From the NCBI GenBank assembly GCA_945877815.1, contig CAMDWJ010000018.1:1-64000 (forward strand): a DNA stretch of 64,000 nucleotides, given 5' to 3'. The DNA comes from Caenispirillum bisanense (GTDB taxonomy: Bacteria > Pseudomonadota > Alphaproteobacteria > Rhodospirillales > UBA2165). Under the pieces are notes generated by a model. It had not been told where the DNA came from and ran no database searches. It saw only the letters and a list, made by a program, of their open reading frames with translations. Made by a program: the position numbers and the translations under genes. This document shows positions 1-64,000 of the stretch, piece by piece (positions within the stretch are counted from its first letter, which is position 1; every line of letters begins with the position of its first letter).

Positions 1-10
1 ATGGCTCTAT

Positions 11-1138
11 TTATGGTCCCTTGGTGGCGGTCGGGATGACCGCTACTGCGTCGATGAAGACATCCACGATTTGACCGGGCCGCAAGGTGATGGAATGTCC
101 ATCCGCCGCATAGATCACCTGCAGCACTCGGGTGTCGACCCGCTCACCTGAGTTCCCCGACAGTGTGCTCTTGGGCGCGACGAAGGGCTCCGATCGGACA
201 AAACGCAGGGCGATCCTGGAGTTTGGTGCGCCGCGTTGCAAAGCAACAGCGTTTGCACCATCGCGGAAACGTGGCAGGTCCGCCTCGTCGATATCGACGC
301 GCACATGCAGCGGGTCGAGTTGGCCGATCACGACGGGTGCCGTTGCGCTACCCTGCGAAGCGAACTCCCCCGGCTTGACGTTGACCGAGAGGACCATACC
401 ATCGCTTAGCGCGCGCACGGACAGTCGGGTCAATTCTGCCTCGGCCAGAGCGAGTGCGGCCGCAGCCTGAGTGACTATGGCCTCATCAATCTTCAATGTC
501 TGGCCGCCTTGTGCTGGGTCGAGCAGGGCAACCTCGGCCCGGGCCCGTACCAACTTAGACTTGGCTTCCGCCAGTTTGGCCTCGGCAACGCGCTGAAGAT
601 TTCGTCGACGGTTCAGCTCGCGTTGGGAGGTAGCAGCAGTCCCTGCGAGCTCCGTGGCGACCCGCACGAGATCGCGAGCCTCGTCACGATCGGCTTCGGC
701 GCCCGCCACGGAGTCCCGCGCCGCAACAACATCTGCATCGAGCGAGGCTGCGCGGGCTGCGGTCTCGTGGGCGCGGGTCTCGGCAACGCTCAGATCGCGC
801 TTGCGCTGCTCAACCGTGGCCGCAGCGATCTGTGCATCGATCTTGAACAGCACATCGCCCACCTTGACCCGGTCGCCCGGGCTGACTCTGACCTCGTCGA
901 CGACGCCTGCCACACGTGTTGCAATGCTGACCTCGCCTCCCGCAGGTTCGACCAATCCCAGTCCTGCAATGACGGCGCGGTTAGCCTCCCCGATCGCAGT
1001 TGCGCTCGGCGGTGTGCTGGCTGTGGCCTGGGGCGGCTTTGCGGAGTTGGAACTTCCGATCGATAGCAACGCCCAGCCGAGCGTCAACGCAGCCAGTGCC
1101 GGCAGGCCGATCATGAACAGACGAGAGCTGCTAGTCAT
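11..1138 (-). CDS. HlyD/DevB-type periplasmic adaptor of an ABC exporter
   Basis: Periplasmic adaptor (membrane fusion) subunit of a tripartite ABC exporter, 375 aa. One N-terminal membrane anchor is visible at about residues 8-27, followed by a Pro/Ala/Ser-rich linker. Next come a biotinyl-lipoyl-like segment near residues 77-98 (AGVVDEVRVSPGDRV), a long Ala/Glu/Arg-rich coiled-coil hairpin at about 105-240, and a beta-barrel domain. Its ATG overlaps the stop of the ATPase gene (ATGA), so it is the last gene of a permease-ATPase-adaptor operon. The domain pattern resembles the cyanobacterial DevB family, whose known role is export of glycolipids or other envelope substrates with a TolC-like partner. 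The substrate here is unknown, and no TolC-like gene lies in the window. Confidence 0.85.
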   Translation of the reverse strand: MTSSSRLFMIGLPALAALTLGWALLSIGSSNSAKPPQATASTPPSATAIGEANRAVIAGLGLVEPAGGEVSIATRVAGVVDEVRVSPGDRVKVGDVLFKIDAQIAAATVEQRKRDLSVAETRAHETAARAASLDADVVAARDSVAGAEADRDEARDLVRVATELAGTAATSQRELNRRRNLQRVAEAKLAEAKSKLVRARAEVALLDPAQGGQTLKIDEAIVTQAAAALALAEAELTRLSVRALSDGMVLSVNVKPGEFASQGSATAPVVIGQLDPLHVRVDIDEADLPRFRDGANAVALQRGAPNSRIALRFVRSEPFVAPKSTLSGNSGERVDTRVLQVIYAADGHSITLRPGQIVDVFIDAVAVIPTATKGP

Positions 1139-1854
1139 CGGTGGGGCTCCAGAGCAATAACATGGGGACGTGTCTTGTCTTCGGTTCGAACGACGCGGCC
1201 GTCTTCCATGAAGGCGATGCGGTCTGCGAAGTGATAGATGCGGTCGTCATGGGTGACGACGATGGCCGCCCGATCCGGCCTGACCGCTAGCGACGAGAAC
1301 AGCTCCATCACGGTTTTACCGGACGCGGCATCCAGCGATGACGTCGGCTCATCGCAGACGATGAGCTTGGGTTCGTGGACCAGCGCGCGGGCGATCGCCA
1401 CGCGCTGCTGCTGGCCGCCAGAGAGTTGCGATGGAAGCTTGGATAGGCTTGCACCAAGCCCGAGCAAGGCGAGCAGATCGCATGCCTTGCTGCGCGCTTT
1501 CGCGGAGGACATGCCCTGTACGATCAGAGGCACGGCGGCATTCTCCGCGGCATCCAGCGACGGCAAGAGATTGAACTGCTGGAACACGAAGCCGACTGTT
1601 TCGCCCCGAAAGCGCACGACCTCGCGCGGCTTAAGTATCAGGGGATTGGTGCCGAACACGTTGACCGCGCCGGAATCCACAGAGAGCATGGCGGCGATCA
1701 CCGAGATCAGCGTGGTCTTGCCGCAACCGGACGGGCCAACAAGGAAGGTCATCTTGCCCGCCTCTGCGCTGAAATCCGTACCGTTCAACACGGTCACTCG
1801 GGCGTCGCCCGCGCCGAAACTCTTGACCAGATTGGTGACGATTACCCCACTCAT
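1135..1854 (-). CDS. ABC exporter ATP-binding subunit (DevA/LolD/MacB type)
   Basis: Cytoplasmic ATPase of the adjacent exporter, 239 aa, normal length for this class. Walker A GPSGCGKTT lies at about residues 40-48, the Q-loop at 92-93, the ABC signature LSGGQQQ at about 144-150 and Walker B LIVCDEP near 164-170. The LolD/MacB/DevA group typically partners with FtsX-like permeases, which fits the upstream gene. Only 4 bases separate it from the permease gene, and it overlaps the adaptor start by ATGA, so the three genes are probably co-translated. The family assignment is firm; the transported molecule is not known. Confidence 0.9.
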   Translation of the reverse strand: MSGVIVTNLVKSFGAGDARVTVLNGTDFSAEAGKMTFLVGPSGCGKTTLISVIAAMLSVDSGAVNVFGTNPLILKPREVVRFRGETVGFVFQQFNLLPSLDAAENAAVPLIVQGMSSAKARSKACDLLALLGLGASLSKLPSQLSGGQQQRVAIARALVHEPKLIVCDEPTSSLDAASGKTVMELFSSLAVRPDRAAIVVTHDDRIYHFADRIAFMEDGRVVRTEDKTRPHVIALEPHR

Positions 1855-1858
1855 CGCC

Positions 1859-3001
1859 TCACCCCCTGAACACGACGGCGGGATCGAGCACGAGTACGCG
1901 GCGCAGGCTGACGACGGACGCCAGCAGCACGATCACGAGCGTGGCGACGGCGACCATGGCCGCGACCTGCCACGGCAACCAGAAGCCCTTAAGTTCGGAC
2001 AAGGGCTGATTGACGCCTTCAAAGAACCCCGATGCCAGTCCAAGGCCGAAGCCATATCCGATAAAAGCTACCACCACGGCCTGGCTCGCCACCATACCGA
2101 GGATGCGCCAGTTGGACGTGCCGACGGCCTTCAAGACCGCGAACTGACGGATGTTATCGCTGATGAACAGCGTGAAAGTGAGCCCAGACACGAGGATCCC
2201 GACAAGTGCGCCAAGGCCGATTACCACGCCGAAGGAGAACGCGATGCCGGTGTTGCGGATCACATAGTCGATGGTCGCCCGCGTGAAGTCTCCTGACGTG
2301 AGCGCTTTGAGACCAGTCTGTGCCGTGACCACTTTACCAACGTCCGCAGGGTTGGTGCCCGGTGCATGGGACGCAAGCACGAACGAGAGCCTGTTGCGTC
2401 CGCCCGGTGTGTAGTCAAGCGCCTGCGAGAGCCGCGTGTAGACGACAACCGGTGCCGAGAACCCGGGCGCGGCGTCGGTAATGGCCACCACAACGGCGCG
2501 CCGTTCATTAATCTCGATGACCTTGCCCGGCCGGATCGGCTCACCGGGCCACAGGCGCGCAAACCCGAGTTGATCGATAGCGATGGCGTCGGGTCCGCGC
2601 AAATCTTCGGGCGAGCCCGCGACAAAAGCTCTGTTGATGCCGACTAGGCTCACATTGTCCAAGCCTAGGATCGCGGCGTTGGTTGAGCGTCCTTCGTTGG
2701 TCCGTAGCGTCGCGGTTGCCTGGATCAGCGGTACGGCCCAGAGTATTCCCGGCACACCACGTACACGGTTGAGTTCCGTGTCACGCATGGCGCGTGGGCC
2801 TTCCGCTGTCTCCGTCAACGGGTCCATGACCCAAATACTGACGTCGCGCGCGTCGAGAACAAAGTTGGCCGACCGCGAGATCAGGCCAATAAAGAAACCG
2901 CCTTGTTGCGCCATCAAAAGCGTCGAGAATGCGATGCCCGCGACGAGCCCGAGCAGTTTCACCTTGTCGCCGAACAACATTTTGAGAGCGATGGATAGCA
3001 T
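1859..3001 (-). CDS. ABC exporter permease (DevC/FtsX-like)
   Basis: Inner-membrane permease, 380 aa. There is an N-terminal membrane helix (about residues 15-40), a large soluble periplasmic domain (about 45-245), and three C-terminal helices around 250-280, 305-325 and 345-365. This four-helix FtsX/MacB/DevC topology matches the neighbouring DevA-like ATPase and DevB-like adaptor. It is the first gene of the operon. Its ATG lies only 15 bases from the end of a decayed transposase fragment, so its native promoter region may have been replaced by IS-derived DNA. No strong ribosome binding site is visible before the ATG, so the start is less certain than the family. Confidence 0.85.
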   Translation of the reverse strand: MLSIALKMLFGDKVKLLGLVAGIAFSTLLMAQQGGFFIGLISRSANFVLDARDVSIWVMDPLTETAEGPRAMRDTELNRVRGVPGILWAVPLIQATATLRTNEGRSTNAAILGLDNVSLVGINRAFVAGSPEDLRGPDAIAIDQLGFARLWPGEPIRPGKVIEINERRAVVVAITDAAPGFSAPVVVYTRLSQALDYTPGGRNRLSFVLASHAPGTNPADVGKVVTAQTGLKALTSGDFTRATIDYVIRNTGIAFSFGVVIGLGALVGILVSGLTFTLFISDNIRQFAVLKAVGTSNWRILGMVASQAVVVAFIGYGFGLGLASGFFEGVNQPLSELKGFWLPWQVAAMVAVATLVIVLLASVVSLRRVLVLDPAVVFRG

Positions 3002-3016
3002 ACTTGATTTTCTATT

Positions 3017-3448
3017 TCATGTTAGCACTGATGCGCGGTTGCCACTGTGATGGGTGAAGTCCTGCGCATGTGGGGCAGCTCTGACAATAGCGTCGCGTTG
3101 GCCCTTGTACGCAGTGTGACTACATTCACGGGTCTCTTTGCCGTGCAGAACGTCGTCGATCACCTTGCCATCACGCGCATTAGCCGCTGTCGCCGCCACC
3201 GAGTGAACGATCTTGACCCTATTGTCCACGACGACGTGTGCCTTCATGCCAAAGTACCACTGAATACCTTTCTTGTTCTGATACATCTCAGGGTCCCGCT
3301 TGCCGTCTTCGTTCTTGGTCAAACACGGAGCAGCAGTGATTGTAGCGTCCACGATGCGGCCCGTGCCAACCTTGATGCCCTTCGCGGAAAGATTTGCGTT
3401 GACGGCACAGACCAGTTTCTCTCCCAGTCCTTTGGCCTCGATGGCTCC
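3017..3448 (-). pseudogene. IS5-family transposase fragment, truncated at both ends
   Basis: Read from just after the TAG at 3451-3449, the frame gives an IS5-type transposase middle section. It includes the VDATI strand carrying the first catalytic Asp, the TKN..GKRDPEM block, KGIQWYFGMKAH and VHSVAATAANARD. The element has no N-terminal DNA-binding part and no C-terminal Glu region. The expected second Asp block (ADAGY in relatives) reads SHTAY, so a key residue is lost. The frame ends at 3017, just before the exporter operon. I found no terminal inverted repeats or target duplication. This is a fossil insertion rather than an active element. Confidence 0.8.
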
Positions 3449-3859
3449 CTAAGTCCGATCTGCTATCCAGCTCGCCGCAAAATATCCGGCGACGCTTGCC
3501 GCGCCAGTCACGAAGGCTCCCCACGCTATATCCGCAAGCGTGATGTGCGTTTCCCAGATTTTCAACGTCGCATGGTTGGTCAGATCGTAGGTCGCGTAGG
3601 CAAAGAATCCAAACAATGCGCCGTTGAGCAACGCAACGGTCCATTGCTGGGCTGTAAGTCCTGGAATGATTCCAAAATAGACGATCCCCGCGACGTAGAC
3701 CAAATAGAAGACGATTGCGGGTGCCAACCGCACCTGATCCGCCAAAATAGGACCGAGAACAGGACGGTAAAGTATCGCGCCCATCGTGCTCAACCAGATC
3801 ATGTCTAAAATAAGAAAGGTCAGCGCAGCGGAACCATAAGCGGCGGCAAATTTAATCAT
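3449..3859 (-). CDS. DUF2177 family membrane protein
   Basis: Small polytopic membrane protein of about 136 aa with four hydrophobic segments. It carries the DUF2177 signature YDLTNHATLK followed by a D(I)xWG motif in the last helix. The function of the family is unknown. An upstream GTG (3892) and an ATG (3871) are in frame, but ATG 3859 (MIKFAAAYG) gives the usual length and places the first helix near the N-terminus. The TAG stop at 3449 is immediately followed, in the same frame, by the transposase fragment. The C-terminus may therefore have been trimmed or re-made by the insertion, although the length looks near normal. Confidence 0.75.
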   Translation of the reverse strand: MIKFAAAYGSAALTFLILDMIWLSTMGAILYRPVLGPILADQVRLAPAIVFYLVYVAGIVYFGIIPGLTAQQWTVALLNGALFGFFAYATYDLTNHATLKIWETHITLADIAWGAFVTGAASVAGYFAASWIADRT

Positions 3860-4052
3860 GGCGGAATCCATTGAGTTGCGGCTTCGATACACATACGTAA
3901 GCGAAAGGAAATTGGATCACCGAACCGTATTCGTGTTACGATTACATCCGGGATTTTGGCGCTCCACCCGGCACGTCGGCCGACCTCGCGCTCCCACTTC
4001 CGAAATCGAGCGCGGGCCGGAATAAATGGCCCTCATACGGGAGTTCATTTTC

Positions 4053-4634
4053 ATGGAAAAGCCGCTACAAATAGCCTTCAAAGATACCGCCAGTTCCGAA
4101 TTTCTCGACAAGCTCATTCGCCAGCGCGCATCGCGCTTGGAAAGAATGCACCCCCACATCATCGGTTGTCGCGTCGTCGTCGACGTACCGCATCGCTCGC
4201 CCGAAAGCGGCAAGCCGCCGCTCTGCGTCTCCGTCGAGGTGGATATCGCCGGGCGCAAAACAATCGTCGGCCGCAACGAGCAGGAACGACGCGAAATGAA
4301 GAACGACCACTACGCCGTGGTCAACCGCGCCTTCGATGCCGTGCAGCGCCAATTGAAATCCTCCGCCGCGATCAAGCGACATGAAGTGAAGCATCACGCC
4401 GGCGGTGGCGAAACCGGCCTCGTCGTGCGCGTGTTCACCGATCAGAATTACGGTTTCATCGAGGTCGCCGGATCGTCGGATCTCTATTTCGCCCGGACTG
4501 CGGTGAGCGGCGGCAATTTCGACGATCTCAAGGTGGGAACCATGGTTGAAGTCACGCGCGCCTCTGTCGACGGACCGATGGGACCGCAGGCGAGCTCGGT
4601 GAAGCTGCATGACGGGCGGCGCGGACCGGAATAG
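4053..4634 (+). CDS. HPF/RaiA-type ribosome-associated domain fused to a cold-shock domain
   Basis: Predicted cytoplasmic protein of 193 aa with two domains. Residues 1-105 resemble the HPF/RaiA (sigma54 modulation) fold that binds the ribosomal decoding region under stress. Residues about 125-190 resemble a cold-shock OB-fold, with an RNP1-like YGFIEV and an RNP2-like LYFARTAV. An upstream ATG (4026) is in frame, but ATG 4053 is preceded by GGGAG at good spacing (4039-4043) and starts exactly at the beta-strand of the HPF domain. The fusion suggests a ribosome- or RNA-binding stress factor. It does not have the long HPF C-terminal dimerisation domain. It converges on the gene ending at 4647. 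Confidence 0.8.
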   Translation: MEKPLQIAFKDTASSEFLDKLIRQRASRLERMHPHIIGCRVVVDVPHRSPESGKPPLCVSVEVDIAGRKTIVGRNEQERREMKNDHYAVVNRAFDAVQRQLKSSAAIKRHEVKHHAGGGETGLVVRVFTDQNYGFIEVAGSSDLYFARTAVSGGNFDDLKVGTMVEVTRASVDGPMGPQASSVKLHDGRRGPE

Positions 4635-4646
4635 ACGTAGGTAGCG

Positions 4647-6155
4647 TTAGCCTTCCTGCTTCGAGAGCCGACCTCTTTTCTCGTCCGCCGAACGGTGCGC
4701 ATCGCCGAGCAGACCGTCCAACGACGGCCGCGCGCGTAGGGTCAGCATGATCTGATAGGAAAAGAGACCACGCGCGAACCAAATGGCCGCGCGGTTGGCA
4801 GACAACAAAACCTGTGCGAGCGTCGTATTGCCTAAAGCCAGAGGGAACGGCGCCGGAATCCCGGCAGCGGACAGCACCTCGAAACCTCGTTCTTCGAATA
4901 GCCGGCGTAGCGTCGAAAACGTAAACAGGCGGCGATGCGTCAGATCGAGAATCCCTCGTGGCCCGTAGTTGAAGCTGCCGAACAGTAGAGCCAGGCGCAC
5001 CAAGAGAAATGCGACGTTACCGGTTGTAACCACGATTTGCGTGTGCGGCGCATGATCGACGCTCGCGCCGAGCCGGACCACGAAACCTTCCGGATCGGCC
5101 AAGTGCTCGATTACATCCAGCATCAAGATCCGGTCGAACGTCTCGCGGCCCTTCGGCAATGTGTCCGCGTCCAAATCGACAACGTGGAAGGCGGCGAATG
5201 CGGTGCTGTCGTGCGGGGCTTCCTGATCGAGGCCAACGACGGCGCACCCTTTCGCTTGTAGGGCCGATGCAACATGTCCCGCGGACGCGCCGATATCCAG
5301 GACGCGGCTACCGGAGGGCACCGCGTCGATCGCCATCGAATGCGAACTGATAAAACCGATCTTGGATTCGTAGCGCTGTGCTTCAGCCGCCCGCGCGCGC
5401 AAATCGTATCGGAATTGATAGGCCAGACCGTAACGTTGCATCCAGGCGATCATGGTCTCACGCATCACGTTCTTGGCATATTTGATTCCGTCGACATTGC
5501 AGATTTCGTCTCCGTAGTAAGTCGGGATCGGCAGTTCCTCGATACGCATCCGCGCCAAAACGAGCTGAATGATGATCTCGGTGTCGAAGTGGAAGTCGTT
5601 GGCATTGAGGCGGAAGGGAATCGCTTTCAAGGCTGCCACCGAATAAATCCGATAGCCGGAATGAAATTCGCTCAGCCGCGTTCCCAAAAGGCGGTTCTGT
5701 AGGTAGGTAAGAATTTTGTTCCCGACGAATTTGTAGAACGGCATGCCGCCGCGCAACGCGCCGTATCGCGTCAGCATGCGCGATCCAAAGACCGCATCCG
5801 CCCGCCCGTCCAGAATCGGCTTTAGAAGCCGCGGCAGTTCCTCCGGCGCGTATTGCCCATCGCCATGCACCAGAGCGACCGCGTCGAACCCGTTACGGAT
5901 GGCATATTGATAGCCGATCTTCTGATTTCCGCCGTAGCCCTGATTGACCGGATTGAACAGGATTGTCAGTTTCGGCCGGCCGGGCTGCTCAAGATAGTCA
6001 GACGTCCGTTCGAAGGTTTTATCCGACGACGAATCGTCGATTACGAGAATTTCGACTTCGTCGGCGCCGAGATCGGGCGGGATCCGCGACAAGACGTCCT
6101 GGATCGTCTTCTCGTGATTATAGGCTACGATAAAGATTAGGACCTTGCGGTTCAT
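4647..6155 (-). CDS. Bifunctional family 2 glycosyltransferase / class I SAM methyltransferase
   Basis: About 502 aa from the ATG at 6155, which overlaps the rfbD stop as ATGA. This start is preferred to an upstream in-frame one at 6218 because of the overlap and because MNRKVLIFIVAYN is a typical GT2 start. The N-terminal half is a DPM1-like GT-A glycosyltransferase, with a nucleotide-binding VIDDSSSD near residue 38 and HGDGQY near 97. The C-terminal half is a SAM-dependent methyltransferase with motif I VLDIGASAG at about 285-293. It is the last gene of the dTDP-rhamnose operon. It probably transfers a sugar to a lipid or polysaccharide carrier, with methylation of sugar or carrier as a second activity. 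Both substrates are inferred from context only. Confidence 0.8.
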   Translation of the reverse strand: MNRKVLIFIVAYNHEKTIQDVLSRIPPDLGADEVEILVIDDSSSDKTFERTSDYLEQPGRPKLTILFNPVNQGYGGNQKIGYQYAIRNGFDAVALVHGDGQYAPEELPRLLKPILDGRADAVFGSRMLTRYGALRGGMPFYKFVGNKILTYLQNRLLGTRLSEFHSGYRIYSVAALKAIPFRLNANDFHFDTEIIIQLVLARMRIEELPIPTYYGDEICNVDGIKYAKNVMRETMIAWMQRYGLAYQFRYDLRARAAEAQRYESKIGFISSHSMAIDAVPSGSRVLDIGASAGHVASALQAKGCAVVGLDQEAPHDSTAFAAFHVVDLDADTLPKGRETFDRILMLDVIEHLADPEGFVVRLGASVDHAPHTQIVVTTGNVAFLLVRLALLFGSFNYGPRGILDLTHRRLFTFSTLRRLFEERGFEVLSAAGIPAPFPLALGNTTLAQVLLSANRAAIWFARGLFSYQIMLTLRARPSLDGLLGDAHRSADEKRGRLSKQEG

Positions 6156-7042
6156 GCTGGAGCACGCTCGGCGGACGGCAGCACGCGTGCAAGCACGCCA
6201 TCCAAAGCGGTCCGCCAATCCGGCGGTTCAATCGCATAAATATCGCGCAATCGCTTTGTTGCCAGGCGCGAATCGGACGGACGGGCAGCCGGCAGGGGAT
6301 ATTCGGCCGTCGCGATGGGCCGGATGTGACGGACCCGCGGCGTTGCGCCGGCTGCCAAGATGCGCTTCAGGATCTCGGCCGCGACCTCGAAGCGGCTGGC
6401 TTGCCCGCCGTTCGCGACATGGAGTAGCCGGGTCTCCGTTCCAAAAACGTCCGGCGCCCGCAGCAGGCGTCCGACAACCTCCGCGAGGAAGCCCGCCTCG
6501 GTCGGCGTTCCAATCTGGTCCTCGACCATCGAGAGCGCATCGCGTTCATGCAGCAGCGCGAAAACCCGAGTGACAAAATTTCCGGGACATTCAGAAAACA
6601 GCCAACTTGTTCGCACAATCAGATGCTTGGCGCCGGACGCGGCGAGCGCCCGCTCACCTGCCAGCTTGCTGGCGCCATAGGCATTGACCGGATTGGTCGC
6701 GGAAGCCTCGTCGTAAGGCGCACCCCCACGACCATCGAAAACGAAATCGGTGGAAACGTGCAAAAGCGAAGCGCCGCAGGCGCGGGCGGCCTCGGCCAAC
6801 GCGCCGACGCCATCGCGATTCACGGCAAAGGCTTCGCGCGAATCGCGCTCCGCTCCGTCGACATCCGTATATGCGGCGGCATTGATGATAACGTCGGGCG
6901 CGGCTGCCCCGATCAAATCAGCTACGGCGCGCCGGTCGGCAATGTCGAGTGCGCTTCGCCCGACCGCGATCACACGGCAACTGTTGGACAATTGCCGGAC
7001 CAGTAAACGCCCCAACTGACCGTCCTTGCCCGTAACGAGCAC
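6152..7042 (-). CDS. rfbD: dTDP-4-dehydrorhamnose reductase
   Basis: Last step of dTDP-L-rhamnose synthesis: NAD(P)H reduction of dTDP-4-keto-L-rhamnose. A Rossmann motif TGKDGQLG stands at residues 4-11. The ST pair near 97-98 and the YxxxK pair Y122/K126 form the short-chain dehydrogenase catalytic set. The open frame runs up to 7318, but that extension only shadows rfbC. The GTG at 7042, 14 bases after the rfbC stop, gives 296 aa beginning VLVTGKDGQLG, matching RmlD proteins. No good ribosome binding site is visible, so translation may rely on coupling to rfbC. The stop overlaps the start of the glycosyltransferase/methyltransferase gene. Confidence 0.9.
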   Translation of the reverse strand: MLVTGKDGQLGRLLVRQLSNSCRVIAVGRSALDIADRRAVADLIGAAAPDVIINAAAYTDVDGAERDSREAFAVNRDGVGALAEAARACGASLLHVSTDFVFDGRGGAPYDEASATNPVNAYGASKLAGERALAASGAKHLIVRTSWLFSECPGNFVTRVFALLHERDALSMVEDQIGTPTEAGFLAEVVGRLLRAPDVFGTETRLLHVANGGQASRFEVAAEILKRILAAGATPRVRHIRPIATAEYPLPAARPSDSRLATKRLRDIYAIEPPDWRTALDGVLARVLPSAERAPA

Positions 7043-7056
7043 CGTTGGATGCGAAT

Positions 7057-7598
7057 CTATTCCGGAAGATGCGATGACAATTTCTCCAACAACGGCGCCG
7101 CGGCGTCCTTGGGCGATATGATCGGATCGGCGATCGGCCAGGCAACTCCGATTTGAGGATCGTCCCAGCGAATCGTGCGCTCGGCATCGACATGCCAATA
7201 GTCGGTGACCTTGTAATGCACTGTGACGATGTCCGACAACGCCTGGAATCCGTGCGCGAAGCCCGCCGGGATCCAAAATGAACGGCCATCGCCTTCGGCG
7301 AGTTCGACCGCCGCCCATCGACCGAAGCTCGGAGAGCTGCGGCGCAGATCGACCGCAACGTCGAAGATACTGCCCTGAGAGACACCGATTAGCTTGCCTT
7401 GAGGATGCGGGTTTTGGAAATGCAGGCCCCGAATGGTTCCTCGCCGAGAACGGCTGACGTTGTCCTGGACGAAATCGGCCTCGATGCCGAGACCGGCAAA
7501 TTTCCGCTTTTCGAAATGTTCAAAAAAATGTCCGCGAAGATCGGCATAGACCGGCGCTTCGATCACAATAAGACCGGGCAAAGGTTCATCGAACTTTT

Positions 7599-7602
<4 letters not shown>
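7057..7602 (-). CDS. rfbC: dTDP-4-dehydrorhamnose 3,5-epimerase
   Basis: Third step of dTDP-L-rhamnose synthesis. The 181 aa cupin has RGLHFQ with the catalytic His at residue 61, the PAGFAHGF strand, and the conserved IRWDDP / IAWP-like end (IGVAWPI) of the RmlC family. Length and motif order are typical. Its ATG overlaps the rfbA stop by ATGA (7602-7599), and its TAG lies 14 bases before the likely rfbD start. Function and pathway are firm. Confidence 0.95.
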
Positions 7603-8467
<865 letters not shown>

Positions 8468-8471
<4 letters not shown>

Positions 8472-9532
8472 TTCGCGGCCTCGTCGATTAGACCGAGACG
8501 TTCGAGCGAATAGCGGCCTTCTAGAATAGGTTGCCACCAATCCGCATGGTCCAAATACCAATCGACGGTGGCCGCCAGTCCCTTGGATAGAATATACGAA
8601 GGCCGCCAATCGAGTTCGGACGCCGCCTTTCGGCAATCGAGGGCGTAGCGCCGATCGTGGCCGGGCCTATCGGCGGTGAAAGCAATCGAGTCCCGATAAG
8701 AGCCGCCGCCCGCACGCGGGCGGACTCGATCGAGCGTCGCGCAAAGCGCCCGCACGAGTTCTATATTGGTCAGCCCGCTGCCCGCGCCAAGATTATATAT
8801 TTCGCCGCAACGTCCGCGCTCGGCCGCCGCCACGATTCCGCCAACATGATCGTCCACATGCATCCAATCGCGTTCATGGGCTCCGTCGCCATAGACCGGC
8901 AAAGTGCGCCCATCAAGTGCGGACAGAATCATCCGCGGGATCAGTTTTTCCGGAAACTGGCGCGGCCCGAACGTGTTGGAGCCTCGCGTTACGACTGCAG
9001 GCAGGCCGTAGGTACGTTGGAACGACCGCACGGCCATATCGCCGCCCGCCTTGGAGGCGGCATAGGGTGAGTTGGGCAGCAACGGGGCAGCCTCGTCGGC
9101 CTGGCCTTGGCTCACCGATCCATAAACTTCGTCGGTCGAGACATGGACAACGCGGAAACGGCCCGCCGTCTGCGCATCCAATCCGCGCCAATAGATGCGG
9201 CACATATCGAGAAAGGCCACCGTCTGCACGACATTGGTCGCGAAGAAATCCTCGGGCGCATCGATAGACCGATCGACGTGGGTTTCGGCGGCAAGATTGA
9301 AGATCAGATCGGGGCGGCAGCTCGCAAGAACATCGGCGACCAGCGCGCGGTCGCCGATCGATCCGGCAACCAGGCTGCACGACGCATCGCCAATCACGCC
9401 CGCCAGATTTTCTTCGCAAGCGGCATAGGTGAAAGCGTCGATGACGACGACATTCCAACCGCGCTCCTTAAGACGGCGGACCAAGGAAGATCCAATGAAA
9501 CCGGCTCCTCCGGTCACCACTGCGTTCGTCAT
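8468..9532 (-). CDS. rfbB: dTDP-glucose 4,6-dehydratase
   Basis: Second step of the pathway: NAD-dependent conversion of dTDP-glucose to the 4-keto-6-deoxy sugar. The 354 aa extended short-chain dehydrogenase has GGAGFIGS at residues 8-15, NLAAETHVDRSI, STDEVYG (the TDE catalytic trio) and YAASKAG (Tyr/Lys). The start at 9532 (MTNAVVTGGAGFIG) is the only one that fits the family; the open frame extends to 9658 without homology. It is the first gene of the rhamnose operon, with about 100 bases of divergent upstream DNA shared with the gene at 9652. Confidence 0.95.
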
Positions 9533-9651
9533 CGGATACCGTCGCTCCCTACTGGTGCACCCGCCGAAAATAACATATTTGCCCCCTTCGGCTGGATTTA
9601 CTTCGAGCCGGGCTGAGTCTCTAATGGCATATGAAACGAACCGGACCCGCC

Positions 9652-10170
9652 ATGGCAAAAATTCTCAGCGACGAAGACTTAGCCTCCTTGCCCGTTACTG
9701 TCTATCAGCGCGATGGCCGAACGTTCGCCGTCATACACGAACTATATGCCGTTGGGGAAGGGAGCAATGCCGACGAGGCCATTGCGCACGTGAGATCGGA
9801 CGTGCAGGCGCGCCGAGCTTTGTTCGAGCGCGCCGCTGCACCGATATCCGTCTCGAACGACAATCGTGTCATGTCCTTTTGCATAAAGACCGCGGCGGTC
9901 GTCCTGGCATTTGTCGTCGTGATAGTCACCGCCGATATCGTCGCGCAACGCACGCTCGCGGATTTGCCACGCCGTCTCGCGGCCACGGGTTTTGCGACAA
10001 TCGACGAGATCGGACAACTTTCACAATGGATTTCGGACGAGCGCAAGCGGGAGCTCGGGAGAAGTGTGCGTACCATGCTGGAAAATCTCGGGCCGCTGAT
10101 CGACGAGATCAGGCCGGCCCTGGTTGGAAATCAGGGAAGCGGCCGAATGAACGGCGAACCAGGACAATAG
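9652..10170 (+). CDS. Hypothetical protein with one membrane helix and a HicB-like N-terminus
   Basis: About 172 aa; I do not recognise a named family. Residues 1-45 (VTVYQRDGRTFAVIHEL..GEGSNADEA) resemble the small HicB-type alpha-beta fold. A single hydrophobic helix lies at about 78-98 (TAAVVLAFVVVIVTADIV), and the C-terminal part is charged and helical. An in-frame ATG at 9631 would add 7 residues; neither start has a clear ribosome binding site. It is divergent from rfbB, and its 3' end overlaps the convergent polytopic gene by 40 bases. It may be a small membrane accessory protein of the neighbouring polysaccharide genes, but that is only positional inference. Confidence 0.6.
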   Translation: MAKILSDEDLASLPVTVYQRDGRTFAVIHELYAVGEGSNADEAIAHVRSDVQARRALFERAAAPISVSNDNRVMSFCIKTAAVVLAFVVVIVTADIVAQRTLADLPRRLAATGFATIDEIGQLSQWISDERKRELGRSVRTMLENLGPLIDEIRPALVGNQGSGRMNGEPGQ

Positions 10171-11663
10171 TGATCCCAATAATCACGGATTCGGTGCAGA
10201 TAGGCGTAGGCTTGACCACACGACTCCTCGGCACCGACCGGCGCAAATTGCGGTGTCAAGTTTCCGACCTGCATTCCGATCGCGAACAAAATCGCCATGA
10301 GACATCCTAGACCGACGACAGAGGGAGCCGGATCGACGCGACGCATCAGCGTGTCGATGCCAAGCGCCAGCGCGATAACAGTCCAGCAATAAAAATAGAT
10401 TCCATAGAGCGGATTGCTGCGCAATCCGAATATCGCTGCCGTGCCGAAATCGAGACCAATGAGAAGCAGCATCTGAATTGCCGCACGATATTGCCTCAGC
10501 ACCATTAATATGCCGGCGAGGCCGATCGCCAAGAGGTAAATAACGCCGAATACGAAGTCCCCGTGCATCAAATTTCTCACTCGAGCGATCAGCATATCCA
10601 ACACGCCGGATACGAGACCGCTTCCAGCCAAGTCCGAATCCGGCGGCACGAATTTCATGACGTGATCGACCATATAGAGCATGGCGCGGATATTGGCGGC
10701 ATCGTAAGACAGCGCATTGAGCAGATAGGCGGCACCAAATCCAATCACCAGCCATGCCAACGCATCGGCGAAATCGCGCAGTCCACGCAGCCCCCCCAAG
10801 GGCCATCGCACCGTCCCGGCCATCCCGACGGCAAAGGCAAACAGAACCCCGAGTTGATACAAACGCGGCCCTTCCCAGAGCCGGATCACATCGCTCGCAA
10901 AGGGTAGGATCATCGCGAGCGCGGCAAGATGTAGGAGCCACCGCGCATCGCGCCGCAGCGGTGGACTATCGGCGCGGGACACGCGAGCAAAGAACGGCGC
11001 TATTAGAAATATGCCGCAAAGCGGCACTAGCGCGATGACCTTGGTTTCAACGGAAACTACGCCCGCGAATCCTGCTAGTGCGATGAAGATGCCGCGCCGA
11101 AGGGGTCGTGTTTCATGGACAGCGAAGATCAAGGCGAAGAAAGCCGCCAACAATGCCGTCGCGGACAGCAATTCGGAGCGGATCATCAATTGGTGGAGAG
11201 CAAGCCCGGGTGCGGCCAATACAAGCATGGCGGAGAGCGTCGCCAACCAGATCCGGCCGGTCAATGCGCGCATCCCGAAAAGGAAAACGCCCGCCAAAAT
11301 CGCTGTTTCGATCAGCGTCAGTACCCGCGCGGCATAAACCAGGCGCGCATAGGCGGGCTCGAACGCGTCGCGCCCTGGCAGGGCGAACAAATCGGCGGCC
11401 GGGAGGATGCCGACGGCCTTCAAGGCTGCAAACCACTTCGCCAGCATGACGATGAAGAAGTAGGCCGGATGATCGTACCAGCCCTGCACAAGCCCCGCAT
11501 TCATCAGCAGAGCCCAATAGGGAAAGGTGATATCGGCGTCCGGATACTGAAGATAGAAGCGGTCGATTCCGAACGCGAACCCCGGAATCGTCCCGAATAC
11601 GGCCAGACCAAAGGCGATGGCAATCCAGCCCGAACATCCCACGCTCCGGCCGGTCCGGTCCAT
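10131..11663 (-). CDS. Polytopic membrane protein, possibly GT-C glycosyltransferase-like
   Basis: 510 aa with roughly a dozen hydrophobic segments. A first extracytoplasmic loop near residues 30-60 is rich in aromatic and acidic residues (YPDADITFPY, then WYDHPAYFF). That arrangement resembles the first loop of GT-C enzymes such as ArnT/PMT, where an acidic residue binds the lipid-linked sugar. I cannot confirm a family. It lies between the rhamnose operon and clpB, which would suit a polyprenyl-phosphate-sugar transferase. The stop overlaps the convergent gene at 9652 by 40 bases. Confidence 0.65.
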   Translation of the reverse strand: MDRTGRSVGCSGWIAIAFGLAVFGTIPGFAFGIDRFYLQYPDADITFPYWALLMNAGLVQGWYDHPAYFFIVMLAKWFAALKAVGILPAADLFALPGRDAFEPAYARLVYAARVLTLIETAILAGVFLFGMRALTGRIWLATLSAMLVLAAPGLALHQLMIRSELLSATALLAAFFALIFAVHETRPLRRGIFIALAGFAGVVSVETKVIALVPLCGIFLIAPFFARVSRADSPPLRRDARWLLHLAALAMILPFASDVIRLWEGPRLYQLGVLFAFAVGMAGTVRWPLGGLRGLRDFADALAWLVIGFGAAYLLNALSYDAANIRAMLYMVDHVMKFVPPDSDLAGSGLVSGVLDMLIARVRNLMHGDFVFGVIYLLAIGLAGILMVLRQYRAAIQMLLLIGLDFGTAAIFGLRSNPLYGIYFYCWTVIALALGIDTLMRRVDPAPSVVGLGCLMAILFAIGMQVGNLTPQFAPVGAEESCGQAYAYLHRIRDYWDHYCPGSPFIRPLP

Positions 11664-11725
11664 GCTCGCCCCCCCTATTCGCGCTACACGAAGCCACGTC
11701 TACAGACTTCTATCGCGTGCCATCG

Positions 11726-11747
11726 CGCGCAACAATGAGGTTGCGCG
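11726..11747. repeat. Inverted repeat downstream of clpB
   Basis: Perfect 8-base arms CGCGCAAC and GTTGCGCG separated by AATGAG, in the 109-base gap after the clpB stop. There is no U-tract on either strand, so it is not a classical terminator. It could stabilise the clpB 3' end or be a factor-dependent pause site. Confidence 0.4.
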
Positions 11748-11772
11748 GGCGCGGATTGCGGACCGGTAAGCG

Positions 11773-14421
11773 TCAGTGCACGACGTGCGATTGCGGAGGA
11801 CGCGGACCTTTTCTTGAACGCAGGGCCAGTTCTTCGGATTCTATGGCCTGTCCGTCGATCACAAGTCCGTCCTTGTCGGCACTGATCGTCACCGTCTGTC
11901 CATCCTTGATGCGGTCTTCGAGCAACATTGAGGCTAGCGGATTTTCCAAGCTCCGCTGGATCACGCGTTTGAGCGGGCGCGCGCCATAAACCGGATCGTA
12001 CCCAGCCTCGGCGAGCCAGACCTTCGTCTTTTTGTCGATATCGAGCACGATCTTGCGATCGGCAAGGCGCTTGGCAAGCCGGTTAAGCTGGATTTCGACG
12101 ATGCCCGTCATATGTTCGCGGAACAGGCGGTGGAACAGGATGATCTCGTCCAACCGGTTCAGGAATTCCGGACGGAAGGACGCGCGGACGACATCCATCA
12201 CCTGATCCTTGGCGTCGTCCGAATCCTCGCCCTCCGGCTGGTTGGCGAGAATGTCGGAGCCCAGATTCGAGGTCAAGATGATGAGCGTGTTGCGAAAATC
12301 GACGGTGCGGCCCTGCCCGTCCGTCAAGCGTCCGTCATCCAACACCTGCAAGAGGATATTGAAGACGTCGGGATGCGCCTTCTCAACCTCGTCGAACAGG
12401 ATCACCTGATAGGGGCGCCGACGCACCGCTTCGGTGAGCGCGCCGCCTTCGTCATAGCCGACATACCCGGGCGGAGCGCCGATCAGCCGCGCGACCGAAT
12501 GCTTCTCCATATATTCGGACATATCGATGCGCTGCATCGCCGTCTCATCGTCGAACAGGAAGTGGGCTAGCGCCTTGGTCAATTCGGTCTTGCCGACGCC
12601 GGTCGGTCCGATGAACAGGAACGAGCCCAGTGGGCGCGCGGAATCCTGCAGACCGGCGCGCGCGCGCCGCACCGCGTTGGAGACGGCGGTGATCGCCTCG
12701 GCCTGGCCGATGACGCGCATCGCCAGACGCTGCTCCATCTGCACCAGCTTCTCGCGTTCGCCTTCCAACATCTTGTCGACGGGTATGCCTGTCCAGCGTG
12801 AGACGATGGATGCAATGTGCGCCTCGGTCACCATTTCCTCGACCATCGAATGGCGTTCCTTGCCGTCGGCTTTGGCGAGCTTTTGCTCAAGGTCGGGAAT
12901 CGAGCCGTACTGCAACTCGCCGGCCTTCTCGTAACGTCCCTCGCGCAACGCCTTTTCAAGTTCGCCGCGTGCCTGGTCGAGCTGCTCCTTCAGCTTTTGC
13001 GTATCGGCGATATCGGCCTTTTCCGATTGCCACCGCGCAGTCACATCGGCACTCTCGGCTTCGAGCTCGCTCAATTCATCTTCCAGCCGCTCCAACCGAT
13101 CCCTCGAACCCGCATCATGCTCCTTCTTCAGAGCCTCGCGCTCGATCTTGAGCTGGATGATGCGGCGATCGAGCTCGTCGAGCTCTTCCGGCTTCGAATC
13201 CACCTCCATGCGCAGGCGCGACGCGGCTTCGTCGATCAGGTCGATCGCCTTGTCAGGTAGAAACCGATCAGTGATGTAGCGGTGCGACAAGGTCGCGGCC
13301 GCGACGAGCGCCGAATCCGTGATCCGCACGCCGTGATGCAGATCGTATTTTTCCTTGATACCGCGCAAGATCGAGATCGTATCCTCGACCGACGGTTCGT
13401 TCACGAAGACGGGCTGGAAACGCCGCGCCAAGGCGGCATCCTTCTCGATATGCTTGCGGTATTCGTTGAGCGTGGTGGCACCGACGCAGTGAAGCTCGCC
13501 GCGCGCCAGCGCCGGCTTGATCATGTTGGAGGCATCCATGGCGCCCTCGGCGGCGCCGGCGCCGACCAAGGTATGCAACTCGTCAATGAACAGGACGATT
13601 TCGCCGGCCGCCGCGGTCACTTCCGACAGCACCGCCTTCAACCGCTCCTCGAATTCGCCACGGAACTTGGCGCCCGCGAGCATGGAGCCCAGATCGAGCG
13701 CCATGAGTTTCTTGTTTTTCAACGCCTCGGGCACATCGCCGTTGACGATGCGCTGGGCCAGGCCCTCGACGATGGCCGTCTTGCCGACGCCGGGCTCGCC
13801 GATCAGAACGGGATTGTTCTTGGTGCGCCGCGCGAGTACCTGGATGGTGCGGCGGACCTCTTCCTCGCGTCCGATGACGGGATCGAGTTTGCCCTCGCGC
13901 GCGGCAGCGGTCAGATCGCGCGCGTATTTCTTGAGCGCGTCATATTGATCCTCGGCGGTCGGCGATTGCGCCGTACGCCCTTTGCGAATTTCCTCGATCG
14001 CCGCATTCAAACCCTGCGGCGTCACGCCGGCATCGCTCAGCACCTTTTGGGCGGCGGTGCCCGGAACAAGGCTGAGCGCCAACAGCAGGCGTTCGGCGGT
14101 CACGAACCCGTCACCCGCCTTTTTCGCGGCCTGCTCGGCCTGCTCGAATACTTTGCCGGTTTCACCGGAGAGATAGACCTGCCCGGCGCCCTGGCCTTCG
14201 ACTTTCGGAAGCTTCTTGAGGGCAGCCTCGACATCGGCCGCGACCCGTTTCGGGTCGCCACCCGCATTGCGCACGAGGCCCGCAGCCAAGCCTTCGGAAT
14301 CCTCAATCAGAACCTTGAGAATATGTTCCGGCGTCAGTTGCTGATGGCCGGAGCGCTGTGCCAGCGTCTGGGCCGATTGCACGAAACCACGCGAACGTTC
14401 GGTATATTTTTCGAAATCCAT
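11773..14421 (-). CDS. clpB: ATP-dependent disaggregase ClpB
   Basis: Hsp100 hexameric disaggregase working with DnaK, 882 aa against about 860 in E. coli. An N-terminal Clp repeat domain ([12 protein letters not shown]) is followed by NBD1 with Walker [10 protein letters not shown] and Walker [12 protein letters not shown] long coiled-coil middle domain (about 410-530) gives ClpB rather than ClpA identity. NBD2 has Walker [10 protein letters not shown] and Walker [10 protein letters not shown]. The C-terminus carries a short Arg/Pro-rich tail. An AAAGGA ribosome binding site sits 10 bases before the ATG, and a sigma32-like promoter lies upstream (14513-14542). Confidence 0.98.
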
Positions 14422-14512
14422 CGATCTATAGTCCTTTCCAGCGACCGGTTCCCAAGGCCCCGCGATGGCAGCAACCCTAAGACCCTCGACAGTTTGGGGA
14501 ATTCCCCGTCGC

Positions 14513-14542
14513 TAATATGGTCGGTTTCCAAAAGGCCGCAAG
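14513..14542 (-). promoter_or_regulatory. Candidate sigma32 (RpoH) promoter of clpB
   Basis: On the minus strand, a CTTGCGG element (14542-14536) is followed after 15 bases by CCATATTA (14520-14513). This resembles the RpoH pattern CTTG..., then CCCAT/CCTATAT-like -10, at suitable spacing. It lies about 90 bases before the clpB ATG. ClpB is a classical RpoH target. Found by eye; no start-site data. Confidence 0.45.
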
Positions 14543-14584
14543 TTACCTAGAATCCTATGATCCTACTCCTATTCGGCGTCCGCC

Positions 14585-15337
14585 ATGACCTCCGTCAATG
14601 CCATCCTCCGCTATCCGGTCAAAGGCCTTTCCGCCGAGCCGATGGCGCGCGTCAAGATGGCACCCCGCCAAAGCCTGCCGGGCGACCGCGCCCTGGCCTT
14701 CGCGCGTGCAACCGCCCCGTTCGATCCAGCCGAGCCCCAGCATCTGCCGAAAGCCCATTTCCTGATGCTGATGCGCGACGAGGAACTGGCCAAGCTGTCG
14801 ACCCGGTTCGAACCTGTGCGCAGACACCTGACCATCACTGAAGGCGGCGTCACGGTCATGGATGGTTCGATCGCCCAGGCTGCCGATCGCGTCCGGCTGG
14901 AGAACTTCTTTCAGGAATATCTCGATCTCCAGGAACGGCCGCGCCTGGTGGAGGCCCCCGGCCACATGTTCTCCGACCGGGCGGAAAAGGTCGTCTCGAT
15001 CCTCAATCTTGGGTCCGTGCGCGAACTCGGCCGCCGGATGGGTGCCGAGGTCGATCCCATTCGCTTTCGTGCCAATTTCCATATTGACGAGCTTACAGAC
15101 TGGGAAGAATTCACCTGGCCCGGCCGCCAAATCAAGATCGGCACCGCGACCGTGGAGGTCATCGATCCGATACGGCGCTGCGCGGCGACAACGGTCAATC
15201 CGGCGACAGCGGAACGCGATTTGAAAATTCCGACCTTCCTGATGGAAAATTACGGCCATATGAATATGGGCATCTATGCCCGCGTCGTCGCGGCGGGCGA
15301 AGTCGCGACCGGCGACGATGTGACGCCCGTGTCGTGA
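14585..15337 (+). CDS. MOSC domain-containing protein
   Basis: 250 aa. The N-terminal beta-barrel segment (VNAILRYPVKGLS) is the MOSC_N domain, and the C-terminal half is a MOSC domain with the conserved Cys in RRCAATTVNP. That Cys is the expected sulfur or molybdenum-cofactor ligand in this superfamily. Such proteins carry sulfur or act as molybdenum-cofactor-dependent reductases; the substrate is not deducible. It is divergent from clpB, and its stop overlaps the GTG of the next gene (GTGA), suggesting coupling. Confidence 0.85.
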   Translation: MTSVNAILRYPVKGLSAEPMARVKMAPRQSLPGDRALAFARATAPFDPAEPQHLPKAHFLMLMRDEELAKLSTRFEPVRRHLTITEGGVTVMDGSIAQAADRVRLENFFQEYLDLQERPRLVEAPGHMFSDRAEKVVSILNLGSVRELGRRMGAEVDPIRFRANFHIDELTDWEEFTWPGRQIKIGTATVEVIDPIRRCAATTVNPATAERDLKIPTFLMENYGHMNMGIYARVVAAGEVATGDDVTPVS

Positions 15338-15946
15338 AAGTGGCGCTGATCGGGGCGAGCGGTCAGGCGGGATCGCCTATCCTGGGCGAGTTGGCGGCAC
15401 GCGGCCATAGCGTCACGGCGATTGCTCGCAATCCGGACAAGATCGCCGAGTTGCCTCGCTTGACGCGGCGCGCGTTCGACGTCCACGACCCAGACGGACT
15501 CTCGGCGCTGCTGAAAGGTCACGACGTGGCGATCAAGTGCGGTCCGCTTCACCAGCAGCGCACATGCGATCCTGACCGACGCGGTGAAAAAATCAGGCGT
15601 CGCGCGCTATCTGGTCGTCGCCGGCACCGGTAGCTTGGAAACCGATACCGGGCAATTGGTCCTGAAGTCCCCTGGCTTTCCCCAAGGCGCATTGCCGGAG
15701 ACGCTCAAGGGCCTCGCGTTTCTCACCGCGCTGCGCAGCGAACACGATCTGAACTGGACGTTTCTATCGCCACCGATGCAATTCGTTGCGGGCGAGCGCA
15801 CGGGCAATTACCGACTCGGCGGCGACCGGCTTTTGGTCGATGCACACCGAGACTGCAAGGTCACGTTCGAAGATTATGCCGTGGCACTTGTCGACGAATT
15901 GGAACGTCCAGCGCATCAACGCAGGCATTTCACCGTCGGCTCCTGA
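15334..15946 (+). pseudogene. NAD(P)-binding (NmrA/SDR-like) protein, frameshifted
   Basis: The first frame encodes a Rossmann start (KVALIGASGQAGSPIL) to about residue 66. The continuation is in another frame, giving the typical C-terminus with WTFLSPP, GDRLLVDA and FEDYAVALVDELE. Removing one A from the AA at 15535-15536 restores an uninterrupted reading through ...DVAISAVRFTSSAHAIL..., which matches the family. This is therefore a single-base insertion: a recent pseudogene or a sequencing error. The intact product would be about 203 aa. The GTG start overlaps the MOSC gene stop. Confidence 0.8.
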
Positions 15947-15977
15947 AACGACGTTTCCGCCTTAGAGCACGCCAAGC

Positions 15978-16877
15978 TTAGATCGCGATGATGCGGCGCA
16001 AACCGTCGTCATCGGGAATGTCGTGATCGTCGTCGGACGCCTTGGGTTCGGCTGCACGCTGGCTTCCCTGATCGGTTGACTTTTCGATCGGTACCCGGCG
16101 CCCATTGCCCGATCCCTCGCGGCCGCCACGTTCACGGGGGGCTTCACGCCCGCCTTCCCGTGCGCCATCCGGACCGTCGGCCCGTGTTTCCTCGCCCTGA
16201 GGCGCGCGCGGCTGGTTGTTGTGCTGACGCGGCTCACGGGGTTCACGCGGCGGACGGCCCTCACCTTGAGACCGGCTTTCGCGCTGCCCGTCACGTTGGC
16301 CTTCCCTCTGACCGTCGCGCTGGCCCTCTCTTTGGCCATCGCGTTGATCGTCACGCGGGGGCCGCGCTTCGTTTTGAAAACGGCCTTCGTTGCGGTTATC
16401 GCTGCGATTTTCGTTACGGTTTCGGCCTTCGTTTTGGCCGCGACCCTCATTTTGATTGCGGCCTTCGTTTTGAGCCCGCTCGCCCTGGTAATTGCGTTCG
16501 CCCGGGGGTGCCCGGTTGCCGGATACATCCGAGGAACGCTCGTCGTCGCCATCCCCGTCGCCGCCCTCTTCGAATTCATCCTCGCCGAAGAGACCGGAGC
16601 GCTGGCGCTGGCGGAAGGCATCGACCCGGCCGTCGCTGTTGTCCTGCGCCATCAAGACACGCAGGTAATGTTCCGCGTGCTGGAAATAGTTCTCCGTGGC
16701 GATACGATCGCCCGCAGTCATCGCGTCACGCGCCATGGCCAGATATTTCTCATAGACCTGCTGCGCATTGCCACGGACTCGACCCTCGGGCCCGGCACTA
16801 TCGAAATTATAATTTTTTTGCGGTCGTTTCCCATTGCCCCGGCCACGCGAGCGGCGGGAATTGGAGCCTTGCTTCAT
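15978..16877 (-). CDS. DUF4167 domain-containing, repeat-rich RNA-binding-like protein
   Basis: 299 aa from ATG 16877 (MKQGSNSRRSRGRGNG). The frame is open to 16934, but the short start matches DUF4167 proteins. The DUF4167 core covers about residues 1-85 (NYNFDS, ARDA.TAGDRI..ENYFQHAEHY). The rest is disordered and highly charged, with QNEGR repeats (about 135-170) and GQRD/GQRE repeats (about 177-201). The family is common in Alphaproteobacteria and of unknown function; the basic Arg/Gly N-terminus suggests nucleic-acid binding. Low-complexity DNA makes the antisense strand look like a membrane protein, which I do not believe. Confidence 0.85.
   Translation of the reverse strand: MKQGSNSRRSRGRGNGKRPQKNYNFDSAGPEGRVRGNAQQVYEKYLAMARDAMTAGDRIATENYFQHAEHYLRVLMAQDNSDGRVDAFRQRQRSGLFGEDEFEEGGDGDGDDERSSDVSGNRAPPGERNYQGERAQNEGRNQNEGRGQNEGRNRNENRSDNRNEGRFQNEARPPRDDQRDGQREGQRDGQREGQRDGQRESRSQGEGRPPREPREPRQHNNQPRAPQGEETRADGPDGAREGGREAPRERGGREGSGNGRRVPIEKSTDQGSQRAAEPKASDDDHDIPDDDGLRRIIAI
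16278..16349 (-). repeat. 12-base tandem repeats encoding GQRD/GQRE
   Basis: About six imperfect 12-base units within the DUF4167 gene, read on the minus strand as DGQREGQRDGQREGQR. They are coding, degenerate at third positions, and likely to vary in copy number between strains. Confidence 0.7.
16365..16475 (-). repeat. Imperfect 15-18-base repeats encoding QNEGR units
   Basis: Several degenerate units within the DUF4167 gene, giving QNEGR-NQNEGR-GQNEGR-NRNENR-type peptides. The region is Asn/Gln/Arg-rich and predicted to be disordered. Confidence 0.65.
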
Positions 16878-16949
16878 GGTATCCTGCTTCGTTCTTGTAA
16901 ACAGATTCGTCCCTATTTGACGCAAACCTTGCATGCCGTTCGAGGCAGC

Positions 16950-17006
16950 GGGCTAAGCCCAGGAATGTCGTCTTCTCGTGGGAATCGAGTGTTTTCCGCT
17001 AAGCGG
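16950..17006 (-). repeat. Two small hairpins upstream of the DUF4167 gene
   Basis: GGGCTAAGCCC (16950-16960) and CCGCTAAGCGG (16996-17006) are separate palindromes sharing a GCTAAGC centre. Both lie in the 188-base gap between prmC and the DUF4167 start. They could form 5' leader hairpins or an operator pair; nothing else is recognisable in this gap. Confidence 0.35.
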
Positions 17007-17065
17007 TGCAGACCAATTCGTCCGCTAAACCCCCGCTCGTTAAGTTAGTATCTAATCGCAAGATT

Positions 17066-17944
17066 TCAAACATTTAGTTTTGCCCCCCGGTCATTTTCCG
17101 CACCTGTTGCCAAAAGGCAACGTTCGATTCCGGCAAGATCGCGCTTCAGATCGATCACATTCAGGCCCACCGTTTGGGCGGCATCCACGACGCCCGGCCC
17201 TTGTCCCGCCCCGAATTCGCCCGCAAAGAGGCCACCCGGCGCCAACAATCGCACGACATGAGGCAGTAGCGCACGATAGGCGTCGAGCCCGTCTATGCCG
17301 GCCAGCAGGGCGGTTTGCGGCTCAAAGAACCGCACATCGTCGTCCAAGCGCGCCCAGTCCCCCGTGGCGATATAGGGCGGGTTGGCGAGGATGACGTCGA
17401 AATGTTCGTTCAGCGATGCCCCCCAATCGTCTTCCACGAACGCCGTTCGGCCCGCAAATCCCAGGGCCTGTGCATTGGCAGTGGCGAGTGCGAGCGCGTC
17501 GGGGCTCGCATCGATGCCGATCCCGGTGGCGTTCGGAAATTCGCTCAACAGCGCCAACAGCAAACATCCCGACCCCGTCCCAAGATCAAGCACACGATTT
17601 CGTTCCATACGATCCGGACAACGTTCCAGCACCGCCTCGATCAGGGTTTCGCTGTCGGGACGAGGAATCAGGGTGGCGCGGCTCACCTGGAATTCAAGGC
17701 TCCAGAATTCGCGCTGCCCGGTGATCAGAGCGACCGGTTCGTGTGCGACCCGGCGCGTTGTGAGTTCGGTGATACGGGCAAGCTGTTCGGGTTCAAGCGT
17801 CGCGGCCGCCGGCACCACCAATAGGTCGCGCGCGATGCCGGTCGCGTGGGATACGAGAATGCGGCTGTCGGATCGAGCCGAATCGATTCCTGCATCGGCG
17901 AGGCGTCGCTCGCTATCGCGCAGGGCCTCGATCAGCCCCGTCAT
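17066..17944 (-). CDS. prmC: Peptide chain release factor N5-glutamine methyltransferase
   Basis: Methylates the Gln of the GGQ motif in release factors. 292 aa. Helical N-terminal domain, SAM motif [17 protein letters not shown], and the diagnostic NPPY motif in [13 protein letters not shown]. Start ATG 17944 overlaps the prfA stop by 4 bases, so enzyme and substrate are translationally coupled. Preceded in the operon by prfA, the GluTR-like gene and hisS. Confidence 0.95.
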
Positions 17945-19011
17945 ACCGCTTCGGCAAGCCGCGTTGCCTGATCGTCGGCGATCAGCGCATCGACCAATTC
18001 GTCGAGTTCGCCATCCATGACCCGGTCAAGCTTGTAGAGCGTCAAGTTGATGCGATGGTCCGTGACGCGCCCTTGCGGGAAATTGTAGGTGCGGATGCGT
18101 TCGGACCGGTCGCCGCTGCCGACCTGGCTTTTGCGCGAGGCCGAACGTTCGGAATCGAGCTGCTCGCGCTGCGCCTCGTACAGCCGCGCCCGCAGCACCT
18201 TCATCGCGGTTGCGCGGTTCTTGTGCTGCGATTTATCGTCCTGACAGGTGACGACGATGTTAGTGGGAAGATGGGTGATGCGGACGGCACTTTCGGTCTT
18301 GTTGACGTGCTGTCCGCCGGCACCTTGCGCGCGATAGACGTCGATACGCAGATCCTTGGTGTCGATTTGAATATCGACCTCTTCGGCTTCGGGCAACACT
18401 GCGATGGTCGCTGCCGATGTATGCACACGTCCCTGATTTTCGGTTTCGGGAACACGCTGCACACGATGGACGCCGGATTCGAATTTGAGACGCGCGAAAA
18501 CGTCGCGCCCATTCACATTGACGATGGCTTCCTTGATGCCGCCGATGCCGGTGTCGCTGACGCTGATCGGCTCGAATTTCCAGCCGCGTCCTTCGGCATA
18601 CCGCTGATACATGCGATAGAGATTCGCACCGAACAAGGCGGCTTCCTCGCCGCCGGTTCCCGCCCGGATTTCAAGGATGGCGCTACGCGCGTCCGCCTCG
18701 TCCTTCGGCAGCAGCAACACCATGATTACGTGTTCGAGTTTACCGAGGCTATCCTTGAGGACGCGGATCTCGTCCTCGGCGATCGCTTTCATCTCGCTAT
18801 CGGTATCGGCATCTTCGATAAGCGATTGCAGATCGGCAAGTTCGGCGCCCACGTGACGATAGGTTTCGACCGCGCCGACAATCTCGGTGAGACTCGAAAA
18901 TTCCTTCGAAGCCTTGGTAAATTCGTCGCGTGGTAAATCGGGGCGATTCAGCGAATCGCGCAATTCGGCATGGCGTTGGACAACGCGATCGAGCTTGTCG
19001 TTTATATCCAT
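17941..19011 (-). CDS. prfA: Peptide chain release factor 1
   Basis: Terminates translation at UAA/UAG. 356 aa, standard length. GGQ motif in [15 protein letters not shown] and the RF1 codon-recognition tripeptide as PET in [10 protein letters not shown], which fits the PxT pattern. The helical N-terminal domain begins [11 protein letters not shown]. It lies 17 bases after the GluTR-like gene and overlaps prmC. The order GluTR-like, prfA, prmC matches the hemA-prfA-prmC operon of enterobacteria. Confidence 0.97.
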
Positions 19012-19028
19012 GCTACGGCCTCAGCGCT

Positions 19029-20192
19029 CTAATGGTCGCGCTTCAGACGCAAGAGGCGCTCGACCAAAAGCCGCGTCGCCTTATCGGCATCGCCGCCCGC
19101 TAGACGCAAAGATTCCCGTCGCAAGGTTTCGACGGCATCGGAATCCTGGGATGGCGTCATGCCGGTACCGCGTTCGGCGAATTCGCCAACGGCTTGCGCG
19201 ATCATGTCCCAGGCACGTGTTGCGGCCTTTTTATGACCGCGCGCCGACAGCCGGGTTACACGTTCGAGATCGTCGAGCGCGTAAAGAAAGACATCCTCAA
19301 CTTGAGCAACGGCCGGATCGACATCGCCCGGAACACCCGTATCGATGATCAAAATGGGCTTGTGCCGCCGCGCGGTCACGGCGCGGAGCACGATGTCGCG
19401 GTCGAGTACGAAACGGCGGGTATTGACCGCGGCGAGGACAATATCGGCGCCGTGAAGAAGCTTCGCGAGATCGGAGAAATTGCCGGCATGGCAATTGAGG
19501 GTTTGCGCCGCAGCTTCGGCGCGTGCGGGCATCGGATGGGTGACGACGAGATGGGCGAGGCCGGCCGCGACGAAAGACGACGCCAGCAATTCACCCATTT
19601 CTCCCGTACCGATCATCAATGCACGACAACGTGCGAGATCGCCATGCAAATCACGCGCGACGTGAACCGCCGCGGCGGGGATGGACGACGGGCGTCGCGC
19701 GAGTTCGGTTTCGCGGTCAATCCGTTCGGCGAGCGCGAAGGCTTGCTCCATCAACGGCTGAAGCCATGCGCCAACCGCACCGCGGCGCTGCGCAAATCCA
19801 TAAGCCCAACGCACACTCTGTTGGACTCGCTCATCACCGACGACGAGACAATCGAGCGCGCTTGCCACTGCGAAAATGTGCTTAACAGCTTCGCGTCCTT
19901 CGAGGGCGTAAGTCTGCGACTCGATCTCACTGCGCGGCAATCCCGCATGAGCGGCGAGCAATCGGCGAATTTCGCCGGCGGCATCCTCGACGCCGTCTTC
20001 CACCGTCACCACGTCTGTGCGATCGCTGGTGGAGATAACCATCGCCTCGGCGAATCCGACGCTGCGCAGCCGATCGTAAAACGGCGGCAGCATTGATTCC
20101 CGCATAAACAAGCGGTCACGCGCCATCATGGTCGAAGATTTGTGATCCGCGCCAACAACCAACAGTCGCGCGAAGAGCGCCATTTGCGGCAT
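19029..20192 (-). CDS. Glutamyl-tRNA reductase-like protein lacking the catalytic Cys
   Basis: 387 aa from ATG 20192, whose A overlaps the hisS stop (TAATG). Full GluTR architecture is visible: an N-terminal catalytic-type domain, a Rossmann domain with GTGEMGELLASSF, and a helical dimerisation tail. The universal STCNRxE block reads STSDRTD: Ser56 (AGC, 20027-20025) replaces the thioester-forming Cys, and Asp replaces Asn and Glu. The GEPQILGQV block reads GDERVQQSV, while the His of VKHIFAVAS is kept. Enzymatic reduction of glutamyl-tRNA is therefore unlikely. It occupies the hemA slot upstream of prfA-prmC. Alphaproteobacteria normally make ALA with ALA synthase, so this may be a repurposed or vestigial paralogue. 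Confidence 0.85.
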   Translation of the reverse strand: MPQMALFARLLVVGADHKSSTMMARDRLFMRESMLPPFYDRLRSVGFAEAMVISTSDRTDVVTVEDGVEDAAGEIRRLLAAHAGLPRSEIESQTYALEGREAVKHIFAVASALDCLVVGDERVQQSVRWAYGFAQRRGAVGAWLQPLMEQAFALAERIDRETELARRPSSIPAAAVHVARDLHGDLARCRALMIGTGEMGELLASSFVAAGLAHLVVTHPMPARAEAAAQTLNCHAGNFSDLAKLLHGADIVLAAVNTRRFVLDRDIVLRAVTARRHKPILIIDTGVPGDVDPAVAQVEDVFLYALDDLERVTRLSARGHKKAATRAWDMIAQAVGEFAERGTGMTPSQDSDAVETLRRESLRLAGGDADKATRLLVERLLRLKRDH

Positions 20193-21442
20193 TAAACTCG
20201 TTCCCGGTAACGGGTGAGATGTTGTTCCAACGAATTCAAGGATACGTCCGATTGTACACCGGAATCCATATCGCGAACCGTCGCCGCGCACCGTTGGAGC
20301 TCGTTATCGCCGATAATAACCGCAGCCAGTGCCTTGATCTTGTCGGCCCGCTTCATGCGGCTTTTCATATTGCCCGCATAGCCGAGATCGACATTAAACC
20401 CCGCATGCCGCAGGGAGTGGGACAGGCGTAAAGTTTCGAGTTCCGCCGCCGCACCCATCGGAATGAGGGCAATCGGGCGCGGCTCGGCCGAAGCAGCATC
20501 GATCAGCATGGTCAGCCGTTCGATGCCCGCCGCCCAACCGATACCCGGCGTGGCCGGCCCACCCATCATTTCGAACAATCCGTCGTAGCGGCCGCCGGCC
20601 AGAACGGTTCCTTGCGCGCCCAATGCCGTCGTCGTGAATTCGAACGCCGTATGCGAATAATAATCGAGGCCGCGTACGAGTCGCGGATTGAGCTGTGCCG
20701 GAATGCCAAGTGCCGCCAATCCCGCGAGGACGGCATCGAAAAAGGCGCGCGATGCATCGTTGAGGCTGTCGCCCAGAAGCGGCGCCTCGGCAACAATGCG
20801 CCGGTCACCCTCGTCCTTCGAATCGAGAATGCGCAGCGGATTTTTGTCGAGCCTGATTTTGCTGTCTTCGCTCAATTGATTCGTGAATTGCGACAGATAG
20901 GCCACCAACCGTTCACGGTAGGCATGCCGGCTTTCTGTATCGCCCAGACTATTGATTTCGAGCGTAACCTTATCGGCGAGGCCGAGATCGCCCAGAATGT
21001 GATGGCCGAGCGCGATGGCCTCCACGTCACCCAAAGGTTCCGCCACGCCCAGCAGTTCCACTCCGATCTGGTGAAACTGACGGCGACGTCCCTTCTGCGG
21101 GCGCTCGTACCGGAACATGGGGCCACGATAGAAAAATTTGAGTGGCAAATGCTGGCGCAAGCCGTTGGACATGACGGCGCGCGCGACGCCCGCCGTACCC
21201 TCCGGGCGCAATGTCAGCCGGTCGTCGCCTTTTTCGAAGGAATACATCTCCTTGGTGACGATGTCAGACGTTTCACCGAGCGTGCGCTTGAAAACCTCGG
21301 AAAATTCGAAGATCGGCGTCGAGATTTCGCCGTAGCCATAGCGCGCCGCAACGGCGCGCGCCGTATCTTCCACCTTGGCAAAGAGCCGGTGCTCGTCGGG
21401 CAGAATATCCTGGGTCCCGCGAACGGGATTGAGCGTCGCCAT
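20192..21442 (-). CDS. hisS: Histidyl-tRNA synthetase
   Basis: Class II aminoacyl-tRNA synthetase, 416 aa from ATG 21442 (MATLNPVRGTQDILP). Upstream in-frame codons to 21664 only shadow the RodZ-like gene. Motif 2 FRYERPQKGRRRQFHQ, the histidine-A signature LVRGLDYYSHTAFE and motif 3 GIGWAAGIERL are present, followed by a C-terminal anticodon-binding domain. The stop overlaps the start of the GluTR-like gene. In many relatives ispG lies between the RodZ-like gene and hisS; it is not present here. Confidence 0.97.
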   Translation of the reverse strand: MATLNPVRGTQDILPDEHRLFAKVEDTARAVAARYGYGEISTPIFEFSEVFKRTLGETSDIVTKEMYSFEKGDDRLTLRPEGTAGVARAVMSNGLRQHLPLKFFYRGPMFRYERPQKGRRRQFHQIGVELLGVAEPLGDVEAIALGHHILGDLGLADKVTLEINSLGDTESRHAYRERLVAYLSQFTNQLSEDSKIRLDKNPLRILDSKDEGDRRIVAEAPLLGDSLNDASRAFFDAVLAGLAALGIPAQLNPRLVRGLDYYSHTAFEFTTTALGAQGTVLAGGRYDGLFEMMGGPATPGIGWAAGIERLTMLIDAASAEPRPIALIPMGAAAELETLRLSHSLRHAGFNVDLGYAGNMKSRMKRADKIKALAAVIIGDNELQRCAATVRDMDSGVQSDVSLNSLEQHLTRYRERV

Positions 21443-21536
21443 TTCCAACCTTTGGGAAAGAACCGCGTCTTGATATACCGAGACGGGGGCGCGGGAAAGC
21501 GGGCATTCGGCAGACCCAATGGGCTGGCCGGCGAGA

Positions 21537-22739
21537 CTATTCGATGATCGCGTTTCCAGCGCGCAGACGTAGCGGATCCAACACCACATTGCGCCGCACG
21601 ACGCCCAATGGCCCGAGCGTCGGCGTGGCGTCGCCGCCGACCGTGATCTCCAACCCGCCGGCATTTCCAGTAACCAGGGTCAGTCCTTCGCGCGACGGAA
21701 CAGTGTATTTTTCGCCTTTGCGCAGCAGCCGCGTCAAAACGAGTTTGTTCTCGACGGTGTCGCGAATTTGAATCCAGCTATCGATCGTCGCCGTCAGAAC
21801 AATCTCGCGTTCCGGATCGACGGCAAGGCCCGGTAGATTAGCAAGTTGTGAACCGACCGCGGGCGCATCTACGCCGCCGCGATCGTCGAGCGAAACGGGC
21901 GGGGCTTCCGGTGCCATGGCAGCGCCCGATGGAATTGTTGGGGCCACGCTCGCAGGGCTATTCAATGCCGCCTGCGGACCGGCCGCAGTGGGCGGCGGCG
22001 TCCTCTCGACTTCGTCCTCGTCGTCTTCGGATACGGGTTCGGACGCATCGGCCGTCGCCGCGGGAGCGGGCCGTGCTGCAGGACGCGGCGCAGCCGGAAC
22101 GAGCGGTGTCGATGGTGAAATGGCCACTGACGCAGGCGCGGCCATGGGCGACAGAGGCGCCACCTCGGACGATTTTTGAGTGGACGACTGCGTGGCGGCG
22201 GCAGCTGACGATGCGGACGACGACTCGCCGCGCGTCATTTCTCCGACTGATGCAACGCCGGCCCGGCCGGCCTCCAAGGCACGCGCGATCGATTCCGGAA
22301 CCGGCGGAATCAAATCTGTGACGTAAAGATTTTGCGACGACAGAAAATACCAGCTGCCGTAAGCCAGGAGCAAAATAAGACCGCCAAACGCAACGATGGC
22401 GCCGCGCGGAATTCCGTTCTCGGGAACGATCGTCGGAAACGTTAGGATCGGCTTGCGTCCCTGTCCCGAAGAATCGGATTTGAATCGGCTGACGATTTGT
22501 TCTCCGTCGAGTCCCAAATGCTCGGCATAAGAGCGAATGAAGCCGAGCGCATAGACAGCGCCCGGAAGATTTTCGTACCGGCTGTCTTCGATCGCCTGCA
22601 AATACACGATGCGGATGCGCAGCGCGCGCGCCACGTCCGCAAGTTCCTGCCCATGACGAATACGCGACGCGCGCAGCAGATCCCCGACCTCGCCAGGGCC
22701 CATGTCATTATTGATCGATGACGGCGTTTGCGAATTCAT
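21537..22739 (-). CDS. RodZ-like helix-turn-helix / DUF4115 membrane protein
   Basis: 400 aa. A cytoplasmic HTH_25-type domain at about residues 15-85 (VGDLLRASRIRHGQELADVARAL..YLQAIE) is followed by one membrane helix at about 110-132. A long Pro/Ala/Ser-rich periplasmic linker follows, then a C-terminal DUF4115 beta domain (TATIDSWIQIRD). This is the RodZ layout, a cell-shape factor that links MreB to the wall machinery. I chose ATG 22739 because GAGAG sits 6 bases upstream; GTG 22742 is the alternative. It is first in the run toward hisS. Confidence 0.85.
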   Translation of the reverse strand: MNSQTPSSINNDMGPGEVGDLLRASRIRHGQELADVARALRIRIVYLQAIEDSRYENLPGAVYALGFIRSYAEHLGLDGEQIVSRFKSDSSGQGRKPILTFPTIVPENGIPRGAIVAFGGLILLLAYGSWYFLSSQNLYVTDLIPPVPESIARALEAGRAGVASVGEMTRGESSSASSAAAATQSSTQKSSEVAPLSPMAAPASVAISPSTPLVPAAPRPAARPAPAATADASEPVSEDDEDEVERTPPPTAAGPQAALNSPASVAPTIPSGAAMAPEAPPVSLDDRGGVDAPAVGSQLANLPGLAVDPEREIVLTATIDSWIQIRDTVENKLVLTRLLRKGEKYTVPSREGLTLVTGNAGGLEITVGGDATPTLGPLGVVRRNVVLDPLRLRAGNAIIE

Positions 22740-22866
22740 CACAATCTCTCATCACGCGTGTGACACGACATGGATGCCGTAGGTTCGGCACGCGCGCCAC
22801 GCGACTGCTCTAGGCCACCGCGACGGCTAATTAACCCCAAGAATCAATTGTTTCCCCAACGCCCTG

Positions 22867-22895
22867 AATTTACATATAAACCGGGCAATTCACAA
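22867..22895 (-). promoter_or_regulatory. Candidate sigma70-type promoter for the rodZ-hisS-prfA run
   Basis: In the 185-base gap between ptsP and the RodZ-like gene, the minus strand shows TTGTGA (22895-22890) and TAAATT (22872-22867) with 17 bases between. A short AT-rich inverted repeat (TCACTT-AAA-AAGTGA, 22901-22915) sits just before it. Found by eye. Confidence 0.3.
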
Positions 22896-22924
22896 GTCCT
22901 TCACTTAAAAAGTGAAAAACTGAT

Positions 22925-25195
22925 TCAGACTGCTACTCCGTGATCCAGCGCGAAGGCGCGCAAGTTTTCGCGCAAACTATGTTCGGGGCCAGTGCCTAGC
23001 GCCTTGATGTAACTCGCAAGCTCACCAACCGCCAAGCTACGGATCATCGCCTTAACCGGTCCGAGCGAGGAAGGCGTCATCGATAGGCTGCGAAAACCGA
23101 GGCCCACCAGGACCATTGCCTCAAGCGGACGCCCGGCGATCTCTCCGCACAGGCTGATCGGCTTACCCGCCGCGTCGCATTGCTCGACCAATGAACCGAG
23201 GAAGGACAACGCCGAGGGAGCCAGGGTGTCATACCTGTCCGCAAGGCGCGGACTTCCGCGATCGCTCGCAAACAGAAACTGAAACAGGTCGTTCGAGCCG
23301 ACGGAAATGAAATCGGCGCGCGCCAGCAACGACTTGAGCTGGAAGGCAAGGGCCGGAACCTCGAGCATCGTTCCCACGCGCAAGACCTCCGGCAGCTTGC
23401 GGTTGCGCGTCTTGGCGAGTTCAAGCTCAAGATCGAGCAATGCCCGCGCGGCCTCGAACTCCGCCACCTCAGTGATCATCGGGAACATGATAGTGAGCGG
23501 ACGGCCGGCAGCGGCACGGATCAAAGCGCGCATCTGGTGACGCATCAACGATGGGCGATCCAGAGCCACGCGAACGGCGCGCCAACCCAAGGCGGGATTC
23601 TCGCCCTCGTCGCTGCGCCAATATGGGAGACTTTTATCGCCGCCGACATCGAGAGTGCGGAACACCACAGGAAGATCGCCGGCCAGATCGAATACGCGGC
23701 CGTAAATATCGGCCTGCTGATCGACGTCGGGAAAATCGGAGCGCGCCATGAACGGAATTTCAGTGCGATAGAGGCCGACGCCGTCCGCCCCGGAATCGCC
23801 GATATCCTGCAAGTCGGCCAGCAAACCCGCGTTAATGTTGAGCGAGATGCGGATCCCGTCCAGGCTCAGCGCCGGTTCGTTGCGCAGCGAGGCATAGGCC
23901 GCGATCTTCACCGCACGGGCGCTCAGGGCCGCAGCATAGACCTGCAGCACTTCCTCGGTCGGGCGGATATGGACCTGGGCATTGTCGCCGTCGACCACGA
24001 TCCGATCGAGATTTTCAGTCGCATCCAGGGCATCGGCCACGCGGCCCACTACGGGAATGTCGAAGGCCTTGGCGACAATCGCGACATGGGTCGTCGCCGA
24101 GCCTTCTTCAAGCACCAATCCCTTGAGCTTGGTGCGATCGTAGTCCAGCAGTTCGGCCGGCCCCATGTTGCGCGCGATCAAAATAATATCGTCAGGCAGC
24201 GATTCGGTGTTCGGCTTCACGTCGTGCCCAACCAAATGCTGCAGCAGCCGGTGCGCGAGATCGTCGAAATCGTGCAGCCGCTCGCGCAAATAAGGATCGG
24301 TCTGGCTGCGGAAGCGCGCGCGGGTATCGTTACGCACCTTTTCGACGGCGGCCTCTGCGGTCAGGCCCGAACCGATCGCCTCATCGATGCGCGACAGCCA
24401 TCCCGCATCTTCGGCGAACATACGATAGGCTTCGAGAATGTCGCGATGTTCGCCCCCCTGGGCGACATCGTCGGCCTCGAGCATCTGATCGATGGCGCCG
24501 TACATTTCCGCCAAGGCCTTTTCAAGGCGGCGTTTTTCGGCGTCGGGGTTTTCGGCAACCAATTTCTCGATCCGCAGTCGACGTTCGTGGCGCACGGCGC
24601 GGCCCATCGCGAGACCACCGCTCAGGCGCACGCCGTCGATGGTAACCGGCAGGAGGGCGACACTTTCGAGCGCGGCTCGATCATCGTCGCCTGCCACTTC
24701 GCTGGTCGCGATCATCTCCGCCGTGACCATGGCGATGGTCTCGAGCGTCTCAATTTCCTCGCCGGTATATTGACGGCGCGTCCGGTTCTGGACCGCTAGA
24801 ACGCCGATGACGCGCCCCGTCCGGATGATCGGCACACCCGCGAGGGAATGATAAATCTCTTCACCCGTTTCCGGGCGGTAAGCAAAGGCGGGATGGCTCT
24901 GCGCGTCCGACAGAGCGACCGAGCGTGCCCGCGCCGCGATGATGCCGATCAAGCCTTCGCCCATATTAAGGCGCGTGTGGTGCAAGGCTTCAGGGAGCAA
25001 ACCGACGTTGGCGAACAGTTCGAGGACGTCACCCGTGCGCAGGATATAGACCGAGCAGACTTCGGCCACGAGATCGTTGGCAATGGCACGGACAATATTG
25101 TCCAGCCGCTCCTGAACCCGGCCGCCGCCCGCCATGATGTCGCGCAACCGGGCGAGCAGGCGGCGCGAGCTCGACATGCGCGGAGAGCGAGCCAT
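22925..25195 (-). CDS. ptsP: PEP-protein phosphotransferase of the nitrogen PTS (EI-Ntr)
   Basis: 756 aa. An N-terminal GAF domain (about residues 15-160) is fused to an enzyme I module. The phospho-acceptor His lies in GSATTHVAIVAKAF, and the C-terminal PEP-binding TIM barrel ends with SLCGEIAGRP carrying the catalytic Cys. It transfers phosphate from PEP to NPr, then EIIA-Ntr, regulating nitrogen and potassium physiology. NPr and EIIA-Ntr genes are not in the window. It lies 62 bases downstream of lysC on the same strand, a common alphaproteobacterial neighbourhood. Confidence 0.95.
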   Translation of the reverse strand: MARSPRMSSSRRLLARLRDIMAGGGRVQERLDNIVRAIANDLVAEVCSVYILRTGDVLELFANVGLLPEALHHTRLNMGEGLIGIIAARARSVALSDAQSHPAFAYRPETGEEIYHSLAGVPIIRTGRVIGVLAVQNRTRRQYTGEEIETLETIAMVTAEMIATSEVAGDDDRAALESVALLPVTIDGVRLSGGLAMGRAVRHERRLRIEKLVAENPDAEKRRLEKALAEMYGAIDQMLEADDVAQGGEHRDILEAYRMFAEDAGWLSRIDEAIGSGLTAEAAVEKVRNDTRARFRSQTDPYLRERLHDFDDLAHRLLQHLVGHDVKPNTESLPDDIILIARNMGPAELLDYDRTKLKGLVLEEGSATTHVAIVAKAFDIPVVGRVADALDATENLDRIVVDGDNAQVHIRPTEEVLQVYAAALSARAVKIAAYASLRNEPALSLDGIRISLNINAGLLADLQDIGDSGADGVGLYRTEIPFMARSDFPDVDQQADIYGRVFDLAGDLPVVFRTLDVGGDKSLPYWRSDEGENPALGWRAVRVALDRPSLMRHQMRALIRAAAGRPLTIMFPMITEVAEFEAARALLDLELELAKTRNRKLPEVLRVGTMLEVPALAFQLKSLLARADFISVGSNDLFQFLFASDRGSPRLADRYDTLAPSALSFLGSLVEQCDAAGKPISLCGEIAGRPLEAMVLVGLGFRSLSMTPSSLGPVKAMIRSLAVGELASYIKALGTGPEHSLRENLRAFALDHGVAV

Positions 25196-25257
25196 GTCGT
25201 CCTTTCTTTGCCGGCGCGAAAAGCGCCGGCGGTTCTAGCTCTTCAGTACGCGGACGC

Positions 25258-26478
25258 TCATTCAGCGTCCAACCCATAGGCCGTATGCAACGCTCGTACG
25301 GCCAGTTCGGTATAATCTTCGGCGACCAGCACGCTGATCTTGATCTCCGAGGTCGAGATAACCTGGATATTGATCCCCTTCTCGGCGAGCGCCTGGAACA
25401 TACGCTGGGCGACGCCCGCGTGGCTGCGCATGCCGACGCCGACCACCGAGACCTTGGCGACGGCACGGTCCGACGTCAGTCGTTCATAGCCGATATCGTT
25501 GCGATTGTCTGTCAGCACCTTAACGGCCGCATCCAGATCGGCGCGGCCTACGGTAAAGGTGAGATCGGTCGCCTTGCCGTCCTCGGAAACGTTTTGCACG
25601 ATCATATCGACATTGACGCTGGCGTCCGACAGCGGCCCAAAGATCTTGGCGGCGACACCCGGTCGATCGGCGACGCGCAACAACGTGATTTTGGCCTCGT
25701 CCCGGCTATGTGAAATTCCGCTGACAATCTGCTTTTCCACGACTTCGTCCTCGCTGACGATGAATGTTCCGGGTACGTCGCTGAACGACGAGAGCACCTG
25801 CACCCGCACCTTATGGTTCATGGCGAGCTCGACCGAACGGGTCTGCAACACCTTGGAGCCGAGGGATGCCATTTCCAGCATCTCCTCATATGTGACCTTA
25901 TTGAGCTTGCGCGCCTTGGGCACGATCCGCGGGTCGGTCGTATAGACCCCGTCGACGTCCGTATAGATATCGCACCGATCGGCGCCAAGCGCGCCGGCAA
26001 GCGCCACCGCGGTCAGGTCCGACCCGCCGCGCCCGAGCGTCGTGATGCGGCTACGCGGGCCCATGCCCTGAAAACCGGCGACGACCGCGACCTCTCCGCC
26101 GTTCAGGCGGTGGTCCAATTCCTGAGTGTCGATGCCCGTGATACGAGCCTTGCCGTGCACGCCGTCGGTTTGGATCGCGATTTGCCACCCCATCCACGAG
26201 CGGGCTTGGATACCCAGCGCCTGCAGGGCGAGCGCCATGAGGCCGGCATTGACCTGCTCGCCGGTCGACACCACCGCGTCATATTCGCGAGCATCGGGCA
26301 ACGGCCCCATTTTTTGGGTGAGATCGACAAGCGAATTGGTGACGCCGGCCATCGCCGAGACGACAACCACGACCTGATCGCCGCGGTCGACCGCGGCTTT
26401 CACCTTAAGTGCCGCATTCTTGATGCGATCTACGTCGGCGACGGATGTGCCGCCGAATTTCTGAACTATACGGGTCAT
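25258..26478 (-). CDS. lysC: Aspartate kinase
   Basis: First step of the aspartate-family amino acid pathway. 406 aa from ATG 26478 (MTRIVQKFGGTSV). The upstream open frame to 26655 runs into ubiG and is ignored. KFGGTS at residues 7-12, the VSTGEQVNAGL block and GRGGSDLTAVALA define the kinase domain, and two ACT domains from about residue 265 imply feedback control by lysine and/or threonine. Divergent from ubiG with about 175 bases between; nothing recognisable as a riboswitch in that gap. Confidence 0.97.
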   Translation of the reverse strand: MTRIVQKFGGTSVADVDRIKNAALKVKAAVDRGDQVVVVVSAMAGVTNSLVDLTQKMGPLPDAREYDAVVSTGEQVNAGLMALALQALGIQARSWMGWQIAIQTDGVHGKARITGIDTQELDHRLNGGEVAVVAGFQGMGPRSRITTLGRGGSDLTAVALAGALGADRCDIYTDVDGVYTTDPRIVPKARKLNKVTYEEMLEMASLGSKVLQTRSVELAMNHKVRVQVLSSFSDVPGTFIVSEDEVVEKQIVSGISHSRDEAKITLLRVADRPGVAAKIFGPLSDASVNVDMIVQNVSEDGKATDLTFTVGRADLDAAVKVLTDNRNDIGYERLTSDRAVAKVSVVGVGMRSHAGVAQRMFQALAEKGINIQVISTSEIKISVLVAEDYTELAVRALHTAYGLDAE

Positions 26479-26653
26479 ACGCGCTGACCGCTCCCTCCAA
26501 CGAATAAGCGTCGCCCCGCGGAAGAACCGATCCCGCGCAAGCCGCGATCCGAGTTGCCGTGGGGCGCGGGCGCATACATACTCTGCCGGTCGGCTCAAAG
26601 GCAAGCGAGCGCGGCTCCGTGCCGGCCCCGGCAATATCAGAACGGACGAGTTC

Positions 26654-27385
26654 ATGACCGAGGCCCTATCTCAATCCCAGGCCGAACTATTTGCCGGCCT
26701 TGCCCCCACCTGGTGGGATGCCGACGGAGCCTTTGCGCCGCTGCATCGCATCACCCCGGCGCGCATGGCCTTCATGCGCGACCATCTATGCACCCATTTC
26801 GGTCGCGATCCCAAGGCACGCGCCCCATTTGCGGGTCTCAGCGCGATCGATATCGGCTGCGGCGGCGGATTGATCTGCGAGCCTATGGCCCGATTGGGAG
26901 CCGTCGTGACCGGCATCGATGCGGTGGCGCCAAATATCGCGACGGCACGCATCCATGCCGAGGAGGCTGGGCTCGATATCGCTTATGAGGTTGCGGCCCC
27001 CGAAGAAATCGCGGCCCTGGGGCGCCGCTTCGATATCGTTATCAATCTGGAGGTTATCGAGCACGTCTCAGATCCAGGTTCGTTTATGGAGGCTGCCTGC
27101 GCCCTGGTCGCCCCGGGCGGCGCCATGGCTGCCTCGACTATTAATCGCACGGTGAAATCCCTGGCCCTTGCCAAGGTCGGCGCGGAATACCTGCTGCGAT
27201 GGGTTCCCGCAGGAACCCACGATTGGCGAAAATTCGTCAAACCTTCGGAATTCGCCCGCCATATCCGCGACGGCGGATTGTCGCTCAAGGCCTTGAGCGG
27301 CCTCGCCTACAATCCGCTCAAGGGGGATTGGAGCCTGGTCGGCGATCTCGACGTCAATTATTTGGTATTCGCCACGCGGTCTTAG
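26654..27385 (+). CDS. ubiG: Ubiquinone biosynthesis O-methyltransferase
   Basis: SAM-dependent methyltransferase acting twice in ubiquinone synthesis. 243 aa. FAGLAPTWWD near the N-terminus, motif I AIDIGCGGGLICEPMARLG, the LEVIEHVSDP strand and the C-terminal WRKFVKPSE / VNYLVFATR blocks are typical of UbiG. Divergent from lysC and convergent on the DUF1178 gene. Confidence 0.95.
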   Translation: MTEALSQSQAELFAGLAPTWWDADGAFAPLHRITPARMAFMRDHLCTHFGRDPKARAPFAGLSAIDIGCGGGLICEPMARLGAVVTGIDAVAPNIATARIHAEEAGLDIAYEVAAPEEIAALGRRFDIVINLEVIEHVSDPGSFMEAACALVAPGGAMAASTINRTVKSLALAKVGAEYLLRWVPAGTHDWRKFVKPSEFARHIRDGGLSLKALSGLAYNPLKGDWSLVGDLDVNYLVFATRS

Positions 27386-27410
27386 TCGCCGGCACGCCCA
27401 GGCAGGATGA

Positions 27411-27881
27411 CTAGGACGGTTTGCGCCCCTTGATGCCGAGCAGACGGACGGGAATATCGTCCTCGTAGAGTTCCTTGGCTTCCTGAATAGTCGCTTCGCC
27501 GTAGATTCCGCGTTCCTCGGCATCGCCGTCATGGATCGCGCGCGCCTCGTCGGCAAAGCGCTCGCCGACATATTCGCAGGTTTCCTCGGCATGCTTGCGC
27601 ATCTTGCCCATGGCGACGAGGATCTCGCGCGCGATCTCGCGGGCGCGGGCCTCGGGGGACGGAATTGTATCGGCTAAGTCGCGTGGCTGGCTTTCGCGCG
27701 CCTGATTGTCGCGCGATTGGGTCGAGATACGCGGCGCCATCGGCGCCTTGGACACCTTAGTGGACGCGCAAGCCGGGCACGAAACCTGACCACGCTTCTC
27801 CTGACGGTCGTAGGTGGCACTATCGCGGAACCAAGCGTCGAAATCGTGTCCGCATGTGCATTTGAGATGATAGAGAATCAT
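27411..27881 (-). CDS. DUF1178 family zinc-ribbon-like protein
   Basis: 156 aa. It opens with MILYHLKCTCGHDFDAWF and a second CPAC pair at residues 36-39, so two CxC/CxxC-type knuckles probably bind zinc. The C-terminal half (AREIAREILVAMGKMRKHAEETCEYVG) is helical. Conserved in Alphaproteobacteria near ubiG and the nitrilase/grxC genes; function unknown. Confidence 0.88.
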   Translation of the reverse strand: MILYHLKCTCGHDFDAWFRDSATYDRQEKRGQVSCPACASTKVSKAPMAPRISTQSRDNQARESQPRDLADTIPSPEARAREIAREILVAMGKMRKHAEETCEYVGERFADEARAIHDGDAEERGIYGEATIQEAKELYEDDIPVRLLGIKGRKPS

Positions 27882-27932
27882 GCTGAATCTTTAGGGGCGA
27901 TTTATTAACAAACGGAGTCCGTACCTAATCAT

Positions 27933-28496
27933 ATGAGCGCAGTTCCGCAATCCCCGCAAAATTTCGTACCCGATCCCTGGGTCAGCCGATTTGGGCCACT
28001 GGTGAACCCGGGCGGGCACGTTCTCGACCTCGCCAGCGGAGCCGGACGGCACGCGCGGTACTTTTTGGACCGCGGTCATCCGGTGACGGCGCTCGACCGG
28101 AGCGTCTCCTTACTCGACCCCCTCAAGGGCCGCCAAGGACTTGAGATCGTGGAGGCCGATATCGAGTCTGGGTCGTGGCCGCTGGAAGGCCGCCATTTCG
28201 ACGGCATCGTGGTCGTGAACTATTTGCACCGTCCATTGCTGCCGATCTTGAATCGAAGCCTCAACCCGGGCGGCGTTCTGATCTATCGCACCTTCGGAAT
28301 CGGCAACGAAGGATACGGCAAGCCGAGCAATCCGAATTTCTTGCTGCGTCCGAACGAACTGCTGGAGACGCTTAAGGATTTGGAGGTGATCGCATTCGAA
28401 TCCGGCGACACCGGGATCGCGGTCGTGCAGCGCATCTGCGCCGTCAAACGCGATATCAGGCGCTCAGACGACGCGCCTTATCCCCTGCCGATTTGA
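27933..28496 (+). CDS. Class I SAM-dependent methyltransferase
   Basis: 187 aa, TehB-like in size. Motif I HVLDLASGAGRHARYFLDRG, an acidic loop VTALDRS and a post-motif segment VVVNYLHRPLLP are visible. The substrate is unknown. Its 3' end overlaps the convergent nitrilase-type gene by 41 bases. Divergent from the DUF1178 gene with 51 bases between. Confidence 0.85.
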   Translation: MSAVPQSPQNFVPDPWVSRFGPLVNPGGHVLDLASGAGRHARYFLDRGHPVTALDRSVSLLDPLKGRQGLEIVEADIESGSWPLEGRHFDGIVVVNYLHRPLLPILNRSLNPGGVLIYRTFGIGNEGYGKPSNPNFLLRPNELLETLKDLEVIAFESGDTGIAVVQRICAVKRDIRRSDDAPYPLPI

Positions 28497-29325
28497 CGAT
28501 CCGAACCTCGCGGTCGTGGGTGAGCGCAGGGATTTTGCGCCGTGCTTCGACGACTTGGGCGGGATCGATCTCGGCCGTCACAACACCGACCTCCTCGCCA
28601 CCGTCGGCCAGAACCGTGCCCCACGGATCGACGATCAGGGAATGGCCGTAGGTTTGGCGTCCTTCGGCGTGGGTTCCGCATTGGGCGGCGGAGATCACAT
28701 AGCAGCCGGTCTCGATCGCGCGCGCGCGTTGCAGCACATGCCAATGCACCTCGCCCGAAACCTTGGTGAAGGCCGCGGGCACGGTGAGGAAATCGGCCCC
28801 GGCATGGGCGAGGGCGCGATAAAGGTAGGCAAAACGCACGTCGTAACAGATGGACAGGCCAAGGCATCCCCACGGCAGATCGGCGACCACGCCGTAGGCG
28901 CCTGGCTCGTAGGTCGCCGATTCGCGATAGGTCTGCCCATCGCCGAGTTCGACGTCGAACATATGGATCTTGTCGTAGGTCGCGACCACCGATCCCGTCG
29001 GATCGAACAGATAACTGCGATTGGCGATCTTTCCGCCATCTTGGTTTTTGGGGGGCAGCTTGATTCCAAAGGAACCGACGAGAATCCACGCGCCCTTGTC
29101 GCGCGCGAGACCGGCCACCAGCGGCAGGCCCGCATGCTTATCTTCGGTCGGCGTATTGGCGCGGCTGCGTTCCGCGATCGGCTCCATCGCACCCGAGCAT
29201 TCGGGCAAGGTGATGAAATCGGCGCCCTTGTCGGCGGCCTGCAAGATCAGATCGCGGATGGTCGGCAGATTGTCGGCCAGATCCCGCTTGGAATTGAGCT
29301 GGATGCAGGCGGCCGTGAATTTCAC
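28456..29325 (-). CDS. Carbon-nitrogen hydrolase (nitrilase/Nit family)
   Basis: 289 aa from GTG 29325, which overlaps the grxC stop (GTGA). The frame is open to 29592, but that part shadows grxC. The Glu-Lys-Cys triad is clear: Glu in ITLPECSG, Lys in TYDKIHMFDV and Cys in LSICYDVRF. Sequence style is Nit1/Nit2-like, a group whose known members are omega-amidases or deaminated-glutathione amidases. Proximity to glutaredoxin is suggestive of a glutathione-related substrate, but this is inference. Confidence 0.9.
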   Translation of the reverse strand: MKFTAACIQLNSKRDLADNLPTIRDLILQAADKGADFITLPECSGAMEPIAERSRANTPTEDKHAGLPLVAGLARDKGAWILVGSFGIKLPPKNQDGGKIANRSYLFDPTGSVVATYDKIHMFDVELGDGQTYRESATYEPGAYGVVADLPWGCLGLSICYDVRFAYLYRALAHAGADFLTVPAAFTKVSGEVHWHVLQRARAIETGCYVISAAQCGTHAEGRQTYGHSLIVDPWGTVLADGGEEVGVVTAEIDPAQVVEARRKIPALTHDREVRIVKSAGDKARRLSA

Positions 29326-29585
29326 GAGGCCACACCCCGCAACATCGGATCGAGCTTGCCCGCGGTGTCGAGCGCATGGAGATCGTCGCAGCCGCCGACA
29401 TGTTTGCCGTCGATGAATATCTGCGGCACCGAGCGCCCGCCATTGGATCGCTGGATCATTTCCTGGGTGCGGTCCTCGACACCGAGATCGATCTCGGTGA
29501 AAGGAGCCCCTTTGGACTCCAGGAGCTTCTTCGCACGGAAGCAATAACCGCACCAAGATTGTGTATATATTTCGATCTTTGCCAT
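29322..29585 (-). CDS. grxC: Glutaredoxin 3 with CGYC active site
   Basis: 87 aa from ATG 29585 (MAKIEIYTQSWCGYC). Small thiol oxidoreductase that reduces disulfides with glutathione. The cis-Pro loop VPQIFIDGKHVGG and the GSH-binding CDDLHAL are present. The active site is CGYC rather than the usual CPYC, still dithiol. It lies 25 bases after comF and overlaps the nitrilase gene start. Confidence 0.93.
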   Translation of the reverse strand: MAKIEIYTQSWCGYCFRAKKLLESKGAPFTEIDLGVEDRTQEMIQRSNGGRSVPQIFIDGKHVGGCDDLHALDTAGKLDPMLRGVAS

Positions 29586-29610
29586 GATCCAAATATAAGC
29601 CAGTGCGCGT

Positions 29611-30372
29611 TCAGGTTCCAGAGACCACGCGCGCCAAAGTGAGTACATCGACACGCACGGCTCCTGCCGCCAGTAACACCCGGGCACAGGATGAAACCGT
29701 TGCACCTGTGGTCAACACATCGTCGATCAGGACGACGCGGGCACCGCACAAGACTTCCGCCCACCTGGGATGGATGGCGAAGGCGCCAGCCACGTTCCGC
29801 AATCGGGCCGAGCGGCCCATATCGACGTGCGGGCGCGTTTTCTTAACCCGCACCAGGGCGTCCGGGGCGACTTCGTGCCCGGTTTCCTTGGCCACGGCAT
29901 GGGCGAGCAGCGCCGACTGATTGTAGCGCCGCGCGAACAGGCGCCCCCGATGGAGCGGTACCGGAACGATGAAATCGACATCGCCGAGGAGTTCGGCGCC
30001 GGCCCGCGCCAGCCACTTGCCGTAGCCGGGCGCCGCGTGGGTCGCATCGGCATGTTTGAAGGACAACACCAGATCGCGCGACACATCGTCATAGATGAAG
30101 ACCGCGCGCGCCCGGTCGTAATCCGGCGGAGATTGCAGGCAAACGCCGCATAGCGCACCAGCGCCCGCATCGAACGGGAAAGGCAGGCCGCAGCACGTGC
30201 ACTGGGGTTTGCCGATAAAGCGGACCTGTGGCCAGCAGGCAGCACACAATGCACCCGTCGCCTCCAGTTCCAACCCGCATTTAAGGTAACGCGGCGGGAA
30301 CAAGATATCGAGCGCGCGGCTCGCCGCGCGGGCGAAATCGTGCAATCGGGGGGCAATAAGCGCCAAATTCAC
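29611..30372 (-). CDS. comF: ComF family phosphoribosyltransferase-like protein
   Basis: 253 aa. An N-terminal zinc-ribbon (CAACWPQ, CTCCGLPF, CGVC) is followed by a type I phosphoribosyltransferase domain with the PRPP loop VVLIDDVLTTGAT near residues 212-224. ComF proteins are tied to natural transformation in some bacteria, with the exact reaction unsettled. First in the comF-grxC-nitrilase run, divergent from the methyltransferase at 30408. Confidence 0.9.
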   Translation of the reverse strand: MNLALIAPRLHDFARAASRALDILFPPRYLKCGLELEATGALCAACWPQVRFIGKPQCTCCGLPFPFDAGAGALCGVCLQSPPDYDRARAVFIYDDVSRDLVLSFKHADATHAAPGYGKWLARAGAELLGDVDFIVPVPLHRGRLFARRYNQSALLAHAVAKETGHEVAPDALVRVKKTRPHVDMGRSARLRNVAGAFAIHPRWAEVLCGARVVLIDDVLTTGATVSSCARVLLAAGAVRVDVLTLARVVSGT

Positions 30373-30407
30373 TCCTTTTCATGCGCGCCGTTTGCTACAT
30401 CTCGCCC

Positions 30408-31235
30408 ATGACTGGGGCCCCGACGATCATAGACCGGACGACCGTTCGGCGGAACCGCGCCCGCGCCGCCGCCGGTTTCGAGGATTTCAATTTTCTCATC
30501 GAGAATGCGGCGGACGACATCATGGAACGGCTCGCCGACGTCACGCGGCGCTTTCCGCGCGCCCTCGATCTCGGATGCCATACCGGCGCGCTCGGTCGTC
30601 GTCTGATGGAACGCGCCGACATCCAATTGCTCATCTCTGCCGACAGTTCCCGGGCGATGGCGAAGCAAGCTCCCGGTTTGCGCATCGCCGCCGACGAGGA
30701 GTTTCTGCCGATCGCCGACGGTGCGCTCGATTTGATCGTGAGTTGCCTCACCCTGCATTGGGTCAACGACCTGCCCGGCTGCCTGATCCAGGCGCGGCGG
30801 GCGCTGAAACCCGACGGATTGTTCCTGGCCGCCATGTTCGGCGGCGCCACCTTGCGCGAATTGCGCGAGGCTTTTTTGGCGGCCGAGGACGAGATCGAAG
30901 GCGGCGCCAGCCCGCGCGTCTCGCCCTTCGCCGATGTTCGCGATGCCGGCGATCTGCTGTCGCGCGCCGGATTCAAGCTGCCGGTCACCGTGACCGAAAC
31001 CCTAACGGTATCCTACGAATCGCCCTTCAAACTGATCAGCGATCTGAAAGGCATGGGCGAGGCCAACGCGCATGCCCACCGCCGCAAAACTTTCACCCGG
31101 CGCGCGACCCTCCTGCGCGCCCTTGCGATCTATCAAGAACGCTTCGGCGATGCCGAGGGGCGCGTCCCCGCCACCTTCGAGATTGTGACCCTCACCGGCT
31201 GGTCGCCGATCGACCCGGCCGCGCGCGCTCGCTAA
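30408..31235 (+). CDS. NDUFAF5-like/BioC-like methyltransferase
   Basis: 275 aa from ATG 30408 (MTGAPTIIDRTTVRRNR); ATG 30381 is in frame but unlike relatives. RRNRARAAAGFEDFNFL, motif I ALDLGCHTGALGRRL, the LTLHWVNDLPG loop and the C-terminal FEIVTLTGWSP follow the alphaproteobacterial homologues of mitochondrial NDUFAF5. NDUFAF5 hydroxylates an Arg of a complex I subunit, although it looks like a methyltransferase. A role in complex I assembly is inferred from homology. Eight bases before sfsA. Confidence 0.85.
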   Translation: MTGAPTIIDRTTVRRNRARAAAGFEDFNFLIENAADDIMERLADVTRRFPRALDLGCHTGALGRRLMERADIQLLISADSSRAMAKQAPGLRIAADEEFLPIADGALDLIVSCLTLHWVNDLPGCLIQARRALKPDGLFLAAMFGGATLRELREAFLAAEDEIEGGASPRVSPFADVRDAGDLLSRAGFKLPVTVTETLTVSYESPFKLISDLKGMGEANAHAHRRKTFTRRATLLRALAIYQERFGDAEGRVPATFEIVTLTGWSPIDPAARAR

Positions 31236-31243
31236 GGGCTGCG

Positions 31244-31981
31244 ATGAAATTTCCATCTCCCTTGCTGCGCGGCATCTTGATACAGCGCTATAAACGTTTC
31301 CTCGCCGATATTCGGCTAGAGGCCCCTCTTCCCGATGGTCGACGCGACATCGTCGCCCATTGCGCCAATTCGGGCTCGATGCTGACCGTCTGCGCGCTGG
31401 GTTCCGAGGTCTGGGTTTCGTCCGCCACCAACCCCGAGCGCAAGCTGCAATTCAGCTGGGAGCTGATCCGGGTCGGGCGCAGCCTCGTCGGCATCAACAC
31501 AATGCATCCGAACAAACTCGCGGCCGAGGCCATCGCCGATGGAACGATCGCTGAGCTTGGCGGTTATGCAACGATCCGGCGCGAGGTGAAATACGGCAAG
31601 AATTCGAGGATCGATCTGCTGCTGGAATCGCCCGGACGTCAGCCCTGTTATGTCGAGGTCAAGAACGTCACACTCGTCCGCCCCGATCGAGCCAAGGGAT
31701 TGGCCGAATTCCCGGATTCGGTCACCGCGCGAGGCGCCAAGCATCTGGACGAATTGATCGATCAGGTGGCCGCGGGCCATCGCGCCGTGATGCTGTATCT
31801 CGCGCAACGCGGCGATTGCACCGATTTCGCGCCGGCCGCCGATATCGATCCCGTCTATGCAAAAGGCCTCATAAAGGCCCGCTCAGCCGGGGTGGAGGTT
31901 CTCGCTTATGCCTGCCGGGTCACCGCGCGCGATATAAGTGTCGCCAAACCCATGAATTGCGGGAAAATCGCGATAAATTGA
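31244..31981 (+). CDS. sfsA: SfsA family protein (putative DNA/RNA nuclease)
   Basis: 245 aa from ATG 31244. N-terminal OB-like domain (KRYKRFLADI-type block, AHCANSGSM) and C-terminal PD-(D/E)XK-like nuclease fold with RIDLLLES, CYVEVKNVTL and FPDSVTARGAKHL. E. coli SfsA was first described as a sugar fermentation stimulation protein. Follows the NDUFAF5-like gene by 8 bases. Confidence 0.93.
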   Translation: MKFPSPLLRGILIQRYKRFLADIRLEAPLPDGRRDIVAHCANSGSMLTVCALGSEVWVSSATNPERKLQFSWELIRVGRSLVGINTMHPNKLAAEAIADGTIAELGGYATIRREVKYGKNSRIDLLLESPGRQPCYVEVKNVTLVRPDRAKGLAEFPDSVTARGAKHLDELIDQVAAGHRAVMLYLAQRGDCTDFAPAADIDPVYAKGLIKARSAGVEVLAYACRVTARDISVAKPMNCGKIAIN

Positions 31982-32055
31982 AGCTCGGCTTTCCCAAACC
32001 GATATGAAATAATCGCCACCCACGCAAAAGAGTGGCGAACAAAGGCGGACGGAAC

Positions 32056-32868
32056 GTGGACGCGGAAACAAGGTCGATCAAGATTCACGGCGCAGCCGAC
32101 TTCGCCGCCATGCGCCGAGCCGGACGGCTCGCTGCGGAAACGCTCGATTACATCACCCCGTTCGTGGTGCCGGGCGTGACGACCGGCGAGCTTGACCGCC
32201 TATGCGCCGAATTCGTCGATCAGCGTGGTGCCCGCTCCGGCCCGCTCAACTATCGCGGCTTCCCGAAATCGATCTGCACCTCGGTCAATCACGTGGTGTG
32301 TCACGGCATTCCGGGCGAAAAGATTCTGGTAGAGGGCGACGTCGTGAATATCGACGTCACGCCCGTTCTCGACGGCTGGCACGGCGACACCTCGCGTATG
32401 TTTCCGGTGGGCGCAGTCAGCGTCAAAGTCGAACGCCTTGTCGACGTGACCTACGACGCCATGATGTGCGGCATCGCCGCCATCAAGCCGGGGGCCACGG
32501 TCGGCGATATCGGCCATGCCATCGAAACTTTCGTGCGCCCGTTCCGCTATTCCGTCGTGCGCGATTTCTGTGGCCACGGCGTCGGACGCATTTTCCACGA
32601 TGCCCCCAATATCTTGCATTTCGGCCGGCCAGGCGAAGGCCCCGTGCTGCGCGCCGGCATGTTCTTCACCGTGGAGCCGATGATCAATATCGGCCGGCCC
32701 GAAGTGAAAATCCTGTCCGACGGCTGGACCGCAGTTACCAAGGATCGCTCGCTGTCGGCGCAGTTCGAACACACCATCGGCGTGACCGAGGACGGCTGCG
32801 AGATATTCACCACCTCGCCCGCCGGATTGGACAAGCCGCCCTACGGCGCCAAACCCGCGAGAGATTGA
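32056..32868 (+). CDS. map: Methionine aminopeptidase, type I
   Basis: 270 aa from GTG 32056. GTG 32032 is also in frame, but 32056 has AGGCGG upstream at suitable spacing and matches the family start. Removes N-terminal Met. The five metal ligands are visible: Asp in NIDVTP, Asp in GDTSRMF, His in CGHGVG, Glu in FTVEPM and Glu in QFEHTIG. His in VVCHGIP is the substrate-binding residue. Convergent on the toxin-antitoxin genes, with 41 bases between. Confidence 0.96.
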   Translation: MDAETRSIKIHGAADFAAMRRAGRLAAETLDYITPFVVPGVTTGELDRLCAEFVDQRGARSGPLNYRGFPKSICTSVNHVVCHGIPGEKILVEGDVVNIDVTPVLDGWHGDTSRMFPVGAVSVKVERLVDVTYDAMMCGIAAIKPGATVGDIGHAIETFVRPFRYSVVRDFCGHGVGRIFHDAPNILHFGRPGEGPVLRAGMFFTVEPMINIGRPEVKILSDGWTAVTKDRSLSAQFEHTIGVTEDGCEIFTTSPAGLDKPPYGAKPARD

Positions 32869-32909
32869 CCTCTGCAAGAGGAGAGATCCCCGTCACCTGC
32901 CGACACGGT

Positions 32910-33347
32910 TCAATTGTCGCAAGAAATGATCCGCCCCGCACGTGCCTTCTGTCGAGCGAGAATCCCATCGCGCAATTTCTCGAACAAGGTGCGCGGCAAC
33001 ATGCCGTAATCGTATCGGCTTGGTTCGCCCGGAATGGGCCGCAAATCGTATCCAGGCCAAGCGAGGCGATTGAATTCATCGAGACGGAGCCAATGCCGGC
33101 CGCTGTCCAAGCCGAGCGATTTGCACGTCGCGGCCGGAATTTCGATGGATGCCGTCGGATCTTCGGGCGGCCAGCGCGTGATCGGAGCGACGATGGTGTC
33201 GATGTCGCCGGATGGATCACGATGCGCAGCGACAACAACGGCGCAGGGGCGATCCTTGGAGCTCTCGCTCGCCCCTTCCGCTTCTTCGTTGCTCCATAAA
33301 AAACTGTAACGGATCACCAAGCCCGGTTTCGGGATAGGGAGATTCAT
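32910..33347 (-). CDS. Putative PemK/MazF-like toxin of a type II toxin-antitoxin pair
   Basis: 145 aa. An N-terminal strand KPGLVIRYSF is followed by KDRPCAVVVA and IVAPITRWPP, the order seen in PemK/MazF/CcdB-fold toxins (GDIV, RPalV, vPiT). The C-terminal half is longer than in MazF. Its ATG overlaps the antitoxin stop (ATGA), the normal antitoxin-first arrangement. The likely activity is mRNA cleavage, but residues for catalysis cannot be assigned with confidence. The module sits between map and radC. Confidence 0.7.
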   Translation of the reverse strand: MNLPIPKPGLVIRYSFLWSNEEAEGASESSKDRPCAVVVAAHRDPSGDIDTIVAPITRWPPEDPTASIEIPAATCKSLGLDSGRHWLRLDEFNRLAWPGYDLRPIPGEPSRYDYGMLPRTLFEKLRDGILARQKARAGRIISCDN

Positions 33348-33598
33348 TTAGGCTCGGCGCCGTACTCCACCGTCTCAATCGCCGCAACCACGTCGTTCGG
33401 AAGATCGCCCACGACGAGCGATTGCCTTTCCCGGCGCTTGAGTAGTTCGTAGTGCGCCGCTTCGCTCGCCGAAAGATAGGCCCCAATCACCCTTCCATGG
33501 CTGGTCACACGAATGATCTTCTCCGCTATGGCCTCTTCGCGATAGCGTGCGAAATTCCGGGAAAACTCAGTCGCGGGGACGTCGCGGTTCTGTACCAT
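33344..33598 (-). CDS. Phd/YefM-like antitoxin
   Basis: 84 aa from ATG 33598, chosen because AAGGAG (33610-33605) lies 6 bases upstream. The frame is open to 33640, but that stretch is the promoter and operator. VPATEFSRNFARYREEA..IIRVTSHGRVIGAYLSA matches the Phd/YefM N-terminal DNA-binding fold. The C-terminus (about 50-84) is the expected toxin-binding tail. It likely represses its own operon through the inverted repeat at 33619-33636. Pairing with a PemK-like rather than RelE/Doc-like toxin is unusual. Confidence 0.75.
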   Translation of the reverse strand: MVQNRDVPATEFSRNFARYREEAIAEKIIRVTSHGRVIGAYLSASEAAHYELLKRRERQSLVVGDLPNDVVAAIETVEYGAEPK

Positions 33599-33618
33599 GC
33601 TAGGCTCCTTATGACTGC

Positions 33619-33636
33619 GTAAAATACGAATTTTAC
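33619..33636. promoter_or_regulatory. Operator-like perfect inverted repeat of the toxin-antitoxin operon
   Basis: Perfect 7-base arms GTAAAAT and ATTTTAC separated by ACGA, located 21 bases before the antitoxin ATG. It covers the predicted -10 element, so binding would block transcription, as expected for antitoxin autorepression. Confidence 0.65.
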
Positions 33637-33648
33637 ACATTTTATCAA
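33621..33648 (-). promoter_or_regulatory. Candidate promoter of the toxin-antitoxin operon
   Basis: Minus strand TTGATA (33648-33643) and TATTTT (33626-33621) separated by 16 bases, directly overlapping the inverted repeat. The region is AT-rich compared with its surroundings. Confidence 0.5.
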
Positions 33649-33736
33649 GGATTCGCCCCGCAACCGGGCCTCCCGTCGGATCGGCGCGCGCGAGGCGGGG
33701 TACCCTGAACCCGAATGCCGATGCTAAGGTTTAGCA

Positions 33737-34438
33737 ATGGCGAAAAGCGAACCCGACGACAAGGAAAGGCCGGATCATCTCGGCCATCGCGAGCGGCTCC
33801 GCGAACGGTTTCTGGCCGGCGGAGCAGACGCTCTTCCCGATTACGAGATGCTCGAATTGCTCCTGTTCATGGCGCAGCCTCGGCGCGACATGAAGCCCGT
33901 CGCCAAACGCCTGATGACGCGCTTCGGCACCTACGCCAAGGTCATCAGCGCATCGTCCGACGAACTGCGCACTGTCGAGGGCGTCGGCGAATCCCTCATC
34001 GCCACATTGAAGATCGTGCGCGACGCGGCGGTGCGGCTCGCCCGACACGAACTCACCCAACGTAATATCATCTCCTCATGGGAAGACTTAATCGGGTATT
34101 GCCGCGCGACCATGGGGCGCGAGAACGTCGAACAATTCCGCATCTTCTTCCTCGACCGCAAAAACGCGCTGATCAAGGACGAGGAGCTGCAGCGCGGCAC
34201 GGTCGATCAAACGGCCGTCTATCCGCGCGAAGTAATCAAACGCGCGCTTGAATTACACGCCAGCGCGATCATCATGGCGCACAACCATCCGTCGGGCGAC
34301 ACCACGCCGTCGCGCGGCGATATCGAGATGACGCGACTGGTCAAGGAAGCCTGCGAAAAGATCGGCATCGCCTTGCACGATCACGTCATCATATCGGCGG
34401 CGGGGGCGACAAGCTTCCGTTCGCTTGGACTTATATAA
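33737..34438 (+). CDS. radC: RadC family JAB1/MPN metalloprotein
   Basis: 233 aa. N-terminal helix-hairpin-helix (ELRTVEGVGESLIATL) and C-terminal JAMM motif with His-x-His in MAHNHPSGDTTPSRGD. Named RadC, although a direct repair role is disputed; many copies travel with mobile DNA. It is followed 15 bases later by the glutathione S-transferase-like gene. Divergent from the toxin-antitoxin operon. Confidence 0.93.
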   Translation: MAKSEPDDKERPDHLGHRERLRERFLAGGADALPDYEMLELLLFMAQPRRDMKPVAKRLMTRFGTYAKVISASSDELRTVEGVGESLIATLKIVRDAAVRLARHELTQRNIISSWEDLIGYCRATMGRENVEQFRIFFLDRKNALIKDEELQRGTVDQTAVYPREVIKRALELHASAIIMAHNHPSGDTTPSRGDIEMTRLVKEACEKIGIALHDHVIISAAGATSFRSLGLI

Positions 34439-34453
34439 AGGGGGAACCAGACC

Positions 34454-35062
34454 ATGCCGATGATACTTCGCTCCGCCGTCGCCTCGCCCTATTCGCGCAA
34501 GGTGAAGATCGCGGCCTATCATTTGGGGCTGGCCGACAAGATCGAGACCCGCCTGCTCAACAGCACCGACCCCAACGATCCGATCAAGGAGCAAAATCCG
34601 CTCGGCAAGATCCCGGCCCTGGTGCTGGAAACCGGCCGCACGATCTACGACAGCCGCGTCATCGTCGAATATCTCGACACACTCGCGGGCGGCGGCAAGA
34701 TCATCCCGACGGAGACCGACGCGCGCTTCGAAGCACTCACCACGGCGGCGCTGGCCGACGGCATCCTCGATGCCGCCATCCTTATCGTCTACGAGGGCCG
34801 CTATCGCCCGGACCAGACGCCCTACGGGCCGTGGCTCGATTTTCAGCGCGGCAAGATCGAACGTGCGCTTGCCGCCCTCGTCGCCGAGCCGACGGCGCTT
34901 TGGCCGGTCACGGTCGGCAATATCGGTGTGGCCTGCGCGCTCGGCTATCTCGATTTCCGCAAGCAGGTCGATTGGCGGGCGAAATATCCGGCACTGATCG
35001 GCTGGCTCGATTCTTTTCGCGCCGCAGTCCCCGCCTACGACAAGACCCGTCCGGAAGGCTGA
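34454..35062 (+). CDS. Glutathione S-transferase family protein
   Basis: 202 aa. Thioredoxin-fold N-terminal domain (about 1-80) with the SPYSRKVKIAAYHLGL helix and the cis-Pro segment GKIPAL, then the E/DSR glutathione contact in YDSRVIVEYL. All-helical C-terminal domain. A strong AGGGGGA lies before the ATG. Close spacing suggests co-transcription with radC. Substrate unknown. Confidence 0.9.
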   Translation: MPMILRSAVASPYSRKVKIAAYHLGLADKIETRLLNSTDPNDPIKEQNPLGKIPALVLETGRTIYDSRVIVEYLDTLAGGGKIIPTETDARFEALTTAALADGILDAAILIVYEGRYRPDQTPYGPWLDFQRGKIERALAALVAEPTALWPVTVGNIGVACALGYLDFRKQVDWRAKYPALIGWLDSFRAAVPAYDKTRPEG

Positions 35063-35065
35063 TCG

Positions 35066-35932
35066 CTAAACCGGGCTCGGGCCTTTGATCGTCGTGCGGT
35101 GCATGTGGCGAATATATTTGGGATCGTAGAGCGTCGCGTGATGCATGGTGCCGCGATTGTCCCAACACAGATAATCGCGGGGCTTCCACGCATGCGTATA
35201 GAGCAGCTCCGGTTTCAGGCAATGGGCGAATAGCTCGGCGAGCAGCGCATCGCTCTCCGCCTCCTCGACACTGTCGATACGGAAAGTGAATCCCGGATTA
35301 ATATAGAGTGCGCGGCGCCCGGTATCCTCGTTGGTGCGCACAATGGGATGGCGCACATCGGGCAGGCGCGCTTTCTGTTCATCCGTCAATTGCGGCCGGA
35401 TGCCGGGCTTGCTTTCGTTCCGCACGTAATTGCGCACATAGGAATGAAAGGCATGCCGCCCCTCGATGCGCGCCTTGGTCGCGGGCGGTAAACTCTCAAA
35501 AGCGCGATACATATCGACGAACAGGGTATCGCCGCCTGCAGGCGGAATGCGCACGGCATACAGCATGGTGCCGAGGGACGGATGGTCCATATAGGACAGA
35601 TCGGAATGCCAATAGCGCCCGGCATCCTCGAACCCGACGGCGGTGCCGTCGGCGCGTTTTTCGTTCGACAGCAGCAAGACTTCGGGATGGTCCGGCAATT
35701 GGAATTGCGCCAGCACATGAATCTGCAAATCGCCGAAGCGGCGGCTGAAGGCGACCTGATCGGCGGGCGGCAAATCCTGATCGCGGATCACCATGACAGC
35801 ATTTTCAAACCAGGCACGGCGCAGGATCTCGAAATCCTGTGCGGACAAGGGTTCGCGCAGATCGAGCCCCAGCACCTCGATGCCGAAACCGTCGCTCAGG
35901 GGGCGAATATCGAACTTCGTTTTTACCGTCAT
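35066..35932 (-). CDS. TauD/TfdA family Fe(II)/2-oxoglutarate dioxygenase
   Basis: 288 aa. The iron ligands are visible as HxD in GRYWHSDLSY and a distal His in NRGTMHHATLYD, followed by the 2-oxoglutarate-binding Arg in MHRTTIKG. Family members oxidise taurine, chlorophenoxyacetates and related compounds. No sulfonate transporter or other pathway gene sits beside it, so the substrate is open. Convergent on the GST gene (3 bases apart) and divergent from the MFS transporter. Confidence 0.9.
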   Translation of the reverse strand: MTVKTKFDIRPLSDGFGIEVLGLDLREPLSAQDFEILRRAWFENAVMVIRDQDLPPADQVAFSRRFGDLQIHVLAQFQLPDHPEVLLLSNEKRADGTAVGFEDAGRYWHSDLSYMDHPSLGTMLYAVRIPPAGGDTLFVDMYRAFESLPPATKARIEGRHAFHSYVRNYVRNESKPGIRPQLTDEQKARLPDVRHPIVRTNEDTGRRALYINPGFTFRIDSVEEAESDALLAELFAHCLKPELLYTHAWKPRDYLCWDNRGTMHHATLYDPKYIRHMHRTTIKGPSPV

Positions 35933-36016
35933 GGAGAGCCTTGAATTAGAGTGCGAATTGCGACCTGATCGAGCTTAAGCCGTCGCATCCGTCCGAACCA
36001 GCCGCAACGGAAAACC

Positions 36017-37255
36017 ATGGGGATCGTTGTCACGCTGCGCGTGTTCATGCCGTTCGCGCTCGGCTATTACATGTCCTACGTCTTTCGTGCCATCAACGCG
36101 GTGATGGCGCCCGATCTGGTGCGCGATTTCGCGCTCGACGCCAACGATCTCGGCCTGCTGACCAGCACCTATTTCCTGACCTTCGCCGCCGTGCAGTTGC
36201 CGCTCGGCGTGATACTCGACCGGGCTGGCCCGCGCCGGACCGAAACCGTTCTGCTGATGGTGGCGGCCATCGGCGCGATTGTTTTCGCCACCGCCACCTC
36301 GCTCACCGGGCTCGCGATCGGGCGCGGGCTGATCGGCGTCGGCGTGTCGGCCTGCCTGATGGCGGCGGTGACCGCCTTCGCGCGGGTCTATCCGCCCGAG
36401 CGGCTGGCGCTGGTGAACGGCTGGGTCTTCACTGCGGGCGGACTCGGCGCGATCACCGCCACCACGCCGGTGGAAATCGCGCTCGGCTTTACCGATTGGC
36501 GCGGGGTGTTTTTGGTCCTGGCCGGCGTCACGGCCCTGGCCGGGGCGGTAATCTATTTCGTCGCCCAAGACCGCGCAGCCGCCGACCGGATCGCAGAGAA
36601 ACCCGGGTTGGCCACGCAAATCGGCGAGATCCGGCAAATCCTCGCCCATCCCGCCTTCGTGCGCTATATCCCGCTCGCCATCGTCACCCAAAGCGCCAAT
36701 CTCTCCATGCCGACCCTATGGGCCGGGCCGTGGCTGAGGGATGTCGCCGGGCTCGACAGGGCGACTACCGCAACGACGCTGATGCTGATCGCCTGCGGTC
36801 TGATGGCCGGATTTTTCACCTGGGGCCTGCTCGCAGAGCGCCTGGCGCGGCGCGGCATCGATACCGCCACGACGATGGTCGGCGTGTCGATCGTCTACAT
36901 GATCGTGCAGCTGACCATCATCCTTGGCATCTTCGATTCGCCTCGCGTCCTGTGGGTTCTGTTCTCCTTCACAGGTACCATCGGCTCGCTCGCTTATGCG
37001 GCCTTGTCGCAGCAATTTCCGGCGCGGCTTGCGGGCCGGGTCAATACTGTGTTGAACCTTTTCGTCTTCCTGGGCGCCTTCGCCGCGCAATGGGGCATCG
37101 GCGCGATCATCGATCTGTGGCCGCACACCGAAACTGGGCAGTTCGCCAAGGATGGCTATGACGCGGCCTTCGCCGCCATGCTGGCCATTGAGGTGGCGGC
37201 GGCGCTGTGGCTCGGCTTCATGCGCACCTTTCGGCCATCCAGCCTTTCAAAATAG
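36017..37255 (+). CDS. MFS transporter
   Basis: 412 aa with 12 predicted membrane helices. The loop 2-3 motif is present as LDRAGPRRTE. The N-terminal half (MSYVFRAINAVMAPDL..LTSTYFLTFAAVQLPLG) resembles the nitrate/hexuronate-type or NNP-like MFS groups. Substrate unknown. It is 84 bases from the divergent dioxygenase, and purB starts 25 bases after it. Confidence 0.88.
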   Translation: MGIVVTLRVFMPFALGYYMSYVFRAINAVMAPDLVRDFALDANDLGLLTSTYFLTFAAVQLPLGVILDRAGPRRTETVLLMVAAIGAIVFATATSLTGLAIGRGLIGVGVSACLMAAVTAFARVYPPERLALVNGWVFTAGGLGAITATTPVEIALGFTDWRGVFLVLAGVTALAGAVIYFVAQDRAAADRIAEKPGLATQIGEIRQILAHPAFVRYIPLAIVTQSANLSMPTLWAGPWLRDVAGLDRATTATTLMLIACGLMAGFFTWGLLAERLARRGIDTATTMVGVSIVYMIVQLTIILGIFDSPRVLWVLFSFTGTIGSLAYAALSQQFPARLAGRVNTVLNLFVFLGAFAAQWGIGAIIDLWPHTETGQFAKDGYDAAFAAMLAIEVAAALWLGFMRTFRPSSLSK

Positions 37256-37280
37256 GCCCCCTGCGTGATATAGGAGCCGC

Positions 37281-38615
37281 ATGATCCCACGTTATTCCAG
37301 ACCCGACATGGCCGCCATTTGGGAGGCCGCAAACCGATTTCGCATTTGGTTCGAAATCGAGGCCCATGCCTGCGACGCGCAAGCTGCCCTTGGAGTCATT
37401 CCCAAGGAAGCCGCGGCCGAGATCTGGGCCAAGGGAACCAAACCCTATACGCCCGAGCGGATCGCGCGCATCGATGAAATCGAGGCCGAGACCAAGCACG
37501 ACGTCATCGCCTTCACCACCGAATTGGCCGAACAGATCGGCGAGGCCGCGCGCTTCGTGCACCAGGGCATGACGTCATCCGACGTGCTCGATACCTGTTT
37601 CTCGGTCCAACTCACCCAGGCCGCCGACATCCTGATCGCCGATGTGGACAAGGTTCTGACCGCGCTCAAGAAACGCGCGTTCGAGTTCAAGGATACGCCC
37701 TGCATCGGGCGTAGCCACGGCATCCATGCCGAGCCGACGACCTTCGGGCTGAAGCTCGCCGGGCATTACGCCGAATTCCAGCGCGCCCATGCGCGGCTGA
37801 TCGCGGCGCGCGCAGAAATCGCCACTTGCGCCATCTCAGGTGCGGTCGGCACCTTCGCCAATATAGATCCCTCGGTCGAAGTCTATGTCGCCGAACAGCT
37901 CGGCCTCGAACCCGAGCCGGTCTCCACGCAGGTCATCCCGCGCGACCGCCATGCGATGTTTTTCGCGACCCTCGCCGTGGTCGCGGCCAGCGTCGAACGG
38001 CTCGCCACCGAGATTCGCCATCTGCAACGCACCGAAGTGCGCGAAGCCGAAGAGTTTTTCTCGACCGGGCAGAAGGGCTCGTCGGCCATGCCGCACAAGC
38101 GCAATCCGGTGCTGACGGAAAATCTGACCGGTCTCGCCCGCACCGTGCGCGCGGCCGTCGTGCCCGCGCTTGAAAACGTGGCGCTGTGGCACGAACGCGA
38201 TATTTCGCATTCCTCGGTCGAGCGCATGATCGCGCCCGATTCGACGGTGACGCTCGATTTCGCGCTCAACCGCCTGGCCGGCGTGGTGGAAAAACTGCTC
38301 GTTTATCCAGAACAGATGCTCGCCAATTTGAACAAGCTCGGCGGTTTGGTGTTTTCGGGCCGCGTGTTGCTGGCGCTGACGCAAGCCGATGTCAGCCGCG
38401 AGGATGCCTACCGCATCGTGCAGACCAACGCGATGAAGGTGTGGACAGAGGGAGCAGATTTTCGCACGCTGCTGAATGCCGATCCCAAAGTCACCTCGAT
38501 CATGAGCAAGGCGCAGCTCGATGAGGTGTTCGAGGTGAGCTATCACACCAAAAACGTGGACACGATTTTCGCCCGCGTGTTCGAACCCCAGGCGATTCGG
38601 CGGGCAGCTCAGTAG
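37281..38615 (+). CDS. purB: Adenylosuccinate lyase
   Basis: Catalyses two steps of purine synthesis: SAICAR to AICAR, and adenylosuccinate to AMP. 444 aa. Fumarase/aspartase superfamily signature GSSAMPHKRNP, the catalytic His region RSHGIHAEPTTFG and MTSSDVLDT. Normal length. Convergent on the membrane-protein gene with 7 bases between. Confidence 0.97.
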   Translation: MIPRYSRPDMAAIWEAANRFRIWFEIEAHACDAQAALGVIPKEAAAEIWAKGTKPYTPERIARIDEIEAETKHDVIAFTTELAEQIGEAARFVHQGMTSSDVLDTCFSVQLTQAADILIADVDKVLTALKKRAFEFKDTPCIGRSHGIHAEPTTFGLKLAGHYAEFQRAHARLIAARAEIATCAISGAVGTFANIDPSVEVYVAEQLGLEPEPVSTQVIPRDRHAMFFATLAVVAASVERLATEIRHLQRTEVREAEEFFSTGQKGSSAMPHKRNPVLTENLTGLARTVRAAVVPALENVALWHERDISHSSVERMIAPDSTVTLDFALNRLAGVVEKLLVYPEQMLANLNKLGGLVFSGRVLLALTQADVSREDAYRIVQTNAMKVWTEGADFRTLLNADPKVTSIMSKAQLDEVFEVSYHTKNVDTIFARVFEPQAIRRAAQ

Positions 38616-38622
38616 AACCTGG

Positions 38623-40470
38623 TCAGTACGGGTGATCGGCCGGTTTGGTCCAAACGCCAACCAAGAGCCATTCGCCCGGCTCGCGCCTGAACAAATAAGA
38701 CGTTCGTCGGTCGAGCTGTTGGCCGAACGCCTCGCTCATACCCTCCCAGATCGAATGAACAAGGACATGGTTGCCGGGCTTGATCTGCGCGAGATAGGCC
38801 TCGACGACCGCAGGCGTCGGCCCGCTGAACGCCGAGAGCCAGCCCATACCGGGCCGATCGAGATAGTAGCGCGTGATCACCGCGGCCTCGCCGTTCCCGG
38901 CCGGATCGGCAACGTAGACATTCCCCAAATCGGCCGCGCGCGGTGCGAGCTGCTTCGCCACGGCAATGTAATGCGGCTTCGGCGGTTCGAAATCGAAGCG
39001 GATTTTCGTGACGAACCCAAAAGGCAATGCGATCACGAGACAGATCGCGAGCGGCGCCAGCCATTTTGGATAGGTATCGAAGGAGGCACGGCCGCGCCAG
39101 AACCAGATCGCTCCGACGGTCAGAAAAATCACCGCGACCATGCCGACATCGATGTTGTAACGCCAGAAGGACACCGCCGTGACCGCCTGATCGCGGCCGA
39201 AATGGCCGAGATACGTCACCATCAAGAACGCGAGGTTGATTGCGAAGACCACCGCGACCAGCATACTGATGCGATCCAATCCGGTCCGGCATCGCACCAA
39301 GGCGCGCGCCGCCAGGCCGCAAGCAATAAACATCGGAATGAAAAAGGCGAATTTCTTGGAAGCCACCTCGCCCATGGCGGCGAGAATTCGCGGGATCAGC
39401 GGGAAGTTCCATTCCGCCAGCGGACGGAGCGAGGCTTCGGCTGACGCGCTGCCGCCAAGGGCCGTCACGATATGCCCGCGCCACAAAACGTAAAGGATCA
39501 GAGCCGGGATCAATGCCGCCAGTAGCAGCAGCGCGAACCGTTTGAACCCGATCTCTGGATCGCGCCAGGCAACCAGTGACATCGCGATCGCGACGGCGAG
39601 AAATACGATCAGGTTGGTCTGGCGCACATTGATCAGCAGCGCCAGGACAAGTCCCAATTGCCAGGCGCCACCCGGCATGGAGCCGCGCTCGCGACCCGCC
39701 AGTCGTTCCAACACGATGAATCCCACAAGAACCGCCACGCCGGTGGCGACCGCGCTGCTAATATCCGAATAGGCGGTCAGCACGATCTTTTGAACGAATG
39801 TGGGATTGAAGGCCGTCGCAACCAACGCCGCAGCGGCGGCGAAAGGCCAACCGATCACGCCGCCGCGCGGCTTGCCCCCAACGACATAAGCCGTGCGCAG
39901 CGCGAAGACGGCGAAGGTCAGCAACATCAAGAGATTGAGTTGGCCACCCAGATTGTCGAAAAGCCGTCCGCCGATCCTGGCGCCGAGATATGTCAGAAGA
40001 GGCCAGCCGTAGGGATAGCCGGCAAATCCGGTGAAGGTTTTGTCGCCGCTCGGGAATTCATCGTTTTCGATCAGGAAGCGCGCGGCCGGAAGCCAATGGG
40101 AGAATTCGTCCCACTGTGACGGATCCATCGCGCCCGCGATGAGCAAAAGCGGCAGCGCCAGCACGGCAACGCGCCAGCTGCCCGGTACGAACAAGGAATC
40201 GCCGCGACGCCATGCCAAAACGATTCCCACCAGCGCCAGCGTGCCCACGAGTGCCGCAAGAACGGAAAAGGATCCGCGCGCGAAAACGCCGACGACCGTG
40301 AACGCGATCGATACGGCAGCCCAGCCGAAGAAGGCGTTGGCTTCGGTGATGCGGTCGCGCCCCGTGACCAGATATCCGAGGCCGGCCAGCCCGATCCACA
40401 GGATAAGAGCGACCACAACAGGCACTGCCTGTTGTGGTCCGACATAAAACAGACTGATCAAATTTTCCAT
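38623..40470 (-). CDS. Large polytopic membrane protein, possibly GT-C-like
   Basis: 615 aa with about 13 hydrophobic segments followed by a soluble C-terminal domain (about 500-615). The first large loop contains DPSQWDEFSHWLPAARFL and GYPYGWPLLTYL, reminiscent of the acidic first loop of GT-C glycosyltransferases. Similar in plan to the gene at 10131. No named family recognised. It starts 9 bases after the UvrD-like helicase gene on the same strand, so it may be co-transcribed. Confidence 0.65.
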   Translation of the reverse strand: MENLISLFYVGPQQAVPVVVALILWIGLAGLGYLVTGRDRITEANAFFGWAAVSIAFTVVGVFARGSFSVLAALVGTLALVGIVLAWRRGDSLFVPGSWRVAVLALPLLLIAGAMDPSQWDEFSHWLPAARFLIENDEFPSGDKTFTGFAGYPYGWPLLTYLGARIGGRLFDNLGGQLNLLMLLTFAVFALRTAYVVGGKPRGGVIGWPFAAAAALVATAFNPTFVQKIVLTAYSDISSAVATGVAVLVGFIVLERLAGRERGSMPGGAWQLGLVLALLINVRQTNLIVFLAVAIAMSLVAWRDPEIGFKRFALLLLAALIPALILYVLWRGHIVTALGGSASAEASLRPLAEWNFPLIPRILAAMGEVASKKFAFFIPMFIACGLAARALVRCRTGLDRISMLVAVVFAINLAFLMVTYLGHFGRDQAVTAVSFWRYNIDVGMVAVIFLTVGAIWFWRGRASFDTYPKWLAPLAICLVIALPFGFVTKIRFDFEPPKPHYIAVAKQLAPRAADLGNVYVADPAGNGEAAVITRYYLDRPGMGWLSAFSGPTPAVVEAYLAQIKPGNHVLVHSIWEGMSEAFGQQLDRRTSYLFRREPGEWLLVGVWTKPADHPY

Positions 40471-40479
40471 GGAAACCGT

Positions 40480-42753
40480 TTAGGCAAGTTCGACGAAACT
40501 GTCGATAACGCGTTTCGTGCCGGACTTATCGAAGGCTATTTCCAGCTTGTTGCCTTCGCTCGCCAACACGCGGCCATAACCGAATTTCTGATGGAAGACG
40601 CGCGAACCTTCCTTGAAGCGGCCGTGCGAGGCCTCGTCCGGCACCAGCCAAGCCTCGCCGTCGATGACCAGCCCGTCGCGGCGCGGCGCGTGGGCCGCGC
40701 CGGCGCCGCCCTGGGCGCGTGCGAACACCGCCGCCGCCTCGGCAAATCCGCGCGCCGACGGCGATTGAGGTCCGAGGCCACGCCCGGCGCCGCGTTCGAC
40801 ATGGGCATCGGGCAATTCGGACACGAAACGCGACGGCAATGCGTTCTGCCATTGATTATAGATCCGCCGATTGGCGGCATAGGAGATGCGCGCTTCCTGG
40901 CGCGCGCGCGTCAATCCCACATAGGCGAGACGGCGTTCCTCTTCGAGACCCTTCAAGCCTTCCTCGTCAAGGCTACGCTGATGCGGAAACAATCCTTCCT
41001 CCCAGCCCGGCAGAAAGACGGTCTCGAACTCCAATCCCTTGGCGGCATGCAAGGTCATCAGATTGACCTTCGGATCGGTATTGTTCTGCTCGTTATCCAT
41101 CACCAGGGCGACATGTTCGAGAAAGCCCTGCAGATTCTCGAACTCGTCGAGTCCCGCGACGAGTTCCTTCAGATTGTCGCGCCGGCCCGGCGCCTCGGGC
41201 GAGGAATCGCGCTGCCACATTTCGGTGTAGCCGGATTCGTCGAGAATCAATTCGGTGAGATCGCCGGCCGGCAGATGCCCGAGATTGGCGCGCCATCGCT
41301 CGAAATTTTCGATCAGAGTTCGCAGCGCGCCGCGCGGCTTAGGCTTCAGCTCATCCGTTTCCACGATCAGGCGCGCCGCTTCGTAGAGCGAAGCGCGTTG
41401 CGCACGGGCAATCTGATGGATCATTTGCAGGCTGGCCTGACCGAACCCGCGCTTGGGAAGATTTACGATGCGCTCGAAGGCGAGATCGTCGTCGGGACTG
41501 ACGGTGACGCGCAAATAGGCGATGGCGTCGCGGATTTCCTGGCGCTCGTAGAAACGCGGACCGCCGACGACGCGATAGGGAATGCCCAAGGTGATGAGAC
41601 GCTCTTCGAACTCGCGCGTCTGGAAACCGGCGCGCACCAGGACCGCTATCTTGTCGAGCGATTCGCCGCGCACCTGACGCGCCTCGATCTCGTCTCCGAT
41701 GACGCGCGCTTCTTCCTCGCCGTCCCACACGCCCTCGACCATGACCTTGCGGCCCTCGCCGACGCCTGTCCACAAAGTCTTGCCGAGCCGGCCTTCGTTA
41801 TGCGCGATCAGGCCTGAGGCCGCCGCCAGGATATGCGGCGTCGAGCGATAGTTCTGCTCAAGCCGGATGATCGCGGCTCCCGGGAAATCTTTTTCGAAAC
41901 GCAAGATATTGCCGACCTCGGCGCCGCGCCACGAATAGATCGATTGATCGTCGTCGCCGACGCAACAGATATTGCGGCTGTGCTGAGCCAGCAGTCGCAA
42001 CCACAGATATTGCGCGACGTTGGTATCTTGGTATTCGTCGACCAGCAGATAACGGAACTTGCGCTGATAGCTCGCGAGTATATCCGGATGCCCGGTGAAG
42101 ATCGTCAGGCAATGCAGCAGGAGATCGCCGAAATCGGCGGCGTTCAGCGTGCGCAGCCGTTCCTGATAATCCTTGTAGAGATTGAGAATGATGCCGTTGG
42201 CGACATCGCCGCCTTCTTCGAGGGTCACCTTTTCGGGCGTCAGGCCGCGATCCTTCCAGCGCTGGATGACACCAAGGATAGCCCGCGACGGCCATTTCTT
42301 GTCATCGATCGTGCGACCGTCCATCAATTGCTTGATGAGGCGAATTTGGTCGTCCGCATCGAGGATGGTGAAATTGGTCTTAAGGCCGACCGCCTCGGCA
42401 TGCTGGCGCAACATGCGCGCGCCGAGTGCGTGGAAGGTGCCGAGCCACCAACCCTCGACCGGACCGCCGACGAGTGCGGCGACGCGTTCGCGCATTTCAC
42501 GCGCCGCCTTGTTGGTGAAGGTCACCGCCATCATTTCCCAAGCGCGCGCCCGGCCGGTCATGAGGATATGGGCGAGCCGGGTCGTCAGCACGCGCGTCTT
42601 GCCGGTCCCGGCACCGGCCAAAACGAGCACCGGCCCGTCCGTCGCCTCGACGGCGGAACGCTGCGCGGGGTTCAGGCCCGCAAAATAGGGTGGCTCGGCG
42701 ACCAGGCCCGAATGCGGTACGGGATCGTCGGTCAAATCGAAGGGATCAGGCAT
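40480..42753 (-). CDS. UvrD/PcrA/Rep-type superfamily 1 DNA helicase
   Basis: 757 aa from ATG 42753 (MPDPFDLTDDP). Helicase motifs in order: AGAGTGKTRVLTTR (I), LVDEYQDTN (II), GDDDQSIYSWRGA (III), LEQNYRST (IV), TLHAAKGLEFE (V) and AYVGLTRAR (VI). The C-terminal end has the Tudor-like KFGYGRVLASEGNKLEIAF typical of UvrD/PcrA. Probable 3'-5' translocase in nucleotide excision and mismatch repair. Confidence 0.95.
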   Translation of the reverse strand: MPDPFDLTDDPVPHSGLVAEPPYFAGLNPAQRSAVEATDGPVLVLAGAGTGKTRVLTTRLAHILMTGRARAWEMMAVTFTNKAAREMRERVAALVGGPVEGWWLGTFHALGARMLRQHAEAVGLKTNFTILDADDQIRLIKQLMDGRTIDDKKWPSRAILGVIQRWKDRGLTPEKVTLEEGGDVANGIILNLYKDYQERLRTLNAADFGDLLLHCLTIFTGHPDILASYQRKFRYLLVDEYQDTNVAQYLWLRLLAQHSRNICCVGDDDQSIYSWRGAEVGNILRFEKDFPGAAIIRLEQNYRSTPHILAAASGLIAHNEGRLGKTLWTGVGEGRKVMVEGVWDGEEEARVIGDEIEARQVRGESLDKIAVLVRAGFQTREFEERLITLGIPYRVVGGPRFYERQEIRDAIAYLRVTVSPDDDLAFERIVNLPKRGFGQASLQMIHQIARAQRASLYEAARLIVETDELKPKPRGALRTLIENFERWRANLGHLPAGDLTELILDESGYTEMWQRDSSPEAPGRRDNLKELVAGLDEFENLQGFLEHVALVMDNEQNNTDPKVNLMTLHAAKGLEFETVFLPGWEEGLFPHQRSLDEEGLKGLEEERRLAYVGLTRARQEARISYAANRRIYNQWQNALPSRFVSELPDAHVERGAGRGLGPQSPSARGFAEAAAVFARAQGGAGAAHAPRRDGLVIDGEAWLVPDEASHGRFKEGSRVFHQKFGYGRVLASEGNKLEIAFDKSGTKRVIDSFVELA

Positions 42754-42827
42754 TGTGGCAATATAGCATGCGATCCAAGGCACAAAAGGTTATGCCGCCG
42801 CAGCCCCAAACTGAGGTAGAGTGAGGC

Positions 42828-43829
42828 ATGATCGGAGCTCTCGCAAAACGGGCGGCGGGCCTTGTGCTCACGGCGATTGTCGCCGTCGCCCCCTCGGCCT
42901 GGGCAGCAGAAAACGACATCCTGCAGGCGGTCGTCGGCATCGCCGCGACCATCCCGGCGGACACGCGATCGGCCGAATCGCTCGGCACCGAGCGGATCGG
43001 CAGCGGGGTGGTGATCGACGGCGAAGGCCTCGTGCTCACCATCGGCTATCTCATCCAGGAAGCGAGCAAGATCGCAATCACGGCGATGGACGGCAAACGA
43101 TCGAGCGCCAAGCTGGTCGCCTACGATTTCGATACCGGCTTCGCCCTCGTGCGGATCGTCTCCAAGCTCAATATCACGCCGATGCGCCTCGGCGATTCGG
43201 CGAGACTCGGCGACCAAGACAGTGTGCTGGTGATCAGTGCGGGCGGCGAACGGCCGGTGACGGCGGCGCTCGTAGTGTCGAGACGCCCCTTCGCCGGCTA
43301 TTGGGAATATATGCTCGACCAGGCGATCTTCACGGCTCCGCCGCATCCCTTGCATTCCGGCGCGGCACTGATCGGCGAGGACGGTCGGCTGATGGGTATC
43401 GGCTCGTTGTTCGTTAGCGATGCGGTGGCGCCGCGCGTGCCGGTTCCCGGCAACATGTTCGTGCCGGTGAATGATCTGAAACCGATCCTGGCTGATTTGT
43501 TGGACAAGGGTCGGCTCTCGGCCCCGGCTCGCCCGTGGATCGGCGTGAACACACAAGATGTGAGCGGACGCGTTCTGGTCACGCGAGTAACGCCCGGAAG
43601 CCCCGCGGCCAAGGCCGGCTTGGTGCCCGGCGATTTGATCCTGGGCGTCGGCGGCAAACCGGTGGACGGGCTTGTCGAATTCTATCGCGCGCTGTGGGCG
43701 CGCGGACCGGCCGGCGCGACCGTGCCGCTCAATGTCCTGCCGAAAGATGCCAGCGATTTCAAAATGCGGGAAAGACCCGTCAAGAGCATGGACCGGGGCG
43801 AATGGCTCAAAACCGGGCGATCTTATTAG
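42828..43829 (+). CDS. HtrA-like trypsin-fold protein with PDZ domain, triad incomplete
   Basis: 333 aa with a signal peptide cleaved near residue 26 (APSAWA-AEN). A trypsin-like domain (about 55-215) aligns to HtrA/DegP. The His position reads Tyr74 (LTIGYLI for TNxHV), the Asp position reads Gly104 (DFDTGFAL for DxxxDLAL), and Ser177 is kept (HSGAAL for NSGGAL). A PDZ domain follows (about 235-310, GSPAAKAGLVPGDLIL). It is probably a periplasmic protein-binding pseudoprotease rather than an active protease. Divergent from the helicase gene. Confidence 0.85.
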   Translation: MIGALAKRAAGLVLTAIVAVAPSAWAAENDILQAVVGIAATIPADTRSAESLGTERIGSGVVIDGEGLVLTIGYLIQEASKIAITAMDGKRSSAKLVAYDFDTGFALVRIVSKLNITPMRLGDSARLGDQDSVLVISAGGERPVTAALVVSRRPFAGYWEYMLDQAIFTAPPHPLHSGAALIGEDGRLMGIGSLFVSDAVAPRVPVPGNMFVPVNDLKPILADLLDKGRLSAPARPWIGVNTQDVSGRVLVTRVTPGSPAAKAGLVPGDLILGVGGKPVDGLVEFYRALWARGPAGATVPLNVLPKDASDFKMRERPVKSMDRGEWLKTGRSY

Positions 43830-45341
43830 CTAACCGTCGAGCCGCTGCTCCCACGCCTCGCACAGCGTACGAATGACCTTGAGACGCGCGAAGGGCTTGC
43901 TGTTCGCTTCAATCAGCCGCCACGGCGCCGCCGGCGTCGATGTGCGCTTGACCATATCGTTGACGGCGATCTCGTAGTCGTCCCACTTGGCGCGGTTGCG
44001 CCAATCTTCCTGCGAAATCTTCCAGCGCTTGAAGGACGTCCGCTCGCGTTCGCGAAACCGCTTTTGCTGTTCGTCGCGGTCGATGTGCAGCCAGAATTTG
44101 ACGAGCTCGATGCCATGATCGGTCAGATCCCCCTCGAACTCGTTGATCTCGCGGTAAGCCCTTTGCCATTCCGCTACCTGCGCGAATCCTTCGACGCGCT
44201 CGACCAGCACGCGGCCGTACCAGCTTCGATCATAGATGGCGATCCGGCCGTCTTTCGGCACTTGGCGCCAGAATCGCCACAGGTAATGATGGGCCCGTTC
44301 CTCGTCGTTCGGTGCTGCAAATGGAAAAATTTGATAGTCGCGCGCATCGAGTCCGGAGGTGAGACGGCGGATACATCCGCCCTTGCCCGCTGCATCCCAC
44401 CCTTCGAACACAACGATCGTCGCGATTTTTTCGTCCTTCGTGCGGATATAGAGATCGTGAAGCCGCGCGCGCAGGCGTTCGACCTCTTTGCCGTAATCCT
44501 CCTTCGAAATCGCTTCCGTAAGATCGAGCTTCGCAAGACTGTCGGGTGAGGACGCGACGGCGCGCCTCTTCGGCGGCGACTTCGATTTTTTACGCGCCGC
44601 CAAACGGCGCGCCTTGAGATGCGCAGAAAGCCGATCGCGCAAATCGGTCAAGATCGTGTGGCACCGGCGACACGGATCGCCGCCGTCGATGATCTTCCAG
44701 AGCGCCGACGCCGTGTCCGTGCGCGCGATCAGTGCGTCAGCCGTCGCGATGAACGAATCGTAACGTTTCCAGTCGGCCCAGTCCCGTTTCGTCACTTGCC
44801 AATGACGGAGCGAATTCCTCTCGAGCGACTTCAGGCGCTTCTTCTGTATGGCTTTGCCGAGATGGAACCAATATTTGAGTATAAGGACGCCGTCGTCCGT
44901 TAACGTTCTCTCGAATTCCACGATGTCGTCGAGGGCGGAGGTGAATTTCTTCTTGCCGAGACGTTTATAGGCGCGATCGCGCAGCGGAGCGGAATACCAG
45001 CCCGAGAGAGATATCTCGATTTGTCCGTCCGGGACCAAATCGCGCCAATAACGCCAAAAAATCGGATGCGGGGGCGTGCGATCGGTTTTTTCCGGATAGG
45101 CATGCGTGATCAACCAGCGCGGATCCATCCATTCGTTGAGAAGCTGGATGAATTCGCTCTTGCCCGCGCCGAACACGCCTTCGAGTACGATAAGGACGGG
45201 AAAATCCGCCTTGCGCAGGGCTTGCTGAAGTCGAATCAGATCGAGCCGCAACGCCGGAGCCGCCGCGTCGAACGCGGCTTGAGTCATGACGTGGCCTTTC
45301 TTGACCGCACCGAGAGCGGCTTTCACGTCCAACGCATTCAT
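43830..45341 (-). CDS. pap: Polyphosphate:AMP phosphotransferase (two-domain PPK2)
   Basis: 503 aa from ATG 45341 (MNALDVKAAL). Two PPK2 P-loop kinase domains in tandem: the first with EGVFGAGKSE (about residue 54-63), the second with EGWDAAGKGG (about 313-322). The second keeps the lid motif YDRSWYGR; the first has LSGWYSAP, so the N-terminal half is probably non-catalytic, as described for class II PPK2. It makes ADP from AMP and polyphosphate. It starts 4 bases after the GGDEF gene stop. Confidence 0.9.
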   Translation of the reverse strand: MNALDVKAALGAVKKGHVMTQAAFDAAAPALRLDLIRLQQALRKADFPVLIVLEGVFGAGKSEFIQLLNEWMDPRWLITHAYPEKTDRTPPHPIFWRYWRDLVPDGQIEISLSGWYSAPLRDRAYKRLGKKKFTSALDDIVEFERTLTDDGVLILKYWFHLGKAIQKKRLKSLERNSLRHWQVTKRDWADWKRYDSFIATADALIARTDTASALWKIIDGGDPCRRCHTILTDLRDRLSAHLKARRLAARKKSKSPPKRRAVASSPDSLAKLDLTEAISKEDYGKEVERLRARLHDLYIRTKDEKIATIVVFEGWDAAGKGGCIRRLTSGLDARDYQIFPFAAPNDEERAHHYLWRFWRQVPKDGRIAIYDRSWYGRVLVERVEGFAQVAEWQRAYREINEFEGDLTDHGIELVKFWLHIDRDEQQKRFRERERTSFKRWKISQEDWRNRAKWDDYEIAVNDMVKRTSTPAAPWRLIEANSKPFARLKVIRTLCEAWEQRLDG

Positions 45342-45345
45342 ACGT

Positions 45346-46446
45346 TCAACCGCCGACCGCCATTTGCGGTTCAAGCCCTTCGGCTTCGGACACGACACAA
45401 TTCCGTCCACCGTTCTTCGCGCGATAGAGCGCGGCATCGGCCCGGCCGATCAATTCGGTCAAAGGCTCGCCGGGACGAAATTGCGCGGCCCCGATGAACA
45501 ACGTGATCGAACCAAGTTCCACCCCGGTCACGCGATTGACGATAGTTTTGCGGGCGATCCTTTCGCGGATCGCATTGCCGACCGCCTTCGCATGGACCAC
45601 AGCTGTCGCGGGCAGGATGATGGCAAATTCCTCGCCGCCGAAACGCGCGGCCATGTCACGACCCTTGACCGCCTGCTGCATGACTTCGCCCAGAAGCCGC
45701 AACACATGATCGCCGATCAAATGGCCATGATTGTCGTTGAAGCGTTTGAAATGATCGAGGTCGAGCATGAGAAGCGACAAGGGTTCGCCCGTGTCCTTGG
45801 CGTCCTCGGCTTCCTCGCGCAAACGCGCATCGAACCGCTTGCGGTTGGCGAGTCCCGTCAGCGAATCGGTAGTCGCCTCGATCCGCATCGCCTCAACTTC
45901 GTCCTTGAGCTGCACCACTTCGCTCGACGCGGCATCGAGCCGGCGTTCCAGCTCACGCGAACGCGCTTCCATCTGGCGCGTCGCCGCGACGATCCCCTGG
46001 ACGATGTTGAGCACGCCGGCATTGCGCGTATCGGCGCCTAAAGCTCCCGTGGCGTCGGCCAAGGCATCGCCGAAGGTGGCAGCCCCCCTGCCCGCCGTGT
46101 TCAATTCAGCCGCCATCTGCTTCATGACGTCTTCAAGGCGAGCGACGGCATCGCGGACGGCTTCATTCTCGTTCACATCGGCGAAATAGCGATCGAACAG
46201 CTCCGCCGAGGCGGCCGCGCTGACGCTGTGATGCGCCTTGAGCAGAATATCGATGGTGCGCTTCAGATCAGGATAGGAATTGCCGAAATAATGATACCAG
46301 ACGGTGAAGTTTTCTGGTGTTGCCGGAATCTGGTCCGCGCGCATGCGCTCTATCGCGGCTTGGGCGATGCGGACGGTATCGTCGATGGAACGGTGCGTGG
46401 TCACCCAAATCTCCGGCTGCAAGATACCATCATAAGTTGGGTTCAT
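45346..46446 (-). CDS. GGDEF-domain diguanylate cyclase
   Basis: 366 aa. N-terminal part (1-190) is a helical sensor-like region with a coiled coil just before the GGDEF domain; no membrane helix is visible. The GGDEF domain (about 195-355) has DSLTGLANR, the metal Asp in LDLDHFKRFND and active-site GGEEF in ARFGGEEFAI. The inhibitory I-site RxxD reads KGRD, so product inhibition may be weak. Predicted to make cyclic di-GMP. First gene of a two-gene unit with the PPK2 gene. Confidence 0.9.
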   Translation of the reverse strand: MNPTYDGILQPEIWVTTHRSIDDTVRIAQAAIERMRADQIPATPENFTVWYHYFGNSYPDLKRTIDILLKAHHSVSAAASAELFDRYFADVNENEAVRDAVARLEDVMKQMAAELNTAGRGAATFGDALADATGALGADTRNAGVLNIVQGIVAATRQMEARSRELERRLDAASSEVVQLKDEVEAMRIEATTDSLTGLANRKRFDARLREEAEDAKDTGEPLSLLMLDLDHFKRFNDNHGHLIGDHVLRLLGEVMQQAVKGRDMAARFGGEEFAIILPATAVVHAKAVGNAIRERIARKTIVNRVTGVELGSITLFIGAAQFRPGEPLTELIGRADAALYRAKNGGRNCVVSEAEGLEPQMAVGG

Positions 46447-46532
46447 CGCGAATCATAGGGCGCCATTGCGTGTCATTGCACCGTCGGTCGCCCGACGCTA
46501 GCGTTGGCTGCATCCCAGGAATTGAGACACGC

Positions 46533-47081
46533 ATGAGCGACCCTCGCATCTATATCGCCAGCCCCGATATCTATCACCCGCAAGGTTTGGAGATCGCCGA
46601 AAGCAAGAAAGCCATCTGCGCGCGCTATGCGTTGGAGGGGGTCGTCGCGACCGATTTCCTGGCCGGCGTCCAATTTGTCGGCAAGGCGGCGGATGCGGCC
46701 CCGTTGTTCCGCGAAAGACTGAAGAACATCCAAGGCTGCGACGCCCTGATCGCCGACATGACCCCCTTCCGCGGCCCCAGCATGGATCCGACGACCGCCT
46801 TCGAAATGGGCGCGATGGTCGGCCTCGGCAAGCCGGTCGCAGGCTATACGCTCGATCCCGCCCCCTATGCCGATCGTATGGCTCGGTTTCATGCCGAAAT
46901 CGACGAATCCCTCATGCGTGTCGGCCCGCGTCTCGTCGGCCCCAATGGCTTCACGATCGAGGATTTCACTTTGCCCGAGGCGGTGACGATCGCGGGTGCC
47001 GCTTTGTCGCGCGGCGCCCCCATCGCGCAGGATTTCGAAGCCGCCGTCCGCTGGGTCCGCCGGGTCATACTCGACAGCTAG
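46533..47081 (+). CDS. Nucleoside 2-deoxyribosyltransferase-like protein
   Basis: 182 aa from ATG 46533 (MSDPRIYIASPDIY). The fold signature IYIASP at the start, GCDALIADMTPFRGPSMDPTTAFEMG (acidic active-site region with Asp and Glu) and a nucleotide-site segment GKPVAGYT match the family, which swaps bases on deoxyribonucleosides or hydrolyses nucleotides. The frame is open further upstream, but that section is antisense to the GGDEF gene. Ends at a bidirectional terminator. Confidence 0.85.
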   Translation: MSDPRIYIASPDIYHPQGLEIAESKKAICARYALEGVVATDFLAGVQFVGKAADAAPLFRERLKNIQGCDALIADMTPFRGPSMDPTTAFEMGAMVGLGKPVAGYTLDPAPYADRMARFHAEIDESLMRVGPRLVGPNGFTIEDFTLPEAVTIAGAALSRGAPIAQDFEAAVRWVRRVILDS

Positions 47082-47107
47082 AATAGAATCCGGCTAGGCA
47101 CAAAAAA

Positions 47108-47131
47108 GGCCGCCCGAAGGGGCGGCCTTTT
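47108..47131. terminator. Bidirectional rho-independent terminator
   Basis: Perfect 8-base stem GGCCGCCC / GGGCGGCC with a GAAG loop (47108-47127), flanked by six A on the left and TTTT on the right. It serves the nucleoside 2-deoxyribosyltransferase gene (plus strand) and rpsD (minus strand). Confidence 0.9.
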
Positions 47132-47153
47132 CGATACGAAATCCTGCGAGGGA

Positions 47154-47768
47154 TCAGCGCGAATAATATTCCACGACCAGATGCGGTTCCATCTGCACCG
47201 GATAGGGAACATCGCCGAGCTGGGGCACGCGAATGAAGGTGCCTCGCATCTTGGCGTGATCGACTTCGACATAGGCCGGCACGTCGCGTTCGGGCGAGCC
47301 CGCTGCTTCGAGCACGATACCGAGATCGCGCGATTTTTCCTTAACTTCGATGACATCGCCGGCTTTGACGAGATAGGACGGGATATTGACGCGCTTGCCG
47401 TTCACCTTGATATGGCCGTGGTTCACGAACTGGCGCGCGGCGAAGACGGTCGGCACGAATTTCATGCGATAGACGACGGCATCGAGGCGGGTTTCCAGAA
47501 TACCGACCAGATGCTCACCCGAATCGCCTTTTTGGCGCACGGCTTCTTCGTAATATTTGTGGAACTGACGTTCGCTGATATTGCCGTAATAACCCTTCAG
47601 CTTCTGCTTGGCTTGCAGCTGAATACCGAAGTCCGACGGCTTCTTGCGCCGCTGGCCATGCTGGCCTGGACCATATTCGCGCGTGTTGTAAGGGCTCTTT
47701 GCCCGACCCCACAAATTTACGCGGAGACGACGGTCGATCTTAAACTTCGCCTGAAGGCGCTTTGTCAT
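47154..47768 (-). CDS. rpsD: 30S ribosomal protein S4
   Basis: 204 aa from ATG 47768 ([15 protein letters not shown]), normal for Alphaproteobacteria. S4 signature domain with [11 protein letters not shown] and [16 protein letters not shown]. Primary 16S rRNA-binding protein that nucleates 30S assembly and, in E. coli, represses its own operon. Stand-alone here. The 168-base gap upstream, after the HNH gene, holds no clear promoter or leader structure that I can support. Confidence 0.97.
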
Positions 47769-47936
47769 ATCTGAATCCAGTTCATGTTTTTTGTTGTGCC
47801 GATAGTCCCTGGCTGCGACCGAAGTCTCAAAAAGGGCGGGGCCATGACCCGAAGTCTTGGTCCACGTTCTCGGAAGTGGGCGGGTTTTAGGACGCGGAGG
47901 GCCTGGGGTCAAGCCTGGAAGGCCTTTTGGCCGCCC

Positions 47937-48500
47937 TTAGGCCGGTTCCAGCTCGGTATCCCAATAGAGGAAATCGCGCCAGCTTTTGTGCAGGTAATTG
48001 GGCGGAAAGCGGCGGCCCGCCTCGTGAAGCTGGTGGTTGGTCGGCTGGGCTGCGCGACGCCGGATATGCATTCCTGCCTCGTGGACCAGCTTATCGGCCT
48101 TAATCAGGTTACATACTCCGCAAGCGGTGACCACATTGGTCCATTCGGTCCGCCCGCCCCGCGAGCGCGGAATGACATGATCGAAGGTCAATTCGTGGGT
48201 CGGGAAATCCCGGCCGCAATATTGGCAGGTGAACTGGTCGCGCAGGAACACATTGAACCGGGTGAAGGCCGGCCGGCGCGACAGATGGACATATTCCTTG
48301 AGCGAGATAACGGACGGAAGCCGCATCTCCCAAGAGGGTGAATGGATGACCGTGTCGTATTCGGACACCACATTCACGCGATCGAGGAAAACCGCCTTAA
48401 CGGCTTCCTGCCACGACCACAAAGACAAAGGAAAGTAATTCAGCGGCCTGAAATCCGCGTTGAGCACTAGAGCCGGACAGGATTCAGCGCCTGCCGACAT
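47937..48500 (-). CDS. HNH endonuclease family protein
   Basis: 187 aa. HNH fold with zinc knuckles CQYC and CGVC around DHVIPRSRGGRTEWTN, the His-Asn-His-type metal site. The N-terminal half (PALVLNADFRPLNYFPLSLWSWQEAV) is typical of a widespread chromosomal HNH family of unknown role. It is not part of a restriction or homing locus here. Lies between rpsD and a secreted hydrolase gene. Confidence 0.9.
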   Translation of the reverse strand: MSAGAESCPALVLNADFRPLNYFPLSLWSWQEAVKAVFLDRVNVVSEYDTVIHSPSWEMRLPSVISLKEYVHLSRRPAFTRFNVFLRDQFTCQYCGRDFPTHELTFDHVIPRSRGGRTEWTNVVTACGVCNLIKADKLVHEAGMHIRRRAAQPTNHQLHEAGRRFPPNYLHKSWRDFLYWDTELEPA

Positions 48501-48597
48501 ATCCAGATATCCGACTATTCGGTCTCATGAATATCAGCATAACTGGAAAATTTGACGTCGTTCAACCAGATACCGGGTCTGTCACTCAAACTTAACC

Positions 48598-48624
48598 AAA
48601 ATATGGGGGCCGAAGCCCCCATAT
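48598..48624 (-). terminator. Rho-independent terminator of the secreted hydrolase gene
   Basis: Perfect 10-base stem ATATGGGGGC / GCCCCCATAT with a TTCG loop on the minus strand (48624-48601), followed by TTT. It begins 12 bases after the hydrolase stop at 48637. Confidence 0.85.
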
Positions 48625-48636
48625 CGGTCACTGGAC

Positions 48637-49638
48637 CTATTTCGCGGCGGCCATTTTCATATTGGCCGGCGCGGTCGCGCGGATGAAATCGAGAATCGCC
48701 GGGGCCACCGATTGATCGGCCGTGTTCAGGTGCGACGATTCCGACAGATGATTATGCCCGATGGTCTGAAAATAGCGCGGGCACCCGCCTGTGCGGCACA
48801 AGACCTGATTGAGATCCACGCCCTCGAACTCGATATTGTCGGGATTAAGCTGGGCATTGGTGATCAGGGTCGGGACGCGCTTGCCCTTATAGGCTTTCGC
48901 CAGACCCATCGGCGCCCGCTCGTCCCACTTCGATTCCTCCTCGCCGTAATAGTTCTGGCTGAATTCGCGGCGCGGGCCCGAATGCGCGGTGTTATAGACA
49001 CCCGACATCAGGATCGCACCCGCCAGGCCAGGATCGCCATTGGGCTGGATGTCCGGCTGATAAAGATAATTCCCAATGATAGAGGCACCCGCCGACTGGC
49101 CCCATACATAAACCCGGTTAGCGTCCCCGCCGTATTCCTTGGCTTTGCTTTTGGCGAAGGCGATGACCGCGCCGACATCCTGTCCCTGCACCGGCCATTT
49201 CACCTGCGGCGAAAGACGATAATTCGCATTGATGCCGACGAAGCCGTTTCGCGCGGCCCAATCGCCGACGTTCGTGGTGCCGCTCTTGTCGCCGCCGGTC
49301 TGGCCGCCGCCGTGGAAGAAAATCACAATCGGGCGATGAACGCCCTTCTTGGTCGGCAGATGCACGTCGAGTTTCTGCTTCGCGTCGGAGCCGTAGGCAA
49401 CGTCGCGCACAACCTTGACCTCTTTGTCCGTCTTTTCTTTGTACTTAGCGTAGATCGGCTCGTAGATCTGGCGTGTCTTTACGCCAACGGTATCGGCGTT
49501 CCAGATTTTACCGATCGCGGCGATCTCGGCTTTCGCATCGCGAACTTCCTTAGGTTCGGCCGATTTGGCCACGCCCGTCATACAAAGTGTTGCGAAAGAC
49601 AGCGCCGCGGCGCCAATCGTCAGGCTGGAAATACGCAT
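48637..49638 (-). CDS. Secreted alpha/beta hydrolase (esterase/lipase-like)
   Basis: 333 aa with a signal peptide (about residues 1-26, VAKSA-EP). Oxyanion HGGG in FFHGGGQTGGD, nucleophile elbow GQSAGAS with the catalytic Ser, and a late His in GHNHLSESSH. This is the acetyl-esterase / BD-FAE-like group. Periplasmic or secreted; the natural ester is unknown. The gene is single, with its own terminator. Confidence 0.88.
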   Translation of the reverse strand: MRISSLTIGAAALSFATLCMTGVAKSAEPKEVRDAKAEIAAIGKIWNADTVGVKTRQIYEPIYAKYKEKTDKEVKVVRDVAYGSDAKQKLDVHLPTKKGVHRPIVIFFHGGGQTGGDKSGTTNVGDWAARNGFVGINANYRLSPQVKWPVQGQDVGAVIAFAKSKAKEYGGDANRVYVWGQSAGASIIGNYLYQPDIQPNGDPGLAGAILMSGVYNTAHSGPRREFSQNYYGEEESKWDERAPMGLAKAYKGKRVPTLITNAQLNPDNIEFEGVDLNQVLCRTGGCPRYFQTIGHNHLSESSHLNTADQSVAPAILDFIRATAPANMKMAAAK

Positions 49639-49725
49639 CTAAAGACTCCCTTGTTTCGAATCGCGTAGCCGCGATCCATTAGGGGAATCTTCGACCGCGC
49701 GCCCCGCAAGGTCAAATATGCGGGC

Positions 49726-50400
49726 TTAAACCGTTGCGGATACACCCAACACGCGCGCCAGAAACTCGCAGCCGATCTCGATACCTTCCGCATCGATGGA
49801 ATGAGGCAATCCCGGGCGGATATGCGCTTCGACCGGAACGCCGGCGACCTTCAACGCTTTGACCGCCTCGGGTTGAACGGACACTGGCACCAGATCGTCG
49901 CGGTCGCCATTGATAAGAGTAATCGGGGGCCGCGATTTTATTTCGCCGGCCAGCGTCTCCGGCGCGATCAAGCGGCCCGAAAAGCCGACCACACCGGCGA
50001 TGGCTTTCGCGCGACGTGGTGCGACGAACATCGACATCATCGTGCCTTGCGAAAATCCGACGAGGGCCAGTTTGTCCTCGCCGAGACCGGTTTCGGCCAA
50101 TTGCCGGTCGATGAAAGCATCGAGGATGGGAGCTGCGATCCGCACACCCTTGAGCACCGGTTCAGGCGCGCGGTCCTGATAGCTGAACCATTGATACCCG
50201 AACCCGCCCATGTCGCAGGCGAACGGCGCATTGGGCGAAACGAACAATGCGTCCGGCAGTACCCGAGCGAAATATGGCGCGAGGCCGATCAGGTCGTTAC
50301 CGTCGGCGCCGAGGCCGTGCGCCAGGATCACCACCTGCCTGGGCTTGCCACCCGAAACCGGATTGGCATGCGGACCGAAAAGCTGCGGAATGTCTGACAT
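49726..50400 (-). CDS. Cytosolic carboxylesterase/phospholipase (abhydrolase_2)
   Basis: 224 aa. LAHGLGADGNDL oxyanion loop, nucleophile LVGFSQGTMMS, Asp in NGDRDDLVPV and His in RPGLPHSID form a complete triad. Resembles bacterial carboxylesterase EstB and eukaryotic acyl-protein thioesterase. No signal peptide. Divergent from gluQRS with 60 bases between. Confidence 0.9.
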   Translation of the reverse strand: MSDIPQLFGPHANPVSGGKPRQVVILAHGLGADGNDLIGLAPYFARVLPDALFVSPNAPFACDMGGFGYQWFSYQDRAPEPVLKGVRIAAPILDAFIDRQLAETGLGEDKLALVGFSQGTMMSMFVAPRRAKAIAGVVGFSGRLIAPETLAGEIKSRPPITLINGDRDDLVPVSVQPEAVKALKVAGVPVEAHIRPGLPHSIDAEGIEIGCEFLARVLGVSATV

Positions 50401-50460
50401 GGATTCACCTATTTCTCGGCCTCTATTGCGCTAGCGGCGACTTTAGCGCTATCGACCGCC

Positions 50461-51291
50461 ATGGCAAACGTCGTGACCCGCTTCGCACCCTCGCCCACGG
50501 GCTATTTGCATCTCGGCCATGCCCACGCGGCGCTGTTCGCCGAACGCGCGGCACGCATCGCCGGCGGACTATTTCTGTTGCGCATCGAAGATATCGATCA
50601 CACCCGCTGCCGCCCGGAATTCGAAGCCGCGATCCTGGAAGATCTCGCCTGGCTCGGAATCGAATGGGACGGCCCGGTCCGGCGCCAATCGGATCATTTC
50701 GACGATTACCGCACAGGCCTCGCCAGTCTCAATGCGATGGGGCTGATCTATCCGTGCTTCTGTACCCGCAGCGATATCGCCGCCGCAGGCAACGCGCCGC
50801 ATGGCCCCGATGGGGCGCTCTATCCCGGCATCTGCCGCGCACTCGATGCGGCAACGCGCGCAGCGAGGATCTCCCGCGGCGCGCCTTACGCGCTGCGGCT
50901 CGACATGAGCGCGGCGATTTTGCGAGCGGGTACTTTGTTCTGGCGCGATCTCGATGCCGGCGAAATTCCGGCCCGGCCCTATCTCTTCGGCGACGTCGTG
51001 CTGGCGCGTAAGGATACGCCGACGAGCTATCATCTCTCCGTCACGCTCGACGACGATATCCAGGGCATCACCCTGGTGACGCGGGGCGAAGATTTGCGCG
51101 CCGCCACGCACGTGCATCGGCTGCTGCAAGCCCTGCTCGGCCTTGAGACACCTTCCTATCGCTTTCATCGATTGATGACGGATGCGACCGGACGCCGCCT
51201 CGCCAAGCGCAATCGCGCCGAAACCTTGCGCACCTTGCGCGAAAGCGGAACGACATCGGCCGACGTGCGACAACTGGCCGGGTTCGATTAA
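50461..51291 (+). CDS. gluQRS: Glutamyl-Q tRNA(Asp) synthetase
   Basis: 276 aa, lacking the anticodon-binding half of a normal GluRS. It attaches glutamate to queuosine of tRNA-Asp. HIGH-like HLGH in RFAPSPTGYLHLGHAH, the zinc-binding set CFC..Y..C (PCFCTRS, YPGICR) and a reduced KMSKS-like RRLAKRN are present. Its stop overlaps that of the convergent Nudix gene by 4 bases. Confidence 0.94.
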   Translation: MANVVTRFAPSPTGYLHLGHAHAALFAERAARIAGGLFLLRIEDIDHTRCRPEFEAAILEDLAWLGIEWDGPVRRQSDHFDDYRTGLASLNAMGLIYPCFCTRSDIAAAGNAPHGPDGALYPGICRALDAATRAARISRGAPYALRLDMSAAILRAGTLFWRDLDAGEIPARPYLFGDVVLARKDTPTSYHLSVTLDDDIQGITLVTRGEDLRAATHVHRLLQALLGLETPSYRFHRLMTDATGRRLAKRNRAETLRTLRESGTTSADVRQLAGFD

Positions 51292-52142
51292 ACCGTACCT
51301 TGTCCCATCCCTTTGCGGATGGCCGCTATATCCGCTTCGGCAGACGTCAATAGACCGTGACGGATGAGAAAATCCATGACGACAAGATTGCAATTGAACT
51401 TGAAGTCGAATGTGTCGCGCACGATCGCTTTGACCTCTTCGGCCGGCATCAGATGAAAGGCCGCGACCTCGCCGTCCGTATTGACCGGCGTGAAATCGGG
51501 CGGCAATTCCAGATCGTAACAAAACATCGTGTCCTGCCTTAGTCCTTCGTCCGTTTCCATCGTGTAGCGAACGGACGCGACGAGACGCGACTTGCGCGCC
51601 AACGCCTCGGGCACGTCGGCCTCCTCCTGCGCTTCCTTGATGACATTGTCGAAGGGGCCGAGACCGATGGGCAAGCCGCCCGCGACCATATTGTCATACA
51701 TATCGGGGCAGAGTTTCTGCGTCGGCGCGCGGCGACCGATCCACATATCGATCGCTCCATTCGGCCGTTTCACATATCCATTCACATGGACGCCGTAGGC
51801 GCGCACACCCAGCGACGGCACCACGCCGCGGTCGAGTTGCGCCAGCGGAACGGCCATGAATGTGGGTGCCACCGCATAAAATTCTCCGCGCGGCCGCGGA
51901 ATTATTTTGCGGTCCGCCAGATCCTCGACGGCTTCGGCCAAGGCAGCCGAGCGGGCGTCGAACTCATCGAGGCGCGTGTCGAGGTTCAAGCCGTGATCCC
52001 GCAGGAAATAGTTGGATGTGGCCGCGAACGCATCGGCGAGCGACGGGCGCACCCAGCCCACTTCGACCTCGCCCACGCGGAAAGGCACGAATTGAGACAG
52101 ATCGTGTCGGTTGCAGACGGCAATATGGTCGAGAAATGCCAC
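51288..52142 (-). CDS. DUF4743/Nudix hydrolase (thiamin-pyrophosphokinase-associated type)
   Basis: 284 aa from GTG 52142, chosen because GAGG lies 9 bases upstream and because the longer ATG form (52208) would overlap the divergent neighbour. N-terminal DUF4743 domain (about 1-115) and C-terminal Nudix domain with the box GGLPIGLGPFDN.IKEAQEEAD. The REUXEE Arg is Lys and the first box Glu is Gly, both usual for this subgroup. Probable pyrophosphohydrolase of damaged thiamin diphosphate-like compounds; substrate inferred. Confidence 0.85.
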   Translation of the reverse strand: MAFLDHIAVCNRHDLSQFVPFRVGEVEVGWVRPSLADAFAATSNYFLRDHGLNLDTRLDEFDARSAALAEAVEDLADRKIIPRPRGEFYAVAPTFMAVPLAQLDRGVVPSLGVRAYGVHVNGYVKRPNGAIDMWIGRRAPTQKLCPDMYDNMVAGGLPIGLGPFDNVIKEAQEEADVPEALARKSRLVASVRYTMETDEGLRQDTMFCYDLELPPDFTPVNTDGEVAAFHLMPAEEVKAIVRDTFDFKFNCNLVVMDFLIRHGLLTSAEADIAAIRKGMGQGTV

Positions 52143-52238
52143 TGGCGATATCCTCGCGGGGTAAGGGTACGTTAACAAGCCATGCTTATGCTGGCACTCC
52201 AGGCCCATTTACCGGATCGGTCCGGGCACGCCAAGCCA

Positions 52239-52694
52239 ATGAACATCACTGTCACAAAGATCGCACCCGGCCAATTCACGCTGACGCTCGATGCGCAGGC
52301 GATGGATCTCGGCGAACGCGACCTCAAAACCCTGTGGATGCGGATCGAGGATGCGTTGCGTCCCGCAGACCGCGCGAAACGCGAGGAACAGTTCAAATCG
52401 TTCCTCAGTCGGCTCGCGGGCGCCAACGATTCCGGCATTCAGGCCCTGCTTCGCACCGCGGCGCACGAAGACATCTTGGTGCTGCTCTATTCGAGCGAAC
52501 AGGACGAAAGCCTGAAGAAAAAACTCTACGGAAATATGAGCGAGAATTCGATCAAGATGTATGTCGAGGATCTGCTCTTCGCGTTCCGCGAAGGCGTGCC
52601 CGGCTACCGGGTCGACGATGCGATGCTGCGTCTGACCGGCACCGTCGACAAAATGGTCGATGCGGGCACGCTTTCCTTTAAATCACCCCGTTAA
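52239..52694 (+). CDS. Free-standing FliG C-terminal-domain-like protein
   Basis: 151 aa from ATG 52239 (MNITVTKIAPG); an in-frame ATG at 52182 would overlap the divergent Nudix gene. Residues about 65-145 align by eye with the FliG C-terminal domain: IQALLRTAAHEDILVLLYS..DESLKKKLYGNMSENSIKM..EDL. The torque charges of FliG are partly changed (Arg of NMSxR is Asn, LKGA Lys is Tyr). No flagellar genes are nearby. It may be a non-motor adaptor using the armadillo-like FliG fold. Convergent on gcrA. Confidence 0.7.
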   Translation: MNITVTKIAPGQFTLTLDAQAMDLGERDLKTLWMRIEDALRPADRAKREEQFKSFLSRLAGANDSGIQALLRTAAHEDILVLLYSSEQDESLKKKLYGNMSENSIKMYVEDLLFAFREGVPGYRVDDAMLRLTGTVDKMVDAGTLSFKSPR

Positions 52695-52717
52695 GCCGCT
52701 GAATTCGGCAGCCACAC

Positions 52718-53086
52718 TTAGGCGGCTTGGCCGACCTTCCGCTTGGCCGGGACATAGGCCATAGCGCAATGTTCGCCGCAATAGGGTTTTGCAGCCAAAG
52801 CCGGCTGACCGCAGAAGCGGAAATCCTCTTTGCCGGGCTCGCCCATCGGCCAGGAACACATATTGGCCGACAGCCGATCGAGGGTAACGACGCTGGGTGC
52901 GCGTTTCGGCGGCGGGGGTGCGCGGCGCATCGTCAGATCCAGGCGACGCACCTTGCCGACGACGGCATTTTTGGTGATACCCATGCGGCGCCCGATTTCG
53001 CTCGCCGAAAGGCCCGTCGCCCACAATTTGGTGAGTTCCGCGACTCGTTCCGGAGTCCATTCGAATTCGATCATGTTGTCCGTCAT
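52718..53086 (-). CDS. gcrA: GcrA cell cycle regulator
   Basis: 122 aa. N-terminal helix-turn-helix (WTPERVAELTKLWATGLSASEIGRRMGI.KNAVVGKVRRL) and the C-terminal CSWPMGEPG..DFRFCG....PYC..H Cys/His cluster are diagnostic. In Caulobacter GcrA binds sigma70 and activates promoters carrying methylated GANTC sites, coordinating the cell cycle with CtrA, DnaA and CcrM. The upstream 218-base gap holds a consensus DnaA box. Confidence 0.97.
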   Translation of the reverse strand: MTDNMIEFEWTPERVAELTKLWATGLSASEIGRRMGITKNAVVGKVRRLDLTMRRAPPPPKRAPSVVTLDRLSANMCSWPMGEPGKEDFRFCGQPALAAKPYCGEHCAMAYVPAKRKVGQAA

Positions 53087-53220
53087 TTTAGGCCCCCTTT
53101 TGCTCGATTACGCTCGTCTTGCGCCGTGGCGTCCGGCCCCCGAATCGGTCCGGTCGAGCCGCACCGGCTCCATCCCCTATCGCTACAATATTTAGCGTTC
53201 GGCAACAATAAAGATATCAA

Positions 53221-53230
53221 CATCTAGATG
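53221..53230. repeat. 10-base palindrome in the gcrA upstream region
   Basis: CATCTAGATG is a perfect palindrome in an AT-rich stretch, 8 bases from the DnaA box. It may be part of the regulatory region, but it is short enough to be chance. Confidence 0.3.
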
Positions 53231-53238
53231 AATTTTCT

Positions 53239-53247
53239 TGTGGATAA
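53239..53247 (-). promoter_or_regulatory. Consensus DnaA box between gcrA and the SH3 gene
   Basis: The minus strand reads TTATCCACA, an exact match to the strongest E. coli DnaA box. It is about 150 bases upstream of the gcrA ATG and 58 bases before the divergent gene. In Caulobacter DnaA activates gcrA transcription, so this site is a good candidate for that control. Confidence 0.6.
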
Positions 53248-53248
53248 C

Positions 53249-53268
53249 GGCCACCTGTGGCCTTTTTT
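53249..53268 (+). terminator. Terminator-like hairpin upstream of the SH3-domain gene
   Basis: Short stem GGCCA / TGGCC with a CCTG loop followed by TTTTTT. It abuts the DnaA box and precedes the gene at 53305 by 36 bases. No gene ends just upstream, so it may act as an attenuator or shield; the 5-base stem is weak. Confidence 0.35.
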
Positions 53269-53304
53269 GACACAAGATCGTGGTGAAAAAGGCGTCGAGC
53301 GGCT

Positions 53305-54129
53305 ATGATTGTGTTTGTGCCCTATCGTTTACTCTTCACTATTGTATGCTTGGTGATGGCCAGTCCGGCGCTAGCCGCCGATTTGCCGGCCGGCGTCACC
53401 CTGACGCCGACCCAGCCCATCCAGTTCGTCGTGCGCGATGCGTTCGTGCGCGACGCACCCGACAACAACGCCACCCGCATCGGCCAGCTCACCAAAGGCC
53501 AACGCATTCCCGTTGCCGGCAAAGTCGTGGTTCCAAAATCCAATGGCACCTACTGGCTGGCGCTGAAACAGCCGAACGGGAAAATCGGTTTCGTGTTCGG
53601 TACTGCGCTGTTGCCGATGATCGACGGCACGTTGAAGGCGCCGCTCAACGGCAAGCTCACGGCCGCGGATCGGCCTGACTGCCGTTATGTTGTATCCTTC
53701 GAAGGCCGCACCCAAGTTGCCGACGACATCCAGCAAACCGCCGACTACGATATTGCCTTCGACTGCAAAATGCAGACCGGTACGCCGTTGACCTTCAATG
53801 CCGGCATGTTCATCACCGAGCTGCCGTTCGAGGAAAAACGCGAGGTCCATCAGATCAATATCGACCTTTGGGACGTGCGCGTGAACGGCGAAGACATTCT
53901 GTCCGTCACGGCACTCTACGATCCGGCAAGCAAACGCGTAACTTTCGACCGCGGCAACGACGAAGCACTCAGCACCGGCAGAGGCATTGCTGCCGAACCC
54001 GCCGTCGACGTGCCGGCGGCACTCGCCGCCGCGCTGAAGATCGCGCACAAATCCTGGCAACCGAGTGTGTGGGAAAGGTTGTCGCAGATTCCAAAATCGG
54101 ACGCGGAACCGCCCTCTAATTCCGACTGA
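53305..54129 (+). CDS. Secreted SH3-like domain protein
   Basis: 274 aa with a signal peptide (about 1-24, ASPALAA). A bacterial SH3-type segment occupies about residues 40-110 (VRDAFVRDAPDNNATRIGQLTKGQRIPVAGKV..GTYWLAL). The remainder is a beta-rich domain with paired Cys (CRYVVSFEG, FDCKM) that I do not recognise. Probably periplasmic, with cell-wall association suggested by the SH3 type. Convergent with purD, overlapping its stop by 14 bases. Confidence 0.75.
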   Translation: MIVFVPYRLLFTIVCLVMASPALAADLPAGVTLTPTQPIQFVVRDAFVRDAPDNNATRIGQLTKGQRIPVAGKVVVPKSNGTYWLALKQPNGKIGFVFGTALLPMIDGTLKAPLNGKLTAADRPDCRYVVSFEGRTQVADDIQQTADYDIAFDCKMQTGTPLTFNAGMFITELPFEEKREVHQINIDLWDVRVNGEDILSVTALYDPASKRVTFDRGNDEALSTGRGIAAEPAVDVPAALAAALKIAHKSWQPSVWERLSQIPKSDAEPPSNSD

Positions 54130-55375
54130 CCGCGCGCCAGCCGATATCGCGACGACAAAATCCATCCGGCCAATCCACCGCATCGACGCCCGCATAGGCG
54201 CGTGCCTGCGCCTCGGCCACGCTCGCCCCGACCGCCGCAACCGCCAGCACACGCCCGCCGTCGGCCAGCAAGCGGTCGCCCTCGCGGCGCGTTCCGGCAT
54301 GAAACACCCGCACGCCGATTTGCGCGTTGGCTTTGTCGAGAGCCTGGATCTCGGTTCCCTTGGCGTAAGCGCCGGGATAGCCCTTCGCCGCCATTACAAC
54401 GGCAAGGCCAATGCCAGGGTGCCAATCGAGCCGTAATCTGTCGAGGCGTCCATCGACCGTCGCTTCGAGCGCGTCGAGGATATCGCTTTTGAGGCGCATC
54501 ATCAGGACCTGACATTCCGGATCACCAAACCGCACATTGAATTCATAGAGCTTGGGACCGTTCTTGGTGAGCATGATGCCCGCGAACAAAACGCCTTTGA
54601 ACGGTGTCCCGCTCTGCGCCATCGCATCGACGGTCGGCTGAATGATTTTGTCCATGATCGTACGTTCGAGATCGGCGCTCAGGGCAGGTACTGGCGAGTA
54701 AGCACCCATGCCCCCGGTATTGGGTCCGGAATCGCCATCCCCGACCCGTTTGTGATCCTGCGCCGATGCGAAAGGCAAAGCATGTTTGCCATCCACCAAC
54801 GCGAAATAACTGACCTCCTCGCCTTCGAGATATTCTTCGATGACGACCTCGGCGCCCGGTACGCTGAACAAGTCGGCCGTCGCGCGAAACGCCTCGTCGA
54901 GCGACATGGCGACCGTGACACCCTTACCGGCCGCCAGACCATCGGCTTTGACGACGATCGGCGCGCCTTGCTCGCGAATATAGGCGTCCGCCTGAACGCG
55001 ATCCGTGCATCGGCGATAGGCGCCCGTGGGGATGCCGTATTTGACGGCGAGATCCTTCACAAACCCTTTCGAGCCTTCGAGCATCGCCGCCTTGGCATCG
55101 GGACCGAATGCCCGGATGCCGGCAGCCTGAAGTGCATCCACGAGGCCCATGACCAGCGGGACTTCGGGCCCCACGACGACGAAATCGACGTGTGCGGATT
55201 TGGCGAAGGCGACGATACCCGCAATATCTTCGACGCCGACACCGACACATTCGGCGAGCTCGGCGATGCCGGCATTGCCGGGCGCGCAATAAAGCTTCGT
55301 GCAGCGCGGCGACTTGGCAATGGCCCAGCATAACGCATGCTCGCGGCCGCCGCCGCCGACAACGAGAATATTCAT
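54116..55375 (-). CDS. purD: Phosphoribosylamine-glycine ligase (GAR synthetase)
   Basis: Second step of purine synthesis. 419 aa from ATG 55375 ([17 protein letters not shown]). ATP-grasp enzyme with [12 protein letters not shown] and the signature [11 protein letters not shown]. Standard length. Divergent from xseA with 66 bases between; no PurR-like site recognised. Confidence 0.97.
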
Positions 55376-55441
55376 ATTTCCCCTGGAAGCTTCGTGACGT
55401 CCTGTACTGCGCGCGCCTTGTACCATAAATTGTCGGACAGC

Positions 55442-56887
55442 ATGACGAAGAATTTGGAAAATGGTCCGGCGATCCCCGGCGATAACCGCCCGATCTTTTC
55501 GGTGTCCGAGATTTCACAGGCGCTCAAGCGCTCGGTCGAGGATAATTTCGGTAATGTGCGGGTGAAGGGCGAGATTTCCGGCCTGAAACGGGCAGGCTCG
55601 GGGCATATCTATCTCGCGCTGAAGGATGCCGACGCGCTGATCGACGGCGTCATGTGGCGCGGCACGGCGCAGAAACTGTCCCTCGTGCCCGAGGACGGGA
55701 TGGAGGTGATCGCCACCGGACGCCTGACGACTTATCCGGGCCGCTCCAAATACCAGATCGTCATCGAATCTCTGGAGATCGCCGGACAAGGCGCGCTCCT
55801 GAAACTGCTCGAAGACCGCCGGCGCAAATTGCTGGCCGAAGGATTGTTCGATCCCGAACGCAAACGCGCCTTGCCGTTCCTGCCCGAGGTCATCGGTGTC
55901 GTCACCTCGCCGACCGGTGCCGTCATCCGCGACATCCTCCATCGCCTGCGCGATCGCTTTCCCCGCCATGTCCTGATCTGGCCGGTGTTGGTGCAAGGCG
56001 ACGGTGCGGCCGCCCAGATCGCCGCCGCCATCGACGGGTTCAACAGACTCGAAGCTGGCGGCGCAGTCCCCCGCCCCGATCTGCTGATCGTCGCGCGCGG
56101 CGGCGGCAGTCTCGAGGATCTGTGGGCCTTCAACGAGGAGATCGTCGTGCGCGCCGTCGCCGCCAGCGCGATCCCGCTGATCTCGGCGGTCGGACACGAA
56201 ACCGATACGACATTGATCGACTTCGCCTCCGACATGCGCGCACCGACCCCAACGGCCGCTGCGGAAATCGCCGTTCCGGTGCGCGGCGAATTGCTGCTGC
56301 GCCTCACCGAAACGGGCGGGCGGATTTTGCGCGGCACTACGCGCCTGCTCGACGGCTGGATCAAGGATGTGCGCAATCTCGCCCGCAATCTGACCGAACC
56401 GCAACGCATCGTCGAAGAGGCAGCCCAACGGCTCGACGATCGGGTCGAGCGGGCGGCGCGCGCCATGGACGTCCTGCTCGACGCGCGCGCTGCCAAACTG
56501 GCGCGGACGGCGGCGCAGTTGACAACGCCACAGCATCTCATCCGCCTGAAGACCGGCCGGTTCGATACCGCGGTACGCGACGCCCATCGCGCGATCAAGG
56601 CCCTGGTCGCCGAACGAACGACCGCGCTGCGCCAAGCCACACGTTTGCTCGACGGCGTGTCCTATCAGCGCGTGCTCGATCGCGGCTTCGCGCTGGTGAC
56701 GAATATGGACGGACATGCGATTACCGATGCGGCCTCAGTCAATCCCGGCATGGAACTCGATATCCGTTTCCGCGACGGCGCGGTCGCCGCCGTGGCAACG
56801 GGAGCGGGAACGCCGTCCGACGCCAAACCCAAACGGGCTGCGAAAAAATCGACGCCGCCCCGCGACAAGCAAGGAACCTTGCTGTGA
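55442..56887 (+). CDS. xseA: Exodeoxyribonuclease VII large subunit
   Basis: 481 aa from ATG 55442 ([11 protein letters not shown]). N-terminal OB-fold ([23 protein letters not shown]), catalytic core with [31 protein letters not shown] and [14 protein letters not shown] (catalytic Asp region). A helical C-terminal arm and a lysine-rich tail follow. Degrades single-stranded DNA with the small subunit XseB, which is not in the window. Its stop overlaps the M23 gene start. Confidence 0.96.
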
Positions 56888-57687
56888 GGGCGATCCTCGC
56901 ACTCGCGATCTTCGTGGTCGCACATCCAGCCTGTGCCGTCACCTTGCAGCTCGACGGAACGCCGGTTCAGGGCGGCCTTATGATCGGACGAACAGAACCC
57001 GATGCGACAGTCCGTCTCGACGGCGAGCCGGTGCGGCTGTCGCCGCAAGGCGATTTTCTGATCGGCTTCGCGCGTGATGCGAAGGGGACGCACACCCTCG
57101 GCGTCACCGGGCCGGACGGCTCGCGCGAAATCCGCGCCCTGACGATCACCGCGCGGAAGTTCGATATCCAGCGCATCGACGGATTTCCCGAACGCCAGGT
57201 CACACCCGCGCCCGATGATCTGGTGCGCATCCGCGCCGAAGCGCATGCGATGAAAACCGCGCGCGAAATTTCCACCGACGATGCCTGGTTCCGCTCGGGA
57301 TTCGAATGGCCCGCCGAAGGGCCGATCAGCGGCGTCTATGGATCGCAACGCATACTCAACGGCGAGCCGCGCACTCCGCATTACGGGCTCGACATCGCCG
57401 GCTCCGCCGGCACGCCGGTGCGCGCCGCCGCCGCCGGTATCATCGCCTTCGCCCATCCCGGCATGTATTTCAACGGCCGGACTCTGGTGATCGATCACGG
57501 CCTCGGCCTCAATTCGATCTATTTACATTTGTCGGAGATTGCCGTGAAACCCGGCACACGTGTCGAAAAAGGCCAAACGGTCGGGTGCATCGGCGCAACG
57601 GGCCGCGTCACCGGAGCGCATCTTCATTGGGGCTTGCAGTTGGGAACCGTCTACGTCGATCCGCAGCTCGTGCTGCCGCCGCGCTAG
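56884..57687 (+). CDS. M23 family metallopeptidase
   Basis: 267 aa from GTG 56884, overlapping the xseA TGA. Signal peptide (about 1-19, [10 protein letters not shown]). LytM/M23 domain in the C-terminal half with HYGLDIAG (HxxxD) and HLHWGLQ (HxH), the zinc ligands, all present. Predicted periplasmic peptidoglycan endopeptidase. The N-terminal beta domain (about 20-110) likely positions it on its target. Converges on the HAD gene with a 4-base overlap. Confidence 0.93.
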
Positions 57688-58298
57688 GACATTCTCAACA
57701 GGCCGCGTTCGTGAAGAATGCGACGCGCGTCCGCGATCCCCTCGACACGATGGGCATGGAAACCGAATTCCCGCGCGCCGACAACATGACGCTCTGTATC
57801 GTCGAAAAAGACGATGCGGTTGGGAGCGCATCCCAATTGCTCAGCCACCATCCGAAAGATCGCCGGTTCGGGTTTCATCGCACCCAAGCGAAATGACAGG
57901 AATTGAAGGCTGAAAAGCCGCCCGACCTCCGCCGCCCGCGCGTGGTTGCGCCAGTGATAGTCGCAGGTATTGCTGAGACAGGCGACACGAACCGACGGGT
58001 CAATCGCGGCGATTGTCTCCTCGACCTCGGCGAACAAATCGCCGTGCCACGCAATGCATCGGTCAAGAAACGCCGAGGGCGTGCAGCCGATGGCGTAGGT
58101 TTCGATCATGCGCGCGGCGAATTCGGCCGCGTCGATCTGGCCGCGCTCATGCGCATCGACGATCGGGCTGTCGAGCCAGATCTGCTGGATGAGGTCTCTA
58201 TCGTTCGTGCCGTTGAAAGGTCCCAGTGTCGCGATATCGCCCATTTGAAGGATCACGCCACCGATATCGAACAGTACGGCGTCGATCTCGCGCGGCAT
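57684..58298 (-). CDS. HAD-superfamily hydrolase (subfamily IA)
   Basis: 204 aa from ATG 58298 (MPREIDAVLFDIGGVI). DxD-type motif I as FDIGG (second position Gly rather than Asp), motif II LSNTCDYHW, motif III Lys in MKPEPAIF and motif IV VFFDDTERHV. The missing second Asp of DxD is compatible with several IA phosphatase-like members, but activity is uncertain. It starts 2 bases after the upstream acyltransferase stop and is the last gene of the lipid A operon. Confidence 0.85.
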   Translation of the reverse strand: MPREIDAVLFDIGGVILQMGDIATLGPFNGTNDRDLIQQIWLDSPIVDAHERGQIDAAEFAARMIETYAIGCTPSAFLDRCIAWHGDLFAEVEETIAAIDPSVRVACLSNTCDYHWRNHARAAEVGRLFSLQFLSFRLGAMKPEPAIFRMVAEQLGCAPNRIVFFDDTERHVVGAREFGFHAHRVEGIADARRILHERGLLRMS

Positions 58299-58300
58299 GC

Positions 58301-59200
58301 TCACTCGGCCGGCCAACGATTGTGGACCCACAACCATTGTTCGGGAGATTCTGCGATCCAGGCGCCGAGGCAGTCGTTGATGGCCGCCATCAGCAATTTC
58401 ACGTTCGCCTGATGATCGCCAGTGTCCGGTTTGACCAGCGGCCGCTCGAAGGTCACGCGGAACCGCGCGCCGCCGAGGCGCTCGACACGGGCCGGCACGA
58501 CCGGACAATTGAAGCGATAGGCAAGCTCGGCGACGGCCGGTGCGGTCATCGCTTCGATACCCAGAAACGGCACCGCGATTCCGTCGTTCATTTTCTGATC
58601 GACGAGCATCGCCATATGATCGCCGTGCACCATCGCGCGCAGCATCCGGCGCGCACCCTCCGATCCCTTGGGATAGAGATCGCCGCCCAAGACCGCGCGC
58701 CCCTTCTGGACAATCGCATCGAACAGCGGATTGTTGGCGCGGCGATAAACGAGATGAGCATTGAGGCCGCGTTTGATGCCGGCCAGCGGACCAATTTCCC
58801 AATTGCCGATATGGCCGCCGAACACGAGGCCGGTCGTACCGTCGTCACGCAAGGCATCGATATGTTCGCCGCCAATCACCTCGACCCGGCTGTTCGGCTT
58901 ATACGGATCGAACCTGGCAAGATGGGGATGTTCGCCCGCCGTTCGGCCGAGATTGTCCCACATCGCCATCACGATCCTGTCGATGTCGGATTCCGTCAAA
59001 TGCGGAAAGACGCGTTTCAGGTTGCGCCGCGCCGTCCGGGTTACGCGCAATCTCGGGCCGATCGTCCGGCCTAGAAGACTGCCGACCCATGAGGCCATAT
59101 CGAGCGGCATCAATCCGAACAGCGCATAGAGCGACCAAGTGGCGCCCGCCTGCACCGGATGCACGACACGCCCGATCCAAAATGTTTTAAACCCGGCCAT
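58301..59200 (-). CDS. LpxL/HtrB-like lipid A acyltransferase
   Basis: 299 aa from ATG 59200 (MAGFKTFWIGR), overlapping the lpxK stop by 14 bases. HX4E acyltransferase motif in GGHIGNWE, and the conserved VDQKMNDGIAVPFLG block. Adds a secondary acyl chain to lipid A or Kdo-lipid A at the inner membrane. Which position and chain length cannot be told. Confidence 0.88.
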   Translation of the reverse strand: MAGFKTFWIGRVVHPVQAGATWSLYALFGLMPLDMASWVGSLLGRTIGPRLRVTRTARRNLKRVFPHLTESDIDRIVMAMWDNLGRTAGEHPHLARFDPYKPNSRVEVIGGEHIDALRDDGTTGLVFGGHIGNWEIGPLAGIKRGLNAHLVYRRANNPLFDAIVQKGRAVLGGDLYPKGSEGARRMLRAMVHGDHMAMLVDQKMNDGIAVPFLGIEAMTAPAVAELAYRFNCPVVPARVERLGGARFRVTFERPLVKPDTGDHQANVKLLMAAINDCLGAWIAESPEQWLWVHNRWPAE

Positions 59201-60206
59201 GGCCCGCTTTCGCTTCGAGGGGGGCGAGCAAGGCCGCGACTGAATCTTCATCGCGCCAGGCCGCACGAACCGCAAGCACTTGGATCGCGGCCGCCTCCTC
59301 GGCGCTCAAACGCACATAGTCTTTTTCGGTCGTCACTAATATCGCTCCGGCATCTCGTGCGGCTGTCCGCAACGCGGCAAGATCGCTTGTACGAAACTGA
59401 TGGTGGTCGGGAAAGACCCGTGTGCCGGCAACCTCACATCCCGCCGCCCGCAGACTGGCAAAAAATTTCTCGGGTCGCGCGATTCCGGCGAATGCAAAAA
59501 CGCGTTTCGCCGCCAATTTTGCTCCGGTCTCGTCGGGCTCCAGCCGCGCGGTAAGAATGGGAAGGCCGCGCGGAGCGAGGGATATTATTCGATCCGCAAC
59601 GCTCGCCATATCGTCGCCCATGATCAAAACTGCGTCTGCGCGCGTCAGCGCACGCGCCGGATCCTCGCGCAACGGACCCGCCGGAATGATGCGTCCATTC
59701 CCAAGCCCGACGGCACCGTCGATGACGACCAAGGACAGATCTTTGCGAAGATTCGGATTCTGAAACCCGTCATCCATGATGACGAGCTTCGCACCTGCCT
59801 CGGCCGCGCGATGCGCGGTAACCCGCCGGTCGGCTCCGATCCAGGTTGTTGCCACGCGCGCGAGCAGCAATGCCTCATCACCGACATCGGCCGCCGTGTG
59901 ATGCGCCAGATCGACTCGAAGCGGTCCCGAAAGGCGGCCGCCATAACCACGTGTAAGGATATGCGTTGGAATACCGTGCGCGCTCAACAACTCTGCCAGC
60001 GCGATTACGGTCGGCGTCTTGCCTGCGCCGCCGGCGACCAGATTCCCGACGCACAGAACCGGGACCGGCGACGGCATCGGCGTCGTCAGCCAGCTGTTCA
60101 GGCGTGAGACGGAATCGTAGAGCAATGCAACGGACGCCAGCGTCGATGCCCAAACCGATCCCTTGGACGACGACGGCGATGCGTACCAGAAATCAGGCGT
60201 GTGCAT
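59187..60206 (-). CDS. lpxK: Tetraacyldisaccharide 4'-kinase
   Basis: 339 aa from ATG 60206 (MHTPDFWYASP); the longer frame to 60275 shadows waaA. Membrane-associated P-loop kinase with Walker A GNLVAGGAGKTP, LTRGYGG, GDEALLLA and IMDDGFQN. Phosphorylates the 4' position of lipid A precursor. Starts within the waaA end (14-base overlap). Confidence 0.94.
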   Translation of the reverse strand: MHTPDFWYASPSSSKGSVWASTLASVALLYDSVSRLNSWLTTPMPSPVPVLCVGNLVAGGAGKTPTVIALAELLSAHGIPTHILTRGYGGRLSGPLRVDLAHHTAADVGDEALLLARVATTWIGADRRVTAHRAAEAGAKLVIMDDGFQNPNLRKDLSLVVIDGAVGLGNGRIIPAGPLREDPARALTRADAVLIMGDDMASVADRIISLAPRGLPILTARLEPDETGAKLAAKRVFAFAGIARPEKFFASLRAAGCEVAGTRVFPDHHQFRTSDLAALRTAARDAGAILVTTEKDYVRLSAEEAAAIQVLAVRAAWRDEDSVAALLAPLEAKAGHGRV

Positions 60207-61464
60207 CGACAAGCAGACGGCCGATCCGTTCGGCGACACGATCGACGACGCCGGCTTCCGCCTCGACATAGGCAAGGCCGGCCTCAGCCATCGCTTGGCG
60301 CTTCGCCGGATTGGCGAGCAGATCGGTCAGCGCCTCCATCAAAGCGTTCTCGTTCGCCACTTCGATCGCGCAGCCAAGCGCCGCCATGTCGCGCGTGATT
60401 TTGTCGAAATTCGTCATATGCGGGCCGTGCAAGACGACGGTTCCGAGACGCAACGCCTCCAGCGGATTTTGGCCGCCCAGCGGCACCAAGGATTTCCCGA
60501 GAAAGGCAATATCGGCAAGCCGATAAAAAAGCCCAAGCTCGCCCATCGTGTCGGCGACGTAAATATCCGTGCCGGCCTCTATCGGTTCGCCGATGGCTCG
60601 TCGCGCGACAGCAAATCCAGCGCCGCGCAGGGCGGCCGTAACATCCGCGCCGCGATCGGGGTGACGGGGCACAACGATGGTCAGGAGTGACGGATTCACG
60701 CGCTTCAGCCGCGCATGCACACGCGCGATCACATCTTCCTCGCCATCGTGCGTGGATGCGGCAAGCCAGCGGGGCCGGGTGCCGATCGCGCCGGCAAGTA
60801 AATCGTATTCATCGGAATCGACGGGCAATGCCGGAACCGCGAACTTGATATTGCCGAGGGTCTCTGCATCGAGCGCACCAAGATGACGAAGACGCGCGGC
60901 ATCTTCCTCGGTTTGACCGAGACAGAGCGCGAAGTCACACAACAATTCGGCAATCAGTCCGCGCGCACGTTGCCATCCGGCGAAAGAACGCGGGCTGATT
61001 CGCCCATTCACGAGCACCATCGGAATACCACGCCGATGGGTTTCCGACACCAGATTGGGCCAGAACTCGCTTTCCGCCCACAACGCCAAATCCGGATGCC
61101 AATGATCGAGGAAGCGACGCACGTAAGAGATGCGATCGACAGGAACATATTGATGGAATGCGCGCGCCGGCAAACGTTCGGCCATCAATTTCGCCGAGGT
61201 CACCGTACCGGTCGTCATCAACAGCGAGAGCCCGGCATGATCGGTCAGCAGACGTTCGATCAACGGCAGCATTGAGAGGGATTCGCCGACGCTTGCCGCG
61301 TGCAGCCAGACAAGCGCGCCGGCGGGACGGGCATGCGAAGCATGGCCCAGACGTTCGTCGAACCGCGCCGCGTCTTCCTTGCCGCGCGCCAAGCGCTTCT
61401 TGAGATAGAAGTGAATGATGGGCGCGCCGAGCGAGGTCGCTATGCGATAGAGCGGCAACATCAC
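60193..61464 (-). CDS. waaA: 3-deoxy-D-manno-octulosonic acid transferase
   Basis: 423 aa GT-B glycosyltransferase that adds Kdo to lipid A. GALVWLHAASVGE with the catalytic Glu, LMTTGTVTSAKL, VLVNGRIS and the sugar-nucleotide site GGQNPLEALRLG are present. It overlaps the DUF374 gene by ATGA and lpxK by 14 bases. Positioned as in many alphaproteobacterial lipid A operons. Confidence 0.95.
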   Translation of the reverse strand: MMLPLYRIATSLGAPIIHFYLKKRLARGKEDAARFDERLGHASHARPAGALVWLHAASVGESLSMLPLIERLLTDHAGLSLLMTTGTVTSAKLMAERLPARAFHQYVPVDRISYVRRFLDHWHPDLALWAESEFWPNLVSETHRRGIPMVLVNGRISPRSFAGWQRARGLIAELLCDFALCLGQTEEDAARLRHLGALDAETLGNIKFAVPALPVDSDEYDLLAGAIGTRPRWLAASTHDGEEDVIARVHARLKRVNPSLLTIVVPRHPDRGADVTAALRGAGFAVARRAIGEPIEAGTDIYVADTMGELGLFYRLADIAFLGKSLVPLGGQNPLEALRLGTVVLHGPHMTNFDKITRDMAALGCAIEVANENALMEALTDLLANPAKRQAMAEAGLAYVEAEAGVVDRVAERIGRLLVDAHA

Positions 61465-62189
61465 GGATGTGCCTCCGACGATGCAAGAGGGGCCGGCTCG
61501 ACGCGCGATTGCCCGGTAAGGCGATCCGCCTCGTCGGTCACCGCGTTCAACCCTTGTTCAAGCGCCAGACGCGCGCGTTCGATCCCGGCCTCGTCCGCAT
61601 CGCGCGGCACCGTGATCGGCGCCCCCCAAACGAAGACGCCCCGGCCGAACGGCAGCGCTATCGCGAGGCGGTCCCAGGTGCCGAGCAGGCGGCGCGGCCG
61701 GCACCCGAAGGCCACAGGCAAAAGCGGTGCGCCGGTCAATCGCGCCAAGGTCACGGCACCGCCGCCGGCGCGCATGCGCGGGCCGTGCGGCCCATCCGGC
61801 GTGATGCCGACGGTTCCGCCATCTTTCACCACACCGACCATACGCCGGAAGGCTTCACTGCCGCCGCGCCGGCTCGACCCGAACAAGGATTTCATCCCGA
61901 GGCCGCGCACCACGGCCGCGATCAATTGTCCATCGGCATGCGGAGAATGAAGCATGTGGAACGGCTGCGTGCTCTGCCACGCATAGGGCAGCATCATCAA
62001 CCGACCGTGCCAGAAACATACGATCGCCGGTCCACCCTTGGCCCAAAAGGGTTGCACGTTTTCCGCACCCACCGTGTGCCAATTCCCCGTCGCATGAACG
62101 AGCCGAATGCATTGGCGGATCAGCCAGGTCGCCGAATTGCGCGCCGCGGGGTTGCGCGACAGCCCTTTGATGAAGGCGGGAGTCACCAT
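61461..62189 (-). CDS. DUF374 family lysophospholipid-acyltransferase-like protein
   Basis: 242 aa. FWHGRLMMLPY carries the His of an HX4D-like site, followed by FGSSRRGGSEAFRRM and TPDGPHGPR, both typical of DUF374. Family members are thought to acylate lipid A in Alphaproteobacteria. Overlaps waaA (ATGA) and lies 10 bases after msbA. Confidence 0.88.
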   Translation of the reverse strand: MVTPAFIKGLSRNPAARNSATWLIRQCIRLVHATGNWHTVGAENVQPFWAKGGPAIVCFWHGRLMMLPYAWQSTQPFHMLHSPHADGQLIAAVVRGLGMKSLFGSSRRGGSEAFRRMVGVVKDGGTVGITPDGPHGPRMRAGGGAVTLARLTGAPLLPVAFGCRPRRLLGTWDRLAIALPFGRGVFVWGAPITVPRDADEAGIERARLALEQGLNAVTDEADRLTGQSRVEPAPLASSEAHP

Positions 62190-62199
62190 CGCTAGCCGA

Positions 62200-63993
62200 T
62201 CATTCCGCGACCGCCACGACTACGGGGGGCATGCCGGCCGCCTCGGCCTCGTCCGCGAACTGCATCGCATAAAGACGGGCATAAAGGCCGTCGCGCGCAA
62301 CCAACTCGGCGTGGGTTCCAGATTCGACTACGCGGCCGCGATCGACCACATGGATCACATCGGCATCCATCACTGTCGACAGGCGATGGGCGATCACCAG
62401 GGTCGTGCGGTTCTGGGTAAGCCGCGCCAGGGCCGTTTGGACCTGACGCTCGGATTCGGTATCGAGCGAACTGGTCGCCTCGTCGAGCAACAAGATGGGC
62501 GCGTTCTTGAGCATGGCGCGCGCGATCGCCAGGCGCTGGCGCTGGCCGCCCGAAATCCGCACGCCGCGCTGACCGACCTCGGTATCGTAGCCCTTGGGCA
62601 ATTCCATGATGAAATCGTGCGCGGCTGCTCCCTTGGCGGCGACGACGATCTCCGCTTCGGTGGCGCCTTCCCGGCCATAGGCGATGTTCGCGCGCACGGT
62701 ATCGTCGAACAGGATTATTTCCTGGCTCACCAGACCGATGGCGCCGCGCAAGGACGCGAATGTCATATAGCGCACATCGTGCCCGTCGATCCGCACACTG
62801 CCGGTATCGACGTCGTAGAACCGCGGAATGAGGTTGAGGATGGTCGATTTGCCGCCCCCCGATGGGCCGACCAACGCCGCCATTTTACCTGCCGGGACGC
62901 GCAGCGTTAATCCGCGCAACGCCGTTTGGCTGGCGTCGTAGGAGAACGTGACGTCGCGGAATTCGATCTCCCCGCCTTCGATGACGAAGGCACGGGCATC
63001 GGGACGTTCGACGACCGTCGGTTCGCGATCGAGTAGCGTGAAGACGCGATCGGCGGAGGCCAATCCTTCCTGCAACGCCGCATTCAAATTGGCGAGCCGC
63101 TTCATCGGTTCGTAGGCGAGCAGCAGCGCGGTGATGAAGGAGAAAAACGATCCCGGATCCATTGCGTCTTCGATGACCCGGAAACCGCCATACAGGATCA
63201 CCAGTACGACGGCGACACCGCCCAGGGTCTCCATGATCGGGCTCGCCACCGAACGGATGCGTGTCGCCTTGAAGGTAAGCGCGAGGATGCGTTCGGCGAT
63301 CGCCTTCACGCGCGCCTTTTCGTATTCCTCCATGAGATAAGCTTTGACGACGCGTGCCCCTTGAAACGTCTGTTCCAGGATCGTCGCGAATTGGCCCATC
63401 TCTTCTTGGGTGTCCGCAGTGACCTTGCGGATACGCTGACCGATCCGCACGATCGGAATGACGGCCGCCGGAAATACGACGAAGGCAATCAGCGCCAGCA
63501 TCCAATCCTGAATGAACATCACCGTGACGAGGGCGACGACGGAGAGAGCATCCTTGCCGAGGCCGGTGATCGCGCTCGATACGGCGGCCCGCATCATGTT
63601 GACGTCGACGGTGAAGCGCGAGATCAGGTTTCCGGTCGGATTGTCGTGAAAGAATCCAAGTTCGAATTTCGACATATGGGCAAAAAGCCGATGCTGCATG
63701 TCGGTGATGATGCGCAGTCCGACATAGGTCATCGTCACCGACTGGCCGTAATTGGCAAAACCTTTGATCGCAAAAGTTGCAAGCACGGCAATCGCGATTG
63801 GAACGAGTAGGAGTTTATCCTTCTCGACGAACACCTTGTTGATGACCGGCTCCATCAGCCAAGCGCTCATGCCGGTCGTCGCGGCAACCAAGCCCATGCA
63901 GACGAATGCCGCCACGATCCACCATAAATAGGGGCGGATGCTCTCGCGGGCGAGCCGGCGCATCAATGCGACGGTCGAGGTGTTTTGCGTCAA
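62200..63993 (-). CDS. msbA: MsbA-type lipid A exporter ABC transporter
   Basis: 597 aa with six N-terminal membrane helices (about 1-320) and a C-terminal ABC domain: Walker A GPSGGGKST, signature RISGGQRQRLA, Walker B ILLLDEATSS and an H-loop in AHRLSTV. Flips Kdo-lipid A across the inner membrane. Placement at the head of the DUF374-waaA-lpxK-acyltransferase run supports the lipid A role over other type I exporters. The start at 63993 is 7 bases from the window edge and looks natural. Confidence 0.93.
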   Translation of the reverse strand: MTQNTSTVALMRRLARESIRPYLWWIVAAFVCMGLVAATTGMSAWLMEPVINKVFVEKDKLLLVPIAIAVLATFAIKGFANYGQSVTMTYVGLRIITDMQHRLFAHMSKFELGFFHDNPTGNLISRFTVDVNMMRAAVSSAITGLGKDALSVVALVTVMFIQDWMLALIAFVVFPAAVIPIVRIGQRIRKVTADTQEEMGQFATILEQTFQGARVVKAYLMEEYEKARVKAIAERILALTFKATRIRSVASPIMETLGGVAVVLVILYGGFRVIEDAMDPGSFFSFITALLLAYEPMKRLANLNAALQEGLASADRVFTLLDREPTVVERPDARAFVIEGGEIEFRDVTFSYDASQTALRGLTLRVPAGKMAALVGPSGGGKSTILNLIPRFYDVDTGSVRIDGHDVRYMTFASLRGAIGLVSQEIILFDDTVRANIAYGREGATEAEIVVAAKGAAAHDFIMELPKGYDTEVGQRGVRISGGQRQRLAIARAMLKNAPILLLDEATSSLDTESERQVQTALARLTQNRTTLVIAHRLSTVMDADVIHVVDRGRVVESGTHAELVARDGLYARLYAMQFADEAEAAGMPPVVVAVAE

Positions 63994-64000
63994 AGTGCTG

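Follow-up and report, generated by a model that had tools for sequence, protein, structure and literature searches.

A probable Phd-MazF toxin-antitoxin cassette with a periodic candidate operator between map and radC in Caenispirillum bisanense

The window analysed here is a stretch of 64,000 nucleotides from Caenispirillum bisanense (contig CAMDWJ010000018.1). Two overlapping genes on its minus strand lie between map (32032-32868, plus strand) and radC (33737-34438, plus strand), and the features of this locus are collected in Table 1. An earlier note on this DNA had described a two-gene unit with the antitoxin gene first, an ATGA overlap and an AAGGAG ahead of the antitoxin gene; both open reading frames and both motifs are present where it had placed them. 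The overlap may couple the translation of the two genes, and the ATGA-type offset is identical in 54 of the 101 paired loci of our locus survey. The antitoxin start codon at position 33598 stands six bases past the AAGGAG. A more distal ATG at 33640 would fall within the candidate operator described below, and an N-terminal extension of this kind is uncommon among the homologues. The start most likely lies at 33598 rather than at 33640, because the homologues are mostly about 84 amino acids long, the ribosome-binding site stands ahead of 33598 and the candidate operator occupies the interval from one ATG to the other. The locus had also been called an AT-rich patch, which holds for the promoter only (35% GC at 33600-33650), whereas both genes have 59% GC against 61% for the whole window. 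Both genes are under purifying selection, with NG86 dN/dS values of 0.127/0.598 for the toxin gene (window against L061) and 0.077/0.72 for the antitoxin gene (window against L063).

Table 1. Positions in the window of the two genes and of the predicted regulatory features.
Feature	Position	Strand	Basis
Toxin gene, 145 aa, predicted MazF/PemK-superfamily endoribonuclease	32910..33347	-	weak Pfam PemK match, AlphaFold2 model, conserved R33/T57
Antitoxin gene, 84 aa, Phd/YefM family	33344..33598	-	Pfam PhdYeFM and fold matches
ATGA overlap of toxin start and antitoxin stop	33344..33347	-	read from sequence
Antitoxin ribosome-binding site AAGGAG	33605..33610	-	read from sequence
Candidate operator box 3, TACGCA	33616..33621	-	box-spacing analysis
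Perfect 7-4-7 inverted repeat GTAAAAT-ACGA-ATTTTAC	33619..33636	.	read from sequence
Sigma-70-like promoter: -35 TTGATA (33643-33648), 16-bp spacer, -10 TATTTT (33621-33626)	33621..33648	-	inferred
Candidate operator box 2, TTCGTA	33625..33630	-	box-spacing analysis
Candidate operator box 1, TGTGTA (relaxed TNCGNA)	33634..33639	-	box-spacing analysis

The antitoxin matches the Pfam PhdYeFM family (PF02604) with an E-value of 0.00079, a match that falls short of the cut-off, and 45 of 48 antitoxin relatives match the same family (best E-value 2.3e-13). An AlphaFold2 model of the antitoxin reached a pLDDT of 81.5. When this model was searched with Foldseek the first 28 matches were Phd/YefM-type antitoxins (for example 2a6q and 4zm2), every one of them with an E-value above 0.001. 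By profile and predicted fold the protein belongs to the Phd/YefM family, in agreement with the earlier assignment as a Phd-type antitoxin.

The toxin also falls short of the Pfam threshold, with a match to the PemK toxin family (PF02452) at an E-value of 0.0054 and 17.4 bits, under the cut-off of 23.1. The profile searches proposed in the earlier note thus leave both window proteins below threshold but succeed for their relatives; 30 of 55 toxin relatives match PF02452 at an E-value of 0.01 or less, the best at 8.3e-7. Searches of PHROGs, NCBIfam and PADLOC with the toxin gave no useful match. A single-sequence search of the PDB with the toxin returned antibody chains and similar noise and nothing else, and the same search with one of its relatives (L119) also returned noise. 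An AlphaFold2 model built from a 55-sequence alignment had a pLDDT of 84.7 and a pTM of 0.79. Foldseek placed MazF structures at the top (best E-value 2.9e-3), and VIA-align superposed the model on MazF-mt3 with a Z-score of 11.8 and an rmsd of 2.3 A across 100 residues. All 50 matches listed by VIA-align were MazF/Kid toxins. The earlier note had proposed a PemK/MazF-like toxin and had asked whether structure prediction would place it outside the PemK/CcdB fold; the model lies in the MazF/Kid fold, and the proposal is further upheld by the VIA-align Z-score and by an arginine and threonine signature.

This signature consists of R33 and T57, which are invariant in 55 of 55 aligned sequences. 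Together with G25, E28 and P34 they form a set that is invariant or nearly so across the aligned members and that fits the MazF motifs G-x-E-(4)-RP and T. The five residues G25, E28, R33, P34 and T57 would correspond by motif to G18, E20, R25, P26 and T48 of MazF, an assignment of catalytic roles drawn from a weak profile alignment (E-value 0.6, in which the RP and T of MazF are aligned) and from motif spacing. Arg25 and Thr48 of MazF are catalytic (PMC7354611), and G18, E20, R25 and P26 are required for its activity (PMC8634880). The window toxin is accordingly a predicted RNA endonuclease.

MazF and CcdB have a fold in common. A barrel of this kind could act as a gyrase poison in the manner of CcdB instead of as an RNase, and the family does carry an invariant segment of its own, N-x-F-x-WPGxDLRP, in a C-terminal part outside the Pfam match. 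We regard CcdB-like action as improbable, given that the VIA-align matches listed are all MazF/Kid and that the residues of the MazF catalytic motif are invariant. CcdB is absent from the structural matches listed for the toxin, an absence that in itself proves nothing.

The window copy of the toxin departs from its relatives at three columns whose conservation among 54 relatives is 95% or more (H58R, F95L and R143C; the mean for a member is 0.67), and these changes might weaken it. The same cassette could then be a chromosomal remnant in early decay, its toxin already weakened or inactive. Three unique changes at near-invariant columns, one of them (H58R) adjoining the catalytic T57, are what this reading would predict, and the toxin dN/dS of 0.21 between the window and L061 exceeds the 0.11 found for both L061-L063 and L061-L062. 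The frame is nevertheless full length and every catalytic-motif residue is retained, the overall dN/dS is far under 1, the candidate operator is intact, and two other members (L138 and L139) deviate equally. We therefore consider decay a possibility, though a rather unlikely one.

The pairing of the two genes is conserved. A Phd-like open reading frame lies directly upstream of the toxin gene in 101 of 102 surveyed loci, the sole exception (L062) being truncated at a contig end. The identity matrices of toxins and antitoxins are correlated (r 0.80), far beyond the maximum of 0.12 reached in 1000 permutations. The Phd-MazF pairing is thus a conserved subfamily. The suggestion of a mixed-pair subfamily in the earlier note is right in this respect, but the subfamily itself had been described before (PMC2701414, PMC10194956). 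Sub-threshold Pfam scores for both proteins are what one would expect from chance open reading frames or from a regulator pair other than a toxin-antitoxin system. This explanation is contradicted by the conserved pairing and the purifying selection, as well as by the predicted folds and the conservation of the operator, and we give it almost no weight.

Of the 289 genomes of the class, 28 carry homologues. Homologues are likewise found at 333 or more genome loci, on 25 viral contigs and on 263 plasmid records, among which 150 are predicted to be conjugative. The family is found mostly in Alphaproteobacteria and is frequent on Rhizobiaceae plasmids. It also occurs in Gamma- and Betaproteobacteria, in Methylobacter, Methylovulum, Steroidobacteraceae, Sulfuritalea and Variovorax. 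Our literature search found no experiment demonstrating toxicity or RNA cleavage for a family member, and this widespread and often plasmid-borne family has seemingly had no biochemical test of any member in the literature searched.

Makarova et al. (2009) recognised 'MazF-PHD', typified by SMa0917, as a fourth toxin group of PHD antitoxins, of alphaproteobacterial distribution, and rated it as plasmid-enriched with 12 on plasmids and 7 on chromosomes (PMC2701414). The window pair resembles this family in having a Phd-family antitoxin beside a MazF-superfamily toxin, in its occurrence in Alphaproteobacteria and in its enrichment on plasmids; it differs in that the window toxin belongs to another subgroup and that the family as surveyed here extends to Gamma- and Betaproteobacteria. 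The only homologue of the window toxin on pSymA lies at 509972-510235 and is 33% identical over 87 residues (E-value 1e-8). From its map position and the gene numbering this locus is likely to be SMa0917. In Sinorhizobium meliloti 1021 the toxin-like frame at this locus (L031 19973-20233, NC_003037) contains an in-frame TAG.

A second described system is PapA/PapT of the S. meliloti plasmid pSmeLPU88b (2023), in which a Phd antitoxin is followed by a PemK-like toxin (PMC10194956). Its activity was inferred by the authors only from the slower growth of plasmid-replication mutants (PMC10194956). The gene order is that of the window pair, with the Phd antitoxin first and the PemK-like toxin second, but PapA/PapT is plasmid-borne and adjoins repABC. 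The S. meliloti accessory plasmid NZ_CP021826 has a PapAT-like layout (repC, integrase, Phd, PemK), and its toxin is 41% identical to that of the window, a value that refers to this corresponding locus, carried by a different S. meliloti plasmid, and not to PapT.

With MazEF, PemIK and Kis-Kid the window pair shares the predicted toxin fold and the catalytic motif. The antitoxins of those systems are AbrB-like whereas that of the window is Phd-like, and the window toxin is about 30 amino acids longer, with the extra invariant WPGxDLRP region. YefM-YoeB and Axe-Txe have an antitoxin of the Phd/YefM fold and hexamer palindromes over the promoter, as the window pair does; the window toxin, however, does not have the RelE fold. 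In Phd-Doc the toxin has the Fic/Doc fold, unlike the window toxin, whose model and profile match MazF/PemK. The Phd-MazF pairing is already described (PMC2701414, PMC10194956) and the window pair is a further member. What is new here is the size and breadth of the family, the structural support, the box-array candidate operator and the insertion between map and radC. Mixed pairings of this sort reveal recombination of toxin and antitoxin folds.

The upstream regions of many relatives carry TTGACA at the position of the window -35. The perfect inverted repeat that the earlier note had seen over the promoter is present, and taken alone, as the best palindrome in 75 bp, it is marginal (shuffle p about 0.05). 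Its conservation among family members lifts it far above chance. The repeat is better read as the inner part of an array of three TNCGNA boxes at exact 9-bp steps, which overlie the promoter spacer and the -10. Among 82 non-redundant upstream regions, pairs of TNCGNA are separated by 9 bp in 41 cases, by 18 bp in 24 and by 27 bp in four, and no other distance up to 40 bp occurs more than once. Two strict boxes at a distance of 9 bp are found at 30 of the 82 loci, compared with one of 321 control segments of natural DNA farther upstream and with a mean of 0.1 (maximum 4) in shuffles that preserve base composition only. With relaxed boxes two are present at 54 of the 82 loci (controls 5 of 321) and three at 32 (controls 0 of 321). 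A simple palindromic operator was also considered and was rejected, since the quality of the palindrome differs widely among loci and the box spacing is constant.

Exact strict three-box sites number six in the 289 genomes. Two of these lie upstream of Phd-MazF pairs (in G003 and G274) and four lie elsewhere, so the pattern is enriched at Phd-MazF loci rather than diagnostic of them. The core of the YefM operator is TGTACA, repeated with its centres 12 bp apart (PMC7730913), in contrast to the 9-bp steps of the TNCGNA boxes. We lean slightly towards the view that Phd antitoxins paired with MazF-type toxins have an operator code of their own, distinct from that of YefM, in which two to four TNCGNA boxes, fixed at 9-bp steps over the promoter, would line up antitoxin dimers along the DNA, and that these pairs form a separate toxin-antitoxin lineage across several classes of Proteobacteria. 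A description of a 9-bp TNCGNA array was not found in the literature searched, which is no proof of absence. So sharply periodic a candidate operator offers a direct and cheap way into how Phd antitoxins read DNA.

In relatives with both genes, no more than about 160 bp separates the aligned ends of map and radC. A genome of the same genus (G289) has a gap of about 40 bp between them and no toxin homologue. In another genome of the same taxonomic family (G292, locus L038 on G292:C47) an unrelated sulfotransferase-like gene occupies the map-radC junction, which may be a recurrent insertion spot. One of 18 other genomes searched in the host's taxonomic family has a toxin homologue, which is 44% identical, whereas toxins with about 80% identity are found in MAGs of other Alphaproteobacteria and in one Rhodospirillaceae MAG. 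These observations are best explained by a cassette that arrived through horizontal transfer and was inserted between map and radC. For the host genome the pair would be an ordinary mobile cassette.

Taking together the operon structure, the folds, the conserved catalytic motif, the conserved box array and the horizontal spread, all of them obtained by computation, we consider it very probable that the locus is a horizontally acquired cassette, a type II toxin-antitoxin pair that belongs with the Phd-MazF systems (SMa0917/PapAT-like), whose MazF-fold toxin would act as an RNase and which would repress itself through the box array. The Phd-like antitoxin would be made first from the overlapping operon. 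Its Phd/YefM-type N-terminal part would form a DNA-binding dimer, and its C-terminal segment would neutralise the toxin. Antitoxin dimers, probably together with the toxin, would bind the 9-bp TNCGNA array over the spacer and the -10 and so repress their own operon. If the antitoxin is labile, its loss would free the toxin. On plasmids the pair may serve as an addiction module; in the window contig, where its neighbours are housekeeping genes, the most likely reading is a cassette that is selfish or serves a stress response.

The same genome (G000) carries a second Phd-MazF pair (G000:C14:22594-23010; L029, L187), whose toxin is 48% identical and which has three boxes of its own, so that both Phd-MazF loci of the genome carry the 9-bp box array. 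Three further Phd genes of the genome, each followed by a PIN gene as judged by reading the downstream frame rather than by profile, have no boxes at 9-bp distance upstream. A perfect three-box TNCGNA array at 9-bp steps is also found at G000:C14:80382-80405 (L175), with no toxin-antitoxin gene recognised alongside it. A canonical MazF is encoded elsewhere in the genome (L190, G000:C29:11733-12032) and matches PF02452 with an E-value of 7e-21.
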